A stretch of 64,000 nt of DNA from Methanococcoides vulcani (GTDB taxonomy: Archaea > Halobacteriota > Methanosarcinia > Methanosarcinales > Methanosarcinaceae). Location: contig NZ_FOHQ01000001.1 in the NCBI RefSeq assembly GCF_900111645.1, positions 186,001 through 250,000 of the forward strand, read 5' to 3'. Each line of letters begins with the position of its first letter. Positions within the stretch are counted from its first letter, which is position 1. The notes below the pieces were generated by a model. The model searched no databases and was not told the origin of the DNA. It saw only the letters and a list, made by a program, of their open reading frames with translations. Below are positions 1 to 64,000 of the stretch, piece by piece. Position numbers and translations under genes: made by a program.

Positions 1-1
1 A

Positions 2-532
2 TTGGTGCTGATCTCAGTAGTTGCTTCAGCACTTCTGGCCATAACATATGTGCCTACAAGTGAACAACTGAAGAAGAACTATGCAGAAGCGAGGACTGCA
101 ACACTTGCTGAGCTAATGCCCCAGGCAGCAGAATTTGAGGCAGTATATGGTGATGAGATCATTAACGATGAAGGTGACAGGGAAATATTATACTACCGTG
201 CGAAAGATAGCTCCGGTAATCTGATCGGATATGCTTTCTTCAGACAACATCCTGGTGCACAGGGTTTGTTGGAAGTTGCCGGTGGGGTTGATGTTTCATT
301 CAATGAGGTTACCGGAATGAGTGTCATGAGCCACACCGAAACTCCCGGATTGGGTTCCAAGATAACTGAACCTGCCTTCAGGGATCAGTTCAAAAACGTA
401 AAAGTAGCAGACCTGAGTTTGTCAAAGTCTGGTGGTGCAATTGATTCAATTACCGGTGCCACGATATCATCTCAGGCAGTAATAGATGCCCTGAATGCCC
501 AGGTTGAAGTTATACAGGTAGCAGAGGGTTAA
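2..532 (+). CDS. rnfG: RnfG, electron transport complex subunit G (5' truncated)
   Basis: This is the C-terminal 176 residues of RnfG, an FMN-carrying subunit of the ion-pumping Rnf complex that passes electrons from ferredoxin. The window starts inside the gene: the reading frame is open from base 2 and the first visible residues are the end of the N-terminal membrane segment. An FMN-binding domain follows. Near its end is ITGATISS, the family's motif in which the last Thr of the GAT carries covalent FMN. In the family this domain faces outside the cytoplasm. rnfE begins 11 bases after the stop, so it sits in an operon that should continue upstream with rnfC and rnfD. The family is certain; the true start lies outside the window. 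Confidence 0.93.
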   Translation: MVLISVVASALLAITYVPTSEQLKKNYAEARTATLAELMPQAAEFEAVYGDEIINDEGDREILYYRAKDSSGNLIGYAFFRQHPGAQGLLEVAGGVDVSFNEVTGMSVMSHTETPGLGSKITEPAFRDQFKNVKVADLSLSKSGGAIDSITGATISSQAVIDALNAQVEVIQVAEG

Positions 533-543
533 GAGGTGATGTT

Positions 544-1155
544 ATGAATGCTTTAAGTGAATTTATTCGTGGAATTACAAAAGATAACCCTATATTTGGT
601 CTGGTATTGGGTCTTTGTCCTACATTGGCAGTTACCACGTCTATTGAAAATGCTATTGGTATGTCAGCAGGAACAGCTTTTGTACTGATCTGTTCCAACC
701 TGCTGATATCGGCTCTGAGAAAGCAGATCCCCCCTTCAGTGAGATTGCCAATATTTATTTTGATAATAGCAACGTTCGTTTCGATCGTAGAGATGGTAAT
801 GAAGGCTTATTTCCCGCCAATGTATGCAGCATTGGGTGTGTTCATTCCCCTTATTGTTGTAAACTGTATCATCATCGGACGTGCAGAGGCATATGCTAAT
901 AAGAACAACATGTTCTATTCGCTCATTGATGCATTGGGTTCATCGACTGGTTTCCTTCTTGTTCTTGTTCTTATTGGAGGTATCAGGGAACTTCTTGGAA
1001 CTGGTCAGATCGTGACCTTTGGTGTGCAGATCATCCAGCTCCCTATTAATCCGATCACTTACATGATCCTATCACCGGGGGCTTTCCTTACAATAGGTGT
1101 TTTGATGGCAATAGTCAATTATAGAAAAGCAAAGAAGCTCGCAAGAGGTGGCTAA
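544..1155 (+). CDS. rnfE: RnfE, electron transport complex membrane subunit
   Basis: Integral membrane subunit of the Rnf complex, 203 residues with about six hydrophobic segments. It is a member of the RnfA/RnfE/NqrD/NqrE family and takes part in electron transfer and ion movement across the membrane. The N-terminal stretch NPIFGLVLGLCPTLAVT and the later GGIRELLGTG are typical of RnfE, and the short charged C-terminus (RKAKKLARGG) is cytoplasmic in the family. The ATG follows GAGGTGATGTT, a usable ribosome site. The gene lies between rnfG and rnfA with almost no spacing, so the three are very likely co-transcribed and translationally linked. Confidence 0.94.
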   Translation: MNALSEFIRGITKDNPIFGLVLGLCPTLAVTTSIENAIGMSAGTAFVLICSNLLISALRKQIPPSVRLPIFILIIATFVSIVEMVMKAYFPPMYAALGVFIPLIVVNCIIIGRAEAYANKNNMFYSLIDALGSSTGFLLVLVLIGGIRELLGTGQIVTFGVQIIQLPINPITYMILSPGAFLTIGVLMAIVNYRKAKKLARGG

Positions 1156-1156
1156 A

Positions 1157-1747
1157 ATGGCTGCTGACGTAAGTCTTTTCCAGATATTCATGGATGGTGT
1201 GTTCATAAAGAACTTCCTCATCATCCAGTTCCTTGGCCTGTGTTCATTTGTGGGCGTTACCAAGGATACAAAGAGTGCTGCAGGAATGTCAGGTGCTGTT
1301 ATCTTTGTAATGGCACTGGCAGCAACCGTATCATACCTCATATATTCTTTCGTATTGATACCGTTGAAACTCGAATTCCTTAGCCTGATCAGTTTCATTG
1401 TAGTGATCGCAGCTCTTGTACAGCTTGTGGAGTTCGTTGTCAGGAAGAACATTCCTTCACTATACCGTTCACTTGGTATCTATCTCCCGCTTATCACAAC
1501 CAACTGTGCAGTTCTTGGTGTTGTGTTGCTCAATGTCCTGAACGAATACTCTTTCATACAGAGTGTTGTGTTCGGAGTTGCAGCAGGTATCGGTTACACC
1601 ATAGTCATGTTAATGATGTCCGGTATCAGGGAGCGTAGTACTCTTGTTAGTGTTCCGTCTTCGGTTCGTGGTCTTCCTCAGGCTTTCTTCATCGCAACAA
1701 TGCTCTCAATGGCATTTGTTAACTACTTCGGAGTGATCCCATTATGA
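1157..1747 (+). CDS. rnfA: RnfA, electron transport complex membrane subunit
   Basis: Second member of the RnfA/RnfE pair, with about six membrane segments. Together they form the membrane core of the Rnf complex. I start it at the ATG at 1157, one base after the rnfE stop and just behind AAGAGGTGGC, rather than at the GTG at 1148 inside rnfE. That gives 196 residues, the usual length. The segment SAAGMSGAVIFVMALAATVS and the late GIRERSTLVSVP are typical of RnfA. Its end overlaps the rnfB ATG by four bases (ATGA), a sign of translational coupling. Confidence 0.94.
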   Translation: MAADVSLFQIFMDGVFIKNFLIIQFLGLCSFVGVTKDTKSAAGMSGAVIFVMALAATVSYLIYSFVLIPLKLEFLSLISFIVVIAALVQLVEFVVRKNIPSLYRSLGIYLPLITTNCAVLGVVLLNVLNEYSFIQSVVFGVAAGIGYTIVMLMMSGIRERSTLVSVPSSVRGLPQAFFIATMLSMAFVNYFGVIPL

Positions 1748-2541
1748 CCCTTACCACTTTACTTATCCAGGCAATGGCAACACTTGGTGGGCTTGGTCTT
1801 GTGATCGGTATCATGCTGATCGCAGCATCAAAGTTGTTCAAAGTGGAGACCAATCCTCTTGTTGAAGAGGTCGTAGAGGTTCTTCCAGGTGCTAACTGTG
1901 GTGCCTGTGGGTTTGCAGGATGTGCAGACTTTGCAGAACGTGTTGTGAATGAGAATGCTCCTCTTGACGGCTGTCCTGTAGGAGGGTTTGAGACTGTAAA
2001 GGAGATCGGTGGAATTCTCGGACAGGAAGTTTCAGAGGCAGAGAAAGAGTATCCATACCTCAGGTGTAATGGTGGCATCCACTGTGTTGACAGGTTCGAT
2101 TATGTAGGTATCGAGGATTGTACTGCTGTGATCATGCTCTCTGACGGTGAGAAAGGCTGTAATTACGGATGTATGGGTCGCGGAACATGTGTGCGTGCAT
2201 GCCCGTTCGATGCTATTACGATCGGTGAGGACCGTCTTCCTATTGTGAACAAGAACCTCTGTAAAAGCTGTGGTCTTTGTATTGAGGCATGTCCCAACGA
2301 GGTGCTCATGTTTGCAAAGGATTCCGAGAAGGTTCATGTCCAGTGTAATTCTCATGACAAAGGTAAGGCTGTAAAGGCAGTTTGTGAAATCGGATGTATC
2401 GGCTGTAAGATATGTGAGAAGAACTGTCCGGAAGAAGCTATCACGGTAACGAAGTTCCTTGCAGAGATCGACCAGGATAAATGTACTGCCTGTGGGATCT
2501 GTGTTGAGAAATGCCCGCAGAAATGCATTGAAATAAAGTAA
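1744..2541 (+). CDS. rnfB: RnfB, multi-cluster ferredoxin subunit of Rnf
   Basis: RnfB, 265 residues, is the iron-sulfur entry subunit of Rnf. After one N-terminal membrane helix (about residues 5-28) comes a four-Cys segment (CGACGFAGC plus a later Cys) that holds the family's first cluster. Several ferredoxin-like motifs follow: CMGRGTCVRACP, CKSCGLCIEACP, CIGCKICEKNCP and CTACGICVEKCP. These bind multiple [4Fe-4S] clusters that pass electrons from reduced ferredoxin inward. It starts at an ATG overlapping the end of rnfA. In Methanosarcina the complex works with a multihaem cytochrome encoded ahead of rnfC; that part would lie left of this window. Confidence 0.96.
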   Translation: MTLTTLLIQAMATLGGLGLVIGIMLIAASKLFKVETNPLVEEVVEVLPGANCGACGFAGCADFAERVVNENAPLDGCPVGGFETVKEIGGILGQEVSEAEKEYPYLRCNGGIHCVDRFDYVGIEDCTAVIMLSDGEKGCNYGCMGRGTCVRACPFDAITIGEDRLPIVNKNLCKSCGLCIEACPNEVLMFAKDSEKVHVQCNSHDKGKAVKAVCEIGCIGCKICEKNCPEEAITVTKFLAEIDQDKCTACGICVEKCPQKCIEIK

Positions 2542-2557
2542 GGAGTGGAGTGATTAT

Positions 2558-2890
2558 ATGACATACAAGACTTCCATTGGACTGAATGAGAACATTGTAG
2601 GGATATTGTGCTATCTGGGATTCTGGATGACTGGTGTTCTTTTCCTCTTTATTGAGAAGGAGAACAAGTTTGTCCGTTTCCACGCGATCCAGTCAGCAAT
2701 GGTCTTTATGATCCTGACATCGATCGTCTTCCTGGTCGCATGGATCCCATACGTCGGCTGGCTGCTTGCTGATTTCGGAGGATTCTTTTCTCTCTTCGTC
2801 TGGCTTTCTTTCATGTTCATTGCCTGGAGAGGTTCAAAGGTCAAGGTTCCGGTGATCGGCAAGATCGCTTACAACTATGTATATAAGTGA
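2558..2890 (+). CDS. Small membrane protein at end of rnf operon (DUF4870/Tic20-like)
   Basis: A 110-residue protein with three hydrophobic segments (about 13-30, 44-66 and 73-90). It contains the FVRFHAIQS stretch typical of the DUF4870/Tic20-like membrane family. It starts 16 bases after rnfB behind AAGGAGTGGAGTG, and a strong terminator hairpin follows 30 bases after its stop, so it is the last gene of the rnf operon. Methanosarcina rnf operons also end with a small membrane protein of unknown role; this is probably the equivalent, but I infer that from position and size only. No catalytic residues are visible. Confidence 0.75.
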   Translation: MTYKTSIGLNENIVGILCYLGFWMTGVLFLFIEKENKFVRFHAIQSAMVFMILTSIVFLVAWIPYVGWLLADFGGFFSLFVWLSFMFIAWRGSKVKVPVIGKIAYNYVYK

Positions 2891-2919
2891 GTTCGGACAA
2901 TTCCGTTCTCATCGTTAAG

Positions 2920-2946
2920 GGATCATGTATCCGGGAAACATGATCC
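2920..2946 (+). terminator. Hairpin terminator after the rnf operon
   Basis: A perfect 9-bp stem (GGATCATGT / ACATGATCC) with a nine-base loop, followed by a T-rich stretch. It closes the rnf operon before rfcS. Confidence 0.7.
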
Positions 2947-3040
2947 TTATATTCTAGTTTCTTTTTCCTGTCACGTCACGAAAGATTAAAAAGTAAAATC
3001 AACCTTATTCTTCCTGCATCGATATCATAGATTATCAGTT

Positions 3041-4015
3041 ATGACTGGAGGGTTCGAAATAAAAGAAGAGATATGGATCGAGAAATACAGGCCTTTTAAG
3101 CTTGAAGACATTGTGGGTCAAAAGGAAACCACAGAAAGGCTGATATCATATGTAAAGAGCGGTAATCTTCCTCACTTGTTGTTCTCAGGTCCTCCTGGGG
3201 TTGGAAAGACCGCAACTGCTGTGTCCATTGCAAGGGAATTGTTCGGGGATGGCTGGCGCGAGAACTTCACGGAACTCAATGCGTCAGATGAGCGCGGTAT
3301 CGATGTTGTGAGAACGAAGATAAAGAACTTCGCGAAGACATCTCCAATTGGGGGTGCCGATTTCAAGATAATTTTCCTTGATGAAGCAGATGCTTTGACA
3401 TCCGATGCGCAGTCAGCACTGCGCCGTACAATGGAGCGCTATACCAGTAACTGTCGCTTTATCCTGTCCTGCAATTACTCTTCAAAGATCATCGAACCTA
3501 TCCAGTCAAGATGTGCTGTTTACCGATTCCGCCACCTTACTGAAGATTCTGTAGCTGAAAGGTGCAGGCATATTGCAGAAAAGGAAGGTCTTTCAATTGC
3601 TGATGATGGTATGGAAGCATTGAAGTATGTTGCCCAGGGTGACATGAGAAAAGCAATAAATGCACTTCAGGCAGCAGCTCTTTTTGATAAGACTATCCAC
3701 AGGGATGCTATATACAGGATAACTGCAACAGCTCACCCGGAAGAGATCATGGAACTCCTCAAGACTGCACTATCCGGTAATTTTGTACTGGCACGCAAGA
3801 AACTTGATACTTTGATGCTGGAAAAAGGTCTTTCAGGAGAAGATGTCGTCGGGCAGATATATCGCGCTATCTTTGACATGGACGTATCCGGCCAGCGTAT
3901 GGTTGATCTTATGGACATGATCGGGGAAGTTGATTTCAGGCTTACCGAAGGTGCTAACGAAAGAATACAGCTTGATGCTTTGCTGGCACATTTTGCGTTG
4001 ACAAAGGAGCAATAA
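3041..4015 (+). CDS. rfcS: Replication factor C small subunit (clamp loader)
   Basis: AAA+ ATPase of 324 residues that, with the RFC large subunit, opens the PCNA ring and loads it on primed DNA. Walker A GPPGVGKT is at about residues 50-57 and Walker B IIFLDEADAL follows near 110. The SRC motif (SRCAVYRF, about residue 156) supplies the arginine finger to the neighbouring subunit. The N-terminal WIEKYRPFKLEDIVGQ is the archaeal RfcS signature. No Shine-Dalgarno is obvious near the ATG. Nearby genes for histone and RPA make this a DNA replication and chromatin neighbourhood. Full length, no anomaly. Confidence 0.96.
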   Translation: MTGGFEIKEEIWIEKYRPFKLEDIVGQKETTERLISYVKSGNLPHLLFSGPPGVGKTATAVSIARELFGDGWRENFTELNASDERGIDVVRTKIKNFAKTSPIGGADFKIIFLDEADALTSDAQSALRRTMERYTSNCRFILSCNYSSKIIEPIQSRCAVYRFRHLTEDSVAERCRHIAEKEGLSIADDGMEALKYVAQGDMRKAINALQAAALFDKTIHRDAIYRITATAHPEEIMELLKTALSGNFVLARKKLDTLMLEKGLSGEDVVGQIYRAIFDMDVSGQRMVDLMDMIGEVDFRLTEGANERIQLDALLAHFALTKEQ

Positions 4016-4019
4016 GGCA

Positions 4020-4526
4020 ATGCCGTTCGAAGAGCATTTGCTGGATGCACTCGCAAGCGTTCCCTCATGGTTGGCAACGGTAGTTCTCAGTGCATTGCCG
4101 GTCTCAGAGCTTCGTGGTGCTATCCCTATTGCTATCGGGGTCTATGGAATTGATCCGATAGATGCCTATTTGCTTGCAATTGTAGGGAATATGCTCCCTG
4201 TGATCCCTCTTTTACTTTTTTTGGATCCTGTGTCTTCTTTCCTCAGACAGTTCAGGATAGGGAATTCTTTCTTCACCTGGCTTTTTACAAGGACCCGTCA
4301 AAAGCATTCTCAGAATATGGAACGTTATGGCACACTCGCACTTACGCTGTTCGTGGCAATCCCATTACCGGTTACAGGGGCATGGACTGGCTGTGCAGCT
4401 GCTTTTGTGTTTGGTATAAAGTTCAGGCATGCAATGATGGCGATCGCAGCAGGTGTTATGATCTCAGGTATTGTGGTAACGTTGCTGACCCTTGCAGGAA
4501 TGGGTGCTATTGACCTGTTAAATTAA
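4020..4526 (+). CDS. Small multidrug export family membrane protein (COG2426-like)
   Basis: A 168-residue integral membrane protein with about five hydrophobic segments. It matches the Sm_multidrug_ex (COG2426-like) family by the N-terminal pattern SALPVSELRGAIPIAIGVYG and the conserved PLPVTGAWTGCAAAF in the second half. Members are annotated as putative small-molecule exporters, but their substrate is not established. It starts four bases after the rfcS stop behind AAGGAGCAATAAGGC, so the two are probably co-transcribed. The pairing with rfcS says nothing clear about function. It is convergent with the histone gene, whose stop lies 16 bases beyond. Confidence 0.82.
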   Translation: MPFEEHLLDALASVPSWLATVVLSALPVSELRGAIPIAIGVYGIDPIDAYLLAIVGNMLPVIPLLLFLDPVSSFLRQFRIGNSFFTWLFTRTRQKHSQNMERYGTLALTLFVAIPLPVTGAWTGCAAAFVFGIKFRHAMMAIAAGVMISGIVVTLLTLAGMGAIDLLN

Positions 4527-4542
4527 AAAAAGGAATATGGCA

Positions 4543-4764
4543 TTAGTCACGGGGCTTTGTGAGCATGTCATATGCCAGCTTTATATCTTCAGCTTTTACA
4601 GTTTTTCTTCCTGCATGGTTTGCATAGATTATAGCTTCCTTTGATATTTTTATACCGTAATCTTCCAGTATCTCTAAAAGGGCAGATGCTGCAGATTCGC
4701 TGACCCTTTCTGAGCCTGCACTGCGAATTAAACGTTCTACAGAAGCCAATGGTAGTATGGGCAT
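4543..4764 (-). CDS. Archaeal histone
   Basis: A 73-residue single histone-fold protein of the HMf type that dimerises and wraps DNA. Landmarks are the N-terminal LPLASVERLIRSAG, the central long helix SESAASALLEILEDYG, and the C-terminal RKTVKAEDIKLAYDML with the DNA-contacting RKTV loop. It has only a short tail after the fold, like most archaeal histones. The gene is read leftward, divergent from the RPA gene, and the spacer (4765-4984) is strongly AT-rich with promoter-like TATA sequences for both directions. Identification is secure from length and pattern. Confidence 0.95.
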   Translation of the reverse strand: MPILPLASVERLIRSAGSERVSESAASALLEILEDYGIKISKEAIIYANHAGRKTVKAEDIKLAYDMLTKPRD

Positions 4765-4984
4765 TTTTTATAACCTCTTTTTATCTCTATTATGTCTAAT
4801 TAATTGTATTTGTATCCTTAATTTAGTTAAAAATCTATAAATATGTTTTTATTATCTTAAAAAGCCACAAAAATATGTTTTTTGGAATTTCTTCCTTTTT
4901 TTTCCTTTTAATGATTCAGGTATGCCTTATTTATGTATGTATGGCTTAGATTATGTAAACATCTCACACGTGAGGGAAGACAGC
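4765..4984. promoter_or_regulatory. Divergent promoter region of histone and RPA genes
   Basis: A 220-base AT-rich spacer. A TATA-like CTATAAATATG lies near 4835-4845 and could serve the RPA gene; the opposite strand also carries T/A-rich promoter-like sequence for the histone. No small gene or stable hairpin is visible. Confidence 0.5.
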
Positions 4985-6286
4985 ATGGACAAGAAATTCG
5001 CGCCTCATATTGAAGAGCTAACAAAGGCGCTAGAAAATATAAGCAGATCAACTATAGAAGATGAACTGGAACTGTTGCTAAAGTACCGTGTACCTATAGA
5101 TGAAGCAAAGAGATCAATTCTTAAGAAATTCCAAAACGATTCTCTGGTATCAAAAAAGGTAAACGATCTTGCCATCGGTGACAAAGGGATAGCTCTTGAG
5201 GTTCGTATTCTTAATATCAATGAAAAGAATGTCAATTTACGCGGTGATACTGCTACTATCTTTTCCGGTGCACTTGCTGATGAGACCGGATTATGCTCTT
5301 TCACATCATGGAAACCGATCTCACTGAATCCCGGGGATGCTATTAGGATCCGGAATGCCACTGTAAGGGCCTGGCATAACAGGGCGGAAGTTAGTATAGG
5401 GGATCGCTCGGAAGTGGAACTTCTTGAGGAAACATATCTTCCTGATATCTCAGAGCTTTCAGTAACTCCTGTTAAAAAACTGGATGAAGTTGGCTATTCG
5501 GATATGTTCATAAGTTCAGTGGCGGCAGTCATTGAACTATATCACAGGGATGTTAATGTAAAAGGAAAAGATCTTACTATTATAGAAGGTGTAATGGCTG
5601 ATGAGACCAGTCGCTTGCCTTTTGTTTCGTGGTCTCTTCTCGATGGTGTTGATATCGGCACCATATTGCGTTTCGAGGATGCATCGGTTAGCATGTATAG
5701 GGGTGTACCTTCCATACATCTGAATGAATCGACCTCGGTTCATATTGTAGAGCCTGATGAACACCTGCCTTTCACTTTTGCATCAGTGAACCTGCCACCA
5801 AAACCATTGCCTATAGGGGAAGTTTTACAAAACGAAGGTATGTTCGATGTATCGGTAGAAGGGAACATTGTTTCCATACGTCCGGGTTCCGGTGTGATCG
5901 CCCGCTGTCCGGAATGTAATCGTGTCATCATGAAGAACACCTGTCGCTCACATGGTGTGGTGGAAGGGATCCAGGACATGCGTATCAAGCTCATCCTCGA
6001 TGATGGGACGGGTTCGCTTCTTGTTATGCTTAATCGGGAACTTTCCGAGATCGTTTATGGTAAGACACTTCAGGAGTCTGAGTCTCTTATGGGTAAGGCA
6101 ATGTCTGCAAATGTTGTTTATGACGATATGAAAAGTATCCTTACAGGGCATTATCTCGGTGTGCGTGGGAATACTTCGAAGATCGAGTATGGTGTTACAT
6201 TCGTAGCAAAATCAGTGTGGGTTCCGTCTGAAGATCTTGATAAGCGGGTATCAGCTCTTCTGGAGCGACTTGAAGGGGTGGAGTGA
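4985..6286 (+). CDS. Replication protein A (OB folds plus zinc finger), copy 1
   Basis: Single-stranded DNA-binding protein of 433 residues. Two OB folds can be read, at about residues 50-155 and 175-275 (each with the VxGxxxDETG/SxxxFxSW strand pattern). A third contains the zinc finger CPECNRVIMKNTCRSH, spaced C-X2-C-X8-C-X2-H, near residues 305-320. This is the layout of Methanosarcinales RPA2/RPA3. I start at the ATG at 4985 behind GTGAGGGAAGAC; the open frame runs further upstream without a good ribosome site. The stop is followed closely by the RPA-associated gene, and a second such pair lies at 19330-21159. Confidence 0.92.
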   Translation: MDKKFAPHIEELTKALENISRSTIEDELELLLKYRVPIDEAKRSILKKFQNDSLVSKKVNDLAIGDKGIALEVRILNINEKNVNLRGDTATIFSGALADETGLCSFTSWKPISLNPGDAIRIRNATVRAWHNRAEVSIGDRSEVELLEETYLPDISELSVTPVKKLDEVGYSDMFISSVAAVIELYHRDVNVKGKDLTIIEGVMADETSRLPFVSWSLLDGVDIGTILRFEDASVSMYRGVPSIHLNESTSVHIVEPDEHLPFTFASVNLPPKPLPIGEVLQNEGMFDVSVEGNIVSIRPGSGVIARCPECNRVIMKNTCRSHGVVEGIQDMRIKLILDDGTGSLLVMLNRELSEIVYGKTLQESESLMGKAMSANVVYDDMKSILTGHYLGVRGNTSKIEYGVTFVAKSVWVPSEDLDKRVSALLERLEGVE

Positions 6287-6291
6287 TCTTT

Positions 6292-7155
6292 ATGGTGGAG
6301 CGTGAAATTGCACACAGGATATTTGCAAAAGAGTTGAACGATTCAAGTTCTACAATACATTCTACTATCGACGAGGCGATAAATTCAGAGGGCCATACTC
6401 CAAATTACCTTCTTACTCCAGTGGGAACAATGGTCAATCGTGTTTTCATTGTTGGTGTTATCACGGAGGTTGATAATGTAGGCACTGACACGGATACATG
6501 GAAAGCCCGTGTGGTTGATCCTTCAGGTGCTTTTACAATATATGCCGGCCAGTATCAACCACAAGCAGCTATATTCCTCTCGTCTGTTGAAACTCCTGCA
6601 TTCGTTTCCGTAGTGGGGAAGGTGCGTGTATATAAGCCGGATCCCGGAAGTCCGATCATATCCCTGAGGCCCGAAGAGATCCATCTGGCCGATGAAGGTA
6701 TGCGCAACTGCTGGGTAACTGATACTGCAGAACTGACTCTTGACAGGGTTGATGCTTTTTCAAAAATGCTGTCCTTATGCGAAAATGACCCTAATTCGTG
6801 TAATTGCATGGAAAATATGGTTATTCCATCGAACTTATCAGAGGGCATCTGCCTGGCCATTGATAATTATGGTACTGATGCTGATTATCTGAATGAGCTG
6901 AGGTCCGTAGTTAAAAAGTGTATCGTTTCCATTGATCTTGCATCTTCTGCAGATGGCGATAAATACCTGGATGTTGTCGTAATGGAATTGCTGGAAGAGC
7001 TTGATAAAGGAAAAGGTGTGGAATATATGGATCTCCTTTCAGTTGCAAATTCCCGCAATATAAATGAAAAAGCAGTGGATTCAGCAGTCCGGTCTTTGCT
7101 TGCAAAAGGACAATGTTATGAACCAAAGATCGGCATCATTAAGCCGATCTCATAA
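6292..7155 (+). CDS. RPA-associated protein (COG3390-like), copy 1
   Basis: A 287-residue partner of RPA of the kind always encoded directly behind RPA in methanogens and haloarchaea. The N-terminal REIAHRIFAKEL is followed by an OB-like core (VNRVFIVGVITEVDNVGTD, then YAGQYQPQAA, then ETPAFVSVVGKVR) shared with the 188-residue copy at 20593. The extra C-terminal 110 residues look like a winged-helix tail (MDLLSVANSRNINEKAVDSA). I prefer the ATG at 6292 to the GTG at 6283, because it follows GGGGTGGAG at good spacing and aligns with the start of copy 2. It probably acts with the RPA encoded just upstream. Confidence 0.85.
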   Translation: MVEREIAHRIFAKELNDSSSTIHSTIDEAINSEGHTPNYLLTPVGTMVNRVFIVGVITEVDNVGTDTDTWKARVVDPSGAFTIYAGQYQPQAAIFLSSVETPAFVSVVGKVRVYKPDPGSPIISLRPEEIHLADEGMRNCWVTDTAELTLDRVDAFSKMLSLCENDPNSCNCMENMVIPSNLSEGICLAIDNYGTDADYLNELRSVVKKCIVSIDLASSADGDKYLDVVVMELLEELDKGKGVEYMDLLSVANSRNINEKAVDSAVRSLLAKGQCYEPKIGIIKPIS

Positions 7156-7211
7156 CATCATTTTTATTCTGGCCATGTCGGTCGGAGCGTATTATATCGA
7201 TATGTTCCAGT

Positions 7212-7526
7212 TCACTTAAACTCGATGCTAAGATTGCCGACATCTTTTGCAAGTTTTTCGGAGATAAGTCCCAGTTCAAGGTTGCAAACATGGAGGATTC
7301 CGCATGGTACCAGGCATGTTGCGCAACAGTTTCCTTCCTGTGCTTTAGCGGTGACAATATTCTCTTTGATCCCAAAGAGCTGCATCATTGGTACTTCAAG
7401 CTCGGAAATGTTCCTGACCTTTGGACATTGGGTTTCTATCTTTATTTTAACGTTCTTTCCGTCCTTGGTTCCGTGTATTTTGTGTGTAAAACCACAAATT
7501 CTTGAATTCACTGTGATGTCTGTCAT
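7212..7526 (-). CDS. Small cysteine-containing protein, conserved-looking, unknown role
   Basis: A 104-residue cytosolic protein with no signal peptide or membrane helix. It has Cys residues in a pattern suggesting metal binding: one in SRICGF near the N-terminus, one in ETQCPKV, and a cluster CCATCLVPCGILHVC near residues 67-81. The layout resembles small archaeal and bacterial proteins of the DUF6951 type, but I am not certain of the family. It is convergent with the RPA-associated gene and reads leftward from the spacer at 7527. Several overlapping frames on the other strand are shadows. Confidence 0.7.
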   Translation of the reverse strand: MTDITVNSRICGFTHKIHGTKDGKNVKIKIETQCPKVRNISELEVPMMQLFGIKENIVTAKAQEGNCCATCLVPCGILHVCNLELGLISEKLAKDVGNLSIEFK

Positions 7527-7861
7527 GTTGATCCTCTATATGGGTAATGAAAGCAATTAAAAGCAATATTTATCGTCATTTCGACGGGCTATTATCTATT
7601 ATGGTAAACTTTGTATATAAGGGTTTTGTGAAGCATATGCAAAACCGGGACATCTCGATCGATTTGAAATCTTTTTATGCTTTGTGTTTTCAATTATTTT
7701 TCTTCACTTAATTTTTGTTACTTCTAATCACTTTGATTTTTTAAAGTGTATTCGATATACTTATATAAGCAAAGTGGAATAGGTAATTTCGCTATTGTAT
7801 CTCTTCAAATTGCCTCTGTGATCATGTTAATTTGAACCTACAAGCAGGTATAGGGATTGTC
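7527..7861. promoter_or_regulatory. AT-rich spacer with divergent promoters
   Basis: About 335 bases without a gene. A TATA-like ATACTTATATAAGC lies near 7758-7771, about 90 bases ahead of the next ATG. The left part should hold the promoter of the leftward small Cys gene. No RNA gene was recognised. Confidence 0.45.
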
Positions 7862-8449
7862 ATGGAAAAAGATGAGATTATCAAAACGGTACGAGACGGA
7901 TTAGAATGTATGGTCGGTGTTGGTAAAACACTGGTACTTAATGAGGAGGACCGTAAGACCATAGCTCAACTTGAGGAAAAAGCAGACCAAATGACCTTGA
8001 TGGGACTTGGCAGGGGTGACAATAAAGGTGTAAAGACCGTTCTTCAGCGTGATGTCATTATACCTTTCCAGACAACAATGGATTATAAGTGGCCGTGTGG
8101 TCCTAACGTGGTCCTTATGCATGATGAAAAGGTTGTTGGTGAGGACATTGATGATGCGGATAAAATAAAGTCACTGGAACAAAGCAGTGATTCCCTTGTG
8201 ATCGGGAATATTGTAATATATGATAAATCGGTACTGACATCTCTGAATAGTAAGTCCGAACCTCTTGTTGTGGTATTACCGCCCAAGCCCTGTAACGAGA
8301 TCGAAGAGTTACCTCATGTTTGCAATGCGACCCTGGCATCACCTTCTCCGCCAACGGATGAGTATCTGAAGGAAAGAATGGGTCTTGAAAGCGAACATGG
8401 TACCGGGAGCTTTCTTCTTGGGTTCGACATTGAGTGCGAATGTGAGTAA
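7862..8449 (+). CDS. Hypothetical protein, unrecognised
   Basis: A 195-residue acidic, soluble protein that I do not recognise. It has no signal peptide or membrane helix. I start at the ATG at 7862 after AGGTATAGGGATTG; the frame can be extended to a TTG at 7832. The N-terminal 50 residues are helical and charged. The middle carries VLQRDVIIPFQTTMDYKWPC, and the end has a Pro-rich stretch (ASPSPPTDEY) and an acidic tail ending IECECE. The two late Cys of the tail, with four others, might bind metal. It stands alone with its own promoter and T-rich downstream sequence, just ahead of ramA. Codon use looks like that of its neighbours, so it is probably a real gene. Confidence 0.6.
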   Translation: MEKDEIIKTVRDGLECMVGVGKTLVLNEEDRKTIAQLEEKADQMTLMGLGRGDNKGVKTVLQRDVIIPFQTTMDYKWPCGPNVVLMHDEKVVGEDIDDADKIKSLEQSSDSLVIGNIVIYDKSVLTSLNSKSEPLVVVLPPKPCNEIEELPHVCNATLASPSPPTDEYLKERMGLESEHGTGSFLLGFDIECECE

Positions 8450-8578
8450 TTAATTCCCTCTTAAATTCTTTTAGAATTTTGCTTTTTTTACTTTTTTATT
8501 TTCTTTTATGTATTATTCTTTCTCTCTTGTTGTCGAATGTTAACGCACGTTAAGGGGTTTTGCATGGTTTATACAAAG

Positions 8579-8590
8579 CCCTTATATATC
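8579..8590 (+). promoter_or_regulatory. TATA box of ramA
   Basis: CCCTTATATATC lies about 75 bases before the ramA ATG, inside a 214-base spacer that otherwise contains T-rich terminator-like sequence for the preceding gene. Confidence 0.5.
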
Positions 8591-8663
8591 ATTAACTTGT
8601 TTTTTTTAATGCATATGTCTATCTATTACTGAAATAAACTATTACAAGTCAGAGGTAATCAAA

Positions 8664-10286
8664 ATGTATGGTATTGCATTGGATCTGGGAACAAGTGGTT
8701 TTCGTGCTCAATTGATCGATCTGGAAGCTAAGGAGGTCTTAAAGACTGCTATTACCATGAGGCATCCGCTTCCTGGTGGAAATGTAATGGATCATCTGGA
8801 CTTTGCTATCCAGGTGGGTGCTGATCTTGCACACGAGATCATACTGGATACTGTCAGCAGGATATTTGATGAACTGGATGTGGACACCAGTCTTATCAAG
8901 AGGCTTGCTGTATGTGGTAATCCTATTCAGTTGTCTTTATTCCAGAATATAGAGATCAGGGACCTTGCCTATGCCGGTGAGAACAAACAAAAGAAACTTG
9001 GTGTTGAGAATGTTTCTCGTGATGCAAGGGTATTTCCTGCAAGCGAATTGTTCGAGGGCATCGTGGATCTTCCCAATTGTACTTTGATAGTGCCTCCTGC
9101 TATCAAACATGAGATCGGCGCAGATGCGCTGGCTATGATGATCAAGACCGATTTCATGGACATGGAAGTCCCTTCGATGGTAACTGATTATGGTACAAAT
9201 GCAGAAATGGCCATTAAAGTAGGTGACAAGATCATAACCGGAAGTGCTGCTGCCGGACCGGCAATAGAAGGCCAGGGCATGAGCTGTGGTATGCTGGCAA
9301 GTCCCGGTGCTATCTCTGATGTTAATGTTGAAGGTGACTACTGGAGGGTCACGATCCTCGATGGGCTTATGAACGAGCGCAAAGGGCATTTGATAGATCC
9401 GCTTACCGGCGTGATCAAGGAATCTTCAGAAATTGTTGCAAAAGGTGTGACCGGTACAGGTGCTATTGCTGCACTTTCTCTGGCTATTGAAACTGGTATT
9501 ATTACAAAGATCCCTGAGATACCAAATGGTAAACTTATACTTGGGGATAGAATTGAAATTACTGAGAAGGATATTGAAGAGGCAGGAAAGGCAATTGGTG
9601 CTATCAGGGCTGCACATCTGACCCTTATGCTAGCAGCTGGTACTGAGTACAAGGACCTTGAGAATATGTATATGTCCGGTGCTACCGGTGCGTATGTAAA
9701 TGCAGACAAGGCAAGAAAGCTGGGTTCATGTCCTAATTTCGCACACAATATTGTGCAATTTGGTAATACTTCAGTTGCTCTTGCAAGGGATCTTGTAATG
9801 GATGAGTCCAAGTTGGACGAGGTTATCGAGATCGCACATAAGATCAAAGCAGATCACCTGATGATGGCCACAAGTGATGAATTCTCTAATATCTATGTTT
9901 GTGAGCTTTCCTACTGGACCCAGGGTATGCCTCTTGATATGTATAACCAGATGCTTGGAATGTACAATCTGCCTGAGCTTCCAGAGATGTTCATGAACCC
10001 GCGGATCGAAAAGAGGGTTGCAAAGGACATTGATGAGGTTGGAAAAGAAGGGTTGAAGATCGTCAGTGATCTTGGAATTATCATTGAAGAGGAAGCTCCG
10101 GGGTGTATTCTTTGCCACAAGTGTGAGGAAGAATGCCCTGAGGATGCTATCACCATGATTGAACGTGATGGTAAGCTTTTTGCAAACTATAATAGTGAAA
10201 GGTGTCTTGGCACCAGTTGCAGGCGATGTGTCTCGATCTGTCCGGTGTCTGCGATCCATTACAAGAACATTTCTATTAAGGAATGA
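8664..10286 (+). CDS. ramA: RamA, corrinoid protein reductive activase
   Basis: A 540-residue iron-sulfur ATPase that reduces inactive Co(II) methylamine corrinoid proteins back to Co(I). The N-terminal part has the actin/ASKHA-like fold start MYGIALDLGTSGFRAQLID, and later DYGTNAEMAI and GVTGTGAIAALS. The C-terminus holds two [4Fe-4S] motifs, CILCHKCEEECP (about residues 487-498) and CLGTSCRRCVSICP (about 514-527), which is the RamA layout rather than that of bacterial activases with N-terminal clusters. It lies directly before the trimethylamine/dimethylamine operon whose corrinoid proteins MttC and MtbC would be its substrates. Start ATG follows GAGGTAATC. Confidence 0.94.
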   Translation: MYGIALDLGTSGFRAQLIDLEAKEVLKTAITMRHPLPGGNVMDHLDFAIQVGADLAHEIILDTVSRIFDELDVDTSLIKRLAVCGNPIQLSLFQNIEIRDLAYAGENKQKKLGVENVSRDARVFPASELFEGIVDLPNCTLIVPPAIKHEIGADALAMMIKTDFMDMEVPSMVTDYGTNAEMAIKVGDKIITGSAAAGPAIEGQGMSCGMLASPGAISDVNVEGDYWRVTILDGLMNERKGHLIDPLTGVIKESSEIVAKGVTGTGAIAALSLAIETGIITKIPEIPNGKLILGDRIEITEKDIEEAGKAIGAIRAAHLTLMLAAGTEYKDLENMYMSGATGAYVNADKARKLGSCPNFAHNIVQFGNTSVALARDLVMDESKLDEVIEIAHKIKADHLMMATSDEFSNIYVCELSYWTQGMPLDMYNQMLGMYNLPELPEMFMNPRIEKRVAKDIDEVGKEGLKIVSDLGIIIEEEAPGCILCHKCEEECPEDAITMIERDGKLFANYNSERCLGTSCRRCVSICPVSAIHYKNISIKE

Positions 10287-11126
10287 TCTGTGTCTTTCTA
10301 TTGTGATGCACTATTTTCTGTCGCCCGGGGTCAGGGCGGCGTTTCTTTTTGCTATTTAAGCCTTTTGCATAAATGGTTTTCTTTTTTACCTAATACATGT
10401 CTTTTGAAAGATGGTGTTATACGCCAACGATCATCTTTAATATTATTGTACTGTAAATTGGCACATGTGTATATTCCAGTTATAGGGGCAACTTTTCTTG
10501 TGTTATTTTTTCCATATTCTTCATTTATTTATTATCGGGCTTTCATGTTTGTGTTTTTTAATTCAATCCGGCTATTTGTGTGCTATATAATTGGCGGGCA
10601 AATATGCTTGATTTGTCAGTATTATAAAAAAAAAGCAGGCTTCATATTCCCGAAAATTATCCTCATCCGGACATTGTATATGATATATTTTTTGATAACC
10701 AGACCAGTAAATATATATACGCGTGTTGAAAACAAGGTACTATCAGTTAAATCGAAGGTGTGTCTGACAACGGATGGTGGAACGACTCAGATAAACATCC
10801 TTTTGGCATGGATCTCTTGTAGATATTTGCCTGGGATGCAATGATGGGTTTCCACGGGATGTTGCAATACGCCATATGAAATGCTGTATTATGGATCTGC
10901 ATGTATTCCTGCGGGATTGGCATTATGCTGCATGCATGAAACATTTTGCAGGGTTTCATTTCGAAACATTTAATGTTGGCATGACTGCATTCATCGTTTC
11001 GTCTGTGTGGCGATATGACCTTCATGGTCTGCTTTTGGATGCGATCTGTCAGTATTATGGTCAGTATCATTCGATTCGGATGACCTGACCTTACTAAAAA
11101 AAACAAATAAAGGAGTTGTAAAGAAA
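10287..11126 (+). promoter_or_regulatory. Long spacer with mttB promoter and ~380-base 5' leader
   Basis: There is no convincing gene in these 840 bases. The open frames have poor composition and no ribosome sites. A strong TATA box GTAAATATATATAC at about 10707-10720 should start transcription near 10745, leaving a leader of roughly 380 bases before mttB. The leader contains the 7-bp hairpin ATGAAAC / GTTTCAT (10936-10942 with 10953-10959). Long leaders are known for methylamine and methanol methyltransferase operons of Methanosarcina. The mttB ribosome site AAAGGAG lies near 11109-11115. Confidence 0.6.
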
Positions 11127-12617
11127 ATGGTAGAAGGTTTTTACCCAGCTAGATTCCCACTTCAGGGTGTACAGTTAGAGTTGTTCTCCGATGATGATAT
11201 GAGAGCTATCCACTACGCTTCAATGGAAGTATTCCTTAACCCTGGTATCCAGGTATCTGACCCAGAAGCAAGGGCAATCTTCAAGGAAGCTGGTTGTGAA
11301 GTCGACGAGAAGACCCAGATCGTAAAGATCCCGGAGTTCCTTGTGAACAGGGCACTCATTGACGCACCATCAAGGTTCCTGCTTTATGGTCGTGACAAGA
11401 AGAAGACCGTCGACATGGTACACAAAGGTAAGGTCCACTACATACCTTTCGGTACCGGTGTCAAGATGTGCAACTACGTCTCACCAGGCAAGTACGAGAC
11501 AGTCGACTCTGTTGAGCAGGACATTACAGATACCGCAAAGGTCTGTGACTACCTCGATGGATTCAGCTACTTCTCACTTACCGTTTCCGCAAGGGACTGG
11601 GCAGGAAAGGGAGCACAGGATGTCCACGAGACCCTCACACCTCTCGCAGGCACTACCAAACACTTCCACCACATCGACCCTGTCGGTGAGAACGTCGAGT
11701 ACTACAAGGGAATTGTCGACGCATACTATGGTGGCGACACTGAGGAAGCTCGCAAGAGGCCAATCATGTCCATGCTTCTCTGCCCAACCAGCCCACTCGA
11801 GCTCAGTGTGAACGCATGTCAGGTCATAATGAAAGGTGCAAACTTCGGTATGCCAGTGAACGTCCTGAGTATGGCAATGTCCGGTGGATCCTCCCCAGTA
11901 TTCAGAGCAGGTACACTCGTTACACACAACGCAGAGATCCTCGCAGGTATCGTACTTGCACAGCTCGTTCAGCCAGGCGCATCAGTATTCTACGGTAGCT
12001 CAACCACAACCTTCGACCTGAGGAAAGGAACAGCTCCAGTCGGTGCACCAGAACTCGGTCTTATCAGCGCTGCAGTCGGTAAGATGGGTCAGTTCTATGG
12101 CCTCCCAACCTATGTTGCAGGTACCTAGGCAGATGCCAAGGTCCCAGACACACAGTCAGGCCACGAGAAGACAATGACCACCCTGCTCCCAGCATTCGCC
12201 GGATGTAACACCATCTACGGTGGAGGTATGCTCGAGCTCGGTATGACATTCTCCCTTGAGCAGTTCGTGATCGATAACGACATCATCAAGATGACAAGGT
12301 CCGCAATGCGCGGTGTCCCAGTATCAGACGAGACACTCGCTGTACCATCCATCCAGAAGGTCGGAATCGGTAACAACTTCCTTGCACACAAGGAAACCAG
12401 GAACAACCTCAATCTCGTATCTGCTCCAGATCTCTTTGACAGGGACATGTTCGGAGACTGGGAAGCAGCAGGTTCCAAGGATATTGCAACCGTCGCACAC
12501 GAGAAGGTTGTTGACATCATGAAGAACCACGAGGTAAAGGCAATCGACGCTGACCTCTTAGCAGACATGCAGGCTGTAGTGGACAAGGCAGATGTTGACT
12601 TCAGAGCCAACATGTAA
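11127..12617 (+). CDS. mttB: MttB, trimethylamine methyltransferase with pyrrolysine
   Basis: Trimethylamine:corrinoid methyltransferase, 496 residues, read through an in-frame TAG at 12126-12128. That codon is residue 334, the known pyrrolysine position of MttB. The frame continues without a break to TAA at 12615. Pyrrolysine activates the methylamine for transfer to the Co(I) of MttC, encoded 41 bases downstream. The sequence around the amber is TYVAGT[14 protein letters not shown]. Ribosome site AAAGGAGTTG precedes the ATG. Codon use is strongly biased, as in highly expressed genes. An ordinary gene caller would split this gene at the TAG. Confidence 0.96.
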
Positions 12618-12658
12618 ATTGTACAATAATAATTTACAAAATTAAAGGAGTTTTAAAA

Positions 12659-13309
12659 ATGGTATCACAGGATGAAATTAACGCAAGAGCAAAAGCTGCA
12701 GTCATGGATTTCGATGACGAAGCAGTAGAAGAAATATGTGAAGAAGCAATCGAAGCAAAGGTCGATGTAGTATCCCTTATTCAGGACGGTCTTACCGCAG
12801 GTATGAACGAAGTGGGCGACCAGTTCGAGCAGGGCACTCTTTTCCTTCCACACGTCATTGCAGCATCCGAAGCAATGAGCGCTGGTGTCGCAGTACTTAC
12901 CCCTGTCCTCGAGGCACAGGGCGGAGCTGTAAAATCCAAAGGAAAGATCGTCATCGGTACCATTGAGGGTGACATCCACTCCATCGGTAAGGACATTGTT
13001 GCAACAATGCTCAAGATCGCTGGATTCCAGGTCGTTGACCTCGGCAGAGATGTTGCAATCGCTACATACGTCGATGCAGTCAAGGAACACAAGCCACTTG
13101 TGATCGGTTCTTCTGCACTCATGACCACCACAATGGTCCTTCAGATGCAGATCGAAGAACAGCTCAAGGAAGCTGGCATCCGTGACACTGTCCTGACCAT
13201 GGTCGGTGGCGCACCTGTCACACAGGACTGGGCAGACAAGATCGGCTCAGACATCTATGCTGAGAACGCAACAGACGCAGTCGTAAAATGTAACGCAGCT
13301 GCTGAGTAA
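12659..13309 (+). CDS. mttC: MttC, trimethylamine corrinoid protein
   Basis: A 216-residue methyl carrier. The N-terminal helical cap (about residues 1-90) has the LxxGMNEVGxxFEQGxLFLPHV pattern. The B12-binding Rossmann domain has GDIHSIGK, the DxHxxG motif whose His107 is the lower axial ligand to cobalt. It accepts the methyl group from MttB and hands it to a coenzyme M methyltransferase (MtbA, not in this window). ATG follows AAAGGAGTTTTAAAA. RamA upstream is its likely reactivator. Confidence 0.95.
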   Translation: MVSQDEINARAKAAVMDFDDEAVEEICEEAIEAKVDVVSLIQDGLTAGMNEVGDQFEQGTLFLPHVIAASEAMSAGVAVLTPVLEAQGGAVKSKGKIVIGTIEGDIHSIGKDIVATMLKIAGFQVVDLGRDVAIATYVDAVKEHKPLVIGSSALMTTTMVLQMQIEEQLKEAGIRDTVLTMVGGAPVTQDWADKIGSDIYAENATDAVVKCNAAAE

Positions 13310-13325
13310 ATTTGCTTTGGAAGAG

Positions 13326-13355
13326 CAGTGGAGTGTTCGTAAGAACTCTTCACTG
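13326..13355 (+). other. Hairpin between mttC and mttP
   Basis: A 13-base arm pair (13326-13338 and 13343-13355) around the loop GTAA, with one mismatch and one G-U pair. It may be a partial terminator or an RNA-processing and stability element, since the methyltransferase genes need far more product than the permease downstream. A TATA-like TATATTATAAC at 13381-13391 suggests a second promoter for mttP. Confidence 0.5.
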
Positions 13356-13438
13356 TAATTCTTTAAGCTGATCTATCTGTATATATTATAACTTGTGTCA
13401 ATTATCATCATTATAAAAGAGTTGGAGGAGGAGTTATT

Positions 13439-14503
13439 TTGGACATAAGAGAGTTGAAGAAATTAGAAAATAAAAGGAAAATGAACAAGGGTTATATGTG
13501 GGCCCTTTTCTGTGCAATCTTATGGGGTATATGGTATATTCCAGGTACTATTATCTGGGCAGTACCTCCATTTGATGCAATGTGGATCACGATCGCAGAT
13601 CCAACTGGTGCAGAATTATACGAAAATGCAACAGCTGCAACGCTTGTGGTTGCTGTGTTGATATCCGCATTCAATGCTCTGACCGTTATTATTGCACTTT
13701 TGGTATGGAATGGTGTACTTGGTAAGTTCGGTGAGATGAAGAGGACATTGAAAGAGTTCCACCCATGCAGTAAATGGTTCTTCCTTGCATCTATCTTTGG
13801 TGGACCTATCGCTATCCTTGGTTCATTTATCGCTATAGGATTTGTTGGAGCAGGATTCGCAGCAGTAGCTGCTTTGTTATACCCTGTGATCGGTTCAATC
13901 CTTGCTTACTACTGGTATGGTGAGAAGATAAGCAAGCGCGCAGCTCTTGGTATCTTTGTAATCATTGCTGGTGGTCTTACTATCTTCGTCGGTGGTGCAA
14001 TCGCTGAGATACAGGCCGGTGACATCGCATGGATCGGATACATTGGCGGTCTGATGGCAGCATTAGGATGGGGTATTGAAGGCGCAATTGCCGGAAAAGG
14101 TCTTGACATCGCAGAACCTGATGTAGGTATTACACTCAGGTTCCTTGGTGAGAACCTTATCTGGTGGATAATCCTCGTACCTGCAGTCGCACTGGCTGGA
14201 TATCCAATCTTCGAGTATGCAATCGCAGCATTCAACCCACTGTCAATAATGGTACTTGGATTTGCAGGTATCACATTTGGTTACTGCTATGTTTGCTGGT
14301 ATAAATCATTCCCACTTGTTGGTGTTGGAAGAGGTCAGGGTATCGGAAACCTTTACGGTCTTTGTGCTGTGATCTTCATGTACCTGTTCCTTGCACAGGT
14401 GCCAGCATGGACAGTACTTGTCGGTGGTGCACTTTGTGTCCTCGGTAGTTTTGTAATGATCTCTGAAGAAACAGGTGAACTGGAATCTCTGAGAGGTGAG
14501 TAA
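13439..14503 (+). CDS. mttP: MttP, putative methylamine permease
   Basis: A 354-residue membrane protein with about ten hydrophobic helices, resembling drug/metabolite (EamA-type) transporters. It occupies the position of MttP in Methanosarcina mtt operons. The pattern NKGYMWALFCAILWGIWYIP is typical. Two internal halves each begin with a W-G motif (ILWGIW and ALGWGIEGA), fitting a duplicated five-helix unit. The start is a TTG at 13439, supported by a strong GGAGGAGGAG six bases upstream; no ATG gives a full first helix with a ribosome site. Transport of trimethylamine is inferred from context. Confidence 0.85.
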   Translation: MDIRELKKLENKRKMNKGYMWALFCAILWGIWYIPGTIIWAVPPFDAMWITIADPTGAELYENATAATLVVAVLISAFNALTVIIALLVWNGVLGKFGEMKRTLKEFHPCSKWFFLASIFGGPIAILGSFIAIGFVGAGFAAVAALLYPVIGSILAYYWYGEKISKRAALGIFVIIAGGLTIFVGGAIAEIQAGDIAWIGYIGGLMAALGWGIEGAIAGKGLDIAEPDVGITLRFLGENLIWWIILVPAVALAGYPIFEYAIAAFNPLSIMVLGFAGITFGYCYVCWYKSFPLVGVGRGQGIGNLYGLCAVIFMYLFLAQVPAWTVLVGGALCVLGSFVMISEETGELESLRGE

Positions 14504-14504
14504 T

Positions 14505-14801
14505 ATGGCTGGACAACGCCCAATAAAATTCAGGTTGCTTGAGCTATTCTCTGATGAGAAGGAGCACTGGAACAACGAGATCGTCACACAGATGCAGAAA
14601 GAATACAACATGAACAGCAACTTCGGCAGGGATTCGCTCAACTTCGATATCCTCGAGCTTGCTTCAGGTGGTATGCTCAAATCTGTAGAGTCAAAGGTCG
14701 ATGAGGATGGTGTATACAAGAAAGGTTTCCTTTTGCACAAGTATGTCATCACTGATTTCGGAAAGGTTCGTGCATCCGATGCATGCCTGGAGTACGTATA
14801 A
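14505..14801 (+). CDS. Small winged-helix-like protein in mttP operon
   Basis: A 98-residue soluble protein starting at the ATG at 14505, two bases after the mttP stop and behind GAGAGGTGAG. Predicted features are an N-terminal helix pair (RLLELFSDEKEHWNNEIVTQMQ), a helix (SLNFDILELASGGML) and a strand-rich end (KGFLLHKYVITDFGKVRA). Together these read like a winged-helix fold similar to PadR/MarR-type DNA-binding domains. It has no membrane segment. Its place between the permease and the mtbC-mtbB genes suggests either a local regulator or a cytoplasmic transporter partner; the sequence alone does not decide. Confidence 0.72.
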   Translation: MAGQRPIKFRLLELFSDEKEHWNNEIVTQMQKEYNMNSNFGRDSLNFDILELASGGMLKSVESKVDEDGVYKKGFLLHKYVITDFGKVRASDACLEYV

Positions 14802-14813
14802 GGAGGTTTGAAT

Positions 14814-14972
14814 ATGGGAGTAATGAACGACTATATGGTAGGTTACTATGGCGAAGGCTTTGATATGACCATGGCCCCTGTACCAGCAGCAGAATACACC
14901 TGGATGATCGCGATCATCGTTATTGCTTTGGTCGCGTTGTGGCAGGCAAGGACATTTGTGTCCCAATTCTAA
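14814..14972 (+). CDS. 52-residue single-helix membrane microprotein in the methylamine operon
   Basis: An unlisted small gene. ATG at 14814 lies eight bases behind a near-perfect ribosome site, AAGGAGG (14800-14806). The 52 codons end in TAA at 14970. The product starts MGVMNDYMVGYYGEGFDM, has one hydrophobic helix (about residues 30-44, WMIAIIVIALVALW) and ends ARTFVSQF. It begins 12 bases after the preceding stop, so it is co-transcribed with mttP and the winged-helix gene. It could be an accessory subunit of the permease; single-helix partners of transporters are common. No homologue is known to me. Confidence 0.75.
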   Translation: MGVMNDYMVGYYGEGFDMTMAPVPAAEYTWMIAIIVIALVALWQARTFVSQF

Positions 14973-14997
14973 GGACGCAAAACACAAAATATATATA

Positions 14998-15057
14998 TGT
15001 AGTTGGGCTTTTGGGTAAGCACCGGGCAATATTCCCGGTGCATATCCGCCAACTACA
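14998..15057 (+). other. Nested inverted repeat upstream of mtbC
   Basis: An outer 9-bp stem (TGTAGTTGG 14998-15006 with CCAACTACA 15049-15057) encloses an inner 8-bp GC-rich stem (GCACCGGG 15019-15026 with CCCGGTGC 15034-15041). The whole forms a compact 60-base RNA structure in the 148-base gap between the microprotein and mtbC. No T-tract follows directly, so a processing, stability or attenuation element fits better than a simple terminator. Confidence 0.6.
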
Positions 15058-15120
15058 TTTACATTTTCTATAAAATCCCTGTGGGATTATCATAGAATTG
15101 TTTTCAAAGGAGGTTTTAAA

Positions 15121-15762
15121 ACGACAACAGAAGAATTATTCAAAGAACTATCCGATGCGGTAGTAAGTTGCAAGAAAGATGATGTAGTAGCTGCAGTAAA
15201 CAAGGCAAAGGGCCAGGCTCCAGCAGTAGAACTTATCGACAACGGTCTCGCAGCAGGTATGAACCAAGTTGGTGTACTCTTCGAGAGAGGAAAACTCTTC
15301 CTTCCACACGTTATGATGGCAGCTGATGCAATGTCCGCTGGTGTTGAACTGCTTCAGGATGAGCTTGCATCTGGTGAAGGATCCGCTAAGCTCGGTGTTA
15401 TTGTAAACGGTACCGTCGAGGGTGACGTTCACGACATCGGTAAGGCAATCGTATCAACCATGCTTCAGGCAGCAGGCTTTGAAGTCCACGATATTGGCAG
15501 GGACGTTCCACTCCAGAACTTCATCGACAAGATCAAGGAAACCAATGCTGATATGGTCGGTCTCTCCGCACTTATGACAACCACACTCCAGGGCCAGAAA
15601 GAAGTCATTGAGCTTCTCAAGGAGAACGGTATGAGAGATGATGTCAAGGTCATGGTCGGCGGTGCTCCAGCAACAGACGCATGGGCAAAGAAGATCGGTG
15701 CAGACTGCTATGCAGAAAATGCAAGTGAAGCTGTAGTAAAAGCAAAAGAACTCCTCTTATAA
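15121..15762 (+). CDS. mtbC: MtbC, dimethylamine corrinoid protein, with an apparent ACG start
   Basis: A 213-residue corrinoid carrier that accepts methyl from MtbB. The helical cap (LAAGMNQVGVLFERGKLFLPHV) is followed by a B12 domain with GDVHDIGK, His104 being the cobalt ligand. The frame has no ATG, GTG or TTG between an upstream TAA at 15016 and the ATG at 15259; starting there would remove 46 residues of the conserved cap. A perfect AAAGGAGG (15106-15113) stands seven bases before ACG at 15121. That mirrors mttC (AAAGGAG-TTTTAAAA-ATG), and the following codons read TTEELFKEL as expected for MtbC. The start is therefore probably ACG, or the ATG has been lost by mutation or sequence error. 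Confidence 0.88.
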   Translation, partial: TTTEELFKELSDAVVSCKKDDVVAAVNKAKGQAPAVELIDNGLAAGMNQVGVLFERGKLFLPHVMMAADAMSAGVELLQDELASGEGSAKLGVIVNGTVEGDVHDIGKAIVSTMLQAAGFEVHDIGRDVPLQNFIDKIKETNADMVGLSALMTTTLQGQKEVIELLKENGMRDDVKVMVGGAPATDAWAKKIGADCYAENASEAVVKAKELLL

Positions 15763-15785
15763 GTTCCTATAATTAAGGTGTAAAC

Positions 15786-17189
15786 ATGGCAACAGAATAT
15801 TTCTTAAGAATGGGTGACGGCGCAAAGATCTTCATGAGCAAGGAAGACATCATGGCCGACATCGAAGCAGGTTGTGCTGACGCAGCAGACCTTGGTGACA
15901 TCCCATCCCTTTCAGAAGATGAAATGGAGAAGATGCTCGATATCATCACATCTCCTGGCAGGATCGTTGGTGTGGAGCCAGGAATGGAAGTTCCGGTAAC
16001 ACACGACATCGGTGCGATCAGGATCGACGGTGACCAGGGTAACAGTGGTGTAGGTATTCCTGCAAGCAGACTCGTCGGTTCCATGATCCACGAGCGCGCA
16101 TTCGGTGCAGACACAATGGAACTCGGTCACATCGACTACAGTTACAAGCCTGTCAAACCAGTCATCTCCCAGGAACAGCAGACAATGGAAGTTTGCCAGC
16201 AGAACATGGTCATTCCTATGCTCTACGGTGCAATGCCAAACATGGGTCTGTACTACACACCTGATGGTCCATTCGAGAACCCAGGTGACCTGATGAAAGC
16301 ATTCAAGATCTCTGAAGCTCAGGAATCCATCAAGAGCGCTGGTGACCACGGTATTCGTGACATGGTCTGGATCATGCAGAGACTCCAGCACGTCGGTTGT
16401 GACGGTGTCAACTTCGATACTATCGGTGCAGCCGGTGACGGTGACATGTATGCATCACTTAATTCTATCGAAGCACTGAGGAAAGAATTCCCGAACATGT
16501 ACATCAATGCAGGTATGGCAGGAGAACTCGTTCTCGGTATGCACGGTGAACTTGAGTATGACGGCACAGTACTGGCAGGTCTCTGGCCACACCAGCAGGT
16601 AGGACTTGCTGCAAAGGCAGGGGCAAACATCTTCGGTCCTGTATGTAACACCAACACCAGCAAGACCTCCGCATGGAACCTTGGTCGCTCAGTTACCTTC
16701 ATGAAGTCAGCTGTTGAGGCATCTCCAATACCATGTCACGTAGATATGGGAATGGGTGTCGGCGGTATCCCAATGCTTGAGACCCCACCAATAGATGCAG
16801 TAACCAGGGCAAGCAAGGCAATGGTCGAGATCGCAGGCGTCGATGGTATATAGATCGGTGTCGGTGACCCACTCGGTATGCCAATTGCACACATCATGGC
16901 ATCAGGTATGACCGGAATGAGAGCAGCTGGTGACCTTGTTGCAAGGATGCAGTTCTCCAAGAGCATGAGAATTGGTGACGCAAAGGACTTCGTATCAAAG
17001 AAGCTCGGTGTCTCAAACGCAGACCTTTCCGACGAGTACGTCATGAGGGAGATCAGAGAAGAGCTCGACATTGGTGTAATCACATCAGTTCCTGGATGCG
17101 CAAAAGGTATTGCAGCTAAGATGAACATCGAGAAACTTCTCGGTATCAACATCAACTGCTGTGACAAGTTCAGGGAAACCATCGCATAA
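15786..17189 (+). CDS. mtbB: MtbB, dimethylamine methyltransferase with pyrrolysine
   Basis: Dimethylamine:corrinoid methyltransferase, 467 residues including pyrrolysine at position 356, encoded by TAG at 16851-16853. The length and amber position match the MtbB family exactly. The N-terminal part is [20 protein letters not shown]; around the amber it reads GVDGI[13 protein letters not shown]. The frame downstream is intact to TAA at 17187. It transfers one methyl of dimethylamine to MtbC, encoded just upstream with a 23-base gap, and starts behind AAGGTGTAAAC. A strong terminator follows 10 bases after the stop, so it ends the operon. A gene caller would split it into two pieces. Confidence 0.96.
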
Positions 17190-17199
17190 ATTCAATAAA

Positions 17200-17236
17200 C
17201 AGACCCGGGGTTTACCCGGTCTGTATTTCTTTTTTT
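17200..17236 (+). terminator. Terminator of the mttB-mtbB operon
   Basis: A GC-rich hairpin (arms at 17200-17209 and 17215-17223, one bulged C) is followed by a T-rich tract. It lies just after mtbB. Confidence 0.75.
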
Positions 17237-17390
17237 ACTAAGTATATTAAGACCATTCTATAGGTCTGTCAATTTTATAATGTGACCTCAATTAGGGTCA
17301 GGTTTTGAAAAACAATTTATATTTTAATTGCGTTATCTCCACAATGTTATTTTGGTATGCGTATAATAACGTACATTCTGGAGATTGATC

Positions 17391-19223
17391 GTGGAATCTA
17401 TATATTTGTTGCAGATCGTACTTGCTGTTCTGGTAATGAGTCTGCTGGCCCAAAGCCTGAGCAAATTGTTCAAGATGCCTGTTCTTATCTTCCTGCTGGT
17501 TGAAGGTATTATCATAGGGCCTGAAGTTCTTGGTATACTGGACCCGGCACTTCTTGGTGAAGGTCTGACAGCGATCGTTTCATTATCTGTGGCAGTGATC
17601 GTATTTGATGGTGGACTCCACATCGATGTGAAGTCTATAAGGTCTATCCATCAGGGTGTGCTTAGTCTTGTTACGGTGGGTGTGATGATCACATTCATCT
17701 GTGCAACATTTTTCACCTACTATATAGTTGGCCTTCCACTGGAGATATCTGCTGTATTCGGAGCATTGGTCACTGCAACGGGACCAACTGTGATAACTCC
17801 TGTTGTGAGGCAGGTGCGTGTAAACCACAGGGTCAGCAAAGCGCTTGAACTTGAAGGAGTGCTTAATGATGCCGTGAGTGTTATCCTGGCTGCACTTGTG
17901 TTCGAGGTAATTATTTCCCAGCTTTCAGGCTTTGAAGTTGTGGGCTTTTTGCTCTACAGGGCTATGATAGGGCTTACTATGGGTGTGGCAAGTGGCTTTT
18001 TGCTAACTCGCTTTTTGTCAAGTTCCGTCCTTTCTGAGCAAGTGGTCCGTATTGTGACATTTACATCCGTGATCGCAACTTTTGTCATAGCTGAATCATT
18101 AGGTGCTGAATCAGGAATTCTTGCAGTAGCGCTGTTCGGTATTATTGTAGGTACTTCTAACATTCCTCACAAACCCGTGCTGAAGGAATTCAAATCAGAC
18201 CTTGTGGCCATGATGCTATCATTGATATTCATTCTCCTGGCTGCAATGCTGAAGTTCGAGGACATCTTTAGGATTGGAGCTGTCGGGATCATTGTTGTAT
18301 TGCTGCTGATATTCTTTGTCAGGCCGCTTTCCGTGTTTGCCAGTACTGCAAGGACAACTTTCAGGACAAAGGAAAAACTGTTCATTTCATTTGTAGGGCC
18401 ACGAGGTGTTGTTCCTGCATCGATCGCAACCTATTTCGCAATTAAGCTCAATGGCCTGAATATAACAGGTGGTCAGGAACTTGTTGGTCTGGTATTCTTA
18501 ACTGTAATTATTACTGTGTTCATGACAGGTTTCCTGTCAAAACATGTGGCTAGATTTTTAGGAGTGATACCTATGGAAATTCTTGTAGTAGGTGGAGGGG
18601 AGGTCGGAAGGATCCTCTCTGAAAGGTTTGAAAAGAGGGGTGAAAATGTTGTTGTTATTGAATCCTCTGAAGAGAACTGCCAGCGTTTGATGAGATCCGG
18701 AATACGCGTGGTTCATGGGGATGCCGAAGATGTTAATGTGCTTAAGAAAGCAGGTATCGAAAATGCAAAGTATTTCATTGCAAGTACTGATCAGGACAAT
18801 ACTAACCTTCTGGTCTGCCAGATAGCCAAGACCAAGTTCGGTTTCAAGGAAGGTCAGATCATTGCAAGGGTCAACAACATGGAGAACCTTCATGCGTTCT
18901 GGGATCTTGAGATCCGTGCCATGAGTCCGGCCATGAGTACCGCTCTTTTCCTTGACAATATGGTTGGAAGACCACATATGTTCTCGATGTGTGAGGTAGG
19001 GGAAGGCGGTGACATCCTTGAGGTCAAGGTCACGAACCCAAAGATTGCCGGTAAGGCCATCAAAGAGCTATCACTTCCTGAGGATAGCCTTTTGTTGATG
19101 GTAAGAAGAGGTGATGAGTCATTCATCGCAAACGGAAACCTTGTACTGGAGTTCGATGATATGGTCACGGTCATAGGCGAAGGGGATGCTGCAAAGATCG
19201 TTGCAGACCTGTTGGGCAGATAA
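17391..19223 (+). CDS. CPA-family cation/proton antiporter with RCK (TrkA) module
   Basis: A 610-residue antiporter. Residues 1-390 form about 12 membrane helices of the Na+/H+ exchanger (CPA) type, with GGLHID and the helix-5 region ELEGVLNDAVSVILAA carrying the paired N-D expected of electroneutral exchangers. From about residue 395 a TrkA-N Rossmann domain begins (MEILVVGGGEVGRILSERF), followed by a TrkA-C domain (ILEVKVTNPKIAGKAIKEL). The RCK part suggests gating by nucleotide or ions. I start at the GTG at 17391, seven bases after GGAG. It is monocistronic, flanked by terminators on both sides. Na+ or K+ specificity cannot be told from sequence. Confidence 0.88.
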   Translation: MESIYLLQIVLAVLVMSLLAQSLSKLFKMPVLIFLLVEGIIIGPEVLGILDPALLGEGLTAIVSLSVAVIVFDGGLHIDVKSIRSIHQGVLSLVTVGVMITFICATFFTYYIVGLPLEISAVFGALVTATGPTVITPVVRQVRVNHRVSKALELEGVLNDAVSVILAALVFEVIISQLSGFEVVGFLLYRAMIGLTMGVASGFLLTRFLSSSVLSEQVVRIVTFTSVIATFVIAESLGAESGILAVALFGIIVGTSNIPHKPVLKEFKSDLVAMMLSLIFILLAAMLKFEDIFRIGAVGIIVVLLLIFFVRPLSVFASTARTTFRTKEKLFISFVGPRGVVPASIATYFAIKLNGLNITGGQELVGLVFLTVIITVFMTGFLSKHVARFLGVIPMEILVVGGGEVGRILSERFEKRGENVVVIESSEENCQRLMRSGIRVVHGDAEDVNVLKKAGIENAKYFIASTDQDNTNLLVCQIAKTKFGFKEGQIIARVNNMENLHAFWDLEIRAMSPAMSTALFLDNMVGRPHMFSMCEVGEGGDILEVKVTNPKIAGKAIKELSLPEDSLLLMVRRGDESFIANGNLVLEFDDMVTVIGEGDAAKIVADLLGR

Positions 19224-19225
19224 GT

Positions 19226-19245
19226 AAGGTGAATACTTTCACCTT
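19226..19245 (+). terminator. Terminator after the antiporter
   Basis: Perfect 8-bp stem AAGGTGAA / TTCACCTT with a four-base loop; moderately T-rich sequence follows. A TATA-like TTTTATATAG for the next gene lies at 19257-19266. Confidence 0.65.
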
Positions 19246-19329
19246 GCTAACTTTACTTTTATATAGTTATGAGGTATAACTTGACTTGCCTCTCTAATCA
19301 GATACAAACAAGAGGCTTGAGGAATTAAT

Positions 19330-20592
19330 ATGGATAAGACAGCAGAGAATATCAAGAACAGATTTTTGGAACTTGGTGTAGAAATACCCATTGAGAACAT
19401 TACTGAGAGACTTGACAAACTTGTCACAAAGTTCAAGGTTCCTGTGGACGAAGCCCGCAGGAGTGTTATAGCATATTTCTTAAAAGAATACAATATTGAC
19501 AGGAATGATTTTTTCACAGGTCAGGCATCAACACCTCTTGTAAAGATCAATGAGGTCAACGAGGGTGGTAAATGGGTGAACATCAGGGGGAAGGTCGTGC
19601 AGCTCTGGGACAGCACCCATGAATCCGTATCTCAGGTAGGCCTTATAGGCGATGATACCGGAACGACCAAATTCATTAAGTGGGCACGCGACGATGTCCC
19701 TGATGTCCAGGAAGGTAAAAACTACCAGTTCAACAATGTTGTCATCAATGAGTGGAACGGAAGGTTCGAGATAACGCTTAACAAGAACACTGTTATCGAA
19801 GAGATATCTGAGGATATCGATGTGGCATCCACTGCACTGTCTTCTCCGGGAGATGGCCAGCCTGCACCTATGGTAAGTGTTGCTGATATTACCGAAGATG
19901 GTAAGTGGATCTCCCTGAAGGTAAGGGTGTCACAGCTCTGGGACAATACTCATGAATCCATATCTCAGGTCGGTCTGATAGGAGATGGAACCGGTACCAT
20001 CAAATTCATAAAGTGGACAAGTGCTGGTCTTCCGGATATCGAGGAAGAGAAAAGCTATCTTTTCAACAACGTGGTTGCTCAGGAATGGAATGACCGATTT
20101 GAAGTTACCCTTAACAAGAACAGTACAATAGAGGAGCTTGATGAGGAAGTGGATATCGGCACATCTTCTGTTACTTTTAGTGGTGTAATGGTGGATGTTC
20201 AGTCCGGATCAGGTCTGATAAAACGCTGTCCTACATGCAACAGGGCATTGACCAAAGGGGCATGTATGGAACATGGCAAAGTAGATGGCGTTTATGATCT
20301 TCGTATCAAAGCGGTTCTTGATGACGGGAACATTGCCCAGGAAGCACTTCTAAAGAGGGAGCTTGCGGAACAGATATCTGATATGACCCTCGACGATGCG
20401 ATCTCCATGGCAGCAGATGCTCTTGATCAGGGTGTTGTTCTTGATCAGATGAAACTCAAGCTTCTCGGAAAATATTTCATTGTCACAGGTTCCAGGATGG
20501 ATCGCTATATTCTGGTTGATTCTATCGAGCAGCAGGCGGAGTTGAGCCCGGAAACGATCGATGAACTTATTTCAGAGGCGGAGGTGTTGTAA
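19330..20592 (+). CDS. Replication protein A (OB folds plus zinc finger), copy 2
   Basis: A 420-residue single-stranded DNA-binding protein paralogous to the gene at 4985. Two close OB-fold repeats (about residues 70-160 and 185-275) share patterns such as GKWVNIRGKVVQLWD and GKWISLKVRVSQLWD, so this one arose by internal duplication. A zinc-finger domain follows with CPTCNRALTKGACMEH, spaced C-X2-C-X8-C-X2-H. ATG follows TTGAGGAATTA. The stop abuts the start of the RPA-associated gene with no gap, so the pair is translationally linked. The two RPA systems differ enough to have separate roles. Confidence 0.93.
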   Translation: MDKTAENIKNRFLELGVEIPIENITERLDKLVTKFKVPVDEARRSVIAYFLKEYNIDRNDFFTGQASTPLVKINEVNEGGKWVNIRGKVVQLWDSTHESVSQVGLIGDDTGTTKFIKWARDDVPDVQEGKNYQFNNVVINEWNGRFEITLNKNTVIEEISEDIDVASTALSSPGDGQPAPMVSVADITEDGKWISLKVRVSQLWDNTHESISQVGLIGDGTGTIKFIKWTSAGLPDIEEEKSYLFNNVVAQEWNDRFEVTLNKNSTIEELDEEVDIGTSSVTFSGVMVDVQSGSGLIKRCPTCNRALTKGACMEHGKVDGVYDLRIKAVLDDGNIAQEALLKRELAEQISDMTLDDAISMAADALDQGVVLDQMKLKLLGKYFIVTGSRMDRYILVDSIEQQAELSPETIDELISEAEVL

Positions 20593-21159
20593 ATGGCTGG
20601 ATATGTAAGAGAAGTTTCACGCCGAATTTTTGCACAGGAGTTCAGGGAATCCAATTTGACATTCAAGGATGGCGATGATCAATATTCTCCACAGTATCTG
20701 TTAACACCCACAGGTGCAAAAGTAAATCGTCTCTTTATTGTGGGAACACTTATTGAAAAAGAAGATATCGGCACCGATTCCGAATATTGGAGAGGGCGAG
20801 TGTCAGATCCCACAGGATCCTTCATGATATATGCCGGACAGTATCAACCCGAGGCAGCACAGTTCCTTGCGGAATGTGAAACACCTGCCTTTGTAGCCAT
20901 TGTGGGAAAACCAAGTACATATACGACAGCAGAAGGCACGGTCCTGACATCTGTCAGACCTGAATCCATTTCCCTGGTAGATGGTGCTACACGTGATCTA
21001 TGGGTTGCAGACACTGCAAAAAGAACACTTGAACGTATCAAAGACCTTGATAGTATGGATCCAAATGTTATCAAGGCAAAAGAGCACTATGGTGCTGATA
21101 ATACACAATATTCTTCAATGGTAAAGGAAGCCCTGAGATCATTGAAAGAAGATATTTGA
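20593..21159 (+). CDS. RPA-associated protein (COG3390-like), copy 2
   Basis: A 188-residue partner of the RPA encoded immediately upstream; its ATG directly follows the RPA stop. It is the short form: the REVSRRIFAQEF start and OB-like core (VNRLFIVGTLIEKEDIGTDSEYW, YAGQYQPEAAQF, ETPAFVAIVGKPS) are present. The C-terminal winged-helix-like tail of copy 1 is missing. In haloarchaea, proteins of this kind act only with the RPA from the same operon; the same cognate pairing is likely here. A terminator follows. Confidence 0.86.
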   Translation: MAGYVREVSRRIFAQEFRESNLTFKDGDDQYSPQYLLTPTGAKVNRLFIVGTLIEKEDIGTDSEYWRGRVSDPTGSFMIYAGQYQPEAAQFLAECETPAFVAIVGKPSTYTTAEGTVLTSVRPESISLVDGATRDLWVADTAKRTLERIKDLDSMDPNVIKAKEHYGADNTQYSSMVKEALRSLKEDI

Positions 21160-21178
21160 TCTGTATTTTGATATGTAT

Positions 21179-21212
21179 TACTGCACATTACGTGCAGTAG
21201 CTATCTTTTTTT
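21179..21212 (+). terminator. Terminator after the second RPA operon
   Basis: Perfect 8-bp stem TACTGCAC / GTGCAGTA with a five-base loop, followed by CTATCTTTTTTT. Confidence 0.8.
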
Positions 21213-21261
21213 AACCACAAAAATGATAAGGAAGTCTATCTTTGTTATTGATTGGGTAATA

Positions 21262-21567
21262 ATGAAGACATACCTATTGATATGGTTCAGCAGTAATGGT
21301 ACCAGTCCTTCAGATGTCAATAGAAGATCGATGTCAATGGGTTTCAAACCAATTCAGGGGGCATATGATTATGTCTATGATCGGAGCAACAACGTTGATC
21401 TTGATGAGATATTGAGGTTTGGGGACAAGGTCCACTTAAATCTTCATGATACAGGTAAATGTTCAAGATCGAAACTATTAATGGGGCGGATGAATAAACA
21501 GGAATTTCCCATCTTCTTTTTACTTCATACCTTCAAGCTTACGGGAGAAATCAATAAATCCGCATGA
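21262..21567 (+). CDS. Hypothetical protein overlapping the phosphoesterase gene
   Basis: A possible 101-residue protein starting MKTYLLIWFSSNGTSPSDVN at the ATG at 21262 (the frame also extends to 21223). The first 80 residues look like a compact alpha/beta domain, with KPIQGAYDYVYD and a later GDKVHLNLHDTG, and are plausible protein. Its last 48 bases overlap the 3' end of the oppositely oriented phosphoesterase, which is unusual. There is no strong ribosome site. I recognise no family. It could be a small conserved methanogen protein. Confidence 0.5.
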   Translation: MKTYLLIWFSSNGTSPSDVNRRSMSMGFKPIQGAYDYVYDRSNNVDLDEILRFGDKVHLNLHDTGKCSRSKLLMGRMNKQEFPIFFLLHTFKLTGEINKSA

Positions 21568-22050
21568 ATGTCCCTCTATCTCCACTATCTCTGCAGAGAT
21601 CTTACCATTATCAACGTTTATCTCTACTATGGAAGGGTCAGACATACGGGGATTCGTAGGTGATCCCGGGCAGATAAGTATCACATCGCTTGTTTCCACC
21701 AGTGGCCTGTGGATATGGCCAAATATCAAAACATCCACTCCCATCTCGAGTGCAAGATAGCGTAATGGGGTGGTATCCATAATTGATAGGGCTCCTTCAT
21801 GTACAAGACCTATTTTGACACCATCAGCATTAAATACCAATTTTTCAGGCAATAGCTCTTTTAGTTCGCTATCATCAGAATTCCCATGGACTGCTTTGAG
21901 CTTGCCAGTATCGGCAAAGGCCTGGTAACATTCCATAGTTGTAAAATCGCCTGCATGGGCTATTATATCACAGTCATCAAGAAGGGCTTTGAATGTGGGG
22001 GGGATCTTCCCTCTCGTAAGGTGGGTATCAGAAAGAGCAATTATCTTCAT
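21520..22050 (-). CDS. YfcE/MJ0936-type metallophosphoesterase
   Basis: A 176-residue calcineurin-like phosphoesterase. It has the usual metal-binding motifs: DTH near the N-terminus (IALSDTHL), GDF in IAHAGDF, GNSD in AVHGNSDD, and GHIH near residue 97 in IFGHIHRPL. Members hydrolyse phosphodiesters with Mn or Ni; the natural substrate is unknown. Start ATG at 22050; the gene is read leftward toward the second RPA operon. A calcineurin-like phosphoesterase gene is linked to an RPA operon in haloarchaea; here the neighbour is convergent, so the link is only suggestive. Confidence 0.9.
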   Translation of the reverse strand: MKIIALSDTHLTRGKIPPTFKALLDDCDIIAHAGDFTTMECYQAFADTGKLKAVHGNSDDSELKELLPEKLVFNADGVKIGLVHEGALSIMDTTPLRYLALEMGVDVLIFGHIHRPLVETSDVILICPGSPTNPRMSDPSIVEINVDNGKISAEIVEIEGHSCGFIDFSRKLEGMK

Positions 22051-22088
22051 ATCGATCCCTTATCTATTCATAACCTGCTGTTGCCAGT

Positions 22089-22877
22089 TCACTGCAGGTT
22101 AAGGTCAACCAATTCGTAATCCAGATTTTCCATTTCCAATCTGCTCATGATCTGGGGTACTTCTTCATCAATAGCAAGCACAAGAGATGATAATCCGTGG
22201 AAAGCTGCTTCAACAACGGATTCTTTAGCTCCGTACATGACATCAGGGACAATGTCGATCTTCTTCAACGCAACAAGGGATTCGACGCCTATCGCTGCTA
22301 TATAGGATTTTGAACTGGCAAGTTTTTGTAACCTCTCCAGGTCAACATTGCGTGATCCTCCACGTTCACTACGTGGAACCTTGCAGACCGTAATACTGGC
22401 ATTTTCAAGATCGATCATGCCTAAAAGGTTGGTGACGCCCACATCATCGCCTTTCTCAGCAGCAGATATGGTCATGCCCGTTGCACCGGTTTCAATACTT
22501 TTGCTCACATAAAGCAATCCGCTTCTCATCTGAAGATATACATTTTCCCCTTTTTCAATATCTTCATCCGCGATAGCTGTCCATGTAGAAACATGACTGA
22601 TGATGTCACTCATGACAAAATTAGCATAACGTTTCATATCAGCGGCATTTTCCAGTACCCATTCCACACCCTTTTTCGTGATCCGATACCTTACCCTTCC
22701 ATCTGAATAAATGAAACCTTCGGCTGTAAGGTCTTTGATATATTCAGATACAGCTTGTGGTGTCACACCGATCTTTTCAGCAATTTCTTTTTGACGAACG
22801 TTAGGCTGATGAGCAGCAACTTCTGTCAGGATCTGGAATTTAGTGATGCCGCTTTTGCTTTGGAGAATATCTATCAT
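22089..22877 (-). CDS. Winged-helix transcriptional regulator with C-terminal sensor-like domain
   Basis: A 262-residue regulator. Residues 1-70 form a MarR/Lrp-like winged helix (KEIAEKIGVTPQAVSEYIKDL as the helix-turn-helix, then GFIYSDGRVRYRITKKGV as the wing). The remaining 190 residues read as an alpha/beta domain (GDDVGVTNLLGMIDLENASI; IAAIGVESLVALKKIDI) that may bind a ligand. I do not recognise the domain. Its ATG overlaps the stop of the upstream regulator gene by four bases (ATGA), so the two are translationally coupled and may act together. Confidence 0.75.
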   Translation of the reverse strand: MIDILQSKSGITKFQILTEVAAHQPNVRQKEIAEKIGVTPQAVSEYIKDLTAEGFIYSDGRVRYRITKKGVEWVLENAADMKRYANFVMSDIISHVSTWTAIADEDIEKGENVYLQMRSGLLYVSKSIETGATGMTISAAEKGDDVGVTNLLGMIDLENASITVCKVPRSERGGSRNVDLERLQKLASSKSYIAAIGVESLVALKKIDIVPDVMYGAKESVVEAAFHGLSSLVLAIDEEVPQIMSRLEMENLDYELVDLNLQ

Positions 22878-23386
22878 TCAGTTTCCTCATTGATCTTGAG
22901 TCTTTGTCCCATAACAGTGAGTTTAGGTGACCTTCTTGCTAAAGAACGAACATATATTGGACTTTTGTTCATTGCACGTGTCAAGCTGCTCATTGAGTGA
23001 TTGCCCTTTTCCACAAGTTCTTCCAGTTCCTCGATCATGTCTTTTATTTCTTCATAAGGATGGAATGTGAGCATTATAATTTCGCTTAGATCTTCAAAAG
23101 AACACTGGAAATTTGTCTGCACTTTGGAATAGGATGAATGGTACTCCTTTTCAGGTTTTTTACCCGGTTCTGGCATATGCCACTGGCTTTCGAGCAAGCC
23201 ACATTCTTTCAATATTGTGATACTTTCAGAAACATCACAACCCATTTTTTCTTCCAGGTCTCCTTTTGTCATCCATTCAACCAAAAGAAGATTGAAGACC
23301 TGTTTATGTTGTCCTGACTGAAAGGTTTGGAGAAGGGGAACTAGTTCTGAGGGATCATTTATAATTCGAGTCCTTTTGGGCATCAT
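22874..23386 (-). CDS. ArsR-like winged-helix regulator
   Basis: A 170-residue DNA-binding protein. The first 75 residues form an HTH (QVFNLLLVEWMTKGDLEEKMGCDVSESITILKECGLLE). A hairpin wing with a conserved-looking KKPEKEYHSSYSKVQTNF follows. A helical C-terminal half (EEIKDMIEELEELVEKGNHS) could form a dimerisation coiled coil. Such two-part ArsR-like proteins are frequent in methanogens. It starts at 23386 (or the next Met codon) and is the first gene of a two-gene leftward operon. No targets can be deduced. Confidence 0.72.
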   Translation of the reverse strand: MMPKRTRIINDPSELVPLLQTFQSGQHKQVFNLLLVEWMTKGDLEEKMGCDVSESITILKECGLLESQWHMPEPGKKPEKEYHSSYSKVQTNFQCSFEDLSEIIMLTFHPYEEIKDMIEELEELVEKGNHSMSSLTRAMNKSPIYVRSLARRSPKLTVMGQRLKINEETE

Positions 23387-23622
23387 TAATACCTCTTATT
23401 AGGGTACGTAGGGGGGATAATACAATATGATAGATATGAATCCAGTTCGATTGTTAACTTAGCTTTGGTACATATGCAACTCTAACTAAATAAATGTGTT
23501 GTGGCAAGGTTGTTTACAGGCCGGATCTTTTGTTGTTATAGGATGCTTTTGTTGGTAATTCCACATCATTTTAATTGACCGATACATTTATCCAACTTTG
23601 TTATCAATATTGGTTAGATATT

Positions 23623-24231
23623 ATGTCTGAAGACCTCTACGCGAAGATATGCAGAATACTTGAAAAGAAGCAATTGTCCATCAGTGGGATCAGCAGGGAG
23701 CTGAAAGCAGAGGGTTTTGATGAGCATCGCCTTATTCTGACAGGTTATCTTCGTGCACTGAGGGATATGCACAAGCTCAATGAGGTGGAAATACCTCCAT
23801 CAAAGATATATGTGTGTGTAGAAGGGTCTGAAACATTGGATAATGATATTTATTCCCTGATGGCCAAACATCTTCATGCACTTGATCCGGATGCTCGTTT
23901 TCCGGCAGCAGTTTGCATCTTATCCTCCATATTTGAGAGACCTGTCTTTAAGGAAGAGCTAAAGATGATGGGGATCAATGATTCGCATATAAGGAATTAT
24001 CGTCGTTCTCTGTTAATTGTCAAAGAAACAACCGGGAAGGACATTCGTGATCTTCGAAGGTCTATTACAAGGATACGGGTCCCTGATCCGGATCCTGCAT
24101 ATGAAGCGGACAAAGATTCAGCCACAGACGAGTTCATTGCACTGAAAGGTTCTGTTCTCATTGCACTGACAAAGGACATGTCCGATCTGAGCGGCCTTAT
24201 ACCTAAGACCAAACAGGTAACTCTTATCTAA
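23623..24231 (+). CDS. Hypothetical protein with N-terminal winged-helix-like region
   Basis: A 202-residue soluble protein starting at the ATG at 23623 (MSEDLYAKICRILEKK). The N-terminal 60 residues look like a winged helix (LSISGISRELKAEGFDEHRL, ALRDMHKLNEV). The middle is helical with PAAVCILSSIFERPVFKEEL. A basic segment KDIRDLRRSITRIRVPDPDP sits near residue 150, and the end is an acidic tail. I do not recognise a named family. It stands alone, ending just before a hairpin shared with leuS. Confidence 0.6.
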   Translation: MSEDLYAKICRILEKKQLSISGISRELKAEGFDEHRLILTGYLRALRDMHKLNEVEIPPSKIYVCVEGSETLDNDIYSLMAKHLHALDPDARFPAAVCILSSIFERPVFKEELKMMGINDSHIRNYRRSLLIVKETTGKDIRDLRRSITRIRVPDPDPAYEADKDSATDEFIALKGSVLIALTKDMSDLSGLIPKTKQVTLI

Positions 24232-24271
24232 GTGGATCTTCTCTGTGAGTCGTTCTGTAAAAATTAATAGT

Positions 24272-24294
24272 GGTGAAAGGATGCCCCTTTCACC
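24272..24294. terminator. Hairpin between two convergent genes
   Basis: Perfect 9-bp stem GGTGAAAGG / CCTTTCACC with loop ATGCC, directly adjoining the leuS stop. It can serve both the rightward gene and leuS. Confidence 0.65.
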
Positions 24295-27177
24295 TTATTC
24301 CAGATAGATCGCTGGCCTTAATGGGAAAGCGAACCTTGCTTTGTTCTCGGGATCATATTCTGCATTGTCAGCTGAATATACTTCTACCGGGCATCCTATC
24401 TCCTTTTCAAAGAAATCGATGTTCTCTTCAAGAGCGATCTTCTCATCAAGATCAAAGTTTATCAGTGTGTTGAACGTATCCTCACTCATGGATGTGATGT
24501 CTGCAACAAGTTTCTGTGCAAATTTAGACACTTCTTTTCCATAGCGTCTCATTTCCGGATCGCTCATTAATCCTTTTATCAATGCACCGGGGTTAAGTGA
24601 GCCTTCCTTCTGCATTGAGAGTGCTGTCTTGAAGGCGTTTGTTTTCCATTCAGGTGCTGTGTAAAGGATAGCTTTCTGCGGGGTGAGCTTTGTAACCCTT
24701 ATGATCTCGTCAACATCTGATAGTGTGCTGCCGATGAGTTCTTCTGCAAACTCAGCACGGTTGTCGACAAGTGTTTCATCATATACCGGATATGCTGCAA
24801 GAGAAACCATGTTGTCCTTGCCCATTGCTTCCCATATTTCTTCACAGACGTGAGGTGTGAACGGTGCCATAAGGCGTACCCATGTCTCAAGCACATCGTA
24901 GAGAAGTATGCTTCCACCACGCTTCTGATACCACTTCAGATCATTGAGCAGCAGGAAGAACGAGTTCTGCAATGCATGTCTTGTCCTTATGGTATCCAGG
25001 GCTTCGTTCGTCTCAAGGATGCGCTGTTGCAGTCTGCTCAGCATCCACCTGTCGATACCTTTCATGTCACTGCCAATGCCTGAGGTTGCACCGGACCCAA
25101 TGATGTCCTTTGCAAGTTTGTAGTACCTGTCGATCTGCTTTCTTGCGGATTCTATACCGCTGTTCTTCCAGTCAGCATCCTGCATCTGTTCAGCACTGGA
25201 CAGGATGTACATCCTGGATATGTCTGCACCATAGTTGGTTATCGCGTCATTAAGGGTAAGCAAAGGTCCCTTGGACTTGCTCATCTTCTTCCCTTCCAGT
25301 GATACAAAGCCGTTGATCGCGATTGCACGGGGCCATTTATCCTCGTCGAAGATCGCAACATGGTGGAACAGGAAGAACAGAAGGTGGTTTGGTATCAGGT
25401 CTTTACCTGATGATCTCAGGTCAACAGGATACCAGTATTCGAAATCATTGCGGATCTGCTCAAGGATATCTGAACTGACACCACTCTGTGCCTCAGCATC
25501 CTCAACAGTTCCTTTTCCAAGAAGAACATAGTCGAAGAGTGCAGGAACCAACTGTTCCGTTCCAATGCCTTCTGCTATGAACTTGGCAACAATGTAGTAG
25601 GACATGTAGATGGTGGAATCTCCGAGGGATTCGATAAGCCAGTCCTTGTCAAATGGCAAAAGTGTACCAAGGCCTTTCTTCCTGGCGCATGCTTTGTCCT
25701 TGAGCCAGTCGACCTTATTATTGAACTCGACCCTTAGTTCCTCAGGGATGATGTCCATGTTCTCGATGCAACGGTATACCTTATCCTTCCACTCCGGACT
25801 GGAATAGTTCAGGAACCACTGTCCTTTGACCATGTTGACAACACAGGGAGTTCCACAGCGACAGACAACAGGCTCGCTGAACTCATAGAACACTTCCCCA
25901 AGTCCCTGCTCGATCAGGTCTCTTGTAAGTACATCCTTGATCTTGGAGACTGCCATTCCCGCATACTTTCCGGTGTTCTCTTTGAGGATACCACCGTGGA
26001 ACTCACGGCGATAGACTACCTTTGTTGCTTCCTCTGCTTTAGGGTCTTTTTGGTCCTTGACATTGAACTGTTCCACAGCTTCTATAGCTGGAAGTTCCCC
26101 GAACTCGGGGACCTTGATAAGTGAAATGAACTTAATGTCACGAAGGTCTTCTGTAATGCCATATTCGCTGAGGTCCTTGTCGTAAAGGTCACGTACAGCG
26201 AGATAATCGTAAGGTGCATGTGATGGTACACTCATGACGATACCGCTTCCGTTCTCACCCTTAACAAAGGATGCCGGAAGGGTGATGATCTCTGCTCCTG
26301 TCAGCGGGTTCTTCACTTTGATGCCGATAAGTGACTTTGCATCCACATCTTCAATGAACTCGACTTCCCTGTCAGTAAATGTGAGCTTGTGGTATGCTTC
26401 CTTGCTGACGACCCAGAACTCTTCCCTGCCTTCGAATGTGACCTTGATCTTGACATGTTCCAGATCAGGATTGATCCAGAGATTCGTTACACCGAAGGTT
26501 GTTTCAGGCCTGAGGGTGGCACAGGGCAGTACAATATCGTCGTACTTGAACTTGATAAGGGTATAATCGACAATTGTTGCTTCTTCACCGTGGAGAATGT
26601 CATGATCTTCCACAGGGTTGTTGTCATTTGGACACCATTTTACAGGGTGGGAACCCTTTACGATCAGGTCCTTTTCGTATAAGAGGTTGAACTGCCATTC
26701 AATGAACTTCTTGTAAGTTGGATCGGTGGTCGTGAACTTGCGTCTCCAGTCAACAGAATAACCTATGGAACGCATGGATCTCTCAGCTTCCACGCTGAAG
26801 TATTCCACGATCTTCTCAGGGGTGTCAAGTCCCGTTAATGTTTCCATTGGTATGCCGTGGAACTGGGAATAGACCTTCATGGTCTGAGGGTCCTGGTTCT
26901 GTATAAGTTCAGCAAGCCCGACTATAGGTGTTCCTGTTACATGGAATCCCATTGGGTACAGGACATTATATCCATGCATCCTCTTGTGCCTTGCAACAAC
27001 ATCTCCGATGGTGAATGTTCTTGTATGTCCTGCATGCAGGTTCCCGTTCAGGTAAGGGTATGGGATGGTTATGAAGAACTTTTCGCGTTCATCTGGTTCA
27101 GCTTCAAATACACCGCTTTCCTTCCATTTTTGCTGCCATTTCTGTTCGATATCACGTGAAATATAATCTTGTTGCAT
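24295..27177 (-). CDS. leuS: Leucyl-tRNA synthetase, archaeal type
   Basis: Class I synthetase of 960 residues that charges tRNA-Leu. The HIGH signature appears as HAGH in PYLNGNLHAGHTRTFTIGD, and KMSKS is exact in GKKMSKSKG. The large editing (CP1) insert lies between them, with PCATLRPETTFGVTNLWI typical of LeuRS editing domains. The C-terminal anticodon-binding part is of the archaeal/eukaryotic kind. I choose the ATG at 27177 (MQQDYISRDIEQKW); the frame extends three codons further. The gene follows thrC by 27 bases and is likely co-transcribed with it. Confidence 0.96.
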   Translation of the reverse strand: MQQDYISRDIEQKWQQKWKESGVFEAEPDEREKFFITIPYPYLNGNLHAGHTRTFTIGDVVARHKRMHGYNVLYPMGFHVTGTPIVGLAELIQNQDPQTMKVYSQFHGIPMETLTGLDTPEKIVEYFSVEAERSMRSIGYSVDWRRKFTTTDPTYKKFIEWQFNLLYEKDLIVKGSHPVKWCPNDNNPVEDHDILHGEEATIVDYTLIKFKYDDIVLPCATLRPETTFGVTNLWINPDLEHVKIKVTFEGREEFWVVSKEAYHKLTFTDREVEFIEDVDAKSLIGIKVKNPLTGAEIITLPASFVKGENGSGIVMSVPSHAPYDYLAVRDLYDKDLSEYGITEDLRDIKFISLIKVPEFGELPAIEAVEQFNVKDQKDPKAEEATKVVYRREFHGGILKENTGKYAGMAVSKIKDVLTRDLIEQGLGEVFYEFSEPVVCRCGTPCVVNMVKGQWFLNYSSPEWKDKVYRCIENMDIIPEELRVEFNNKVDWLKDKACARKKGLGTLLPFDKDWLIESLGDSTIYMSYYIVAKFIAEGIGTEQLVPALFDYVLLGKGTVEDAEAQSGVSSDILEQIRNDFEYWYPVDLRSSGKDLIPNHLLFFLFHHVAIFDEDKWPRAIAINGFVSLEGKKMSKSKGPLLTLNDAITNYGADISRMYILSSAEQMQDADWKNSGIESARKQIDRYYKLAKDIIGSGATSGIGSDMKGIDRWMLSRLQQRILETNEALDTIRTRHALQNSFFLLLNDLKWYQKRGGSILLYDVLETWVRLMAPFTPHVCEEIWEAMGKDNMVSLAAYPVYDETLVDNRAEFAEELIGSTLSDVDEIIRVTKLTPQKAILYTAPEWKTNAFKTALSMQKEGSLNPGALIKGLMSDPEMRRYGKEVSKFAQKLVADITSMSEDTFNTLINFDLDEKIALEENIDFFEKEIGCPVEVYSADNAEYDPENKARFAFPLRPAIYLE

Positions 27178-27204
27178 GAATAACACCGTTCCAACAATTT
27201 TTTA

Positions 27205-28413
27205 TCATTTGGAGAAAACCGCTTTGCGGACAGCTTCAATATTAGCATCCACTGTAATTGGTTCTGCAGATATATTAATAACTTCTTCAGGGTCCTTTAG
27301 CAGGTGACCTGTTGTAACACAAACAACCGTTTCATCACGACCAATGATGCCTGAATCTACAAGTTTTTTAAGTCCTGCCACAGAAGTTGCACTCGCAGGT
27401 TCGACGCCAATCCCCTCAAGCTGTGCAAGATCCTTTTGTGCCTGTACAAGTTCTTCGTCGGACACTGCTTCAGAATTACCGCCTGACTCATAGATCGCCC
27501 TTAAGGCCTTTTTTGCATTGACCGGGTTGCCTATGCGTATTGCCGTTGCAATGGTCTCCGGGTTCTTTTCAGGAACAATCTCTTCAGCGCCTTTTTTGAA
27601 TGCTTTTGTGACCGGGCAGGCTCCTTCGGCCTGGATTCCAGTCATTTTCGGGATGCTTTCAGTGACCCCAAGTTTCATGAACTCCTTGAAGCCCTTGTAG
27701 ATAGCAGCAACATTTCCTGCATTACCTACCGGAACAACGACCCTGTCAGGAACATTGAAACCAAGCTGGTCAATGATCTCATGTCCAATGGTCTTCTGGC
27801 CTTCAAGTCTGTATGGATTAATAGAATTGAGCAGGTAGATCTTCTCTTCATCACAAAGCTGACGTACAAGGACCACCGCCTCGTCGAAATTTCCTCTGAT
27901 GCTTAAGATCTTTGCACCATGTATCAATGCCTGTGCTACCTTTCCAAGAGCTACCTTTCCTTCCGGAAGCAATACTATAACAGGCAGACCTGCTTTAGCA
28001 CCATAGGTGGAAAGGGATGCAGATGTGTTCCCTGTGGATGCACATGCCAATGTTTTCATCCCCAGCTCGATTGCCTTTGAAACTCCGACAGTCATTCCAC
28101 GGTCCTTGAAAGAGCCGCTTGGATTCAGCCCTTCATGTTTGACGTACAGCTCCTTGATCCCGATCTTCTCAGCAAGGCGATCGCAACGGTAGAGTGGTGT
28201 GCCACCTTCATGAATGCTGACATGGTTTGCCTCAATAGGCAACAATGCACTGTATTTCCAGACAGATGGTGCTTCTGTTCGGAGCTTTTGCATATCGAGC
28301 TCAATAGTAGAATAGTCATAGATTACATCGAGCAACCCGCCACATTTGCAGGTATAGATGACTTCTGACTTTGTATACTTTTGACCGCATTCTATGCATT
28401 CCAGATGGTACAT
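27205..28413 (-). CDS. thrC: Threonine synthase
   Basis: PLP enzyme of 402 residues that converts O-phosphohomoserine to threonine. An N-terminal zinc-ribbon-like segment (CIECGQKYTKSEVIYTCKCG) is typical of archaeal ThrC. The PLP lysine sits in NPSGSFKDRGMTVG, and the phosphate-binding glycine loop later in PVGNAGNVAAI. The start is the ATG at 28413 behind GAGGAGACC; the open frame continues another 25 codons without a ribosome site. It forms a leftward unit with leuS and is divergent from the KEOPS subunit gene. Confidence 0.94.
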   Translation of the reverse strand: MYHLECIECGQKYTKSEVIYTCKCGGLLDVIYDYSTIELDMQKLRTEAPSVWKYSALLPIEANHVSIHEGGTPLYRCDRLAEKIGIKELYVKHEGLNPSGSFKDRGMTVGVSKAIELGMKTLACASTGNTSASLSTYGAKAGLPVIVLLPEGKVALGKVAQALIHGAKILSIRGNFDEAVVLVRQLCDEEKIYLLNSINPYRLEGQKTIGHEIIDQLGFNVPDRVVVPVGNAGNVAAIYKGFKEFMKLGVTESIPKMTGIQAEGACPVTKAFKKGAEEIVPEKNPETIATAIRIGNPVNAKKALRAIYESGGNSEAVSDEELVQAQKDLAQLEGIGVEPASATSVAGLKKLVDSGIIGRDETVVCVTTGHLLKDPEEVINISAEPITVDANIEAVRKAVFSK

Positions 28414-28570
28414 CAAAGGTCTCCTCAAAATAAGGGCATCAATGGTCTCATTACAGTGTCTGATTATAATGTGTTTAATAAATGACAACCTAAATAAAAG
28501 AAGCGGAATGAACGTTCAGCTTTGGGAAATGTTCTTTTCATTTCATGATCCCGACCGTTATACTTATTGA

Positions 28571-29104
28571 ATGAAAATAGCATCCTTTACACCTATGGAT
28601 ATCCGGCTTGTAGAAGGTTCACTTTTCATTGATGATCTGCGCTCATACCTGGGAAGACTCTCCACAATGGCATCAGAACATGATGTCATCATACAGGGGA
28701 TCAATGCAGACAAGGTTGCAGGTAAGGACCATGTGGACAGTGCCATCAGAAAAGCCATGCGTTCAATGGACAATGGTACAAATGTGGCCAAGGACCTGGG
28801 TGTCGAGATCATGCGCTACGCTTCCGGGAAGAGACAGATCGGGGAAGCTTTTTCCATAGGCCTTACGGAAGGCCAGATGAATGTGTTATTCATCGTCATC
28901 GGGGAAACTGTTTCAGTAGAAGGCATTATGGAAAGTCTTTCCGGATCAATAAAACCAGCATCTGTACTGGATTACTCGGATTCAAAAAAGGATGCTATCG
29001 TTTCACAGTTCTGCATCACCGGGGATGAGCTTGAAGCTGTGGGGGATGAAAAGATCCCTGAGCTGGTACTGGAACGCGTTGCTCTTGTGGATGTCCTGAA
29101 ATAA
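28571..29104 (+). CDS. cgi121: Cgi121, KEOPS complex subunit
   Basis: A 177-residue protein of the Cgi121 family. As part of KEOPS (with Kae1, Bud32, Pcc1) it recruits tRNA for N6-threonylcarbamoylation of A37. Hallmarks are the central SAIRKAMRSMDNGTNVAKDLGVEIMRYASGKRQI region and the following EGQMNVLFIVIG. It stands divergent from thrC with an 80-base promoter spacer, and 90 bases before glpX. The tRNA methylthiotransferase gene at 30295 acts on the same t6A base, so the region clusters A37-modification functions. Confidence 0.88.
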   Translation: MKIASFTPMDIRLVEGSLFIDDLRSYLGRLSTMASEHDVIIQGINADKVAGKDHVDSAIRKAMRSMDNGTNVAKDLGVEIMRYASGKRQIGEAFSIGLTEGQMNVLFIVIGETVSVEGIMESLSGSIKPASVLDYSDSKKDAIVSQFCITGDELEAVGDEKIPELVLERVALVDVLK

Positions 29105-29193
29105 GTGTACTCCGGAAGAAAAGTGGAGCCGGTGGAAAATATTAATAACTTTGGAACATTAGTCAGCTACATACATTTATTGGAGATGATATT

Positions 29194-30282
29194 TTGCCTC
29201 ACCCAAAGACAGCAGAGAACATGATGAAAAGTGCAGGCCCTATTGAGACTGCCTTGTTACCTAGCCTCATTCACATTACAGAGGCTGCAGCTATTGCCGC
29301 TTCCTATCAAATGGGAAGAGGAAATAAGAACTATGCCGATCACGTTTCTGTGGAAGCCATGCGCAGGATGCTGAACTGTCTTGATATCAAAGGTGTTATC
29401 AAGATCGGTGAGGGAGAGCGCGATGAGGCCCCTATGCTGTACATTGGCGAGGAAGTGGGTACAGGAGAAGGCGACATTGTAGTGGATATCGCTGTAGACC
29501 CGCTCGAGGGTACGAACCTTACTGCGGATGGAACACCCGGTTCGATCTCAGTCATGACAATGGCAGAACCCGGTGGATTGTTCCATGGTCCTGATGTCTA
29601 TATGGACAAGATCGTGGTAGGTTCCCAGGTCGTAAAGTACGAGAAGGAACACCTTGATGAGATGATCGATCTCGATGCTCCTGTTGCAAAGAACCTTGAG
29701 ATCGTTGCAAAGGCACTTAACAGGGACATCGAGGAACTGGTCGTAGTTATCCTTGACAGGGAACGTCACAAGAACAAGATCGAGGAGATCCGTGCAACCG
29801 GTGCTCGTGTGAGCCTTGTTACTGACGGTGACCTGATGCCAGGTGTTTCAACGGCTATCAGGGGTTCCGGTGTGCATGTTGTCATGGGTTCAGGCGGTTC
29901 AGGTGAGGCAGTCCTGACGGCTTCTGCCATAAAGATACTCGGTGGCAAGGTCCTTGCAAGGCTTGTCCTCCCATCGGTTGCTAACGGAATGTCTGATGAG
30001 GAGATCGAAAAGGAAAAGGCAGAGAAGATGCCAAGGCTCAGGACCATGGGTATCACCGAGGAGAACATAAATGATATACTCGACACGGACAAACTTGTGC
30101 CTGGTAAAGATGTTATCTTTGCAGCATCAGGTATCACACCGGGTCAGTTCCTGCATCAGGTCAACCTCTTTGGTGGCGGCGATGCAAGGGTGAACAGCAT
30201 CTCCATGGGAAGTTCCGGTGTTGTGAAGTTCACTGATTCGATCTACATCGGAGACAAAGAGGATACTCCGCTTCGTCTGTAA
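29194..30282 (+). CDS. glpX: Fructose-1,6-bisphosphatase class II (GlpX type)
   Basis: A 362-residue sugar bisphosphatase for gluconeogenesis. Metal and substrate motifs are visible: IKIGEGERDEAPMLYIGEEVG and VDPLEGTNLTADGTPGSISV (the DPxxGT/D loop common to Li-sensitive phosphatases), with GSGGSGEAVLTA later. The start is a TTG at 29194 placed eight bases after TTGGAGA; the nearest ATG (29187) is out of frame, so the TTG decides the start. Length is in the normal range or slightly longer at the C-terminus. Methanogens need this enzyme for hexose synthesis. The pgk gene lies at 38235. Confidence 0.92.
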   Translation: MPHPKTAENMMKSAGPIETALLPSLIHITEAAAIAASYQMGRGNKNYADHVSVEAMRRMLNCLDIKGVIKIGEGERDEAPMLYIGEEVGTGEGDIVVDIAVDPLEGTNLTADGTPGSISVMTMAEPGGLFHGPDVYMDKIVVGSQVVKYEKEHLDEMIDLDAPVAKNLEIVAKALNRDIEELVVVILDRERHKNKIEEIRATGARVSLVTDGDLMPGVSTAIRGSGVHVVMGSGGSGEAVLTASAIKILGGKVLARLVLPSVANGMSDEEIEKEKAEKMPRLRTMGITEENINDILDTDKLVPGKDVIFAASGITPGQFLHQVNLFGGGDARVNSISMGSSGVVKFTDSIYIGDKEDTPLRL

Positions 30283-30294
30283 TTTTTGTAAAAA

Positions 30295-31587
30295 ATGAAA
30301 GTGCATGTCCTAACATACGGATGCTCGGCAAACCAGGCATCGTCCGAGATCATGATCGCATCGGTCAGGGATCTTGGACATGAGCTTGTTGATGAAAAGG
30401 ATGCCGATGTTGTTGTGATCAACACATGTACTGTGAAGTATGCCACCGAACAGAAGATCCTCTTCAAGATCGAGAATCTCGGACACAAAGGCGTAGATGT
30501 GGTTGTCACCGGATGCATGCCACAGGTTCAACTGGAAGCTATACTTGAGAAGAACCCTGATGCACATATCCTTGGCGTGAATTCCATTGCAAAGGTCGGC
30601 AAGGTCCTGAATGTCATCGAAGATTCCCGTAATGGCGGTTCACGTGAAAGGGTACAATTGCTAGGTACCGAACCGGAAGGGTTCCTCAAGACTGCTCATT
30701 CAAGGTTCAATCCCAATATTCATATCTGCCAGATATCACAGGGTTGCAATTACAGCTGTGCTTACTGCATCGTGACGATCGCAAGAGGTAAACTAAGGTC
30801 CTTTGATGCGGATTCGATAGTTGAGGATGTTCGTATGGCAGTTTCTGAAGGATGCCGTGAGATCTGGCTGACCTCGCAGGATAACGGGCAGTATGGCACT
30901 GACAGGGATGTGCTGCTGCCGGAACTTTTGAGACGCATCGTGGCGATTCCAGGTGATTTCAAGGTCCGTGTGGGCATGATGAACCCTTTTTCAGTGACGC
31001 CTATACTTGATGATCTCATTGAGATTTTCAAGTCTGATAAGATATACAAGATACTTCACCTGCCGATACAGTCTGCATCGGATGCTGTCCTGAAAAGAAT
31101 GAACCGTTTCCACACCATAGAAGAAACCAATAACATCCTCGCACGCTTTAAGGAAGTCTTCCCGGAATTGACGATATTTACCGATATTATTGTCGGTTTT
31201 CCCGGTGAGACGGATGATGATTTCGACAGGACACTTGAATGGGTGAAGGATATCAGGCCGGATAAGGTGAACATATCCCGCTACACTCCACGCCCTCTCA
31301 CGAAAGCACTTGAATATCGTAATATCGACAGCCGGATCGTTGTGAACAGGTCCAATAAGCTTCATCATCTTTGTGATGATATCAAGTTAGGGTCGAAGAA
31401 AAAAATGGTCGGCTGGAAAGGTGAGGTGTTCGTATCCATGGATGCCAAGGTCAAAGGAGTGATGGCACGCACAGCTTCTTACAAACCTGTGGTGATCCCA
31501 GAAGGTTCTATTCAGCCTGGCAGTTCATGCAATGTTGAGATCTACGATACCACTTCAGGATATTTCCTTGCAAGATTGATCGATTGA
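30295..31587 (+). CDS. tRNA t6A37 methylthiotransferase (MtaB/CDKAL1 family)
   Basis: Radical SAM enzyme of 430 residues that adds a methylthio group to t6A37 of tRNA. Its N-terminal domain has the three Cys for an auxiliary cluster (YGCSANQASS, INTCTVK, TGCMPQ). The radical SAM motif is CNYSCAYC near residue 152, and a C-terminal TRAM domain ends the protein. ATG is 12 bases after glpX. It belongs to the archaeal/eukaryotic CDKAL1 branch. Its substrate base is made by KEOPS, whose Cgi121 subunit is encoded two genes upstream. Confidence 0.92.
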   Translation: MKVHVLTYGCSANQASSEIMIASVRDLGHELVDEKDADVVVINTCTVKYATEQKILFKIENLGHKGVDVVVTGCMPQVQLEAILEKNPDAHILGVNSIAKVGKVLNVIEDSRNGGSRERVQLLGTEPEGFLKTAHSRFNPNIHICQISQGCNYSCAYCIVTIARGKLRSFDADSIVEDVRMAVSEGCREIWLTSQDNGQYGTDRDVLLPELLRRIVAIPGDFKVRVGMMNPFSVTPILDDLIEIFKSDKIYKILHLPIQSASDAVLKRMNRFHTIEETNNILARFKEVFPELTIFTDIIVGFPGETDDDFDRTLEWVKDIRPDKVNISRYTPRPLTKALEYRNIDSRIVVNRSNKLHHLCDDIKLGSKKKMVGWKGEVFVSMDAKVKGVMARTASYKPVVIPEGSIQPGSSCNVEIYDTTSGYFLARLID

Positions 31588-31592
31588 CTTGC

Positions 31593-31614
31593 GATTGATT
31601 GATTGATTGATTGA
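31593..31614. repeat. Tetranucleotide repeat (GATT)5
   Basis: Five tandem GATT units plus GA lie in the spacer between the methylthiotransferase and the ClC gene. A short simple repeat of this kind can change length by slippage, but it is outside both coding regions. Confidence 0.85.
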
Positions 31615-31641
31615 ATAACTATTAACTGAATGATTTATCCT

Positions 31642-33381
31642 TTATTTTTTTGCTTCCTTTTCACGAACACTCTTGACTATTTCTTTGTTGTAGGATTTGA
31701 CAACATCACTTCTTGTGATTATTCCCAGTAGTTCGGTCTCATCGGTCCTGGAAACCACAGGCAGTCTTCCTATATCCTTCATTGCAAGTCTTTTGAGTAC
31801 AACGTCCAGTGATTCATCAGGATATGTCACCACTGGCTCAAGGGTTGCGATGTCACGGATATTTGTGTCAAGTTCTCCATACTTCACCTTTTCTCTCATG
31901 TCTTCCAGGGTCACAATGCCGCGTAGCTTTTTGTTTTCGTCAAGGACAGGGAATCCTGCATGACGGCTTGACTGCATAAGGTCAAGCAGGTCCTTTGCAG
32001 TATCGTTCATTGAGATCGTATGGACATCGTTTCTCATATTGCCTCTTACAAGCATGGATTCCATTACGTTGATCTCTTTTCCCCGGCGAATGGTGAATCC
32101 GCGTCTTTTGAGAACTTCTGTGAATATGGATTCTTCATGAAGGCTATTTGATATCGAATTACTTACAACGCAGGCGAACATCAGTGGGAGAATTAGATTA
32201 TAGTCCTTTGTGAGCTCAAAGAGGATCAGCATGGATGTAAGAGGTGCTCTCGCAGTTCCGGCAAGGGTCGCTGCCATCCCTACAAGTGCATAAGCTCCGG
32301 AAACGGCGGTAGTTGCGGGAAAAAGCTGATGCACGATAGTTCCGTATGCACCACCCAGCATAGCGCCTACGAACATAGAAGGAACGATGGAACCTCCTGC
32401 ATTTCCTGATCCGATGGTGAACGAAAAGGCAAGGATCTTAAGGACAAGAAGTATCAGCAGCAACTGAAGTGTGAAGTTGTTAGCCAGAACTTCTGTGATC
32501 ACATCATATCCTATGCCTCTTACCTGTGGGTAGAAGTATCCAATGATGCCAACAAAAAGTCCGCCAATGGCCGGTTTGAATGCCGGATGCACCGGTATTG
32601 TCCGGAAGGCATCATGGGTGATGTAGAGGGTTCGTATCAGTATAACAGATGCGATGCCGCAAAGGATGCCCAATACAAGATACAGGCCGGATTCCCTGAT
32701 GGGGTCTACAAACCCGTAATAGGAAACCTCTATTGGATGTACTTCGAAAATAAGGTTTGCAACAAGTGTCGCAAAGACCGATGACAGTACGATGGGTATG
32801 AACGTCCTTGTTTCAAGTTCTCCAAATATCACTTCTACGACAAAGACAACTCCTGCAAGAGGAGCGTTGAATGCGGCAGCTATGCCTCCGGAAGCACCAC
32901 AGCCAAGAAATATCCTGTAACGGTTGTCAGGTGCATTGATGGTTTTGGCAAAAATAGTTCCGATACCTGCTCCGGCAAGGATCCCGGGTGCTTCTTTTCC
33001 TACGGAACCGCCTGTTGAGATCGATATTATGGATAGAAATACTTCCCGGAAAGCCTCACGTATCCGAATCCTTCCTCCGTGTAATGCAGTGCCTTCGATA
33101 ACTTCAGCTACATTGCATCGTTTCAGATCTTTGTAGAGGTGGGTAACGAGCCCGACGAACAGTCCTCCGATTGCAGGGATAAATATCACATAATATTGGC
33201 CCGAAACCCCTCCATTCCAGAACACGCCTTCTGCATATTTCAGGCAAATATCATATGCAACGATAGTAAGTCCTGTGAAGATACCTATCAGTACTGCCAG
33301 ATTATTTGATATTCCTGGTTCTGAATGCAGTCTTCTGAATATTGCATTCCTTATGTTCCATTTGGTGAACCTGTTGGTCAA
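31642..33381 (-). CDS. ClC-family chloride channel/transporter with CBS domains
   Basis: A 579-residue membrane protein. The N-terminal 430 residues form the ClC fold. Selectivity motifs are GGSVGKEAPGI, with the gating Glu of the GxExP loop, and GSGNAGGSIVPSMFVGA. From about residue 450 two CBS domains follow (SMNDTAKDLLDLMQSSRHAGFPV and YPDESLDVVLKRLAMKDIGRLPV), which usually bind adenine nucleotides and regulate the channel. It may be a Cl-/H+ exchanger or a channel; the proton-path Glu cannot be judged confidently by eye. It is monocistronic and read leftward. Confidence 0.93.
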   Translation of the reverse strand: MTNRFTKWNIRNAIFRRLHSEPGISNNLAVLIGIFTGLTIVAYDICLKYAEGVFWNGGVSGQYYVIFIPAIGGLFVGLVTHLYKDLKRCNVAEVIEGTALHGGRIRIREAFREVFLSIISISTGGSVGKEAPGILAGAGIGTIFAKTINAPDNRYRIFLGCGASGGIAAAFNAPLAGVVFVVEVIFGELETRTFIPIVLSSVFATLVANLIFEVHPIEVSYYGFVDPIRESGLYLVLGILCGIASVILIRTLYITHDAFRTIPVHPAFKPAIGGLFVGIIGYFYPQVRGIGYDVITEVLANNFTLQLLLILLVLKILAFSFTIGSGNAGGSIVPSMFVGAMLGGAYGTIVHQLFPATTAVSGAYALVGMAATLAGTARAPLTSMLILFELTKDYNLILPLMFACVVSNSISNSLHEESIFTEVLKRRGFTIRRGKEINVMESMLVRGNMRNDVHTISMNDTAKDLLDLMQSSRHAGFPVLDENKKLRGIVTLEDMREKVKYGELDTNIRDIATLEPVVTYPDESLDVVLKRLAMKDIGRLPVVSRTDETELLGIITRSDVVKSYNKEIVKSVREKEAKK

Positions 33382-33493
33382 GAAGCGCCTCTTAGAAACA
33401 CGAAATGGTTCTTGGAAGAGCCATTAAGAACAAATTAAAAAGAACAGGGTCTGCCTGCTCTTTTGCACGAACTTTTAATGTAGACTTAGTTTT

Positions 33494-34057
33494 TTAGGCT
33501 TCTATCCTTTCCAGCGTCTCACAAAGGTTCTCGATGGTGTCAATGACCGTTTTCATTCCGATCTCGTCATCGTCCACCGGTTTCTGTGCAATACCTCCAA
33601 AGTGTGCACCGTCTCCCACAGGCATCATACCGTGGACGAGCATGCTGTCATGGATTCCCTGGATGGTCTTTTCCTGCCCACCGTTGCGTGATCCTCCCAC
33701 TGCCATGGCTGCACCGAACTTGCCTTTGAGCTGGAATCCCTGCCTTCTGAGAAGGACACTCCTGTCTAATAGTGCTTTGAGCTGTGCTGTCATTCCGCCG
33801 AAGTAGACCGGGGATGAGATCACGATAGCATCTGCTTCTGCGAGTTTGGTGTATATCTCCTGCATGTCATCATTGATAGGACATTTCTCGCCGCGTGCAC
33901 AGGTCCCGCATGCGATGCATGGGTTGACCTTCTTTTCGGAGAGCAGTATGCTTTCTGTTTCAAAACCTTTTGTTCCTGCGATCTCAAGAACTACGCTTAT
34001 GATCTTCTCATTGTTGCCTTCTTTTGTAGGGCTTCCGGATATTCCAAGTATCTTCAT
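33494..34057 (-). CDS. Iron-sulfur flavoprotein (Isf/NADPH-dependent FMN reductase family)
   Basis: A 187-residue flavodoxin-like protein. The FMN phosphate loop is GISGSPTKEGNN at the N-terminus. A compact Cys motif CIACGTCARGEKC near residues 48-60 is the [4Fe-4S] site of methanogen Isf proteins, which accept electrons from ferredoxin and help reduce O2 or peroxide. SSPVYFGGMTAQLKALLDR is the typical second flavin loop. I take the ATG at 34057. It stands alone between the ClC gene and the DHFR-like gene. Confidence 0.9.
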   Translation of the reverse strand: MKILGISGSPTKEGNNEKIISVVLEIAGTKGFETESILLSEKKVNPCIACGTCARGEKCPINDDMQEIYTKLAEADAIVISSPVYFGGMTAQLKALLDRSVLLRRQGFQLKGKFGAAMAVGGSRNGGQEKTIQGIHDSMLVHGMMPVGDGAHFGGIAQKPVDDDEIGMKTVIDTIENLCETLERIEA

Positions 34058-34266
34058 ATGATCACCGATACGCATAGTCAGTGCGGTATTATTAGTATTT
34101 GGGTACCGTTTCCGGGCTGTAACTTCTTAAACCTGTTGATGAACAGTTTTTACAGAAGTCCTTTTGGAGGATCCGGTTTATTACTTAACCTTAAAGGTCA
34201 TGCTCTATTATTGTTATATTGTGGGATGAAATGGGGTGAATTGCAATTAACGGAACGACTTCTATT

Positions 34267-34809
34267 GTGAGCGAAAAGGCGGGACTGAAAAAGATCCTGT
34301 ATATTGGCATGAGCCTGGATGGGTACATTGCAACCAGGTCAGGGGATATTGACTGGCTGGTAGAAGATCCGGGTTATGATCTTTATGAAAGGTTCATTGA
34401 GAACATCGGATCTATAATAATGGGAAGAAAAACATATGAAAAGATACTTTCCTTTGATATCGACTGGCCATATGGATCAATTCCCTGTTTCGTTCTGACC
34501 AGCAGTGATGAATTTAATGATACTGATATTGTCAGCTTTACTAACTCCCCGGTCGATGAACTCGTTGATGAGATAAGTTCCAGGACAGAAAAGGATATCT
34601 GGATACTGGGCGGAGGGGTAGTGGTCAGTGAATTTTTAACTTCCGGCTTGATCGATGAGATCATTATTGGAATTATGCCTGTCCTATTAGGCGATGGTAT
34701 TCCTCTTTTCCAGGAGGGGTCAGGTGAAACTAAACTGGAACTGTTGGATATAAGCAGCTATCTAAAAGGCATGGTACAAGTGCATTACAGAGTAGTTGAT
34801 GGTTCCTGA
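34267..34809 (+). CDS. DHFR-like/RibD C-terminal domain protein
   Basis: A 180-residue member of the dihydrofolate reductase-like superfamily (RibD C-terminal domain). It shows MSLDGYIATRSGDIDWL at the N-terminus, MGRKTYEKI in the middle and DIWILGGGVVVSEFL for NADPH binding. Such stand-alone proteins (YyaP/YwjB-like) often have no proven substrate, and methanogens use methanopterin rather than folate. The start appears to be GTG at 34267 with only a weak ribosome site. Confidence 0.82.
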   Translation: MSEKAGLKKILYIGMSLDGYIATRSGDIDWLVEDPGYDLYERFIENIGSIIMGRKTYEKILSFDIDWPYGSIPCFVLTSSDEFNDTDIVSFTNSPVDELVDEISSRTEKDIWILGGGVVVSEFLTSGLIDEIIIGIMPVLLGDGIPLFQEGSGETKLELLDISSYLKGMVQVHYRVVDGS

Positions 34810-34908
34810 ATCGATAAGCTATCTTCATTGAACATTTTAAGCAATATCTAATAAAAACCATTATCTACCTTTATCTTCAATATTAGGTAGAAAATTACAG
34901 GTATAACA

Positions 34909-36999
34909 ATGCTTGAAAAATTATTTGAACCAACCTCTGTGGCGGTAATTGGTGCCTCCCGTACGAAAGGGAAAGTGGGGCGGGCGGTACTTGATAATCT
35001 TATCGAGAGCTACAAGGGCGAGATAATTCCTATAAACCCGAAGGCTGATGAGATCCTTGGCCTGCGCTGCTATCCGACCATTCTGGATGCTCCCAATGCA
35101 GCAGAGCTTGCAGTCGTTGTCCTGCCTGCAGCAATGGTTCCTGATGCACTGGAAAAATGTGGCCTTGCAGATGTAAGCAACGTTGTTGTTATCTCTGCAG
35201 GCTTCAAGGAGTCGGGTATCGAAGGGGCGAAACTGGAACGAAGATGTGCTGATATCGTCAGGAAGTACGGGATGCGAATGGTCGGCCCCAATTGTCTTGG
35301 TATCATTGACACCGGATCCGGTCTGAATGCTTCCTTTGCTGCATCCATGGCAAAGAAAGGCAATATTGCAATGATGTCTCAGTCCGGTGCGATATGTACT
35401 GCTACGCTTGACTGGGCAGATGCCAGAGGGGTCGGGTTTTCGAAGTTCATCAGTCTCGGGAACAAGGCAGACCTTTCAGAGAACGATTTCCTGCTGGAGA
35501 TGGCTGATGATGACAGCACTTCGGTGATAGCTGCTTATCTTGAAGGTGTGAAGGACGGTCCAAAGTTCATGGAGATTGCCCGCGAGGTATCACACAAGAA
35601 GCCTATCGTTGTGGTGAAATCCGGTAGAACGGCAGTAGGTTCAAGAGCAGTATCTTCTCACACCGGTACTCTGGCGGGTTCAGATGAGGCCTACAATGCA
35701 GCATTTGCGCAGAGCGGTGTGATGCGGGCAGATTCCGTTGAGCAGATGCTCGACTACATACGTGCATTCTCCAGCCAGCCAGTGCCGGATGGAAAGAACA
35801 TTGCCATAGTTACCAATGCGGGCGGTCTGGGCATACTGACAGCCGATGCCTGTCATTATGCAGGTCTTTCACTGTCATCGTTTGATGAATCCACGATAGA
35901 TCGCCTTCGGGAGATGTTATCTCCTGCGGCGAATTTCTACAATCCGGTGGATGTGCTTGGTGATGCACATTCGGATATCTACGGGTATGCACTTGAAACG
36001 ATCCTTGATGACCCAAATGTTGATGGCATAATCGTACTTACATCTCCACAGGCAATGACGGACGTTAAGAGCATCGCTGAAGTGGTTGCAGAGAAGGCCG
36101 TTGCCTCCCGAAAACCTATCCTATGCAGTTTTGTTGGCGGTACCAGGATCGAGGAAGGCGAGGACATACTTGATCAGAATCACATCCCGAACTTTGCTTT
36201 TCCGGAAAGGGCAGTTTCAAGCATGGCAGCGCTGTGCAATTATGGTGTGATAAGGAAACGCGTTCATCTGGAACCTGAGAACATCAATGCGGATAAGGAA
36301 TCTGTATCTTCCATATTGAAAAAAGCACGTTCTGAGAAAAGGCACACACTTGGACTGGAATCCTTTGATATCCTGAAGGCATATGGGATCCCCACAGTGG
36401 GAACTTCCAACGTGAAGACCTTGCAGGAAGCAATTGATGCCTCTGAGGAGATGGGATATCCTGTGGTAATGAAAGTACTTTCTTCTGATATTTCCCACAA
36501 GACCGATGTCGGAGGTGTTCGCATTGGTCTTAAGGACCGGGATGATGTTGAAAGAGCATACCATACCATGATGTCGGATGTAAGGCGATACATTCCAAAT
36601 GCTGTCATATCCGGTGTGCAGATACAGAAGATGGTCACAGGTGGGAAAGAAGTGATCATTGGCATGAACAGGGATGTCCAGTTCGGTCCCCTGCTAATGT
36701 TCGGCCTTGGGGGTACCTATGTGGAAGTTCTTAAGGACGTATCTTTTAGTGTTGCTCCCATAGGGAAGGATATCTCCCGAAAGATGCTCTCTTCAATCAA
36801 GACCTATCCGATATTGACGGGTGTGCGTGGTGAGAGCCCTTCTGATATTAATTCAATAGTTGATACCCTTTGCAAGGTGTCACAGCTCGTAATGGATTTC
36901 TCCGAGATCCTTGAATTTGAGATCAACCCGCTTATGGTGCTGCCTGAAGGTCAGGGCTGCGTTGCAATGGACATCAGGCTGACCCTCGGGAGCGAATGA
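34909..36999 (+). CDS. ADP-forming acyl-CoA synthetase, fused alpha-beta subunits
   Basis: A 696-residue enzyme that interconverts acyl-CoA + ADP + Pi and acid + ATP + CoA. The N-terminal CoA-binding Rossmann domain begins VAVIGASRTKGKVG. The succinyl-CoA-ligase-like domains include SHTGTLAGSDEAY, where the His is the phosphorylated residue. From about residue 460 an ATP-grasp beta part follows (VVMKVLSSDISHKTDVGGV). The fused order alpha-beta matches archaeal acetate-CoA ligases. It is followed 49 bases later by a phosphotransacetylase-like regulator gene, which supports an acetyl-CoA role. Substrate not proven. Confidence 0.9.
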   Translation: MLEKLFEPTSVAVIGASRTKGKVGRAVLDNLIESYKGEIIPINPKADEILGLRCYPTILDAPNAAELAVVVLPAAMVPDALEKCGLADVSNVVVISAGFKESGIEGAKLERRCADIVRKYGMRMVGPNCLGIIDTGSGLNASFAASMAKKGNIAMMSQSGAICTATLDWADARGVGFSKFISLGNKADLSENDFLLEMADDDSTSVIAAYLEGVKDGPKFMEIAREVSHKKPIVVVKSGRTAVGSRAVSSHTGTLAGSDEAYNAAFAQSGVMRADSVEQMLDYIRAFSSQPVPDGKNIAIVTNAGGLGILTADACHYAGLSLSSFDESTIDRLREMLSPAANFYNPVDVLGDAHSDIYGYALETILDDPNVDGIIVLTSPQAMTDVKSIAEVVAEKAVASRKPILCSFVGGTRIEEGEDILDQNHIPNFAFPERAVSSMAALCNYGVIRKRVHLEPENINADKESVSSILKKARSEKRHTLGLESFDILKAYGIPTVGTSNVKTLQEAIDASEEMGYPVVMKVLSSDISHKTDVGGVRIGLKDRDDVERAYHTMMSDVRRYIPNAVISGVQIQKMVTGGKEVIIGMNRDVQFGPLLMFGLGGTYVEVLKDVSFSVAPIGKDISRKMLSSIKTYPILTGVRGESPSDINSIVDTLCKVSQLVMDFSEILEFEINPLMVLPEGQGCVAMDIRLTLGSE

Positions 37000-37048
37000 A
37001 CATGCTAACATTGACATTTGAGATAATAGAACAACAAAGGTGGTTATT

Positions 37049-38116
37049 GTGGCATCTATATTGATAAGTTCCTCTGAAAAATACTCGGGTAAAAGCTCCC
37101 TTTGTACGGGAATTGGTATCATTCTCCAGAACAAGGGTTATTCTGTCGGTTACATGAAACCGATAGGTAACATGCTGGTGGATGTTAACGGTGTCCTCTC
37201 CGATGAGGATGCGGAACAGATGCGCAGGGTCTTCGATCTGAAGGACGATAGAAATCATATCACTCCTATATTGCTGACCGACAACCTCGCGGAAGATGCT
37301 CTTGCAGGTGTTGAGAAACATTTTGATAAGACCCTTGCTGATGCATTCTCTGAAGTTTCGAAAGACAAGGATGTCGTTCTCATTGAAGGGACCGGTGGCA
37401 TCGGGGGGGGTGCGATGTATGGTCTTTCCGATCCCCAGGTCAGTTCTATACTTGGAACAAAGATGCTTCTGGTGACACGCTATGATTCTGTCTATGCTGT
37501 GGATCGTATCCTCTGTGATATTGAGTTGATACACGATCCTGATATGCTTGCAGGCATTATACTCAACGAGGTCGACGAAAGCCAGATGACGTATGTTTGT
37601 GAACTGGTGGTCCCTTTCCTGAAGGATAAGGGCATCAAGGTCGTTGGTGTTCTGCCAAAGGACTCAACACTTCGTTCAGTTCCTATCTCCGAGATCGTGG
37701 AAGACCTTCATGCGGAGGTCCTTGCCGGTTCAGAGCACCTTGAAGAGCTTGTAGAGCACTATCTTGTAGGTGCAATGGAGGTCAACTCGGCTATCAAGTA
37801 TTTCCGACGCAACCCTGGCTCAGTTGTCATCACCGGCGGTGACAGGGCAGATATTCAGATGGCTGCCATTGAAGCGCGTGTAAAGTGTCTTGTACTTACC
37901 GGCAATCTCCAGCCAAGTGGTGCGGTATTGGGAAGTGCGGATGAGGCAGGAATTCCTGTAGTACTTGTTCGCGGTGATACCATGTCAACCATAGGCAGGA
38001 TGGAAGGCCTGATCGGACATGCAAGGTTCAGGAAAGAGCATAAACTTGATCGCATGGTCGAGCTTATCGAGAACAATGTGGACGTTGATGGTTTGTTATC
38101 AATTATAGGTTTATGA
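37049..38116 (+). CDS. BioD-like/DRTGG protein (phosphotransacetylase N-terminal-like, COG0857)
   Basis: A 355-residue protein resembling the N-terminal part of long phosphotransacetylases but without the catalytic PTA domain. A dethiobiotin-synthetase-like P-loop region begins SSSEKYSGKSSLCTGIG, and VVLIEGTGGIGGG serves as a Walker-B-like segment. A DRTGG domain covers about residues 215-320 (VVITGGDRADIQMAAIEARV). The start is the GTG at 37049 behind AAAGGTGG. Stand-alone forms are common in methanogens; their role is unknown but probably regulatory. It lies directly behind the ADP-forming acyl-CoA synthetase gene and likely shares its transcript. Confidence 0.85.
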   Translation: MASILISSSEKYSGKSSLCTGIGIILQNKGYSVGYMKPIGNMLVDVNGVLSDEDAEQMRRVFDLKDDRNHITPILLTDNLAEDALAGVEKHFDKTLADAFSEVSKDKDVVLIEGTGGIGGGAMYGLSDPQVSSILGTKMLLVTRYDSVYAVDRILCDIELIHDPDMLAGIILNEVDESQMTYVCELVVPFLKDKGIKVVGVLPKDSTLRSVPISEIVEDLHAEVLAGSEHLEELVEHYLVGAMEVNSAIKYFRRNPGSVVITGGDRADIQMAAIEARVKCLVLTGNLQPSGAVLGSADEAGIPVVLVRGDTMSTIGRMEGLIGHARFRKEHKLDRMVELIENNVDVDGLLSIIGL

Positions 38117-38234
38117 GCTTTAGTAAATTTCAGATGGATATAGATAAATATAGAATTGCTATATAGTGTCGTGCATCGCATTCGTTTCGATTAAAAACAA
38201 AATTATCTTACAAATCCAAATATTGATACTGGTG

Positions 38235-39476
38235 ATGAATACCTTGACTGCTAAAGATTTTCTCACGATCGACGATTTTGACATTGAGGATAGAACAATT
38301 CTTGTGAGGGTGGACCTTAACTCCCCAATGGATCCGGAGGGCGGCATTCTTGACGACATGAGGATCAATAGCCATATTCCCACCCTGAGGGACCTTGAGG
38401 ATGCAAAAGTCGTACTTCTTGCCCACCAGAGCCGGCCCGGGAAGAACGATTTTTCCACCATGGAGGCACATGCGCGGATAATGTCCGGACACCTTGGTCG
38501 CAAGGTGACCTATATTGATGATATCTTTGGCACGTATGCAAGGTCAAGTATATCTGCAATGGAGAACGGAGATGTTATACTTCTTGAGAATGTGCGTTTC
38601 TATTCGGAAGAATCCCTGAAAAGACCTGTAAGCGAACAGCAGGGTACTCACATGGTACGACAACTGGCTCCGCTATTTGATATTTTCCTTAATGATGCTT
38701 TTGCAGTGTCCCATAGGTCACAACTATCCATCGTTGGCTTTACCGGACTGCTTCCATGTGGTGCAGGGCGTTTGATGGAGCGGGAGATCACAGCTCTTGA
38801 CAAGAGCCTGAAAGGGAATGAGTGCCCGTGTATATTCGTACTTGGGGGTGCAAAAGCGGATGATTCCATCAAAGTTGCAGAGAACGTTCTCTCCAGTGGC
38901 GGTGCTGACAGAGTGCTGGTCACAGGTGTTGTGGCAAATGTCATGCTTGCTGCATCAGGTGTTGATATTGGTGAGCCCAATATGAAGTTCATAGAATCCC
39001 AGGGATATCTGGACCAGATCGATAAGGCAAAACAGGTCCTTGACAGGTTCGATGGGAAGATCGGCCTGCCTCGCGATGCTGCACTGAACGATAAGGGCAA
39101 CAGAATCGATGTCAACATTGAAGAGGTTGGTTCAAGGAACCTTCCGATAAATGACATTGGTCTTGAGACAATTGTTGCATATGGCAGTGAGATCGAGAAC
39201 GCAAAGACCGTTGTCCTGAACGGTCCTGCAGGCGTTTCGGAGATCGATGGATTTGAGATCGGGACATTTGAGATCATAAAAGCTGCAGCTAATGCCGAAT
39301 ATTCGATTGCCGGTGGCGGTCATATCACTGCCGAGGTGCGCAATATGGGCTATGAGGACAAGTTCTCACATATCAGCACCGGCGGCGGGGCATGTATCGA
39401 TTATCTTGCAGGGGATGCACTACCCGGTATAGAGGCCTTGAAAGTGGCTGCAAAGAAATATCTTGACACGGAATGA
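38235..39476 (+). CDS. pgk: Phosphoglycerate kinase
   Basis: A 413-residue kinase transferring phosphate between 1,3-bisphosphoglycerate and ADP. Markers are VRVDLNSPMD near the start, LNDAFAVSHRSQLSIVGF (substrate His-Arg region), FVLGGAKADDSIKV for nucleotide, and the C-terminal glycine-rich STGGGACIDYLAGDALPG. The ATG at 38235 gives the normal archaeal length; the frame runs further upstream but without a ribosome site. In methanogens it works mainly in gluconeogenesis, as does glpX in this window. AMMECR1 follows 21 bases downstream. Confidence 0.95.
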   Translation: MNTLTAKDFLTIDDFDIEDRTILVRVDLNSPMDPEGGILDDMRINSHIPTLRDLEDAKVVLLAHQSRPGKNDFSTMEAHARIMSGHLGRKVTYIDDIFGTYARSSISAMENGDVILLENVRFYSEESLKRPVSEQQGTHMVRQLAPLFDIFLNDAFAVSHRSQLSIVGFTGLLPCGAGRLMEREITALDKSLKGNECPCIFVLGGAKADDSIKVAENVLSSGGADRVLVTGVVANVMLAASGVDIGEPNMKFIESQGYLDQIDKAKQVLDRFDGKIGLPRDAALNDKGNRIDVNIEEVGSRNLPINDIGLETIVAYGSEIENAKTVVLNGPAGVSEIDGFEIGTFEIIKAAANAEYSIAGGGHITAEVRNMGYEDKFSHISTGGGACIDYLAGDALPGIEALKVAAKKYLDTE

Positions 39477-39497
39477 ATGTGATATGGGGGGTTGAAT

Positions 39498-40100
39498 ATG
39501 CTCAGTGGTTCCGAAGGTGAAAAGGCTGTAAATCTTGCAAGGGATACGATCGAACTGTTCCTTGGAAGTGGTAAGAAAATGCAGGCATCCGGATTGCCGG
39601 AAGTTTTCGATGAATTACGCGGGGTCTTTGTGACATTGACCATCGAAGGTGACCTGAGGGGCTGTATCGGTCATCCATATCCCGATTCTCCTTTGAGTGA
39701 TGCAATCATTGATTCTGCTATCTCGGCAGCAACAAGGGATCCTCGTTTCCCTGCAGTGGAGATCTCAGAGATGGATGATATTATTGTGGAGGTCACTATA
39801 CTGACACAACCGGAGCTTATCGATGTGCCTCCTCAAAAGCTACCGGACGTTATTGAGATAGGTCGACACGGTCTTATTGCTAAAGACGGTCCATACCAGG
39901 GTTTGTTGCTTCCGCAGGTGGCACCTGAGAATGATTTTGATGCTATTGATTTTTTGACCCACACCTGCTTAAAGGCTGGTCTGCCGCACGATGCCTGGCT
40001 GACAGGTGCACAAATGTATTGGTTTGAAGGACAGATATTCAAAGAGATAAGCCCGCGGGGCGACATTGAAGAAGAAAAGTTCAATTCATGTTGTAAGTGA
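39498..40100 (+). CDS. AMMECR1-domain protein
   Basis: A 200-residue protein made of one AMMECR1 domain, with the invariant [10 protein letters not shown] near residue 56 and the C-terminal [26 protein letters not shown]. The family is found in archaea and eukaryotes; its biochemical role is not established. The genomic partner in some archaea is the Memo protein, which is not here. I start at the ATG at 39498 behind GGGGGGTTGA rather than the TTG at 39492. Confidence 0.92.
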
Positions 40101-40118
40101 AGAGGGTGTGGATTCCTC

Positions 40119-40547
40119 TTATCTGTATTTTTCCATCTTTTTCAGAAGGGCTTTGACACTGGTCTCAAGCTCATTAGCAGATTCCCCTATCATAAGGTTT
40201 ACAAGACCCTCAGGTCCCAGTGTCCTGAAATCTGTTTTAATGCCTATTATCGTCTTGTTCTTTGCATAGGCATATCCGATCTCCCATGCGGTCCCGGAGT
40301 CCACATCAGTGCCACCATCAAGAACAGCGACCAGTATATCACAGGCATCGATGGCTTCAACATTTAATTGGAAGATATTACTGGAATCCATGTCCTCTCT
40401 TGCTGCTTCTGTATCGTTCGAATCCTCCTGGGGTACAAAGACCGAGAACCCAAGCTCTTCCAGTGCAGTTTCCAGCTTTTTGTTGAATCCCTGTTCAGCT
40501 TCAGAGAACAGTGGCGCTGCAAGATATATTTTTTTAGTTATGCTCAT
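40119..40547 (-). CDS. Nucleoside 2-deoxyribosyltransferase
   Basis: A 142-residue Rossmann-like enzyme of the nucleoside 2-deoxyribosyltransferase family. The N-terminal IYLAAPLFSEAEQGFNKKLE contacts the base, and VLDGGTDVDSGTAWEIGYAYA contains the D-x-G-T-x-W-E pattern with the probable nucleophilic Glu. It exchanges nucleobases on deoxyribose or hydrolyses modified nucleotides for salvage. It is convergent with the AMMECR1 gene with an 18-base gap. Confidence 0.9.
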   Translation of the reverse strand: MSITKKIYLAAPLFSEAEQGFNKKLETALEELGFSVFVPQEDSNDTEAAREDMDSSNIFQLNVEAIDACDILVAVLDGGTDVDSGTAWEIGYAYAKNKTIIGIKTDFRTLGPEGLVNLMIGESANELETSVKALLKKMEKYR

Positions 40548-40788
40548 TTTATCTCCCTTGTCTTAATTCTGCCCTCTGTTTAATGTAAGTTAAGATTCAT
40601 AATCATTCTGGAGACTTCAACTGTAGTTGAACTTTTGGGGGAATGATTTATATTTTTAAGTGTTTTAATAGAAAACATTGATAATAAAGAAATAACCAAG
40701 TTTTAGATAGGGTTATATTAATTGATACTGTATTTACTGTAAATACTTGATTATTTGGTTAGTTGCGGGAGAGCAAAAGGTGGAATTG
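40548..40788 (+). promoter_or_regulatory. Promoter region of the amber-containing surface protein gene
   Basis: AT-rich spacer containing the 18-base string CTGTAGTTGAACTTTTGG (40621-40638), repeated exactly at 45122-45139. A TATA-like GATTTATATTTTTAAG follows near 40645-40660. The ribosome site AAGGTGGAATTG lies just before the ATG at 40789. Confidence 0.55.
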
Positions 40789-42660
40789 ATGAATCTAAAT
40801 AAGGTCACATTTACTTTACTTGTATCATTACTGATGACGTTCTTATTCGTTACAGCAGCATCTGCGTGTTCTCTGAACGATGAATACATCATGGAAATTA
40901 ATATTGACGAACAAAATATCAACATTGCTGATCATTCCGATTCTGCCACAGAAGGGAATTGGATAAGCCTTAGTGGAGGTTCTTCCTTTAGCCTTCCTTC
41001 CCCACTTACATTCACATATAATGGTGTAAACTATACAGAAACGACCATTAATGAAAGAAATATCAATGTTTCTCTTAACGTTGATAATTTCACTGACTAT
41101 GTGATAACTTATCCGTATGCTACTCACCAGATGTATACTAATGTAAGTGGCTTAAATAATGTTGAAATTGAGTTTAGTGGTTCTGATTACTTTGCTGAAG
41201 AAAAAGTAGATGTATACTTATTCAATTCCACAATTTCAGATGTCAAGCAAACGATGTTAGACTTATTGGAGGGTGATACATCAAGTCTAAATGGAATGTT
41301 CAATTCTGTAATGCAATTGTCTGAAGGTGTTGCTCTTGACAGTAATGGTGATATGTCCATGGATTATGGTACTCTAGATGCTGGTTCATACTGCGTACTA
41401 ATAATTCTTCCCGATGAAAATGTATTACTTTCCGCGACTGCATTTGAAGTACTTGATTATAATTCGGATGTGGTCGTTTCAAGTGAATCCGAAAATGTTA
41501 CACTGGATGTTCAGTTGGAAAATGCACCTGCTACCACTTACACTTACGGTGCGATCCTTGTGAAAGAAAGTGAATACAAGGCTGACGTTCGGGTAGAGTT
41601 TGATGGTACAAAGGATGGTTTTAACAGCTCTGTAAATGGTCATCTGGTGGTTGATGGGTTTGATCTCATCGGTATGGAATTGAATGATATGCATAAGAGC
41701 AATGTTAGCGATCTGCTGACAGATATCTATGGTTCCGACAATATATCTATCGTATATAGTACAGTGCCATTTAGCAATGCATCATTGTTGCTTGATACAT
41801 CTGATCTTTCATCAGGTGATTACATCCTCTTCACAGGTGCTATGTCAGATCACGATATGGTGGCTTTTGATGAAAAGAAAGGTTCTGTTTCCAATGGTCA
41901 GTTCCAGTTGGCAACTTAGGCTGTTAAGCCACCTGCTAAGAAAAAGAGCAGTGGCGGTGGAGGCGGTGGTTCTGTTTCCAGTGGTGAGAGCTATGAGAAT
42001 ATCATCTTGAAGAATGTTCTTTCAATGTATATGTACAAGGATACGAATGTAGAATGTTCCTTTATCGACGATCAAAATCCGATCAAGTTCGTAAGATTTA
42101 CACCATTATTGAATGCAGGTTCTATGAAATATGTAGTGGAAGTTCTAAAGGAAACTTCTAGTTTGGCAGCCGATGAACCATTTGGTCTTGTTTATAAGAA
42201 TGTCAATATTGCAGTGGGTTCTGGTTGGGCCAATGAAAGAACGGTCAAGGATGCAACTGTGGGGTTTGCTGTAGAAAAAGAATGGCTTGAAAGTAACAAT
42301 GTAGATGTTGCTGATGTAAGGTTATTACACTATACAACAGAATGGGTGGAACTTGAAACAAATCAGGTAAGTGAAGATGACGATTTTGTTTACTTCATTG
42401 CAAAAACTTCCAGTTTCTCACCTTTCGCAATTGTGGGTGTTTCTGATGAGGTTGAAACGTTTGAAGATGAGGTTGAAGTTATTTCTGAAACCCTCTCTGA
42501 TGATCGACCTGTGGAAATAATTCATGAGGGTGCACCGGAATTGGATGATCAGGCTTTATCTACAGATGGTAAAATAACAGGCAAAGTGATTCTTGCTTTG
42601 ATCTTTTTGATCTTATCGATAGGTTTGATCGGAATTGCTGAACTGAGGAGGAATAAATAA
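40789..42660 (+). CDS. Secreted, anchored PGF-pre-PGF surface protein with in-frame amber codon
   Basis: A 623-codon frame interrupted only by TAG at 41917-41919 (codon 377). The N-terminal part has a signal peptide (LVSLLMTFLFVTAASA) and two methanogen surface domains resembling TIGR04279. After the TAG come a Lys/Gly/Ser linker (KPPAKKKSSGGGGGG), a PGF-pre-PGF-like domain ending SSFSPFAIVGVSDE, an acidic stretch and a C-terminal anchor helix (VILALIFLILSIGLIGIAEL) with a basic tail. The downstream 247 codons are open and lack their own signal peptide or ribosome site. In this pyrrolysine-using organism the TAG may be read as Pyl; otherwise a truncated, unanchored protein is made. Start ATG follows AAGGTGGA. 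Confidence 0.82.
41929..41954 (+). other. PYLIS-like hairpin just after the amber codon
   Basis: CCACCTGCT (41929-41937) pairs with AGCAGTGG (41947-41954), an 8-bp stem with one bulged C and a purine-rich loop, starting nine bases after the TAG. Stem-loops in this position have been described downstream of Pyl codons, though they are not strictly required. By eye only. Confidence 0.45.
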
Positions 42661-42685
42661 GTCAAAGGAAAATATTTCCTTTGAC
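42661..42685 (+). terminator. Hairpin after the amber-containing gene
   Basis: Perfect 11-bp stem GTCAAAGGAAA / TTTCCTTTGAC with a three-base loop, immediately after the stop codon. A decayed relative lies between the CPBP chimera and small protein B. Confidence 0.8.
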
Positions 42686-42807
42686 CGATTTTCAATATCA
42701 GTTCTGCTTTGATTGATGGTCATACTTCGAAAAGTAAATGTGTAATTAATAACGTTTTTATATTAGACTAACATTGCTTAAAATAATAAATGGAGAATGT
42801 GTGTAAA

Positions 42808-43083
42808 ATGCTGACTAGCATAATTTCAACTACTAGCGCTGTATCATCCGCGGCTTCAAGCGCTGCATCATCTGCCGCAGTATCAATGACAACCGGTATA
42901 GGATTACCAGAATATGGTGTACTTGCAGTTATCGCTCTTATATTCCTATTGTCTGCAAAAGAGATTTTATCTGCTTCAAAGTACTGGAAAAAATCATTAT
43001 GTGCTTCTCTTAATATGAGCATATTCCCCTTGCTGTTAGCTTTTGCAGGAATTGTGATATTCAAGGTCGCAGAAATAATTTAA
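42808..43083 (+). CDS. Small Ala/Ser-rich membrane protein A
   Basis: A 91-residue protein with an Ala/Ser-rich N-terminus (SAVSSAASSAASSAAVS), then two hydrophobic helices (YGVLAVIALIFLLSAKEIL and IFPLLLAFAGIVIFKVAEII) joined by a Lys-containing loop. I start at the ATG at 42808 because the paralogue at 45390 begins with the same MLT sequence; an ATG at 42790 is possible. It lies behind the amber-containing gene in the same direction and is convergent with a CPBP protease gene. No known family. Confidence 0.72.
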   Translation: MLTSIISTTSAVSSAASSAASSAAVSMTTGIGLPEYGVLAVIALIFLLSAKEILSASKYWKKSLCASLNMSIFPLLLAFAGIVIFKVAEII

Positions 43084-43161
43084 AATTAATATCATATTAG
43101 TAGTAAAGGTCTTTCCTTTACTCTCTTCTATATCTTTTTTATCGTTTTTTACTTTCATATG

Positions 43162-43992
43162 TTATGCTATATGCGGGAGTACTCCAAAGAGTATGATGTT
43201 CACAAATCCGTGTGTCAGCGTCACAAGTAACAGATCTCTTCTTATTATATACATGGCTCCCATTATAAAACCTGCAAAACCAGTAAATGCCATCTCATAT
43301 GGTGTACCATATCCGGAGTGCATAACACCGAAAAGAATACTTGCAAGGATCAATCCCTGATACTTACCTAACATTTCCTCCAGTTTTGTTTGCAGTATTG
43401 ACCTGAATACAAGTTCTTCAAACAGGCCGACGAAAAAGATCATAACGATAGATAACTTAAGCAAATTAAATACTGAAAGATCCGGTATAAGGTAACTGGG
43501 TTTGATGATGAGGAATTCCCCTACTGCGATCACAGTACTTGCTATCAGGGCAAGTGGCAGTTCATAGTATCTTATATTCCTGGTAATTCCAAGATCTGAA
43601 AGTGAGAGGTTCTGATCCTTTACAAGAACATATATTGGAATTGCCAGCGGTGCATAGATGAATGCATAGGAATAAAGTGTCATCTCAAAGAACACAGGCA
43701 TTGAAAGATTTAGTATCCTTAGTAAGGAAAGGAGGATGAATGCACGTAATATATGTTGCTTGTTCCTGTCATCAAATATCATTGTAGACAAGGTCAAAAT
43801 AATTAGCAGGATCAAATGTGTCCATATCGCGAACTTTGTCCTGCCAGCAAATAATGACATCTCTGCAATTATTATCATTAATGAAGGAATGGCTATAGCA
43901 AGAAGATCTATCTGCGACTGGTTCATTGTCCTTATCTTGTAAAAGAGATCGTTTTTCACGATAATATCTTCAGCTTCAGTTCCTGTCTCCAT
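43162..43992 (-). CDS. CPBP-family intramembrane protease A
   Basis: A 276-residue membrane protein with about seven helices. The three CPBP/CAAX-protease motifs are visible: EELVFRSIL (EExxxR), FGVMHSGYG (FxxxH) and LTHGFVNII (HxxxN). These provide the metal-binding glutamate pair and histidines. Relatives cleave prenylated proteins in eukaryotes and process or protect against peptides in bacteria. It lies one base after the DUF1616 gene in the same leftward unit, beside genes for surface proteins, which suggests a role in their maturation; that is inference. It ends GVLPHIA, unlike the extended copy B. Confidence 0.88.
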   Translation of the reverse strand: METGTEAEDIIVKNDLFYKIRTMNQSQIDLLAIAIPSLMIIIAEMSLFAGRTKFAIWTHLILLIILTLSTMIFDDRNKQHILRAFILLSLLRILNLSMPVFFEMTLYSYAFIYAPLAIPIYVLVKDQNLSLSDLGITRNIRYYELPLALIASTVIAVGEFLIIKPSYLIPDLSVFNLLKLSIVMIFFVGLFEELVFRSILQTKLEEMLGKYQGLILASILFGVMHSGYGTPYEMAFTGFAGFIMGAMYIIRRDLLLVTLTHGFVNIILFGVLPHIA

Positions 43993-43993
43993 T

Positions 43994-44878
43994 TCACATC
44001 TCCTTCATATCTACCCATAAATGGAGGTCACGATATGGTTCTGTCATGTTTTTGTCTTTGTAGAGCAGGAATTGAAGTTTCATATCTTCCCCTGCAGATG
44101 CAGGTGTGAATGTTACTTCTTTCTCCCACGTTTGGTTGTGTTGAAGGATTATTTGATGTAGATCCTGTTCCATCATCTGTGAACTATTCTCAAGCATTAG
44201 CTCTATGGAATATTCAGTATCTGTATATTCATGGTTCACAATCCCAACGATAACGGTACCGTTTTGACCAAACTGGAGATCAGTGGGATAGTTATCAGCC
44301 ATTCCATCAAGTCCGAGTATGTAGAATTCTGTGAATTTTTCTCCTTCTTTTGGTGTAACGACAACGTATGCAAGAGTTACTATTGAAGCTAATATTGATA
44401 TTACGAGAAGAATTGTCAGTATCCTGTCGATCTTGTTCTCCGGTTTCTTTGTGATCTCTTCCTTTGCTGAAACATATGCTGAATAAAAGGGAACAGTGAA
44501 CTTATCATCTTCCGGAAGATTATTCCTTCTGAACACTGCTACTGCACACATTATGACGGTGAAAGCTGAAAGTGATATCAGTATGGGAAAAAGCCTTATT
44601 CCCCATGGTGTATAGTTGAGGGCAAGGCCAATAAGGGGAACTACTGCAATACTAAGACCAAAACTAAGTGCTAATCGCTCTATACCGTCCAGGTCATCCT
44701 TGCCCGGGAAAAGTGCTGCTATCAATGCATAACCTGGCAAGAACAAGACCATTGGAAGCCCAAGGGCTGTTCGTATGGGCGTATTACTCAAGGTTGGGAT
44801 CGTTATGAATATGCAGGTAAGTAGAACAAGTGCTATGACAACCTGAATATCGGATGGAATCTTATTCCTATGGAACAT
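43994..44878 (-). CDS. DUF1616 membrane protein A
   Basis: A 294-residue protein of the DUF1616 family. Four membrane helices fill the first 120 residues, with the family pattern LGLPMVLFLPGYALIAALFPGK and the following LDGIERLALSFGLS. A fifth helix lies near residue 160. The C-terminal 120 residues should face outside and read as a beta-sandwich (TVIVGIVNHEYTDTEYSIEL, HNQTWEKEVTFTP). The role is unknown. DUF1616 genes occur near surface-protein and exopolysaccharide genes in archaea. It is followed at once by the CPBP gene, so the two are co-translated. Confidence 0.85.
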   Translation of the reverse strand: MFHRNKIPSDIQVVIALVLLTCIFITIPTLSNTPIRTALGLPMVLFLPGYALIAALFPGKDDLDGIERLALSFGLSIAVVPLIGLALNYTPWGIRLFPILISLSAFTVIMCAVAVFRRNNLPEDDKFTVPFYSAYVSAKEEITKKPENKIDRILTILLVISILASIVTLAYVVVTPKEGEKFTEFYILGLDGMADNYPTDLQFGQNGTVIVGIVNHEYTDTEYSIELMLENSSQMMEQDLHQIILQHNQTWEKEVTFTPASAGEDMKLQFLLYKDKNMTEPYRDLHLWVDMKEM

Positions 44879-45121
44879 TGTTATCTCTCAACTGTTTATG
44901 CTTTGGTACATCCCTAAAGATATGTCATGCTTTATAAATATGTTTGAAAGGCTTTGTACAGCATTCAACGGTTTCTGATACATTTTTGTTAGATCCTTCA
45001 CAATAAACAATTTCAAATATTTTTACGACTCCGTCTGGAAATCCTTGTATAGTTTGCAACTGACTCAAAAGTAGTTGACATATTAGTGGATAGTTCAGAA
45101 ATAAATATCTGTGTTTAATAT
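44879..45121. promoter_or_regulatory. Upstream region of DUF1616 gene A
   Basis: AT-rich spacer with a leftward TATA-like element around 44930-44940 (CTTTATAAATATG on the plus strand). Most of it is repeated upstream of the second DUF1616 gene (47565-47854), so the promoter was duplicated with the genes. No gene is visible. Confidence 0.5.
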
Positions 45122-45338
45122 CTGTAGTTGAACTTTTGGTGATAAGTTCTATTTCCGATTGTCAGTTTTAGTTGATCACTGATGTTATTAATCCGCCTTC
45201 CTTTCACAAGGTTAGTGTTTCCAATGAAGTTGAAATCCAGTTGAAAATAGGGTTGAAGTTATTCTAGAGATCACCCTTGAAGATGTACCTGTAGGAACTA
45301 TTTCTCAAGATGCTTATATGCAAGGAAAAAAACGCTAA
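45122..45338 (+). pseudogene. Remnant of a paralogue of the amber-containing surface gene
   Basis: The left end repeats 18 bases of the upstream region of the 40789 gene. From about 45196 the sequence matches, with decay and a frameshift, the C-terminal region: VSNEVE corresponds to VSDEVE, and a second frame gives EVILEITLEDVPVG against EVISETLSDDRPVE, ending at TAA 45336. About 1.7 kb of the middle is missing. Too degraded to encode a protein. Confidence 0.7.
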
Positions 45339-45389
45339 AAAAGATGGAAGTGGGCAAAGGAAAAACTTTTCCTGCTTTCGATATTTATT

Positions 45390-45641
45390 TTAAATTATTT
45401 CTGTAATCTTGAAGATCACAATGCTTACAAAGACTACGAGAAGTGCGAATATGCTCATATTAAGAGACGTACCTAACGATTTCGTCCAGTACTTTGAAGC
45501 AGATAAAATCTCTTTTGCAGACAATAGAAATATAAGAACAATAAATGTAAGTACACCATATCCAGGTAACCCTATATCTATCCTCATTGCTATTGCAGTG
45601 GATGATGCAGCACTAATAGTTGAAATTATGTTAGTTAGCAT
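45390..45641 (-). CDS. Small membrane protein B
   Basis: An 83-residue paralogue of small protein A, starting MLTNIISTISAASS behind GGGAGAGGGTAGC. The Ala/Ser-rich head is shorter. The two helices are closely conserved (YGVLTFIVLIFLLSAKEIL; IFALLVVFVSIVIFKITEII), as is the SASKYW linker. It is read leftward, so it is inverted relative to copy A but follows the anchor-bearing 3' end of the CPBP chimera just as copy A follows the amber-containing gene. Confidence 0.7.
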   Translation of the reverse strand: MLTNIISTISAASSTAIAMRIDIGLPGYGVLTFIVLIFLLSAKEILSASKYWTKSLGTSLNMSIFALLVVFVSIVIFKITEII

Positions 45642-45701
45642 TTGCTACCCTCTCCCTTAATTGGTACTGAAGCTGGGTCAAAGGAAATGTTTTCTCTTGA
45701 T

Positions 45702-46679
45702 TCATCTATTTTTCCTTAGTTCAATAAATCTGATTGCGACGATGGATAAGACTAAAAATATGAAACCAACGATCAACTTTCCATTTTCCATAGCTAATTC
45801 CATAGCTAATTCCATAGCTAATTCCATAGCTAATTCCATAGCTAATTCGGGAGTTGCTATATGGGGGAGTACTCCAAAGAGTATGATGTTTACAAATCCA
45901 TGTGTTAACGTCACAAGTAACAGATTTCTTCTTATTAAGTACATGGCTCCAAGTATAATACCTGCAGAACCAGTAAATGTATCATATGGTGTACCATATC
46001 CAGAGTGCATAACAGCGAAAAGGATACTTGCTAGGAGAAGTCCCTGGTACTTGCCTATAATCTCTTCAAGTTTCGTTTGCAGTATTGATCTGAATACAAG
46101 TTCTTCAAACAGGGCGACGAAAAAGATCATAATGATGGATAACTTAAGTAAATTCAATATTGATATGTCAGGTATAAGGTAGCTGGGTTCGATGACAAGG
46201 AATTCCCCTGCCGCGATCACAATACTCGCTATCAGGGCAAGAGGAAGGTCATAGTACTTTATATTCCTGGCAATGCCAATATCTGAAAGTGAGAGGTTTT
46301 GATCCTTTACAAGAACATATATTGGAATTGCCAGCGGGGCATAGATGAATGCATAGGAATAAAGTGTCATCTCAAAGAACACTGGCATTGACAGATTAAG
46401 GATCTTTAGCAAGGAAAGGAGAATGAATGCATGTAATATATGCTGTTTGTTCTTGTCATTAAATATCATTGTAGACAAGGTTAAAATTATTAGCAGGATC
46501 AAATGTGTCCCTATCGCGAACTTTGTCCTGCCGGCAAATAATGACATCTCTGCAATTATTATCATTAATGAAGGGATGGCTATAGCTAGAAGGTCTATTT
46601 TGAATTGGTCCATTCTCCTTATCTTGTTGAAGGGATTATTTTCCGTGACAACATCTTCAGCTTCAGTTTCGCTCTCCAT
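45702..46679 (-). CDS. CPBP-family protease B with acquired C-terminal anchor
   Basis: A 325-residue paralogue of protease A with the same motifs (EELVFRSIL, FAVMHSGYG, LTHGFVNII). It is about 50 residues longer. After the point where copy A stops (PHIA) it reads on through five tandem MELA units, encoded by a 12-bp repeat, into a hydrophobic helix with a basic tail (GKLIVGFIFLVLSIVAIRFI). That tail resembles the C-terminal anchor of the 40789 surface protein, including the GK start and the E-L-R-x-N-K/R end. This indicates a gene fusion by rearrangement. Its ATG directly follows the DUF1616 B stop. Confidence 0.85.
   Translation of the reverse strand: MESETEAEDVVTENNPFNKIRRMDQFKIDLLAIAIPSLMIIIAEMSLFAGRTKFAIGTHLILLIILTLSTMIFNDKNKQHILHAFILLSLLKILNLSMPVFFEMTLYSYAFIYAPLAIPIYVLVKDQNLSLSDIGIARNIKYYDLPLALIASIVIAAGEFLVIEPSYLIPDISILNLLKLSIIMIFFVALFEELVFRSILQTKLEEIIGKYQGLLLASILFAVMHSGYGTPYDTFTGSAGIILGAMYLIRRNLLLVTLTHGFVNIILFGVLPHIATPELAMELAMELAMELAMELAMENGKLIVGFIFLVLSIVAIRFIELRKNR
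45786..45845. repeat. Five tandem 12-bp repeats in CPBP gene B
   Basis: TTCCATAGCTAA repeated five times without a mismatch, encoding (MELA)n on the minus strand. It sits exactly at the junction between the CPBP body and the acquired anchor. In-frame copy-number change would alter linker length without breaking the gene. Confidence 0.95.
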
Positions 46680-47810
46680 TTACATCTCCTCCACATCGAT
46701 CCATAAATGAAGGTCTCGATAATGTTCTGTCATGTTTTTGTCTTTGTAGAGCAAGAATTGCAGTTTCATGTCTTCCCCTGCAGCTGCAGGTGTGAACGTT
46801 ACTTCTTTCTCCCACGTTTGGTTGTGTTGAAGTATTATTTGATGTCGATCCTGTTCCATCATCTGTGAATCATTCTCAAGCATTAGCTTTATGGAATATT
46901 CAGTATCTGCATATTCATGGTTCACAATCCCAACGATGACGGTACCGTTTTGACCAAACTGGAGATATGTGGGATAGTTATCAGCCATCCCCTCAGGTCC
47001 GAGGATGTAGAATTCAGTGAATTTTTCACCTTCTTTTGGTGTAACGACAACATATGCAAGAGTTACTATTGAAGCTAATATTGATAGCACCAGAAGAATG
47101 GTAAGGATTCTATCAAGTTTATTCTCCGGTTTCTTTGAGATCTCTTCTTTTAATGAAATATATGCTGAATAAAAGGGAACAGTGAACTTATCATTTTCCG
47201 GAAGATTATTCCTTCTGAACACTGCTACTGCACACATTATGACGGTGAAAGCTGAAAGTGATATCAGTATGGGAAAAAGCCTTATTCCCCATGGTGTATA
47301 GTTAAGGGCAAGGCCAATAAGGGGAACTACTGCAATACTAAGACCAAAACTAAGTGCTAATCGCTCTATCCCGTCCAGGTCATCCTTGCCCGGGAAAAGT
47401 GCTGCTATCAATGCATAACCTGGTAAGAACAAGACCATTGGAAGCCCAAGGGCTGTTCGTATGGGTGTATTACTCAAGGTTGGGATCGTTATGAATATGC
47501 AGGTAAGTAGAACAAGTGCTATGACAACCTGAATATCGGAGGGAATCTTATTCCTATGGGACATTGTTATTTCTCAACAGTTTATGTTTTGCTACATTCC
47601 TAAATATATGCGATGCTTTATAAATATGTTAGGAAGGCTTTATACAGTATTCAACTTTCTAGACTACATTTTATCCTTTGGTAAATTCTTCATAACAACC
47701 ATTTTAAATATTTTTGAGAATCAGTCCGGAAATCCTTATGTAGTTTGCAACTGACTCTAAAGTAGCTGACAGATTAGTGTATATTTTTGTGAAAAAATCT
47801 GTGCTCTAAT
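45880..47810. repeat. Duplicated block, copy 2 (CPBP + DUF1616 + upstream region)
   Basis: Direct repeat of the block at 43160-45110. DUF1616 genes A and B differ at only a few positions, while the CPBP copies differ more and copy B carries the 3' fusion. Confidence 0.85.
46680..47564 (-). CDS. DUF1616 membrane protein B
   Basis: A 294-residue near-identical copy of the gene at 43994. The membrane half is unchanged over long stretches (LGLPMVLFLPGYALIAALFP). Substitutions gather in the cytoplasmic loop around residues 125-140 (SAYISLKEEISKK against SAYVSAKEEITKK) and in the outer domain. Its promoter region is likewise duplicated. Divergent from the PGF-pre-PGF gene at 47855, so expression of the two may be coordinated. 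Function unknown. Confidence 0.85.
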   Translation of the reverse strand: MSHRNKIPSDIQVVIALVLLTCIFITIPTLSNTPIRTALGLPMVLFLPGYALIAALFPGKDDLDGIERLALSFGLSIAVVPLIGLALNYTPWGIRLFPILISLSAFTVIMCAVAVFRRNNLPENDKFTVPFYSAYISLKEEISKKPENKLDRILTILLVLSILASIVTLAYVVVTPKEGEKFTEFYILGPEGMADNYPTYLQFGQNGTVIVGIVNHEYADTEYSIKLMLENDSQMMEQDRHQIILQHNQTWEKEVTFTPAAAGEDMKLQFLLYKDKNMTEHYRDLHLWIDVEEM

Positions 47811-47854
47811 ATGTTTTTCAATGAATTAATTTACAAAAATATCCGGTTGTTGCC

Positions 47855-49189
47855 ATGGTGATGCATTTGACAAAAAAATTATCTCAATCAGGTCTTGTGG
47901 TCTTTGCAGTTATTCTTATCTTCCTGTTGGTTCCTATGGCAGGTGCTTTTGAAGTCTATCCTTCAAACCCAACAGTTGGTGATCACATTATTGTAAGTGG
48001 TTACACGGATAGGACTGGTTCTGTTCCTGCTAAAGTTGTTTTTACTTCTGATGTGCCGGTAAATGATGGTACCTATAAATATACTGTCAGCGGCGTGGAG
48101 ATACCCTCAGGTCCAAACAGTTTTTTAGTGGAGGCCAGCGGAGTCAATGATCTTAAAGTAGAAATAAAGGCTGTTTTCTGGTGGACGGTGGGACATCCAT
48201 CTGCTTCCAACGGAATAGCATCCGTATCAGCATCTAATGTGCCTGAACACACATATTCTGTGAAAATGAGCGGTGAAGCACAACCTGATAAAAGCAACGT
48301 GGAAATAAAGATCTCAGCATCAAGTGCCATTGATGTCACAGATGGGTATTATGAATATGAATATTCCACCAGTTCGATGCCTGAAGGTGACTTCACTTTG
48401 ACCGTCGATGGGGAAAGCAAGACAATATATCTTGCTGGCACTTCCACTCCTTCCGGAAGCAGTGGAGGAAGTTCCGGGTCCGGTGGTAGTATTGGAACAA
48501 GTCCGGATATGGCTGCAAAGAACGTTGTAACTTCGGAATCTACTAATCTCAGGGTTGTTAGTGGCATGCCTGCAGGATGCAATTTCGATGACCCTTTGAA
48601 TCCGGTGACCTATATTGGTTTTACATCCGGTATAACATCAAGGAATGTTCCAATAACCATCGAAATATTGGAGCATACTTCTGCATCTGTTTCGGAGTCC
48701 CCTGAAGGTATTGCATATAAGAATATTAATATCTGGTTAGGTTACACTGGATTTTCATCTTCTGAAAATATACTGAATGCATCTTTGAAGTTCAAAGTTG
48801 ATTCTACCTGGCTTGAAGAGAATAGCATTGATCTGGGTGGGGTGGTGTTGATGCATTATAATGCGTCCAATGATGGCTGGGAAGCAGTATCTACTGAATT
48901 GATCGAAGTTCGTGATGGCTATGCATACTATAAGGCACTTCCTGAATCATTCTCGCCTTTCGCTATCGTTGGAATGGAGGAAATTATTCCTGAAGATGTG
49001 GAAGATCTACCAAATGATGTTGATGTGCTTACTGATGATGATGTGGCAACTGAAGTTGAGGTGAATACTGATGACACCAAAACTTCCTCAATAGATGACC
49101 TTATAGAATCAAAAAGTGGGATAACCCTTCTTTCTATTGTAGCAGTTTCAATATTGGGATTATTCCTTTTCTTCAAGGCAAGAAAATAA
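47855..49189 (+). CDS. PGF-pre-PGF surface protein C
   Basis: A 444-residue exported protein. The signal peptide covers residues 1-31 (VVFAVILIFLLVPMAGA). Two beta-sandwich repeats follow (about 32-110 and 115-195), then a Gly/Ser linker, then the PGF-pre-PGF domain (about 225-375) ending ESFSPFAIVGMEE. An Asp/Glu/Val-rich stretch and a C-terminal helix (ITLLSIVAVSILGLFLFF) with ARK tail anchor it. It is built like the 40789 protein but has no internal amber, and its N-terminal domains are different. No clear ribosome site is seen at either ATG (47855 or 47861), so translation may be leaderless. Confidence 0.85.
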   Translation: MVMHLTKKLSQSGLVVFAVILIFLLVPMAGAFEVYPSNPTVGDHIIVSGYTDRTGSVPAKVVFTSDVPVNDGTYKYTVSGVEIPSGPNSFLVEASGVNDLKVEIKAVFWWTVGHPSASNGIASVSASNVPEHTYSVKMSGEAQPDKSNVEIKISASSAIDVTDGYYEYEYSTSSMPEGDFTLTVDGESKTIYLAGTSTPSGSSGGSSGSGGSIGTSPDMAAKNVVTSESTNLRVVSGMPAGCNFDDPLNPVTYIGFTSGITSRNVPITIEILEHTSASVSESPEGIAYKNINIWLGYTGFSSSENILNASLKFKVDSTWLEENSIDLGGVVLMHYNASNDGWEAVSTELIEVRDGYAYYKALPESFSPFAIVGMEEIIPEDVEDLPNDVDVLTDDDVATEVEVNTDDTKTSSIDDLIESKSGITLLSIVAVSILGLFLFFKARK

Positions 49190-49338
49190 TTTTGGACCAG
49201 ACCTTAAAAATCTGATCAATTTCTCTTTTACTAAGGCTGATCCATGAACTCTTCTATTCACCTATAGTTCGGTTCTTTCTCACATAATTTCTCGTAAAAA
49301 TAACAACCTTAATTAATCTTGGAACTATACATAAATGC

Positions 49339-50361
49339 ATGACCGATATGATCAATGCAGGAATAGTCGGTGCCTCCGGTTACACAGGTGGCGAACTGAT
49401 GCGCCTGCTTTTGAACCATCCGAACGTTAACATTGAAGCAGCAACGTCCCGCCGTCTGTCAGGGGAAGCTATAAGTGTCACTCACAAACACCTGCGTGGG
49501 TTTGTTGACCTTAAGTTCGAAGATCTTGATCCGGAAGAGATCAAAGAGCGGTGTGATGTTGTTTTTGTGGCCGTACCACATGGAACCGCAATGAACATAG
49601 TTCCTGAGCTAATTGACAATGACGTGAAGGTAATTGACCTGAGCGCAGATTATCGTTTGAAGACCGATATTTTCGAACAGGTCTATGGAATGGAACACGC
49701 TGATCCCAGAGATGCGGTCTTTGGTCTTGTCGAGCTCCATCCTGAAATAAAGGACCAGTCATTCATCGCAAATCCGGGATGCTATCCCACAGGAGCAACT
49801 CTCTCTGCAGCGCCGCTCGCTGCTGCCGGGCTTCTCAAAATAGCGATCTTCGATTCCAAATCAGGAATTACAGGTGCAGGGATCAATCCAACACCGGCAT
49901 CCCATTATCCTAACATGGCGGAGAATGTGCAGGCATACAAGCTGACGACCCACAGGCACGGGGCTGAGATCTTCCAGGAACTGAATTGTCTGGACAGCAA
50001 ACTGACGGATGTAAGCTTTACACCACACGTTATTCCATCTATTCGTGGAATTCTGACAACAGCCCACCTGTTCGTAAACGACAGCTTGTCTGTGGAAGAT
50101 GTCAGGAACATTTATGCAGATTTCTACAAGGACAAACCTTTTGTCAGGGTGCTGGAAGACATCCCGTCCCTTGGTGCTGTAAGGGGCTCGAACTTCTGCG
50201 ATATCGGATTTGAAGTGGATGCTAATAATGGTCGCATCGTTGTGATCTCAGCGATAGACAATCTTGTGAAAGGTGCTTCAGGGCAGGCGATCCAGAACAT
50301 GAACGTGATGTGTGGGATTGATGAGACCACTGGTATCTGGATGCCGGCAACTTCACCGTAA
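49339..50361 (+). CDS. argC: N-acetyl-gamma-glutamyl-phosphate reductase
   Basis: A 340-residue NADPH-dependent enzyme of arginine synthesis. The nucleotide loop is GASGYTGGELMRLL, and the catalytic Cys is in ANPGCYPTGATL. The His of the active site lies in LTTHRHGAEI. It begins the cluster argC-CBS-argJ. No ribosome site precedes either in-frame ATG (49339, 49348), so the transcript may be leaderless or start close to the ATG. Full length. Confidence 0.95.
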   Translation: MTDMINAGIVGASGYTGGELMRLLLNHPNVNIEAATSRRLSGEAISVTHKHLRGFVDLKFEDLDPEEIKERCDVVFVAVPHGTAMNIVPELIDNDVKVIDLSADYRLKTDIFEQVYGMEHADPRDAVFGLVELHPEIKDQSFIANPGCYPTGATLSAAPLAAAGLLKIAIFDSKSGITGAGINPTPASHYPNMAENVQAYKLTTHRHGAEIFQELNCLDSKLTDVSFTPHVIPSIRGILTTAHLFVNDSLSVEDVRNIYADFYKDKPFVRVLEDIPSLGAVRGSNFCDIGFEVDANNGRIVVISAIDNLVKGASGQAIQNMNVMCGIDETTGIWMPATSP

Positions 50362-50384
50362 ATAAAGAAAAAGGAGATATGATT

Positions 50385-50849
50385 ATGAAAGTAAAGGATA
50401 TTATGAGCAGTAGCGTCATTGTATGCAGTCCTGAAGATTCCATCAGTAGTGTTGCACAGTTGCTGAAGAAAGAGGATATAAGTGGCGTTCCTGTGGTTTC
50501 TGCCAGTAATGTTATGGGTATTGTCTCAGAAGGTGACCTGCTGAAACTTCTGGAGATCCCGGAACATGGTGGTCTGTGGCTTCCCAGTCCATTTGAGGTC
50601 ATAGAGATACCCATACGTGAACTTATCAGCTGGGAGGATACCAAGAAGATGCTTTCAGATGTCGGTTCAAAACCGGTCAGTGATATCATGGAGAAAGATA
50701 TTTTCACTGTGAGCCTTGAAAGTTCAGTTGAAGATGCTTCCAGATTAATGACAAAGCATAAAGTTAACAGGCTTCCGGTTCTCGATGGCGATAAGCTTGT
50801 GGGTATAATCACACGTGGGGATATAATCCGAGGTCTTGCAGGTATTTAA
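50385..50849 (+). CDS. CBS-domain pair protein in the arginine cluster
   Basis: A 154-residue cytosolic protein consisting of two CBS domains: VKDIMSSSVIVCSPEDSISS then DIMEKDIFTVSLESSVEDAS, with GIVSEGDLLKL and GIITRGDIIRGLAG as their second halves. Between them is a 40-residue insert (WLPSPFEVIEIPIRELISW). CBS pairs bind AMP, ATP or SAM and act as energy sensors. I start at the ATG at 50385, eight bases after GGAG. It sits in an operon between argC and argJ, so it may tune arginine synthesis; no partner is proven. Confidence 0.9.
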   Translation: MKVKDIMSSSVIVCSPEDSISSVAQLLKKEDISGVPVVSASNVMGIVSEGDLLKLLEIPEHGGLWLPSPFEVIEIPIRELISWEDTKKMLSDVGSKPVSDIMEKDIFTVSLESSVEDASRLMTKHKVNRLPVLDGDKLVGIITRGDIIRGLAGI

Positions 50850-50859
50850 TGTGGTTTAA

Positions 50860-52044
50860 ATGAAAATTATAGATGGTGGGATCTGTTCAGTAAAAGGTGT
50901 ACGTTCTTACGGAATCAAGCCGGGCAAGATGGGGCTTGCGGTGATCGTAGGTGAAGGCAATGCAGCAGGTGTTTTTACCAGAAATAAAGTGATAGCTGCT
51001 CCTCTGGTCGTGACCCGTGAAGTACTTCAGAAGAACGGAAAACTGGCTGCTATAATCGCTAACAGTGGCAATGCAAATGCTTTTACCGGCGAGGAAGGTC
51101 TGGCTGATGCCAGGAAGATGGCAGCTGTTCTTTCGACGAAACTTGGGGTTGACAGTGAGCTTATTGGCGTGGCATCCACAGGTGTGATCGGAAGGAAACT
51201 TGATGTTGGCTGGATAAATGACAACATCGATGAAGTTATGGATTCGCTTACATCATCACCTCAGGGAAACAGCCATGCTGCACGCGCTATTATGACAACG
51301 GACACTGTTCCGAAGATGGCTGCTGTTGAACTTAGTTCCGGCATTTGTATTGGTGGTATTGGCAAAGGTTCAGGAATGATCGAACCGAATATGGGTACTA
51401 TGCTCGGTTTTGTCTACACGGATGCTGAAGTTGATACCGATGTTCTTGACAGTTGCCTGAAAAAAGCAGTGGACAAGAGCTTCAATATGGTGGTAGTGGA
51501 CGGGGATACCAGTACCAATGACATGGTGTTGCTTACAGCCACAGGTGCTTCCGGGATAAAGCCTGATATGAACGAGTTCCAGCAGGGACTTGAGCATGTC
51601 CTGACGGACCTTGCAAAACAGATCGCAAAAGATGGAGAAGGCGCTACAAGGCTGATCGAGGCACAGGCCAGGGGTGCAGCTTCAGAGGACGATGCCAGGC
51701 TTGTTGCAAAGGCTATTGTCAGGTCTCCGCTTGTCAAATCCGCGGTTTTCGGCAAGGACCCCAACTGGGGGAGGGTTGTGGCAGCAGCAGGTTATTCCGG
51801 TGCGGATGTTGACCAGGGTAAGATCTCGCTTGCATTTTCCAATGGCTCGGATTCTGCAGTTCTGGTTGATAACGGGAAGATCGTATCAGAGGACAGTGAG
51901 CTGCTAAAACAGCTGGGTTCGATCATGGGTAGCCCGGAGGTAATTATCAAGGTGGATCTCCATATGGGGGATTCCTGTGCGACAGCATGGGGCTGTGACC
52001 TGACGTACGATTATGTGAGGATCAATGCTGAATATACTACGTAA
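50860..52044 (+). CDS. argJ: Glutamate N-acetyltransferase (ArgJ)
   Basis: A 394-residue enzyme that moves the acetyl group from N-acetylornithine to glutamate, recycling it in arginine synthesis. It self-cleaves before a Thr: the site is GSGMIEPNMGTMLGFVYTDA, with Gly rather than the commoner Ala before the Thr nucleophile. The family motif VASTGVIGRKL is intact, and HMGDSCATAWGCDLTYDYV closes the protein. Start ATG 10 bases after the CBS gene. Confidence 0.95.
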   Translation: MKIIDGGICSVKGVRSYGIKPGKMGLAVIVGEGNAAGVFTRNKVIAAPLVVTREVLQKNGKLAAIIANSGNANAFTGEEGLADARKMAAVLSTKLGVDSELIGVASTGVIGRKLDVGWINDNIDEVMDSLTSSPQGNSHAARAIMTTDTVPKMAAVELSSGICIGGIGKGSGMIEPNMGTMLGFVYTDAEVDTDVLDSCLKKAVDKSFNMVVVDGDTSTNDMVLLTATGASGIKPDMNEFQQGLEHVLTDLAKQIAKDGEGATRLIEAQARGAASEDDARLVAKAIVRSPLVKSAVFGKDPNWGRVVAAAGYSGADVDQGKISLAFSNGSDSAVLVDNGKIVSEDSELLKQLGSIMGSPEVIIKVDLHMGDSCATAWGCDLTYDYVRINAEYTT

Positions 52045-52082
52045 AATGGCCGATCTGGCAGTTTGAATTTGAAGGTGATCTT

Positions 52083-53543
52083 ATGGAAATAAGGGAGTGG
52101 GATTCTATTTATCATAAGTCCTATGAGGACATTCGTTCGTCTATTGGAAATGTCAGGGGGATATTTGTTGCATATAACAGCAATATCGATGCCATCAAGC
52201 ACATAGGCGCGGAGGATATTGAGCATCTGCTGATGAATGTGGATATCTCAGAGGTTCGGGAGAAGGTTTTCGAGTATCCGCGCCAGATCGATTCTCCTTC
52301 TGACCTTGTTGCAAGACTTATCATCGCTATGCGTGATGGAAAGGCCGCCGAGGTGCCGACGAATACAACCGATATCCATGACTGGCTTACTGACCATCTG
52401 GTGTTTGATTCTGCAAGAATGGGCGGCCAGGCTGGCATCATCTCCAACCTTCTGGCATCCATGGGAATAGAGAAAGTAATTACCTATGTCCCATGGCTTT
52501 CTGAGGAGCAGGCAGAATACTTTGTTGATTCCGAGAACCTGCTGTTCCCTGTGGTAGAGGATGGGGAGCTTGTGCTGAAGCATCCTAAACAGGCATTTGA
52601 TCCTGATAACAGACCAAAGGTCAACTGGATACTGGAATTCTCAAAGGGAATGGAGGTGAAGTTCGCTGGAGAGCATTTTGTCATTCCAAGGGATAATCGT
52701 CTGATCATCTCTTCCCGGCCAAAGTGGATCCGTATCGAGATGGATCCTGAGCTTTACGAGAGGATTCCCCAGTTGCAGGCTGACATTGACGGTGCCATAC
52801 TGGCAGGCTACCAGATGATAAAAGAGGAGTATGAGGATGGCTCTACCTATATGGACTATGTCGAGAAGGCCGTAAATGTCATCGAAGAGCTCAAGGAAGG
52901 CAATCCTGACATACGTATACACGTGGAATTCACTTCAATACAGAACAAGGTCATCAGGAAGGCCATACTCAAACATATAGTCCGGCAGCATGTCCATTCC
53001 CTTGGCCTTGACACCGTTGAGGTTGCAAATGCCCTGAACGTTCTTGGTTATGAGGAACTGGCCTATTCTGTCATCAATAAGGGCGAGAATGCTATCATTT
53101 CACTTTATGAGGGCGCTGTGAAGCTTTTGAAGGAGCTTGAACTTGAAAGGGTGCACATCCATTCCCTTGGATTTTACATCTGCCTTGTGTCGAAGAACTG
53201 CCCCGTATCTGTTGAGGACCACCGCAAAGCCCTGCTTTTTGGATCAACAGTTGCAGCTGCAAAGGCATCTCACGGTGAGATAGTTTCCCTTGAAAGTACA
53301 GAGTCAGGTCTTGATGTTCCAATCTCCGATGAAGGTCACAAGGAACTTGAAAAGCTCGAAAAGCATCTTGTGAGGAGTGGAATATGTGGCATGGAAGATT
53401 TCGAGAATGGTTGTATATGCACACCGCAGTATGATGCTCTTATCATCCCTACAAAGGTCGTAAGTGAACCCGTTGCCACTGTTGGTATCGGGGATGCGAT
53501 ATCAGCTACTGCGTTTGTGGCATTTCTTTCAAAGCTTAAGTGA
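52083..53543 (+). CDS. ADP-dependent sugar kinase 1 (phosphofructokinase/glucokinase family)
   Basis: A 486-residue ribokinase-like enzyme that uses ADP as phosphate donor, as in archaeal modified glycolysis. N-terminal FVAYNSNIDAIKHI binds the sugar, and RMGGQAGIISNLLASMGIEK is the sugar-site glycine region. GLDTVEVANALNVLGYEEL is the metal-motif region, and PVATVGIGDAISATAF carries the catalytic Asp. Whether the sugar is fructose-6-phosphate, glucose or both cannot be read by eye. ATG behind GAAGGTGATCTT, 38 bases after argJ. Confidence 0.9.
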   Translation: MEIREWDSIYHKSYEDIRSSIGNVRGIFVAYNSNIDAIKHIGAEDIEHLLMNVDISEVREKVFEYPRQIDSPSDLVARLIIAMRDGKAAEVPTNTTDIHDWLTDHLVFDSARMGGQAGIISNLLASMGIEKVITYVPWLSEEQAEYFVDSENLLFPVVEDGELVLKHPKQAFDPDNRPKVNWILEFSKGMEVKFAGEHFVIPRDNRLIISSRPKWIRIEMDPELYERIPQLQADIDGAILAGYQMIKEEYEDGSTYMDYVEKAVNVIEELKEGNPDIRIHVEFTSIQNKVIRKAILKHIVRQHVHSLGLDTVEVANALNVLGYEELAYSVINKGENAIISLYEGAVKLLKELELERVHIHSLGFYICLVSKNCPVSVEDHRKALLFGSTVAAAKASHGEIVSLESTESGLDVPISDEGHKELEKLEKHLVRSGICGMEDFENGCICTPQYDALIIPTKVVSEPVATVGIGDAISATAFVAFLSKLK

Positions 53544-53552
53544 GGTTTTCCC

Positions 53553-54899
53553 ATGAAGGTCCTTTGTGGATATAATGTGAATCTCGATGCTGTGTATACG
53601 ATAACCGGGGAGGAGATCTCATATCTCCTGAAGAGGGTTGATAAGGAGGAACTGCTTGAGAAGATACACGATGCTCCGGGTGAGATAAGGTCACTCGTTG
53701 ATCTTGTGGCAGGATTGGTCCTGCATATGCAGAAAGGCACAGGTGCGGAATGGTTCATCTATTCTGGTGATGTTTTTCATTTCCTGAAAAGACGATATTA
53801 TGAAAAAAGTGAGATACGCCTTGGGGGGAATATGGGAATAATGGCAAACGTCATGTCTCACATGGGTGCAGATCAGGTCGTCATGAATGCGGTTGGTGAT
53901 ATAGAAACTATAAAACTATTGATGTCAGGTGGGAACATTGTTTTTTCGGGAGAGTCCGTTCCACAGGATGCTTCAACCTCCAAAGACGCTAATGAGATAA
54001 TCCATTTCGTTTTTGATTTTAGCAGTGGGACCAGTTTCGATCTTTTCGGTACAGAGGTAATAGTGGCCAGGGAGAATCGTTTCATTGCCACTTATGATGA
54101 TATCAATACGGAACTTACGATCACTCCTGAATTCGAAGAATACAGTCTTGAGCATGTAACTGAGATGGATGGAGCGATCATTTCCGGTTTCAATCAGTTG
54201 CAGAAATGCTATCCTGATGGTTCCGGATATACTGAGCGTTTTGAAAAGGCACATTCACAATTAAAGGAATGGAAAGAACGATACCCTGATCTGCCGATCC
54301 ATGTTGAGTTGGGGCATTTCATGAGCATGGATATGGGTGTTTCCATTTTCACCGGACTTTCCGGTACTGTGGATAGTATCGGAATGAACGAGGATGAACT
54401 GGCAATGCTTACTGAATTGCATGGTGTTCCCTCGGACATGATACAAAAAATGGATGCCTGCTCTATTATGGATGCCTGTGTTAGATGTGCCTCATCCACC
54501 GGCCTTAAGAAGATCATCCTGCATACCCGTGATTTCATGATGAGCATTTTCAGGAAAGGAACTTCCAGCCCGATTCGTGAGATGCAGAGCATGCAGTTCG
54601 GCGTGATGTGTGCGGCAGCTTTTGCAGCATCAGGAAAACTGCCTGAGCGATCACAACTTGAAGATTCAGTGAGAGGTCTTGCCAGAAGTGAAGAAGGGAT
54701 GAAGCAGACCACCAAGTTGCAGGATCTTATCGCTGGTGAAGAGTTAGAGAGCGGTGTATGCGGGGAGTACAGGGATCTTTCGGTGTGTATCCTGCCGACC
54801 ATCATCTGTGAAAAGCCGGTGTCCACTGTGGGGCTTGGGGACACTGTGTCTTCAGCTACTTTTTTGAGGTGGCTGGAGTTGTATAACGTTTGTCAGTAA
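53553..54899 (+). CDS. ADP-dependent sugar kinase 2
   Basis: A 448-residue paralogue lying nine bases behind kinase 1, hence co-transcribed. It has the same order of motifs: VLCGYNVNLDAVYTI, RLGGNMGIMANVMSHMGADQ, IHVELGHFMS, IGMNEDELAML and PVSTVGLGDTVSSATF with the catalytic Asp. Sequence similarity to kinase 1 is limited outside the motifs, so the two probably have different substrates or one is regulatory. The NxxE metal motif is exact here (NEDE) and altered (DTVE) in kinase 1. Confidence 0.88.
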   Translation: MKVLCGYNVNLDAVYTITGEEISYLLKRVDKEELLEKIHDAPGEIRSLVDLVAGLVLHMQKGTGAEWFIYSGDVFHFLKRRYYEKSEIRLGGNMGIMANVMSHMGADQVVMNAVGDIETIKLLMSGGNIVFSGESVPQDASTSKDANEIIHFVFDFSSGTSFDLFGTEVIVARENRFIATYDDINTELTITPEFEEYSLEHVTEMDGAIISGFNQLQKCYPDGSGYTERFEKAHSQLKEWKERYPDLPIHVELGHFMSMDMGVSIFTGLSGTVDSIGMNEDELAMLTELHGVPSDMIQKMDACSIMDACVRCASSTGLKKIILHTRDFMMSIFRKGTSSPIREMQSMQFGVMCAAAFAASGKLPERSQLEDSVRGLARSEEGMKQTTKLQDLIAGEELESGVCGEYRDLSVCILPTIICEKPVSTVGLGDTVSSATFLRWLELYNVCQ

Positions 54900-55072
54900 C
54901 CTGGAGTTATTACTCTGTAGAGATTTGCGATTAACTGCTGATTTTTTCAAAGCAAATTTTTTGACTAATTTTTTGAGCATTTTTCTTTATTTCCAGTAAT
55001 TTCCTAGTATCTGTTTATGTATTTTTCAACTTTTTTGAATAGCTACCGCTATTCATCCTTAAGATTTTCTTC

Positions 55073-55530
55073 TTATTGCCTCAATTGATAGAGATTATAA
55101 CTGAATGCTGTAATTGCCATTTTGACATTTGCTCTTGCCAACGTTGTTACTCTTACAAATCCTGACGTAAACACATTTTTGATAATAGCATAAGGTCTTT
55201 CTCCCTTTGCTCTTTTACTGCTGATCCTTCTGTTTCTCACCTTATCCCGAATACCAATAGGATGCCCCCGTACTCCCCTTTGCATAGTTGTATCATATCC
55301 TTTTGAAATTGCACCAAAGTAACCTCTATCTCTGTAAACAACCTCTCCTTCTTTAGAAAGCTCCACCTGACTATCATGAACTGAGGCAGTAGTTGTCTTA
55401 AATCTCCTTATCAGATCATCATCAGTATCTTCAATGGTATGTAGCTTATATCCAAAATGTGATTTAGATGCCTTTTTTGTCCATGTACCATCTTTACATC
55501 TTCTGGTCTTTGCATCATTTCCACGAGGTG
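55073..55530 (-). pseudogene. IS5-type transposase, C-terminal fragment
   Basis: About 150 codons from the C-terminal half of an IS5-like transposase, including DAKTRRCKDGTW, FGYKLHTIED, and YRDRGYFGAISKGYD with the DDE-type Asp. The fragment ends with the natural terminus AITAFSYNLYQLRQ. The N-terminal half and the left end are missing; upstream it runs straight into ISL3-type sequence. Inactive. Confidence 0.8.
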
Positions 55531-55720
55531 TCTCCATATTTTTTCTTTTGTGTCATGGAGTTCGCTTAATTTGTTACAAACTGGACAAAGGGAATTTAGA
55601 ACCTTTTATGAAATCAAGATAAATGTCCATTCTTTTTTTAGATGTATCAAGATTGATACCTTTTACAAACCAAGGAGATGACAGACCTAATGCAATTTGA
55701 ATGAGTTCTTTATCTTCCAT
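55526..55720 (-). pseudogene. ISL3-type transposase, N-terminal fragment with frameshift
   Basis: Begins MEDKELIQIALGLSSPWFVK, the usual ISL3 start. After GSKFP one extra T shifts the frame. Without it the sequence continues CPVCNKLSELHDTKEKIWRH, the zinc-ribbon of ISL3 transposases. It is then cut off by the IS5 fragment. Inactive remnant. Confidence 0.8.
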
Positions 55721-55750
55721 ATCAATTGAATTGGAGAAAACAAATATTAA

Positions 55751-55812
55751 GTTACCCACTCAATGTTGAGGTAATCCTTTTTTTGGGATCTCTTCAACAT
55801 CGAGTGGGTAAC
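55751..55812. repeat. Quasi-palindromic IS end
   Basis: Two 21-base arms (55751-55771 and 55792-55812) match inverted at 19 of 21 positions; the core is GTTACCCACTC. It lies just outside the ISL3 fragment and is probably its terminus. A further copy stands at 55964-55985. Confidence 0.75.
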
Positions 55813-56109
55813 TAAATTTATTTACATCTACCTTTCAAGCGTCATGGAATTCAAAGAACTAATGCAAATCACAATCGAATGAGCAAAAACACCACATCAC
55901 AATTAAAGGATTGTGCAGGGAGATGATTTAGAATTGCGAATATTTACTTGCAGGACGTTAAAATTACCCACTCGATGTTAAAGAGAACCTTCTTTTGTTA
56001 CTTTTATTAGCAATTTTTAGCCGTTTTACTTTTAAGTAGTTGATACTGCATGGAAGATTTTTTAGTATATTGTAAGCAGAGATCGCTTCACCTCTGCGCA
56101 GAAGGAGGT
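55813..56109. other. Non-coding remnant with a solo IS end
   Basis: No gene is visible in about 300 bases. At 55964-55985 lies a third copy of the IS-end sequence (TTACCCACTCGATGTTAAAG), in opposite orientation to the right arm of the palindrome, so it is probably what remains of a second insertion. Confidence 0.55.
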
Positions 56110-56334
56110 CTATAATAGATATTTGCAATACCAGGCGTCAACATCATTGCAGTCGATCTCAATTATTTTCTCAAAGGCATTTAGTGCATGCTTGAACTCT
56201 GAAATATTTTCAAGTTTCACACCAATCTCAAACCACAGATCCTTGTCAATTGAATTTTCTTTTAATGCTTCTTTGTAGAGATCGATTCTCTCTTTTCTTT
56301 CAACATTACAAAGTTCATCTTGGTGTTCAACCAT
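56110..56334 (-). CDS. Small TPR-like protein
   Basis: A 74-residue helical protein with one recognisable TPR unit (DLWFEIGVKLENISEFKHALNAFEKIIEID). It lies 59 bases downstream of the beta-propeller gene on the same strand and may be its partner. It could instead be a decayed fragment of a longer TPR protein; the ending DAWYCKYLL looks like the start of another repeat, cut short. Confidence 0.55.
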   Translation of the reverse strand: MVEHQDELCNVERKERIDLYKEALKENSIDKDLWFEIGVKLENISEFKHALNAFEKIIEIDCNDVDAWYCKYLL

Positions 56335-56393
56335 GTTTTCAGCTGCCTTGCAGTTTTTAGGATGTTTGCGTTTCTACTTCTACTTCTTTTCTT

Positions 56394-58184
56394 TTAGGAT
56401 TTCTTCTTTTGTTCTTCAAAGTCCTTTTTAGCATTTTCCAGATACAATTGAGAGTCTTCGAAAAGACCTTCTTTAAGATCATGCAAAGCGCTATCCAGAA
56501 GGTGACTTATTTTCTGATACTGTGACGGGTCCTTGCCTGTTATTTTGACCTGAAGGGTCACAATATCTGTTAATAGATTATTTTCTTTCTCAACAAGTTC
56601 ATCAGCTATTTTAAGCAATTTTTCAGCGTTGTCGTGATTTGCAGAGCTGATTTTGATTTGTGCTTCATTGAGTATTGTTTCGGAGGTACCGCCTTCCAAC
56701 AATTTATGGTTCTGAAGGCTTTCCAGTTGTTTTTGGTAGTTGTTGCTCAAAGGAACTTCATCTTTTGAGCCTTCCAATTTAACTGGCAGCGACCCTCTAA
56801 CGGGTTGGTGTGCAATTCTGATTTCCCGTTCGTTAGTTTCTTTTTTAGCATTGCTATCTGTTTTTTCATCCGTTTTTTTCTTTTTCGGGAAAACTTTCTT
56901 TTTCTTTATTGTGGATACAGTTATTGCAGCCAGTAAGACAAACATGATTCCACTTATAATGTATATCTTAGGCATTTTTTCATTAGTATCTGCATCCGCA
57001 TAGTCTTCTGGGGGTTTCTGGATATGGTATTTGGATGTGTTGGACTTAAAAGCATATAGCTCGCTATTTTCTGATAATAGGTATACGATATTATCCGTGA
57101 TTGCCAATGAAGCTTTTATACCTTCTTCAATCTCGATCTTATCTTCCAGCTTTCCATCTTCAGCATTAAAAATGTAAAGATTTCCATCCATTGAAGCGAT
57201 GAAGAGGTAATTGCCGGCTAAAGCAGGAGATGAGATTATCTCATCATCGGTTCTATATTTCCACTTCAGTCTGGATGTGTCTTTTTCCAGAGCATATACA
57301 TAGCCATCGTTTGACCCTATGTAGATCGAATCATTGCTTATTGCAGGTGAAGATCGGATTTCGCCCCCCGTCTCATATTTCCACTTAAGGTCTCCGGTTC
57401 TTATGTCCAGTGCGTAGATATTTTTATCAAATGAACCGATGTATGCTGCTCGTTGGTCAATAGCAGGGGATGAGGTTATTTTTCCTAATGTCGTATATTT
57501 CCAGATCAGCTCTCCATTGCTCATGTTCAGTGCATATATGAATCCTTCTGAAGAAGCTGCATAGACGCCATCCTCTGAAACTGCCGGGGATGAATATATC
57601 ATTCCATTGGTTTCGTATTCCCACGTTAAAATTCCATCATCTTTTCCAAGAGCATAAATACCGGTTCCTGTACCTATGTAGATCGTATTGTTGTATATTG
57701 TTGGTGATGAGTATGTTACTCTTCCAGCAAAACATTTCCATTTCAGTTTTCCCGAGTTTTGGTAGGCGTATAATCTGTCATCATATGAACTTATGAATAT
57801 TGAGCTGTCAGTTACCAAGGGAGTTGATGCAATTGTGGCATATAGTGGATATTTAAATGTTTCATAGTTATATCTCTCCTCTCCTGTTTTAGCATCAAAT
57901 GTATGGAGATAACTGTCCTTTGAACCTACGTAAACGAGGCCGTTAGATGCTACTGGAGATGAGTACATTGAGCCCTCTACTTCAGTTTTCCAAAAAAGTT
58001 CAAGGGGGAGCTCGATATCTTCTTTTGAATGGCTTGTATGATTACTATCATGGCCCCACATGTTCCAGTCATCTGCGTGGGCTGCTGATGGACAGAGAAA
58101 AATTATCAGAATTGCTATCAATAGATATGCTATTTTATTTCGGGAAGATTGTCTTTTTTCACTCTTCAACTTTATCAACACCAC
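56394..58184 (-). CDS. PQQ-like beta-propeller membrane protein
   Basis: A 596-residue exported protein. The signal peptide or anchor spans about residues 17-37 (IAYLLIAILIIFLCPSAAHA). An extracellular propeller of PQQ-type repeats follows (residues 45-395); each blade reads like SSPAISNDSIYIGSNDGYVYAL with W-K-Y at its end. A membrane helix lies near residues 408-428 (IYIISGIMFVLLAAITVSTI). A Lys-rich stretch and a helical cytoplasmic tail (residues 480-596) end the protein. This looks like a surface sensor or scaffold; the ligand is unknown, and PQQ itself is unlikely. The gene after it encodes a small TPR-like protein. Confidence 0.85.
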   Translation of the reverse strand: MVLIKLKSEKRQSSRNKIAYLLIAILIIFLCPSAAHADDWNMWGHDSNHTSHSKEDIELPLELFWKTEVEGSMYSSPVASNGLVYVGSKDSYLHTFDAKTGEERYNYETFKYPLYATIASTPLVTDSSIFISSYDDRLYAYQNSGKLKWKCFAGRVTYSSPTIYNNTIYIGTGTGIYALGKDDGILTWEYETNGMIYSSPAVSEDGVYAASSEGFIYALNMSNGELIWKYTTLGKITSSPAIDQRAAYIGSFDKNIYALDIRTGDLKWKYETGGEIRSSPAISNDSIYIGSNDGYVYALEKDTSRLKWKYRTDDEIISSPALAGNYLFIASMDGNLYIFNAEDGKLEDKIEIEEGIKASLAITDNIVYLLSENSELYAFKSNTSKYHIQKPPEDYADADTNEKMPKIYIISGIMFVLLAAITVSTIKKKKVFPKKKKTDEKTDSNAKKETNEREIRIAHQPVRGSLPVKLEGSKDEVPLSNNYQKQLESLQNHKLLEGGTSETILNEAQIKISSANHDNAEKLLKIADELVEKENNLLTDIVTLQVKITGKDPSQYQKISHLLDSALHDLKEGLFEDSQLYLENAKKDFEEQKKKS

Positions 58185-58248
58185 TATGCTCCGGGTCAGC
58201 TCGATCTTATGTTTTGATGGTAATTATTAAGTATTGGAATTAGGAAGT

Positions 58249-58269
58249 GATCATCTCATCTGGATGATC
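58249..58269 (-). terminator. Possible terminator of the btu operon
   Basis: GATCATC / GATGATC form a 7-bp stem with a seven-base loop, about 60 bases after the small lipoprotein gene. Weak: no T-tract is obvious. The rest of the 58185-58325 spacer shows no gene. Confidence 0.35.
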
Positions 58270-58325
58270 CTTTCAACTCGATTAGTTCCCTTTTGCAGAT
58301 GCCGATAATAACTTTGTATTTTATG

Positions 58326-58466
58326 TCATTCTATCTTTGATTCTGCCATATCTGCTATTTCGATCGTGGTCTGTTCACCTTTCTCTTCCAGACATCCGCT
58401 TATACATACAGCAGTAACGAGCAATAATGATATGAACAGGAGTTTTGTTGGATATGATGTGAACAT
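58326..58466 (-). CDS. 46-residue lipoprotein coupled to btuD
   Basis: An unlisted gene. Its ATG at 58466 shares one base with the btuD stop codon (TGATG), and GAGGGGAT lies just upstream. The product starts MFTSYPTKLLLFISLLLVTA and has the lipobox ISGC near residues 22-25. A short acidic tail of 21 residues follows (beginning LEEKGEQTT). The lipobox, ribosome site and stop-start overlap together make it a good small-gene candidate. It may be an accessory of the importer or the shortened start of a longer lipoprotein. Confidence 0.68.
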   Translation of the reverse strand: MFTSYPTKLLFISLLLVTAVCISGCLEEKGEQTTIEIADMAESKIE

Positions 58467-59269
58467 CATATCCCCTCTGAAAAAGCAGGTTCATGATTGC
58501 CCAGTGGTTCCAGCAGAGGGATCACATAGAGGGAATTCGTGATGCTATTATTGATCACTTCCACATCGATGTTATAGGTGGTCTTTATGTTGGATGGTGT
58601 CAGTACTTCCTTGGGAGTCCCGCTGGATATCATATCTCCATCCCGGATAAGGTAGATCTTGTCACAATAATAAGCTGCAAGGTTCAGGTCATGCATGACC
58701 GCTATGACAAGCATTCCTTTTCTGGAAGCATCTTTTACGAGATTCAATATGTCTATCTGATTGGTGATGTCCAGGTGGGAGGTTGGTTCATCCAGAAGCA
58801 GTATCTTTGGATCCTGTGCAAGTGCACGGGCAATGATGACTTTTTGCAGTTCTCCACCGCTTAACTGTGTAACGAACCTATCCTTCAGATGAAGTATTCT
58901 CGTCTTTTTCATCGCATCCTGCACAATTTCCATGTCCTCATGAGTCTCAGCACCTTTGATGTATGGGGTGCGACCCATCAGGACCACATCTTCTACGGTA
59001 AACTCGAAGTTAATGGATATTACCTGCGAGACCATGGCTATGTTCTTTGCGATCTCGATACTGCTCATCGTATCCAGACTTTGGCCATCGATCGTTATGC
59101 TTCCTGCAGTTGGTTTTATGAGATTGTTGATCGTTTTTACCAGTGTGGTCTTTCCTGAACCGTTCGGGCCAATGATCCCTACAAATTTTCCTTCTTCTGC
59201 ATGGAGGTCCACCTGATTGAGTATCTGACGGTTCCCATATTTTACGATTATACCATTTACTTCAAGCAT
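58466..59269 (-). CDS. btuD: ABC importer ATPase (BtuD/FecE type)
   Basis: A 267-residue ABC ATPase. Walker A is GPNGSGKTTLVKTI, the signature LSGGELQKVIIARAL, Walker B ILLLDEPTSHLD, and the switch His follows in VMHDLNLA. It powers a type II importer for corrinoids, haem or iron chelates. It overlaps the permease gene by eight bases. Corrinoid is the likely cargo given the methylamine genes of this region, but iron-siderophore transport cannot be excluded. Confidence 0.92.
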   Translation of the reverse strand: MLEVNGIIVKYGNRQILNQVDLHAEEGKFVGIIGPNGSGKTTLVKTINNLIKPTAGSITIDGQSLDTMSSIEIAKNIAMVSQVISINFEFTVEDVVLMGRTPYIKGAETHEDMEIVQDAMKKTRILHLKDRFVTQLSGGELQKVIIARALAQDPKILLLDEPTSHLDITNQIDILNLVKDASRKGMLVIAVMHDLNLAAYYCDKIYLIRDGDMISSGTPKEVLTPSNIKTTYNIDVEVINNSITNSLYVIPLLEPLGNHEPAFSEGI

Positions 59270-60425
59270 AGAGGCTTTTCCTCCTTTTTCTTAGAAGATA
59301 TACAAAGAAAGGAGCACCAAAAAGGGCGGTAACTATACCTACCGGAAGGTCCACTCCCTGCAGGGATCCGACCCTTTCGAGTATTACCTGGAACAGCATA
59401 ATGTCGCTTGATTCTAATACTGCCTGCACCTTGGAGGGGAATGTCCTTGCAAATGTGTCAGAGAGCACCAAAAACGTGGCTCCCATCAATGTCGAGGCAG
59501 GCAGAAGACCTCTGTGATCCGGTCCTATTATGTTGCGCATGATGTGGGGGATGATAAGGCCCACAAATCCTACGATCCCACTGACAGATACTGCTGCAGC
59601 GGTGATCAATGCAGAGATCACCAGAACCTGCTTTTTAACGCTCTCAACATTCACTCCCAGGGATTGTGCCTGCTCTTCTCCAAGTAGCATTGTGTTCAGG
59701 TTCCATGCATGTCTTTGTGACAATCCGATCCCGGCAAGCACTATGATCATGGTGATCTTCACTTTATCCCAGCTTGCATTCCAGAAACCTCCCATCATCC
59801 AGTAGATGATCTGGTGAAGGGATTCCGAGAAGAAGAGGAAAAAGGATGTTAGTGCTGACAGGAAGAAACTGATAGCTATGCCTGCAAGAAGAAGTGTGTC
59901 GACAGGAACCTTCCCGCCAACCTTTGATATGTTATATACTACAAATATTGTGATGGTGGCAATGATAAATGATATGAGCTGTGTTGGCAGCATCAGTGTA
60001 AACCCAATGGCTGCACCAAGGGCTGCACCGGAAGACATTCCTATTATGTAAGGGTCTGCCAGAGGGTTCTTGAGAAGACCCTGCATGGAACAGCCGGCTG
60101 TGGCAAGTGCTGCTCCAACAAGTGCTGCAAGAATCACACGTGGAAGGCGGATACCCATTATGATCTTTTCCTGACCGTCGGTCCATGTGTTATCAGGTAC
60201 GATGCTGCTGAACAATGCTGAACTGTCAAAAGGGATGCCTATCAGGGACAGAGTCCATGATATTGTTCCCCTGACCCATTCAAGCAGACCCATATAGATT
60301 ATCTTAGCTGTCAGGACCGGTGAAATATTGGTGGTTCCAATTGCGGTATTACTGACCACCACGACCAGCAGGATCACTGCCAGTGCAATAATTACGCTTC
60401 TTATGGAACCACTGTATTTAGGCAT
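59262..60425 (-). CDS. btuC: ABC importer permease (BtuC/FecCD type)
   Basis: A 387-residue permease with about ten helices of the FecCD family. Family motifs are RLPRVILAALVGAALATAGCSMQGLLKNPLADPYIIGMSSGAALGA (seen in pieces) and the coupling region GIVGFVGLIIPHIMRNIIGPDHR. A longer loop after the first helix is typical of archaeal members. It sits between the binding-protein gene and the ATPase gene, read leftward in that order. Substrate as for btuD. Confidence 0.92.
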   Translation of the reverse strand: MPKYSGSIRSVIIALAVILLVVVVSNTAIGTTNISPVLTAKIIYMGLLEWVRGTISWTLSLIGIPFDSSALFSSIVPDNTWTDGQEKIIMGIRLPRVILAALVGAALATAGCSMQGLLKNPLADPYIIGMSSGAALGAAIGFTLMLPTQLISFIIATITIFVVYNISKVGGKVPVDTLLLAGIAISFFLSALTSFFLFFSESLHQIIYWMMGGFWNASWDKVKITMIIVLAGIGLSQRHAWNLNTMLLGEEQAQSLGVNVESVKKQVLVISALITAAAVSVSGIVGFVGLIIPHIMRNIIGPDHRGLLPASTLMGATFLVLSDTFARTFPSKVQAVLESSDIMLFQVILERVGSLQGVDLPVGIVTALFGAPFFVYLLRKRRKSLYA

Positions 60426-60453
60426 GTTATCTGTTTCCTGTAGATGTGATGCT

Positions 60454-61554
60454 TTAGTTTCGTCTGATTCCTATACACCCAAGGATCATCATGCAGGCGG
60501 CAAGCAACACTCCGAACCCGGGTGCGTTTGCACTTGAATTATCAGTTTCGCCATTCTGCACGATTTCCTCGTCTTCAGGACCTTCATCTGCTGCATCTGC
60601 CTGTGTCTGGCTTGCTTCAGAAAGGCTGGTATAGTCCTTCTGCTCCCAGTCGGCTCCCATGTATATGTGGAGCACTTCCAGCCCCTGAACTACCCTGGGA
60701 CCGGACCGTTCGATGGTGTTCGGATCTTTTATTGGGTAAACCCTGTCGTTCTTAATAGCAGATACGGTTTCAAAAGCATCGTTGTTCCTTGTGTTGTTCG
60801 CTATCTGGTAGGACAGTCCCCCCATTCCTGAACAGATTATTATCTGCGGGTCAGCACTGACGATGTTTTCAAGGTTTATGGTAGGCCAGCCGTCTGCTTC
60901 GATTATGTTCTGTCCTCCGGCCATGATGATCAGATCACTTGGGTATGTGTCTGTTCCGGCTGCGTATGTGGGATTATCCCATACTATGTACAGGACCCTT
61001 GGTCTTTCTTCATCAGCAATTCCTTTGGTACTGTCAGTGACATCACTGATGGTTTGTTCCATTCCATCTACTACTTCCTGTGCGTTGTCCTCATTGTTCG
61101 TGATGGTCCCCACAAGGAGTATGGTTTCCATGATCTCGTCCACTGTATTTGGTTCGATCATTACTGTCTGTATGTTGAGCTCTTCAAGACGGATGATAGT
61201 ATCTTCCCCGTTGCCTTCAGCGATCAGAACAAGGTCAGGCTCAAGATCAGCAACCGTTTCATAGTTGACCGTGGTGTACCTGCCAACCTTGGTCAGGTTC
61301 TCGGCTTCCGGTGGATAGTTGTCATCCCCGGTCCCGCCAACGAGCTTATCACCAGCGCCTACACTGAAAACGATCTCTGTGATGCTTGGCATCAGGGATA
61401 CGATCCGTTCAGGTTCATTTTCAATCGTCACGCTGGCACCGGAAGAATCCGTGATTGTTATCGGATATTCCACTGCACTGCCTGATGCTGCCTGTACGTT
61501 CGATATCAGCAACAAGATAGAGATGAATAGTATAATGGGAGTTATTCTTGACAT
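60454..61554 (-). CDS. btuF: Substrate-binding protein (BtuF type) with PGF-CTERM anchor
   Basis: A 366-residue surface-binding protein. The signal peptide is MSRITPIILFISILLLISNVQA-like (residues 1-22). The binding domain has ERIVSLMPSITEIVFSVGA and later RVVQGLEVLHIYMGADW, as in BtuF/FepB proteins. The C-terminus ends APGFGVLLAACMMILG plus IRRN, a PGF-CTERM signal for archaeosortase processing and lipid anchoring. I start at the ATG at 61554 behind GAGGAAAGAGAC. A TATA-like sequence on the minus strand lies at 61601-61609. First gene of the importer operon. Confidence 0.9.
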   Translation of the reverse strand: MSRITPIILFISILLLISNVQAASGSAVEYPITITDSSGASVTIENEPERIVSLMPSITEIVFSVGAGDKLVGGTGDDNYPPEAENLTKVGRYTTVNYETVADLEPDLVLIAEGNGEDTIIRLEELNIQTVMIEPNTVDEIMETILLVGTITNNEDNAQEVVDGMEQTISDVTDSTKGIADEERPRVLYIVWDNPTYAAGTDTYPSDLIIMAGGQNIIEADGWPTINLENIVSADPQIIICSGMGGLSYQIANNTRNNDAFETVSAIKNDRVYPIKDPNTIERSGPRVVQGLEVLHIYMGADWEQKDYTSLSEASQTQADAADEGPEDEEIVQNGETDNSSANAPGFGVLLAACMMILGCIGIRRN

Positions 61555-62015
61555 GTCTCTTTCCTCATAATCATTTATGATGCCATCTAATAAAATATCT
61601 GTATAAAAGCTTTGTGCAGTATACTTATGTCTATAATCTTTATGGAGATCTATTGTATGCCGCAACCCATACATATGTCATTTAAAAAAATTATTATTCA
61701 ATTGGAAACAAATTTACACCTTTTCTTTTTTACATGCAATTTATATACCAAATGCCGATTTTTGAGGTTTATCATGATAATGATGAGGGTGGTTCAACAA
61801 GATATTCGTTGTATATACAGTAGATTGTAATCTATTCTACTAATATTAATTATCCAAAAGCCAATATTTATATAGTACTTTGGAATATGCCCATCACTGT
61901 TTGGCTAAGAAGCTGAATTCAAATCAAGTATGCTTACTTTTACCCAACACAATTCGATCCATGAGATACACTTGATGTGTTCAGTGGAGAAACGGGTCGA
62001 CTCAAAGGTGAATAC
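61555..62015. promoter_or_regulatory. Divergent promoter region, btuF and pilin operons
   Basis: About 460 bases without a convincing gene. Leftward TATA (CTTTTATAC on the minus strand) at 61601-61609 for btuF; rightward TATA ATTTATATAG at 61865-61874 for the pilins, giving a leader of about 115 bases. I looked for a cobalamin riboswitch ahead of btuF and saw none. Confidence 0.5.
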
Positions 62016-62639
62016 ATGAAAATAGAGAATATGTTCAATAATGAAAAAGGAACGTCCCCTGTCATCGGTGTAATGCTGATGGTAGTGGTGACCGTGATCC
62101 TTGCAGCAGCTGTAAGTTCTTACAGCAGTGGTATGATTGAAACAACAGAAGCTGCTCCAATGGGAGTTTTCGATGTCACAATTGAAAAGGATGCAGCTCC
62201 TGTTAGTGGTATGACACCTGTTTCTTACATGGAAATTAAACATGTTACAGGCGATTCTATGCAGACTAAGGACATAAAAATAATGACCATCGATGCAAAT
62301 GGAACAGTTACCGAAATCCTTCCAAATGTTATTAATGCGGAGTATTACTATGTTTGGGGTGGTACTGTATATGATAAGACTGCTGGAATTCCTCACTGGA
62401 ACAACCCGGCATATGGTTACTCTGGCTCTCCAGAAACAAATTTCGGAAATTACACGCTTAGGCCAGGTGTTACAATGAGTGCTGCTACATATGACAACTA
62501 CGTCGCAGATCCAACTACACCTATGGATGTAATGTTCAGTGACTGGGAAAATGTAGAAGAAGGTGACTTCGTGAACGTCAAGATTGTACACATTCCTAGC
62601 CAGAAGGTTATTTTCCAGACTAATGTCGAGGTGATCTGA
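62016..62639 (+). CDS. Type IV pilin-like protein 1
   Basis: A 207-residue pilin of the archaeal DUF1628/Pilin_N type. The N-terminus MKIENMFNNEKGTSPVIGVM carries the basic-Gly processing site for a class III signal peptidase, directly before the hydrophobic helix (VIGVMLMVVVTVILAAAVSS) that builds the pilus core. The outer domain is beta-rich. I start at the ATG at 62016 behind AAAGGTGAAT. It forms an operon with a second pilin gene one base downstream of its stop, and an assembly ATPase gene follows. Confidence 0.88.
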   Translation: MKIENMFNNEKGTSPVIGVMLMVVVTVILAAAVSSYSSGMIETTEAAPMGVFDVTIEKDAAPVSGMTPVSYMEIKHVTGDSMQTKDIKIMTIDANGTVTEILPNVINAEYYYVWGGTVYDKTAGIPHWNNPAYGYSGSPETNFGNYTLRPGVTMSAATYDNYVADPTTPMDVMFSDWENVEEGDFVNVKIVHIPSQKVIFQTNVEVI

Positions 62640-62640
62640 A

Positions 62641-63150
62641 ATGAACTTTAAGAGGTTATTTTCAAACGAGAAAGGAGTAACACCTGTTATTGGGGTGATG
62701 CTGATGATTGTCGTGACTGTAATTCTTGCTGCTGCTGTGAGTTCCTATGCAGGGAGCATTAAGACTCAGGAACTTCCTCCTCAGGCAACATTTGCAGTAT
62801 CCGCCGACGCTTCTGATAACCTAATCTTCATTGAAGCTCTTGGAGGGGATAATGTGTATCAGGGTAATTTGAAAATAGAAATCGCATCTGGAGTTCCCTT
62901 AATGTCGGGATATGCGAACATGTCAAATGTCGATTTCACACCAAATGTTGATTATCTGGGAGCCGGTGGCGTAGCTAAGCTTAGTGTAGAAGACTACAAT
63001 GATTGGTCAACTGGTGATAAAATTGGTATCAAGTTTACTGGTGATGATATCAAGCAGTCAGTTGCTATCGGTGATTCATTCAGGCTTACCCTGATTGACG
63101 CAGACTCAGGTCAGACAATTTTCTCTACGAATGTAGTCGTGGACCCATAA
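62641..63150 (+). CDS. Type IV pilin-like protein 2
   Basis: A 169-residue pilin with the same processing site and helix (SNEKGVTPVIGVMLMIVVTV). Its outer domain is shorter and different from pilin 1. It starts one base after the pilin 1 stop, behind GAGGTGATCTG. The two may be major and minor subunits of one pilus. It is followed by a T-rich stretch after the stop. Confidence 0.88.
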   Translation: MNFKRLFSNEKGVTPVIGVMLMIVVTVILAAAVSSYAGSIKTQELPPQATFAVSADASDNLIFIEALGGDNVYQGNLKIEIASGVPLMSGYANMSNVDFTPNVDYLGAGGVAKLSVEDYNDWSTGDKIGIKFTGDDIKQSVAIGDSFRLTLIDADSGQTIFSTNVVVDP

Positions 63151-63187
63151 TCGGGTCCATCCTTCCTTTTTTTTAAAAACGTCAATA

Positions 63188-63199
63188 AGTATAAATATC
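63188..63199 (+). promoter_or_regulatory. TATA box of the pilus ATPase gene
   Basis: AGTATAAATATC lies about 32 bases before the ATG at 63226. Transcription should start only a few bases ahead of it, giving an almost leaderless message; no ribosome site is present. Confidence 0.6.
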
Positions 63200-63225
63200 A
63201 AAAAACATTACTTCGGAAGATTATC

Positions 63226-64000
63226 ATGGCTGGGTTCAAGGACAGGATGAAGGCAATCTCTTCAGGTTTCAAGAAGAATAAAACGAGTTCTGATGATGGT
63301 GGATCATCGGGTAGTCTACGGTCTGTTTCTTCGAGGTTGCCATTTTTTTCAAAAGGTGGGAATGAGAGGCGGGTTTATGATCCTGATGTTGATGGGGATC
63401 TAGCGACTTTTCATTTACCTGATAACTGTGAACAGCTGGAAATGTACTGGACGGATGAGCCTTATTCGTTCGTATGTATTATTCGTGACCTGCGGGAACA
63501 TAACATAAGCTATCATGTGGTCGAGCCGAAATTGACTCAATTTGAGAAGCTTCTGCTCGAGGAGATATATATGATGCTTCAGGATGTCCTGAGCATCAAA
63601 GGTGTCTCGGACATCGATAATATGGATGTCCAGGAAAAATACCGTATCATCCGGGAACAGACCTTGGAGTTGCTGGATTACTACACGGAACTGGATGCAC
63701 AGTCCATAGAAAAGATATTCTACTACGTCAAGCGGAACTATGTGGAATATGATAGGATAAGTGCGATAATGCGTGATCCATATATCGAGGATATATTCTG
63801 TAACGGGCCACAGATCCCTGTCTTCGTGCACCACGCAGCATACGGTAACATTGACACTAACGTTGTCTTCGACAATGATGAGGTGCTTGATTCCTTTGTT
63901 ATGCGTATATCACAGCAAAGTTCCCGTTCCCTCTCCAAATCGACTCCAATACTGGATACTACCATGCGAGATGGTTCACGTATCAATATCACATTCGGTC
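63226..64000 (+). CDS. Type II/IV secretion-pilus assembly ATPase (3' truncated)
   Basis: The first 258 residues of a GspE/FlaI-like ATPase; the gene runs off the window and so has no stop. It has a basic, Ser/Gly-rich N-terminal linker (MAGFKDRMKAISSGFKKNK). The N-terminal domain typical of archaeal assembly ATPases follows (QTLELLDYYTELDAQSIEKI, then DPYIEDIFCNGPQIPVFV). The start of the ATPase core is STPILDTTMRDGSRINITFG. The Walker motifs would lie beyond the end. It would power assembly of the pilins encoded just upstream. Confidence 0.88.
   Translation, partial: MAGFKDRMKAISSGFKKNKTSSDDGGSSGSLRSVSSRLPFFSKGGNERRVYDPDVDGDLATFHLPDNCEQLEMYWTDEPYSFVCIIRDLREHNISYHVVEPKLTQFEKLLLEEIYMMLQDVLSIKGVSDIDNMDVQEKYRIIREQTLELLDYYTELDAQSIEKIFYYVKRNYVEYDRISAIMRDPYIEDIFCNGPQIPVFVHHAAYGNIDTNVVFDNDEVLDSFVMRISQQSSRSLSKSTPILDTTMRDGSRINITFG

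Follow-up and report, generated by a model that had tools for sequence, protein, structure and literature searches.

A cell-surface protein gene of Methanococcoides vulcani is interrupted by an in-frame TAG, and we asked whether this codon breaks the gene, switches its product between two forms, or is simply read as pyrrolysine (Pyl). The gene lies in a window of 64,000 nucleotides, by which we mean the whole stretch of DNA that was analyzed. Its frame runs for 376 codons to the TAG at 41917-41919 (codon 377), continues for 246 codons to the last sense codon (42655-42657), and ends with TAA (42658-42660); translation of the 623 codons revealed no second stop. This agrees with the initial annotation, in which a single frame of 623 codons was broken only at 41917, and the run of codons downstream was indeed intact, although it comprises 246 sense codons and not the 247 given there. 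A run of 246 open codons would arise by chance, at the base composition found after the TAG, with a probability of approximately 6e-9. Furthermore, both the codon-usage score and the codon-position base composition after the TAG resembled those of the part before it.

The arrangement of parts was also as first described, with a signal peptide and a surface domain before the TAG, and a linker, a PGF-pre-PGF domain, and a membrane anchor after it (Table 1). Both NCBIfam matches passed their model cut-offs by a wide margin (346.7 bits versus 35 for TIGR04279, and 156.6 bits versus 28 for TIGR04213), and hydrophobicity at the C-terminus peaked at residue 600 (score 2.7 in the best 19-residue Kyte-Doolittle window). 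Pfam gave sub-threshold matches only, and the NCBIfam model for PGF-CTERM (TIGR04126) did not match the protein, although it matches the homologue L007. An AlphaFold2 model built from a four-sequence alignment had a mean pLDDT of 39.6, too poor for use. The TAG does fall at a domain boundary, as had been claimed, namely in the linker between the two modeled domains. Since copies of a 21-nt repeat flank this linker (41881-41901 and 41968-41988; 90% alike, 87 nt apart, and in frame), it may stem from a small in-frame duplication.

Table 1. Positions in the window of the surface gene, its parts, a neighboring remnant, and the two control genes
Feature	Position	Strand	Basis
Predicted single surface gene, 623 residues, Pyl (O) at 377	40789..42660	+	translation, NCBIfam, colinear homologue L007
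Signal-peptide-like N-terminus MNLNKVTFTLLVSLLMTFLFVTAASA, to ...TAASA	40789..40866	+	sequence, hydrophobic window
TIGR04279 extracellular domain, residues 58-364	40960..41880	+	NCBIfam E 1.3e-103
Lys/Gly-rich linker containing TAG	41881..41985	+	repeat search, sequence
In-frame TAG, codon 377, proposed Pyl sense codon	41917..41919	+	sequence; genome-wide TAG usage
PGF-pre-PGF domain (TIGR04213), residues 400-550, complete profile	41986..42438	+	NCBIfam E 4.4e-46
Hydrophobic C-terminal helix and basic tail, membrane anchor	42574..42657	+	hydropathy
Decayed remnant of paralogous surface gene	45122..45340	+	upstream sequence joined to frame-shifted C-terminal coding pieces
mttB, in-frame TAG 12126-12128, control for Pyl decoding	11127..12617	+	PYLIS_3; TIGR02369 spans TAG
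mtbB, in-frame TAG 16851-16853, second control	15786..17189	+	PYLIS_2; TIGR02368 spans TAG

The premise that this organism must decode TAG as Pyl was borne out. The genome holds one complete pylTSBCD cassette, encoding tRNA-Pyl (anticodon CTA), PylS, PylB, PylC, and PylD (the latter two assigned by protein-family models), and the two control genes of the window, mttB and mtbB, carry in-frame TAGs together with matches to PYLIS models. One ordinary release factor, aRF1, was found above the family cut-off. In addition, pylB (L067:4794-5906, minus strand) itself has TAG as its stop and overlaps with pylC; an extension past this TAG would comprise 42 residues that are not coding-like, and the same pylB end is found in M. 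mazei, M. acetivorans, and M. burtonii (PMC2933860).

Gene calling by codon usage in 850 kb, equal to 37% of the genome, yielded 681 genes, which were terminated by TGA (375), TAA (297), or TAG (9). Seven of the nine TAGs were internal, with 111 to 904 coding-like codons beyond them. They lie in mttB, mtbB, the genes for SepCysS, class II ribonucleotide reductase (NrdJ), and CobN, part of a CcmF-like heme lyase gene, and the surface gene, and in the first six a single family model crosses the TAG. As controls, we took the 36 TAA- or TGA-ended genes that have an in-frame coding continuation and lie whole within one stretch. In every case the best family model stayed on one side of the stop, and where models were found on both sides, they belonged to different neighboring genes or, in one case, to tandem paralogues. 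The spanning model replaced coding continuation alone as the test, because the in-frame next genes of operons also pass the latter, which fails to separate TAG from TAA and TGA. TAG appears to be a true end in two of the 681 genes, pylB and a CcmF-like gene that has a TGA six codons further on. In G020 (600 kb), a relative from a different genus, TAG ended 7 of 387 genes, six of them without coding continuation. In M. vulcani, TAG was nearly absent as a terminator and present inside genes, the pattern that genome-wide TAG recoding would give. Being nearly unused as a stop and mostly found within genes, TAG would here serve chiefly to encode pyrrolysine.

Three of the other TAG-containing genes bear on the origin of the codon and on selection beyond it. 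The SepCysS gene (L096, G000:C5:136088-137239, minus strand) has its TAG at codon 102, where TAG is found in 3 of 11 Methanococcoides genomes (L096, L097, and L099) and CAG in the other eight; the residue just before it is Gly in the three TAG carriers and Ala in the CAG genomes. Over the 282 codons after the TAG, omega between TAG carriers was 0.10, 0.11, and 0.02 (the pair L096/L106 was left out, as its lengths differ and the value is meaningless), and this part of the protein is thus strongly constrained. That a TAG is held in common while the codons after it stay constrained makes a clean comparative case for a real TAG sense codon in part of the genus, and indicates that TAG is translated in this lineage. 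The NrdJ gene (L111, G000:C5:371725-373818, minus strand), the only NrdJ match in the genome, has a TAG at codon 258 where relatives, at 91 to 94% identity, have CAG. For CobN (L116, G000:C5:591276-595031, minus strand; TAG at codon 348), no close orthologue was found to show an ancestral codon; a CobN read-through case has been predicted in M. acetivorans (PMC1242214). Where the origin is visible, namely in SepCysS and NrdJ, TAG arose by a CAG-to-TAG transition. These are the two other TAG sites for which a close orthologue could be aligned, and since relatives have CAG at both, the same origin fits best for the surface gene, whose codon 377 was probably CAG. The initial annotation had offered a single CAG-to-TAG mutation as the simpler alternative to its own proposal. 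This origin is well in keeping with our comparison. In this code, such a mutation would exchange Gln for Pyl and would not be a nonsense change.

Comparison of homologues, which had been proposed as a check on conservation of the codon, gave no internal stop or TAG in any homologue of 60 related genomes, and the TAG at 41917 is, as far as seen among them, private to this genome. No orthologue above about 57% identity was found. The nearest relatives share about 48 to 57% identity over the first domain and keep the downstream neighbors where the contig allows a check, and a scan of viral contigs found no relatives. The segment 40638-45121 is extra relative to the sister genomes, and its edges carry an 18-base exact repeat (40621-40638 and 45122-45139). 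At its downstream edge lies the decayed remnant of a paralogue, and at this site the sister genomes hold only remnant-type sequence. By these comparisons, surface genes of this kind are gained and lost at the locus. Because of this turnover and of the decayed paralogue 2.5 kb downstream, the view that the TAG is a recent nonsense mutation, the first lesion of a decaying pseudogene, stays alive; such families turn over fast, the TAG is unique to this genome, and the sister genomes have no intact copy at the site. Nevertheless, the 623 codons contain no second lesion, and where TAG is decoded as Pyl, it does not amount to a null allele. General decay was also rejected as the source of TAG-interrupted genes, because it would give TAA and TGA interruptions as well. 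TAG was the only gene-interrupting stop seen in the 850 kb, though codons one base change away from each stop were comparably available (25904 for TAG, 25635 for TAA, and 15171 for TGA). We therefore regard a pseudogene as unlikely.

The architecture varies among the nearest relatives, being one domain with an anchor, a single giant protein, or two genes. One of them, G009, encodes TIGR04279 and PGF-pre-PGF separately, in two genes of a single contig, as would be the case here if the TAG ended a secreted TIGR04279 protein and a distinct PGF-pre-PGF anchor protein followed. However, the second gene of G009 has its own signal-like N-terminus, unlike the part after the TAG here, which, as first noted, is without a signal peptide and shows nothing like a Shine-Dalgarno site near TTG 42007 or ATG 42029. 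Moreover, L007, from another genus of the same family, is a colinear fusion with TIGR04279, linker, PGF-pre-PGF, and PGF-CTERM in one frame, and two separate genes are in our view scarcely credible. We give just as little credence to a sequencing or assembly error at 41917: a single base does separate TAG from CAG, but six other internal TAGs are found in the genome, one of them common to two independently assembled genomes.

The initial annotation had further proposed that the TAG gates the anchor, with termination yielding a soluble protein and Pyl insertion an anchored one, so that output follows Pyl or methylamine status. With the secreted domain on one side of it and the anchor part on the other, the TAG is placed just as such a switch would need, and suppression in Methanosarcina can be partial, with the amber codon of a uidA reporter in M. 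acetivorans being read at only 20 to 30% (PMC2933860). In addition, the RNA just 3' of the TAG was more stable than its shuffles (z -2.4), whereas mttB and mtbB, the Pyl genes already known in this window, showed no excess stability in the same test (z -0.7 and +0.7). This fold is suggestive, and we give it little weight because it comes from a single sequence in a Gly-codon-rich stretch. No PYLIS element was found at 41917 with Rfam, and Pyl insertion needs no cis element (reviewed in PMC8211752). Against the switch, none of the 60 relatives has a homologue with TAG, the colinear homologues are plainly anchored, and TAG also lies within genes whose truncation would make no sense as regulation. 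That at least six other genes of unrelated function have internal TAGs points to a code in general use and not to a gate peculiar to this gene, and the scarcity of true TAG terminators (2 of 681) predicts efficient read-through. The proposed switch is thus without positive support, and we consider it very improbable.

The explanation that we favor, and hold to be probable, is that constitutive decoding of TAG as Pyl gives one full-length, membrane-anchored protein that is neither broken nor switched. In this mechanism, tRNA-Pyl(CUA), charged by PylS, would read codon 377 without a dedicated insertion signal, and the product would be a secreted, membrane-anchored surface protein of 623 residues with Pyl at 377 in an exposed flexible linker. 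The TAG would derive from a single transition of a CAG (Gln) codon, a near-neutral Gln-to-Pyl change, and Pyl would persist since it is harmless in a Lys/Gly-rich linker, with no regulatory role needed. A site between two domains is where tolerance would place it, because a flexible linker of this kind accepts a new residue most easily. Four observations were counted against this reading, namely the presence of aRF1, the decayed paralogue remnant at 45122-45340, the identity of only about 57% to the closest orthologue, and the partial reading of the uidA amber codon in M. acetivorans. The TAG at 41917 would be read efficiently, the near-absence of TAG stops arguing for better read-through, as it has for 'Ca. 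M. alvus' (PMC4153887). By analogy with the poorly read uidA codon, termination may also give some truncated, secreted protein beside the full-length one. That incomplete read-through of UAG gives each cell both released and anchored forms, in a ratio set by the supply of Pyl-tRNA, seems to us very improbable; if true, it would amount to a nutrient-linked choice between secretion and display, encoded by one codon.

As had been suggested, the surface gene is a real and well-supported candidate for a Pyl protein, since the genome reads TAG as sense in at least six further genes and rarely uses it as a stop. It shares with mtmB, mtbB, and mttB, two of which lie within this window, a single in-frame TAG and the same decoding machinery. 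In those genes, however, Pyl is conserved and catalytic and PYLIS models match, whereas the TAG of the surface gene is not conserved and has no PYLIS. 'Pyl code' archaea, in which all TAG codons are read as pyrrolysine, were reportedly described by Kivenson et al. in Science in 2025, with Methanococcoides burtonii said to be among the organisms tested by proteomics. M. vulcani would resemble them in reading TAG as Pyl across the genome, though this may not extend to every TAG, as its pylB ends at TAG, like that of M. burtonii (PMC2933860).

Pyrrolysine in otherwise ordinary genes is already a known phenomenon. In 'Candidatus Methanomethylophilus alvus', 16 extra Pyl proteins are predicted, half of the predicted Pyl proteins have TAG-free homologues, and TAG makes up 1.6% of stops, compared to 1.3% here (PMC4153887). 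That organism likewise has many TAG-containing genes, but it belongs to another order (Methanomassiliicoccales) and the genes are others. Thg1 (tRNAHis guanylyltransferase) of M. acetivorans is presented as having gained Pyl through neutral evolution (PMC8211752 and PMC3639795; Heinemann et al. 2009, as cited in PMC8211752 and PMC2933860). From what these citing papers relate, it resembles the surface gene in having a lineage-specific in-frame TAG in an ordinary gene whose homologues have a sense codon, and in that Pyl is apparently not needed for function. Thg1 was studied experimentally, whereas the protein described here is secreted and its read-through is predicted only. An exported, membrane-anchored surface protein would thereby join the few predicted Pyl proteins on record. 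In this genome, TAG is found within genes that serve translation support, the making of DNA precursors and of cofactors, and the cell surface, and standard annotation would label all such genes as pseudogenes or split genes.

Two further repeats were observed downstream of the surface gene. The regions 43165-44292 and 45855-46978 are a tandem duplication of a module of two minus-strand membrane-protein genes, with copies that are 86 to 92% alike over aligned blocks and spaced by about 2.69 kb. At 45786-45860, a 12-nt tandem repeat, TTCCATAGCTAA, is present in about five copies within a minus-strand reading frame.
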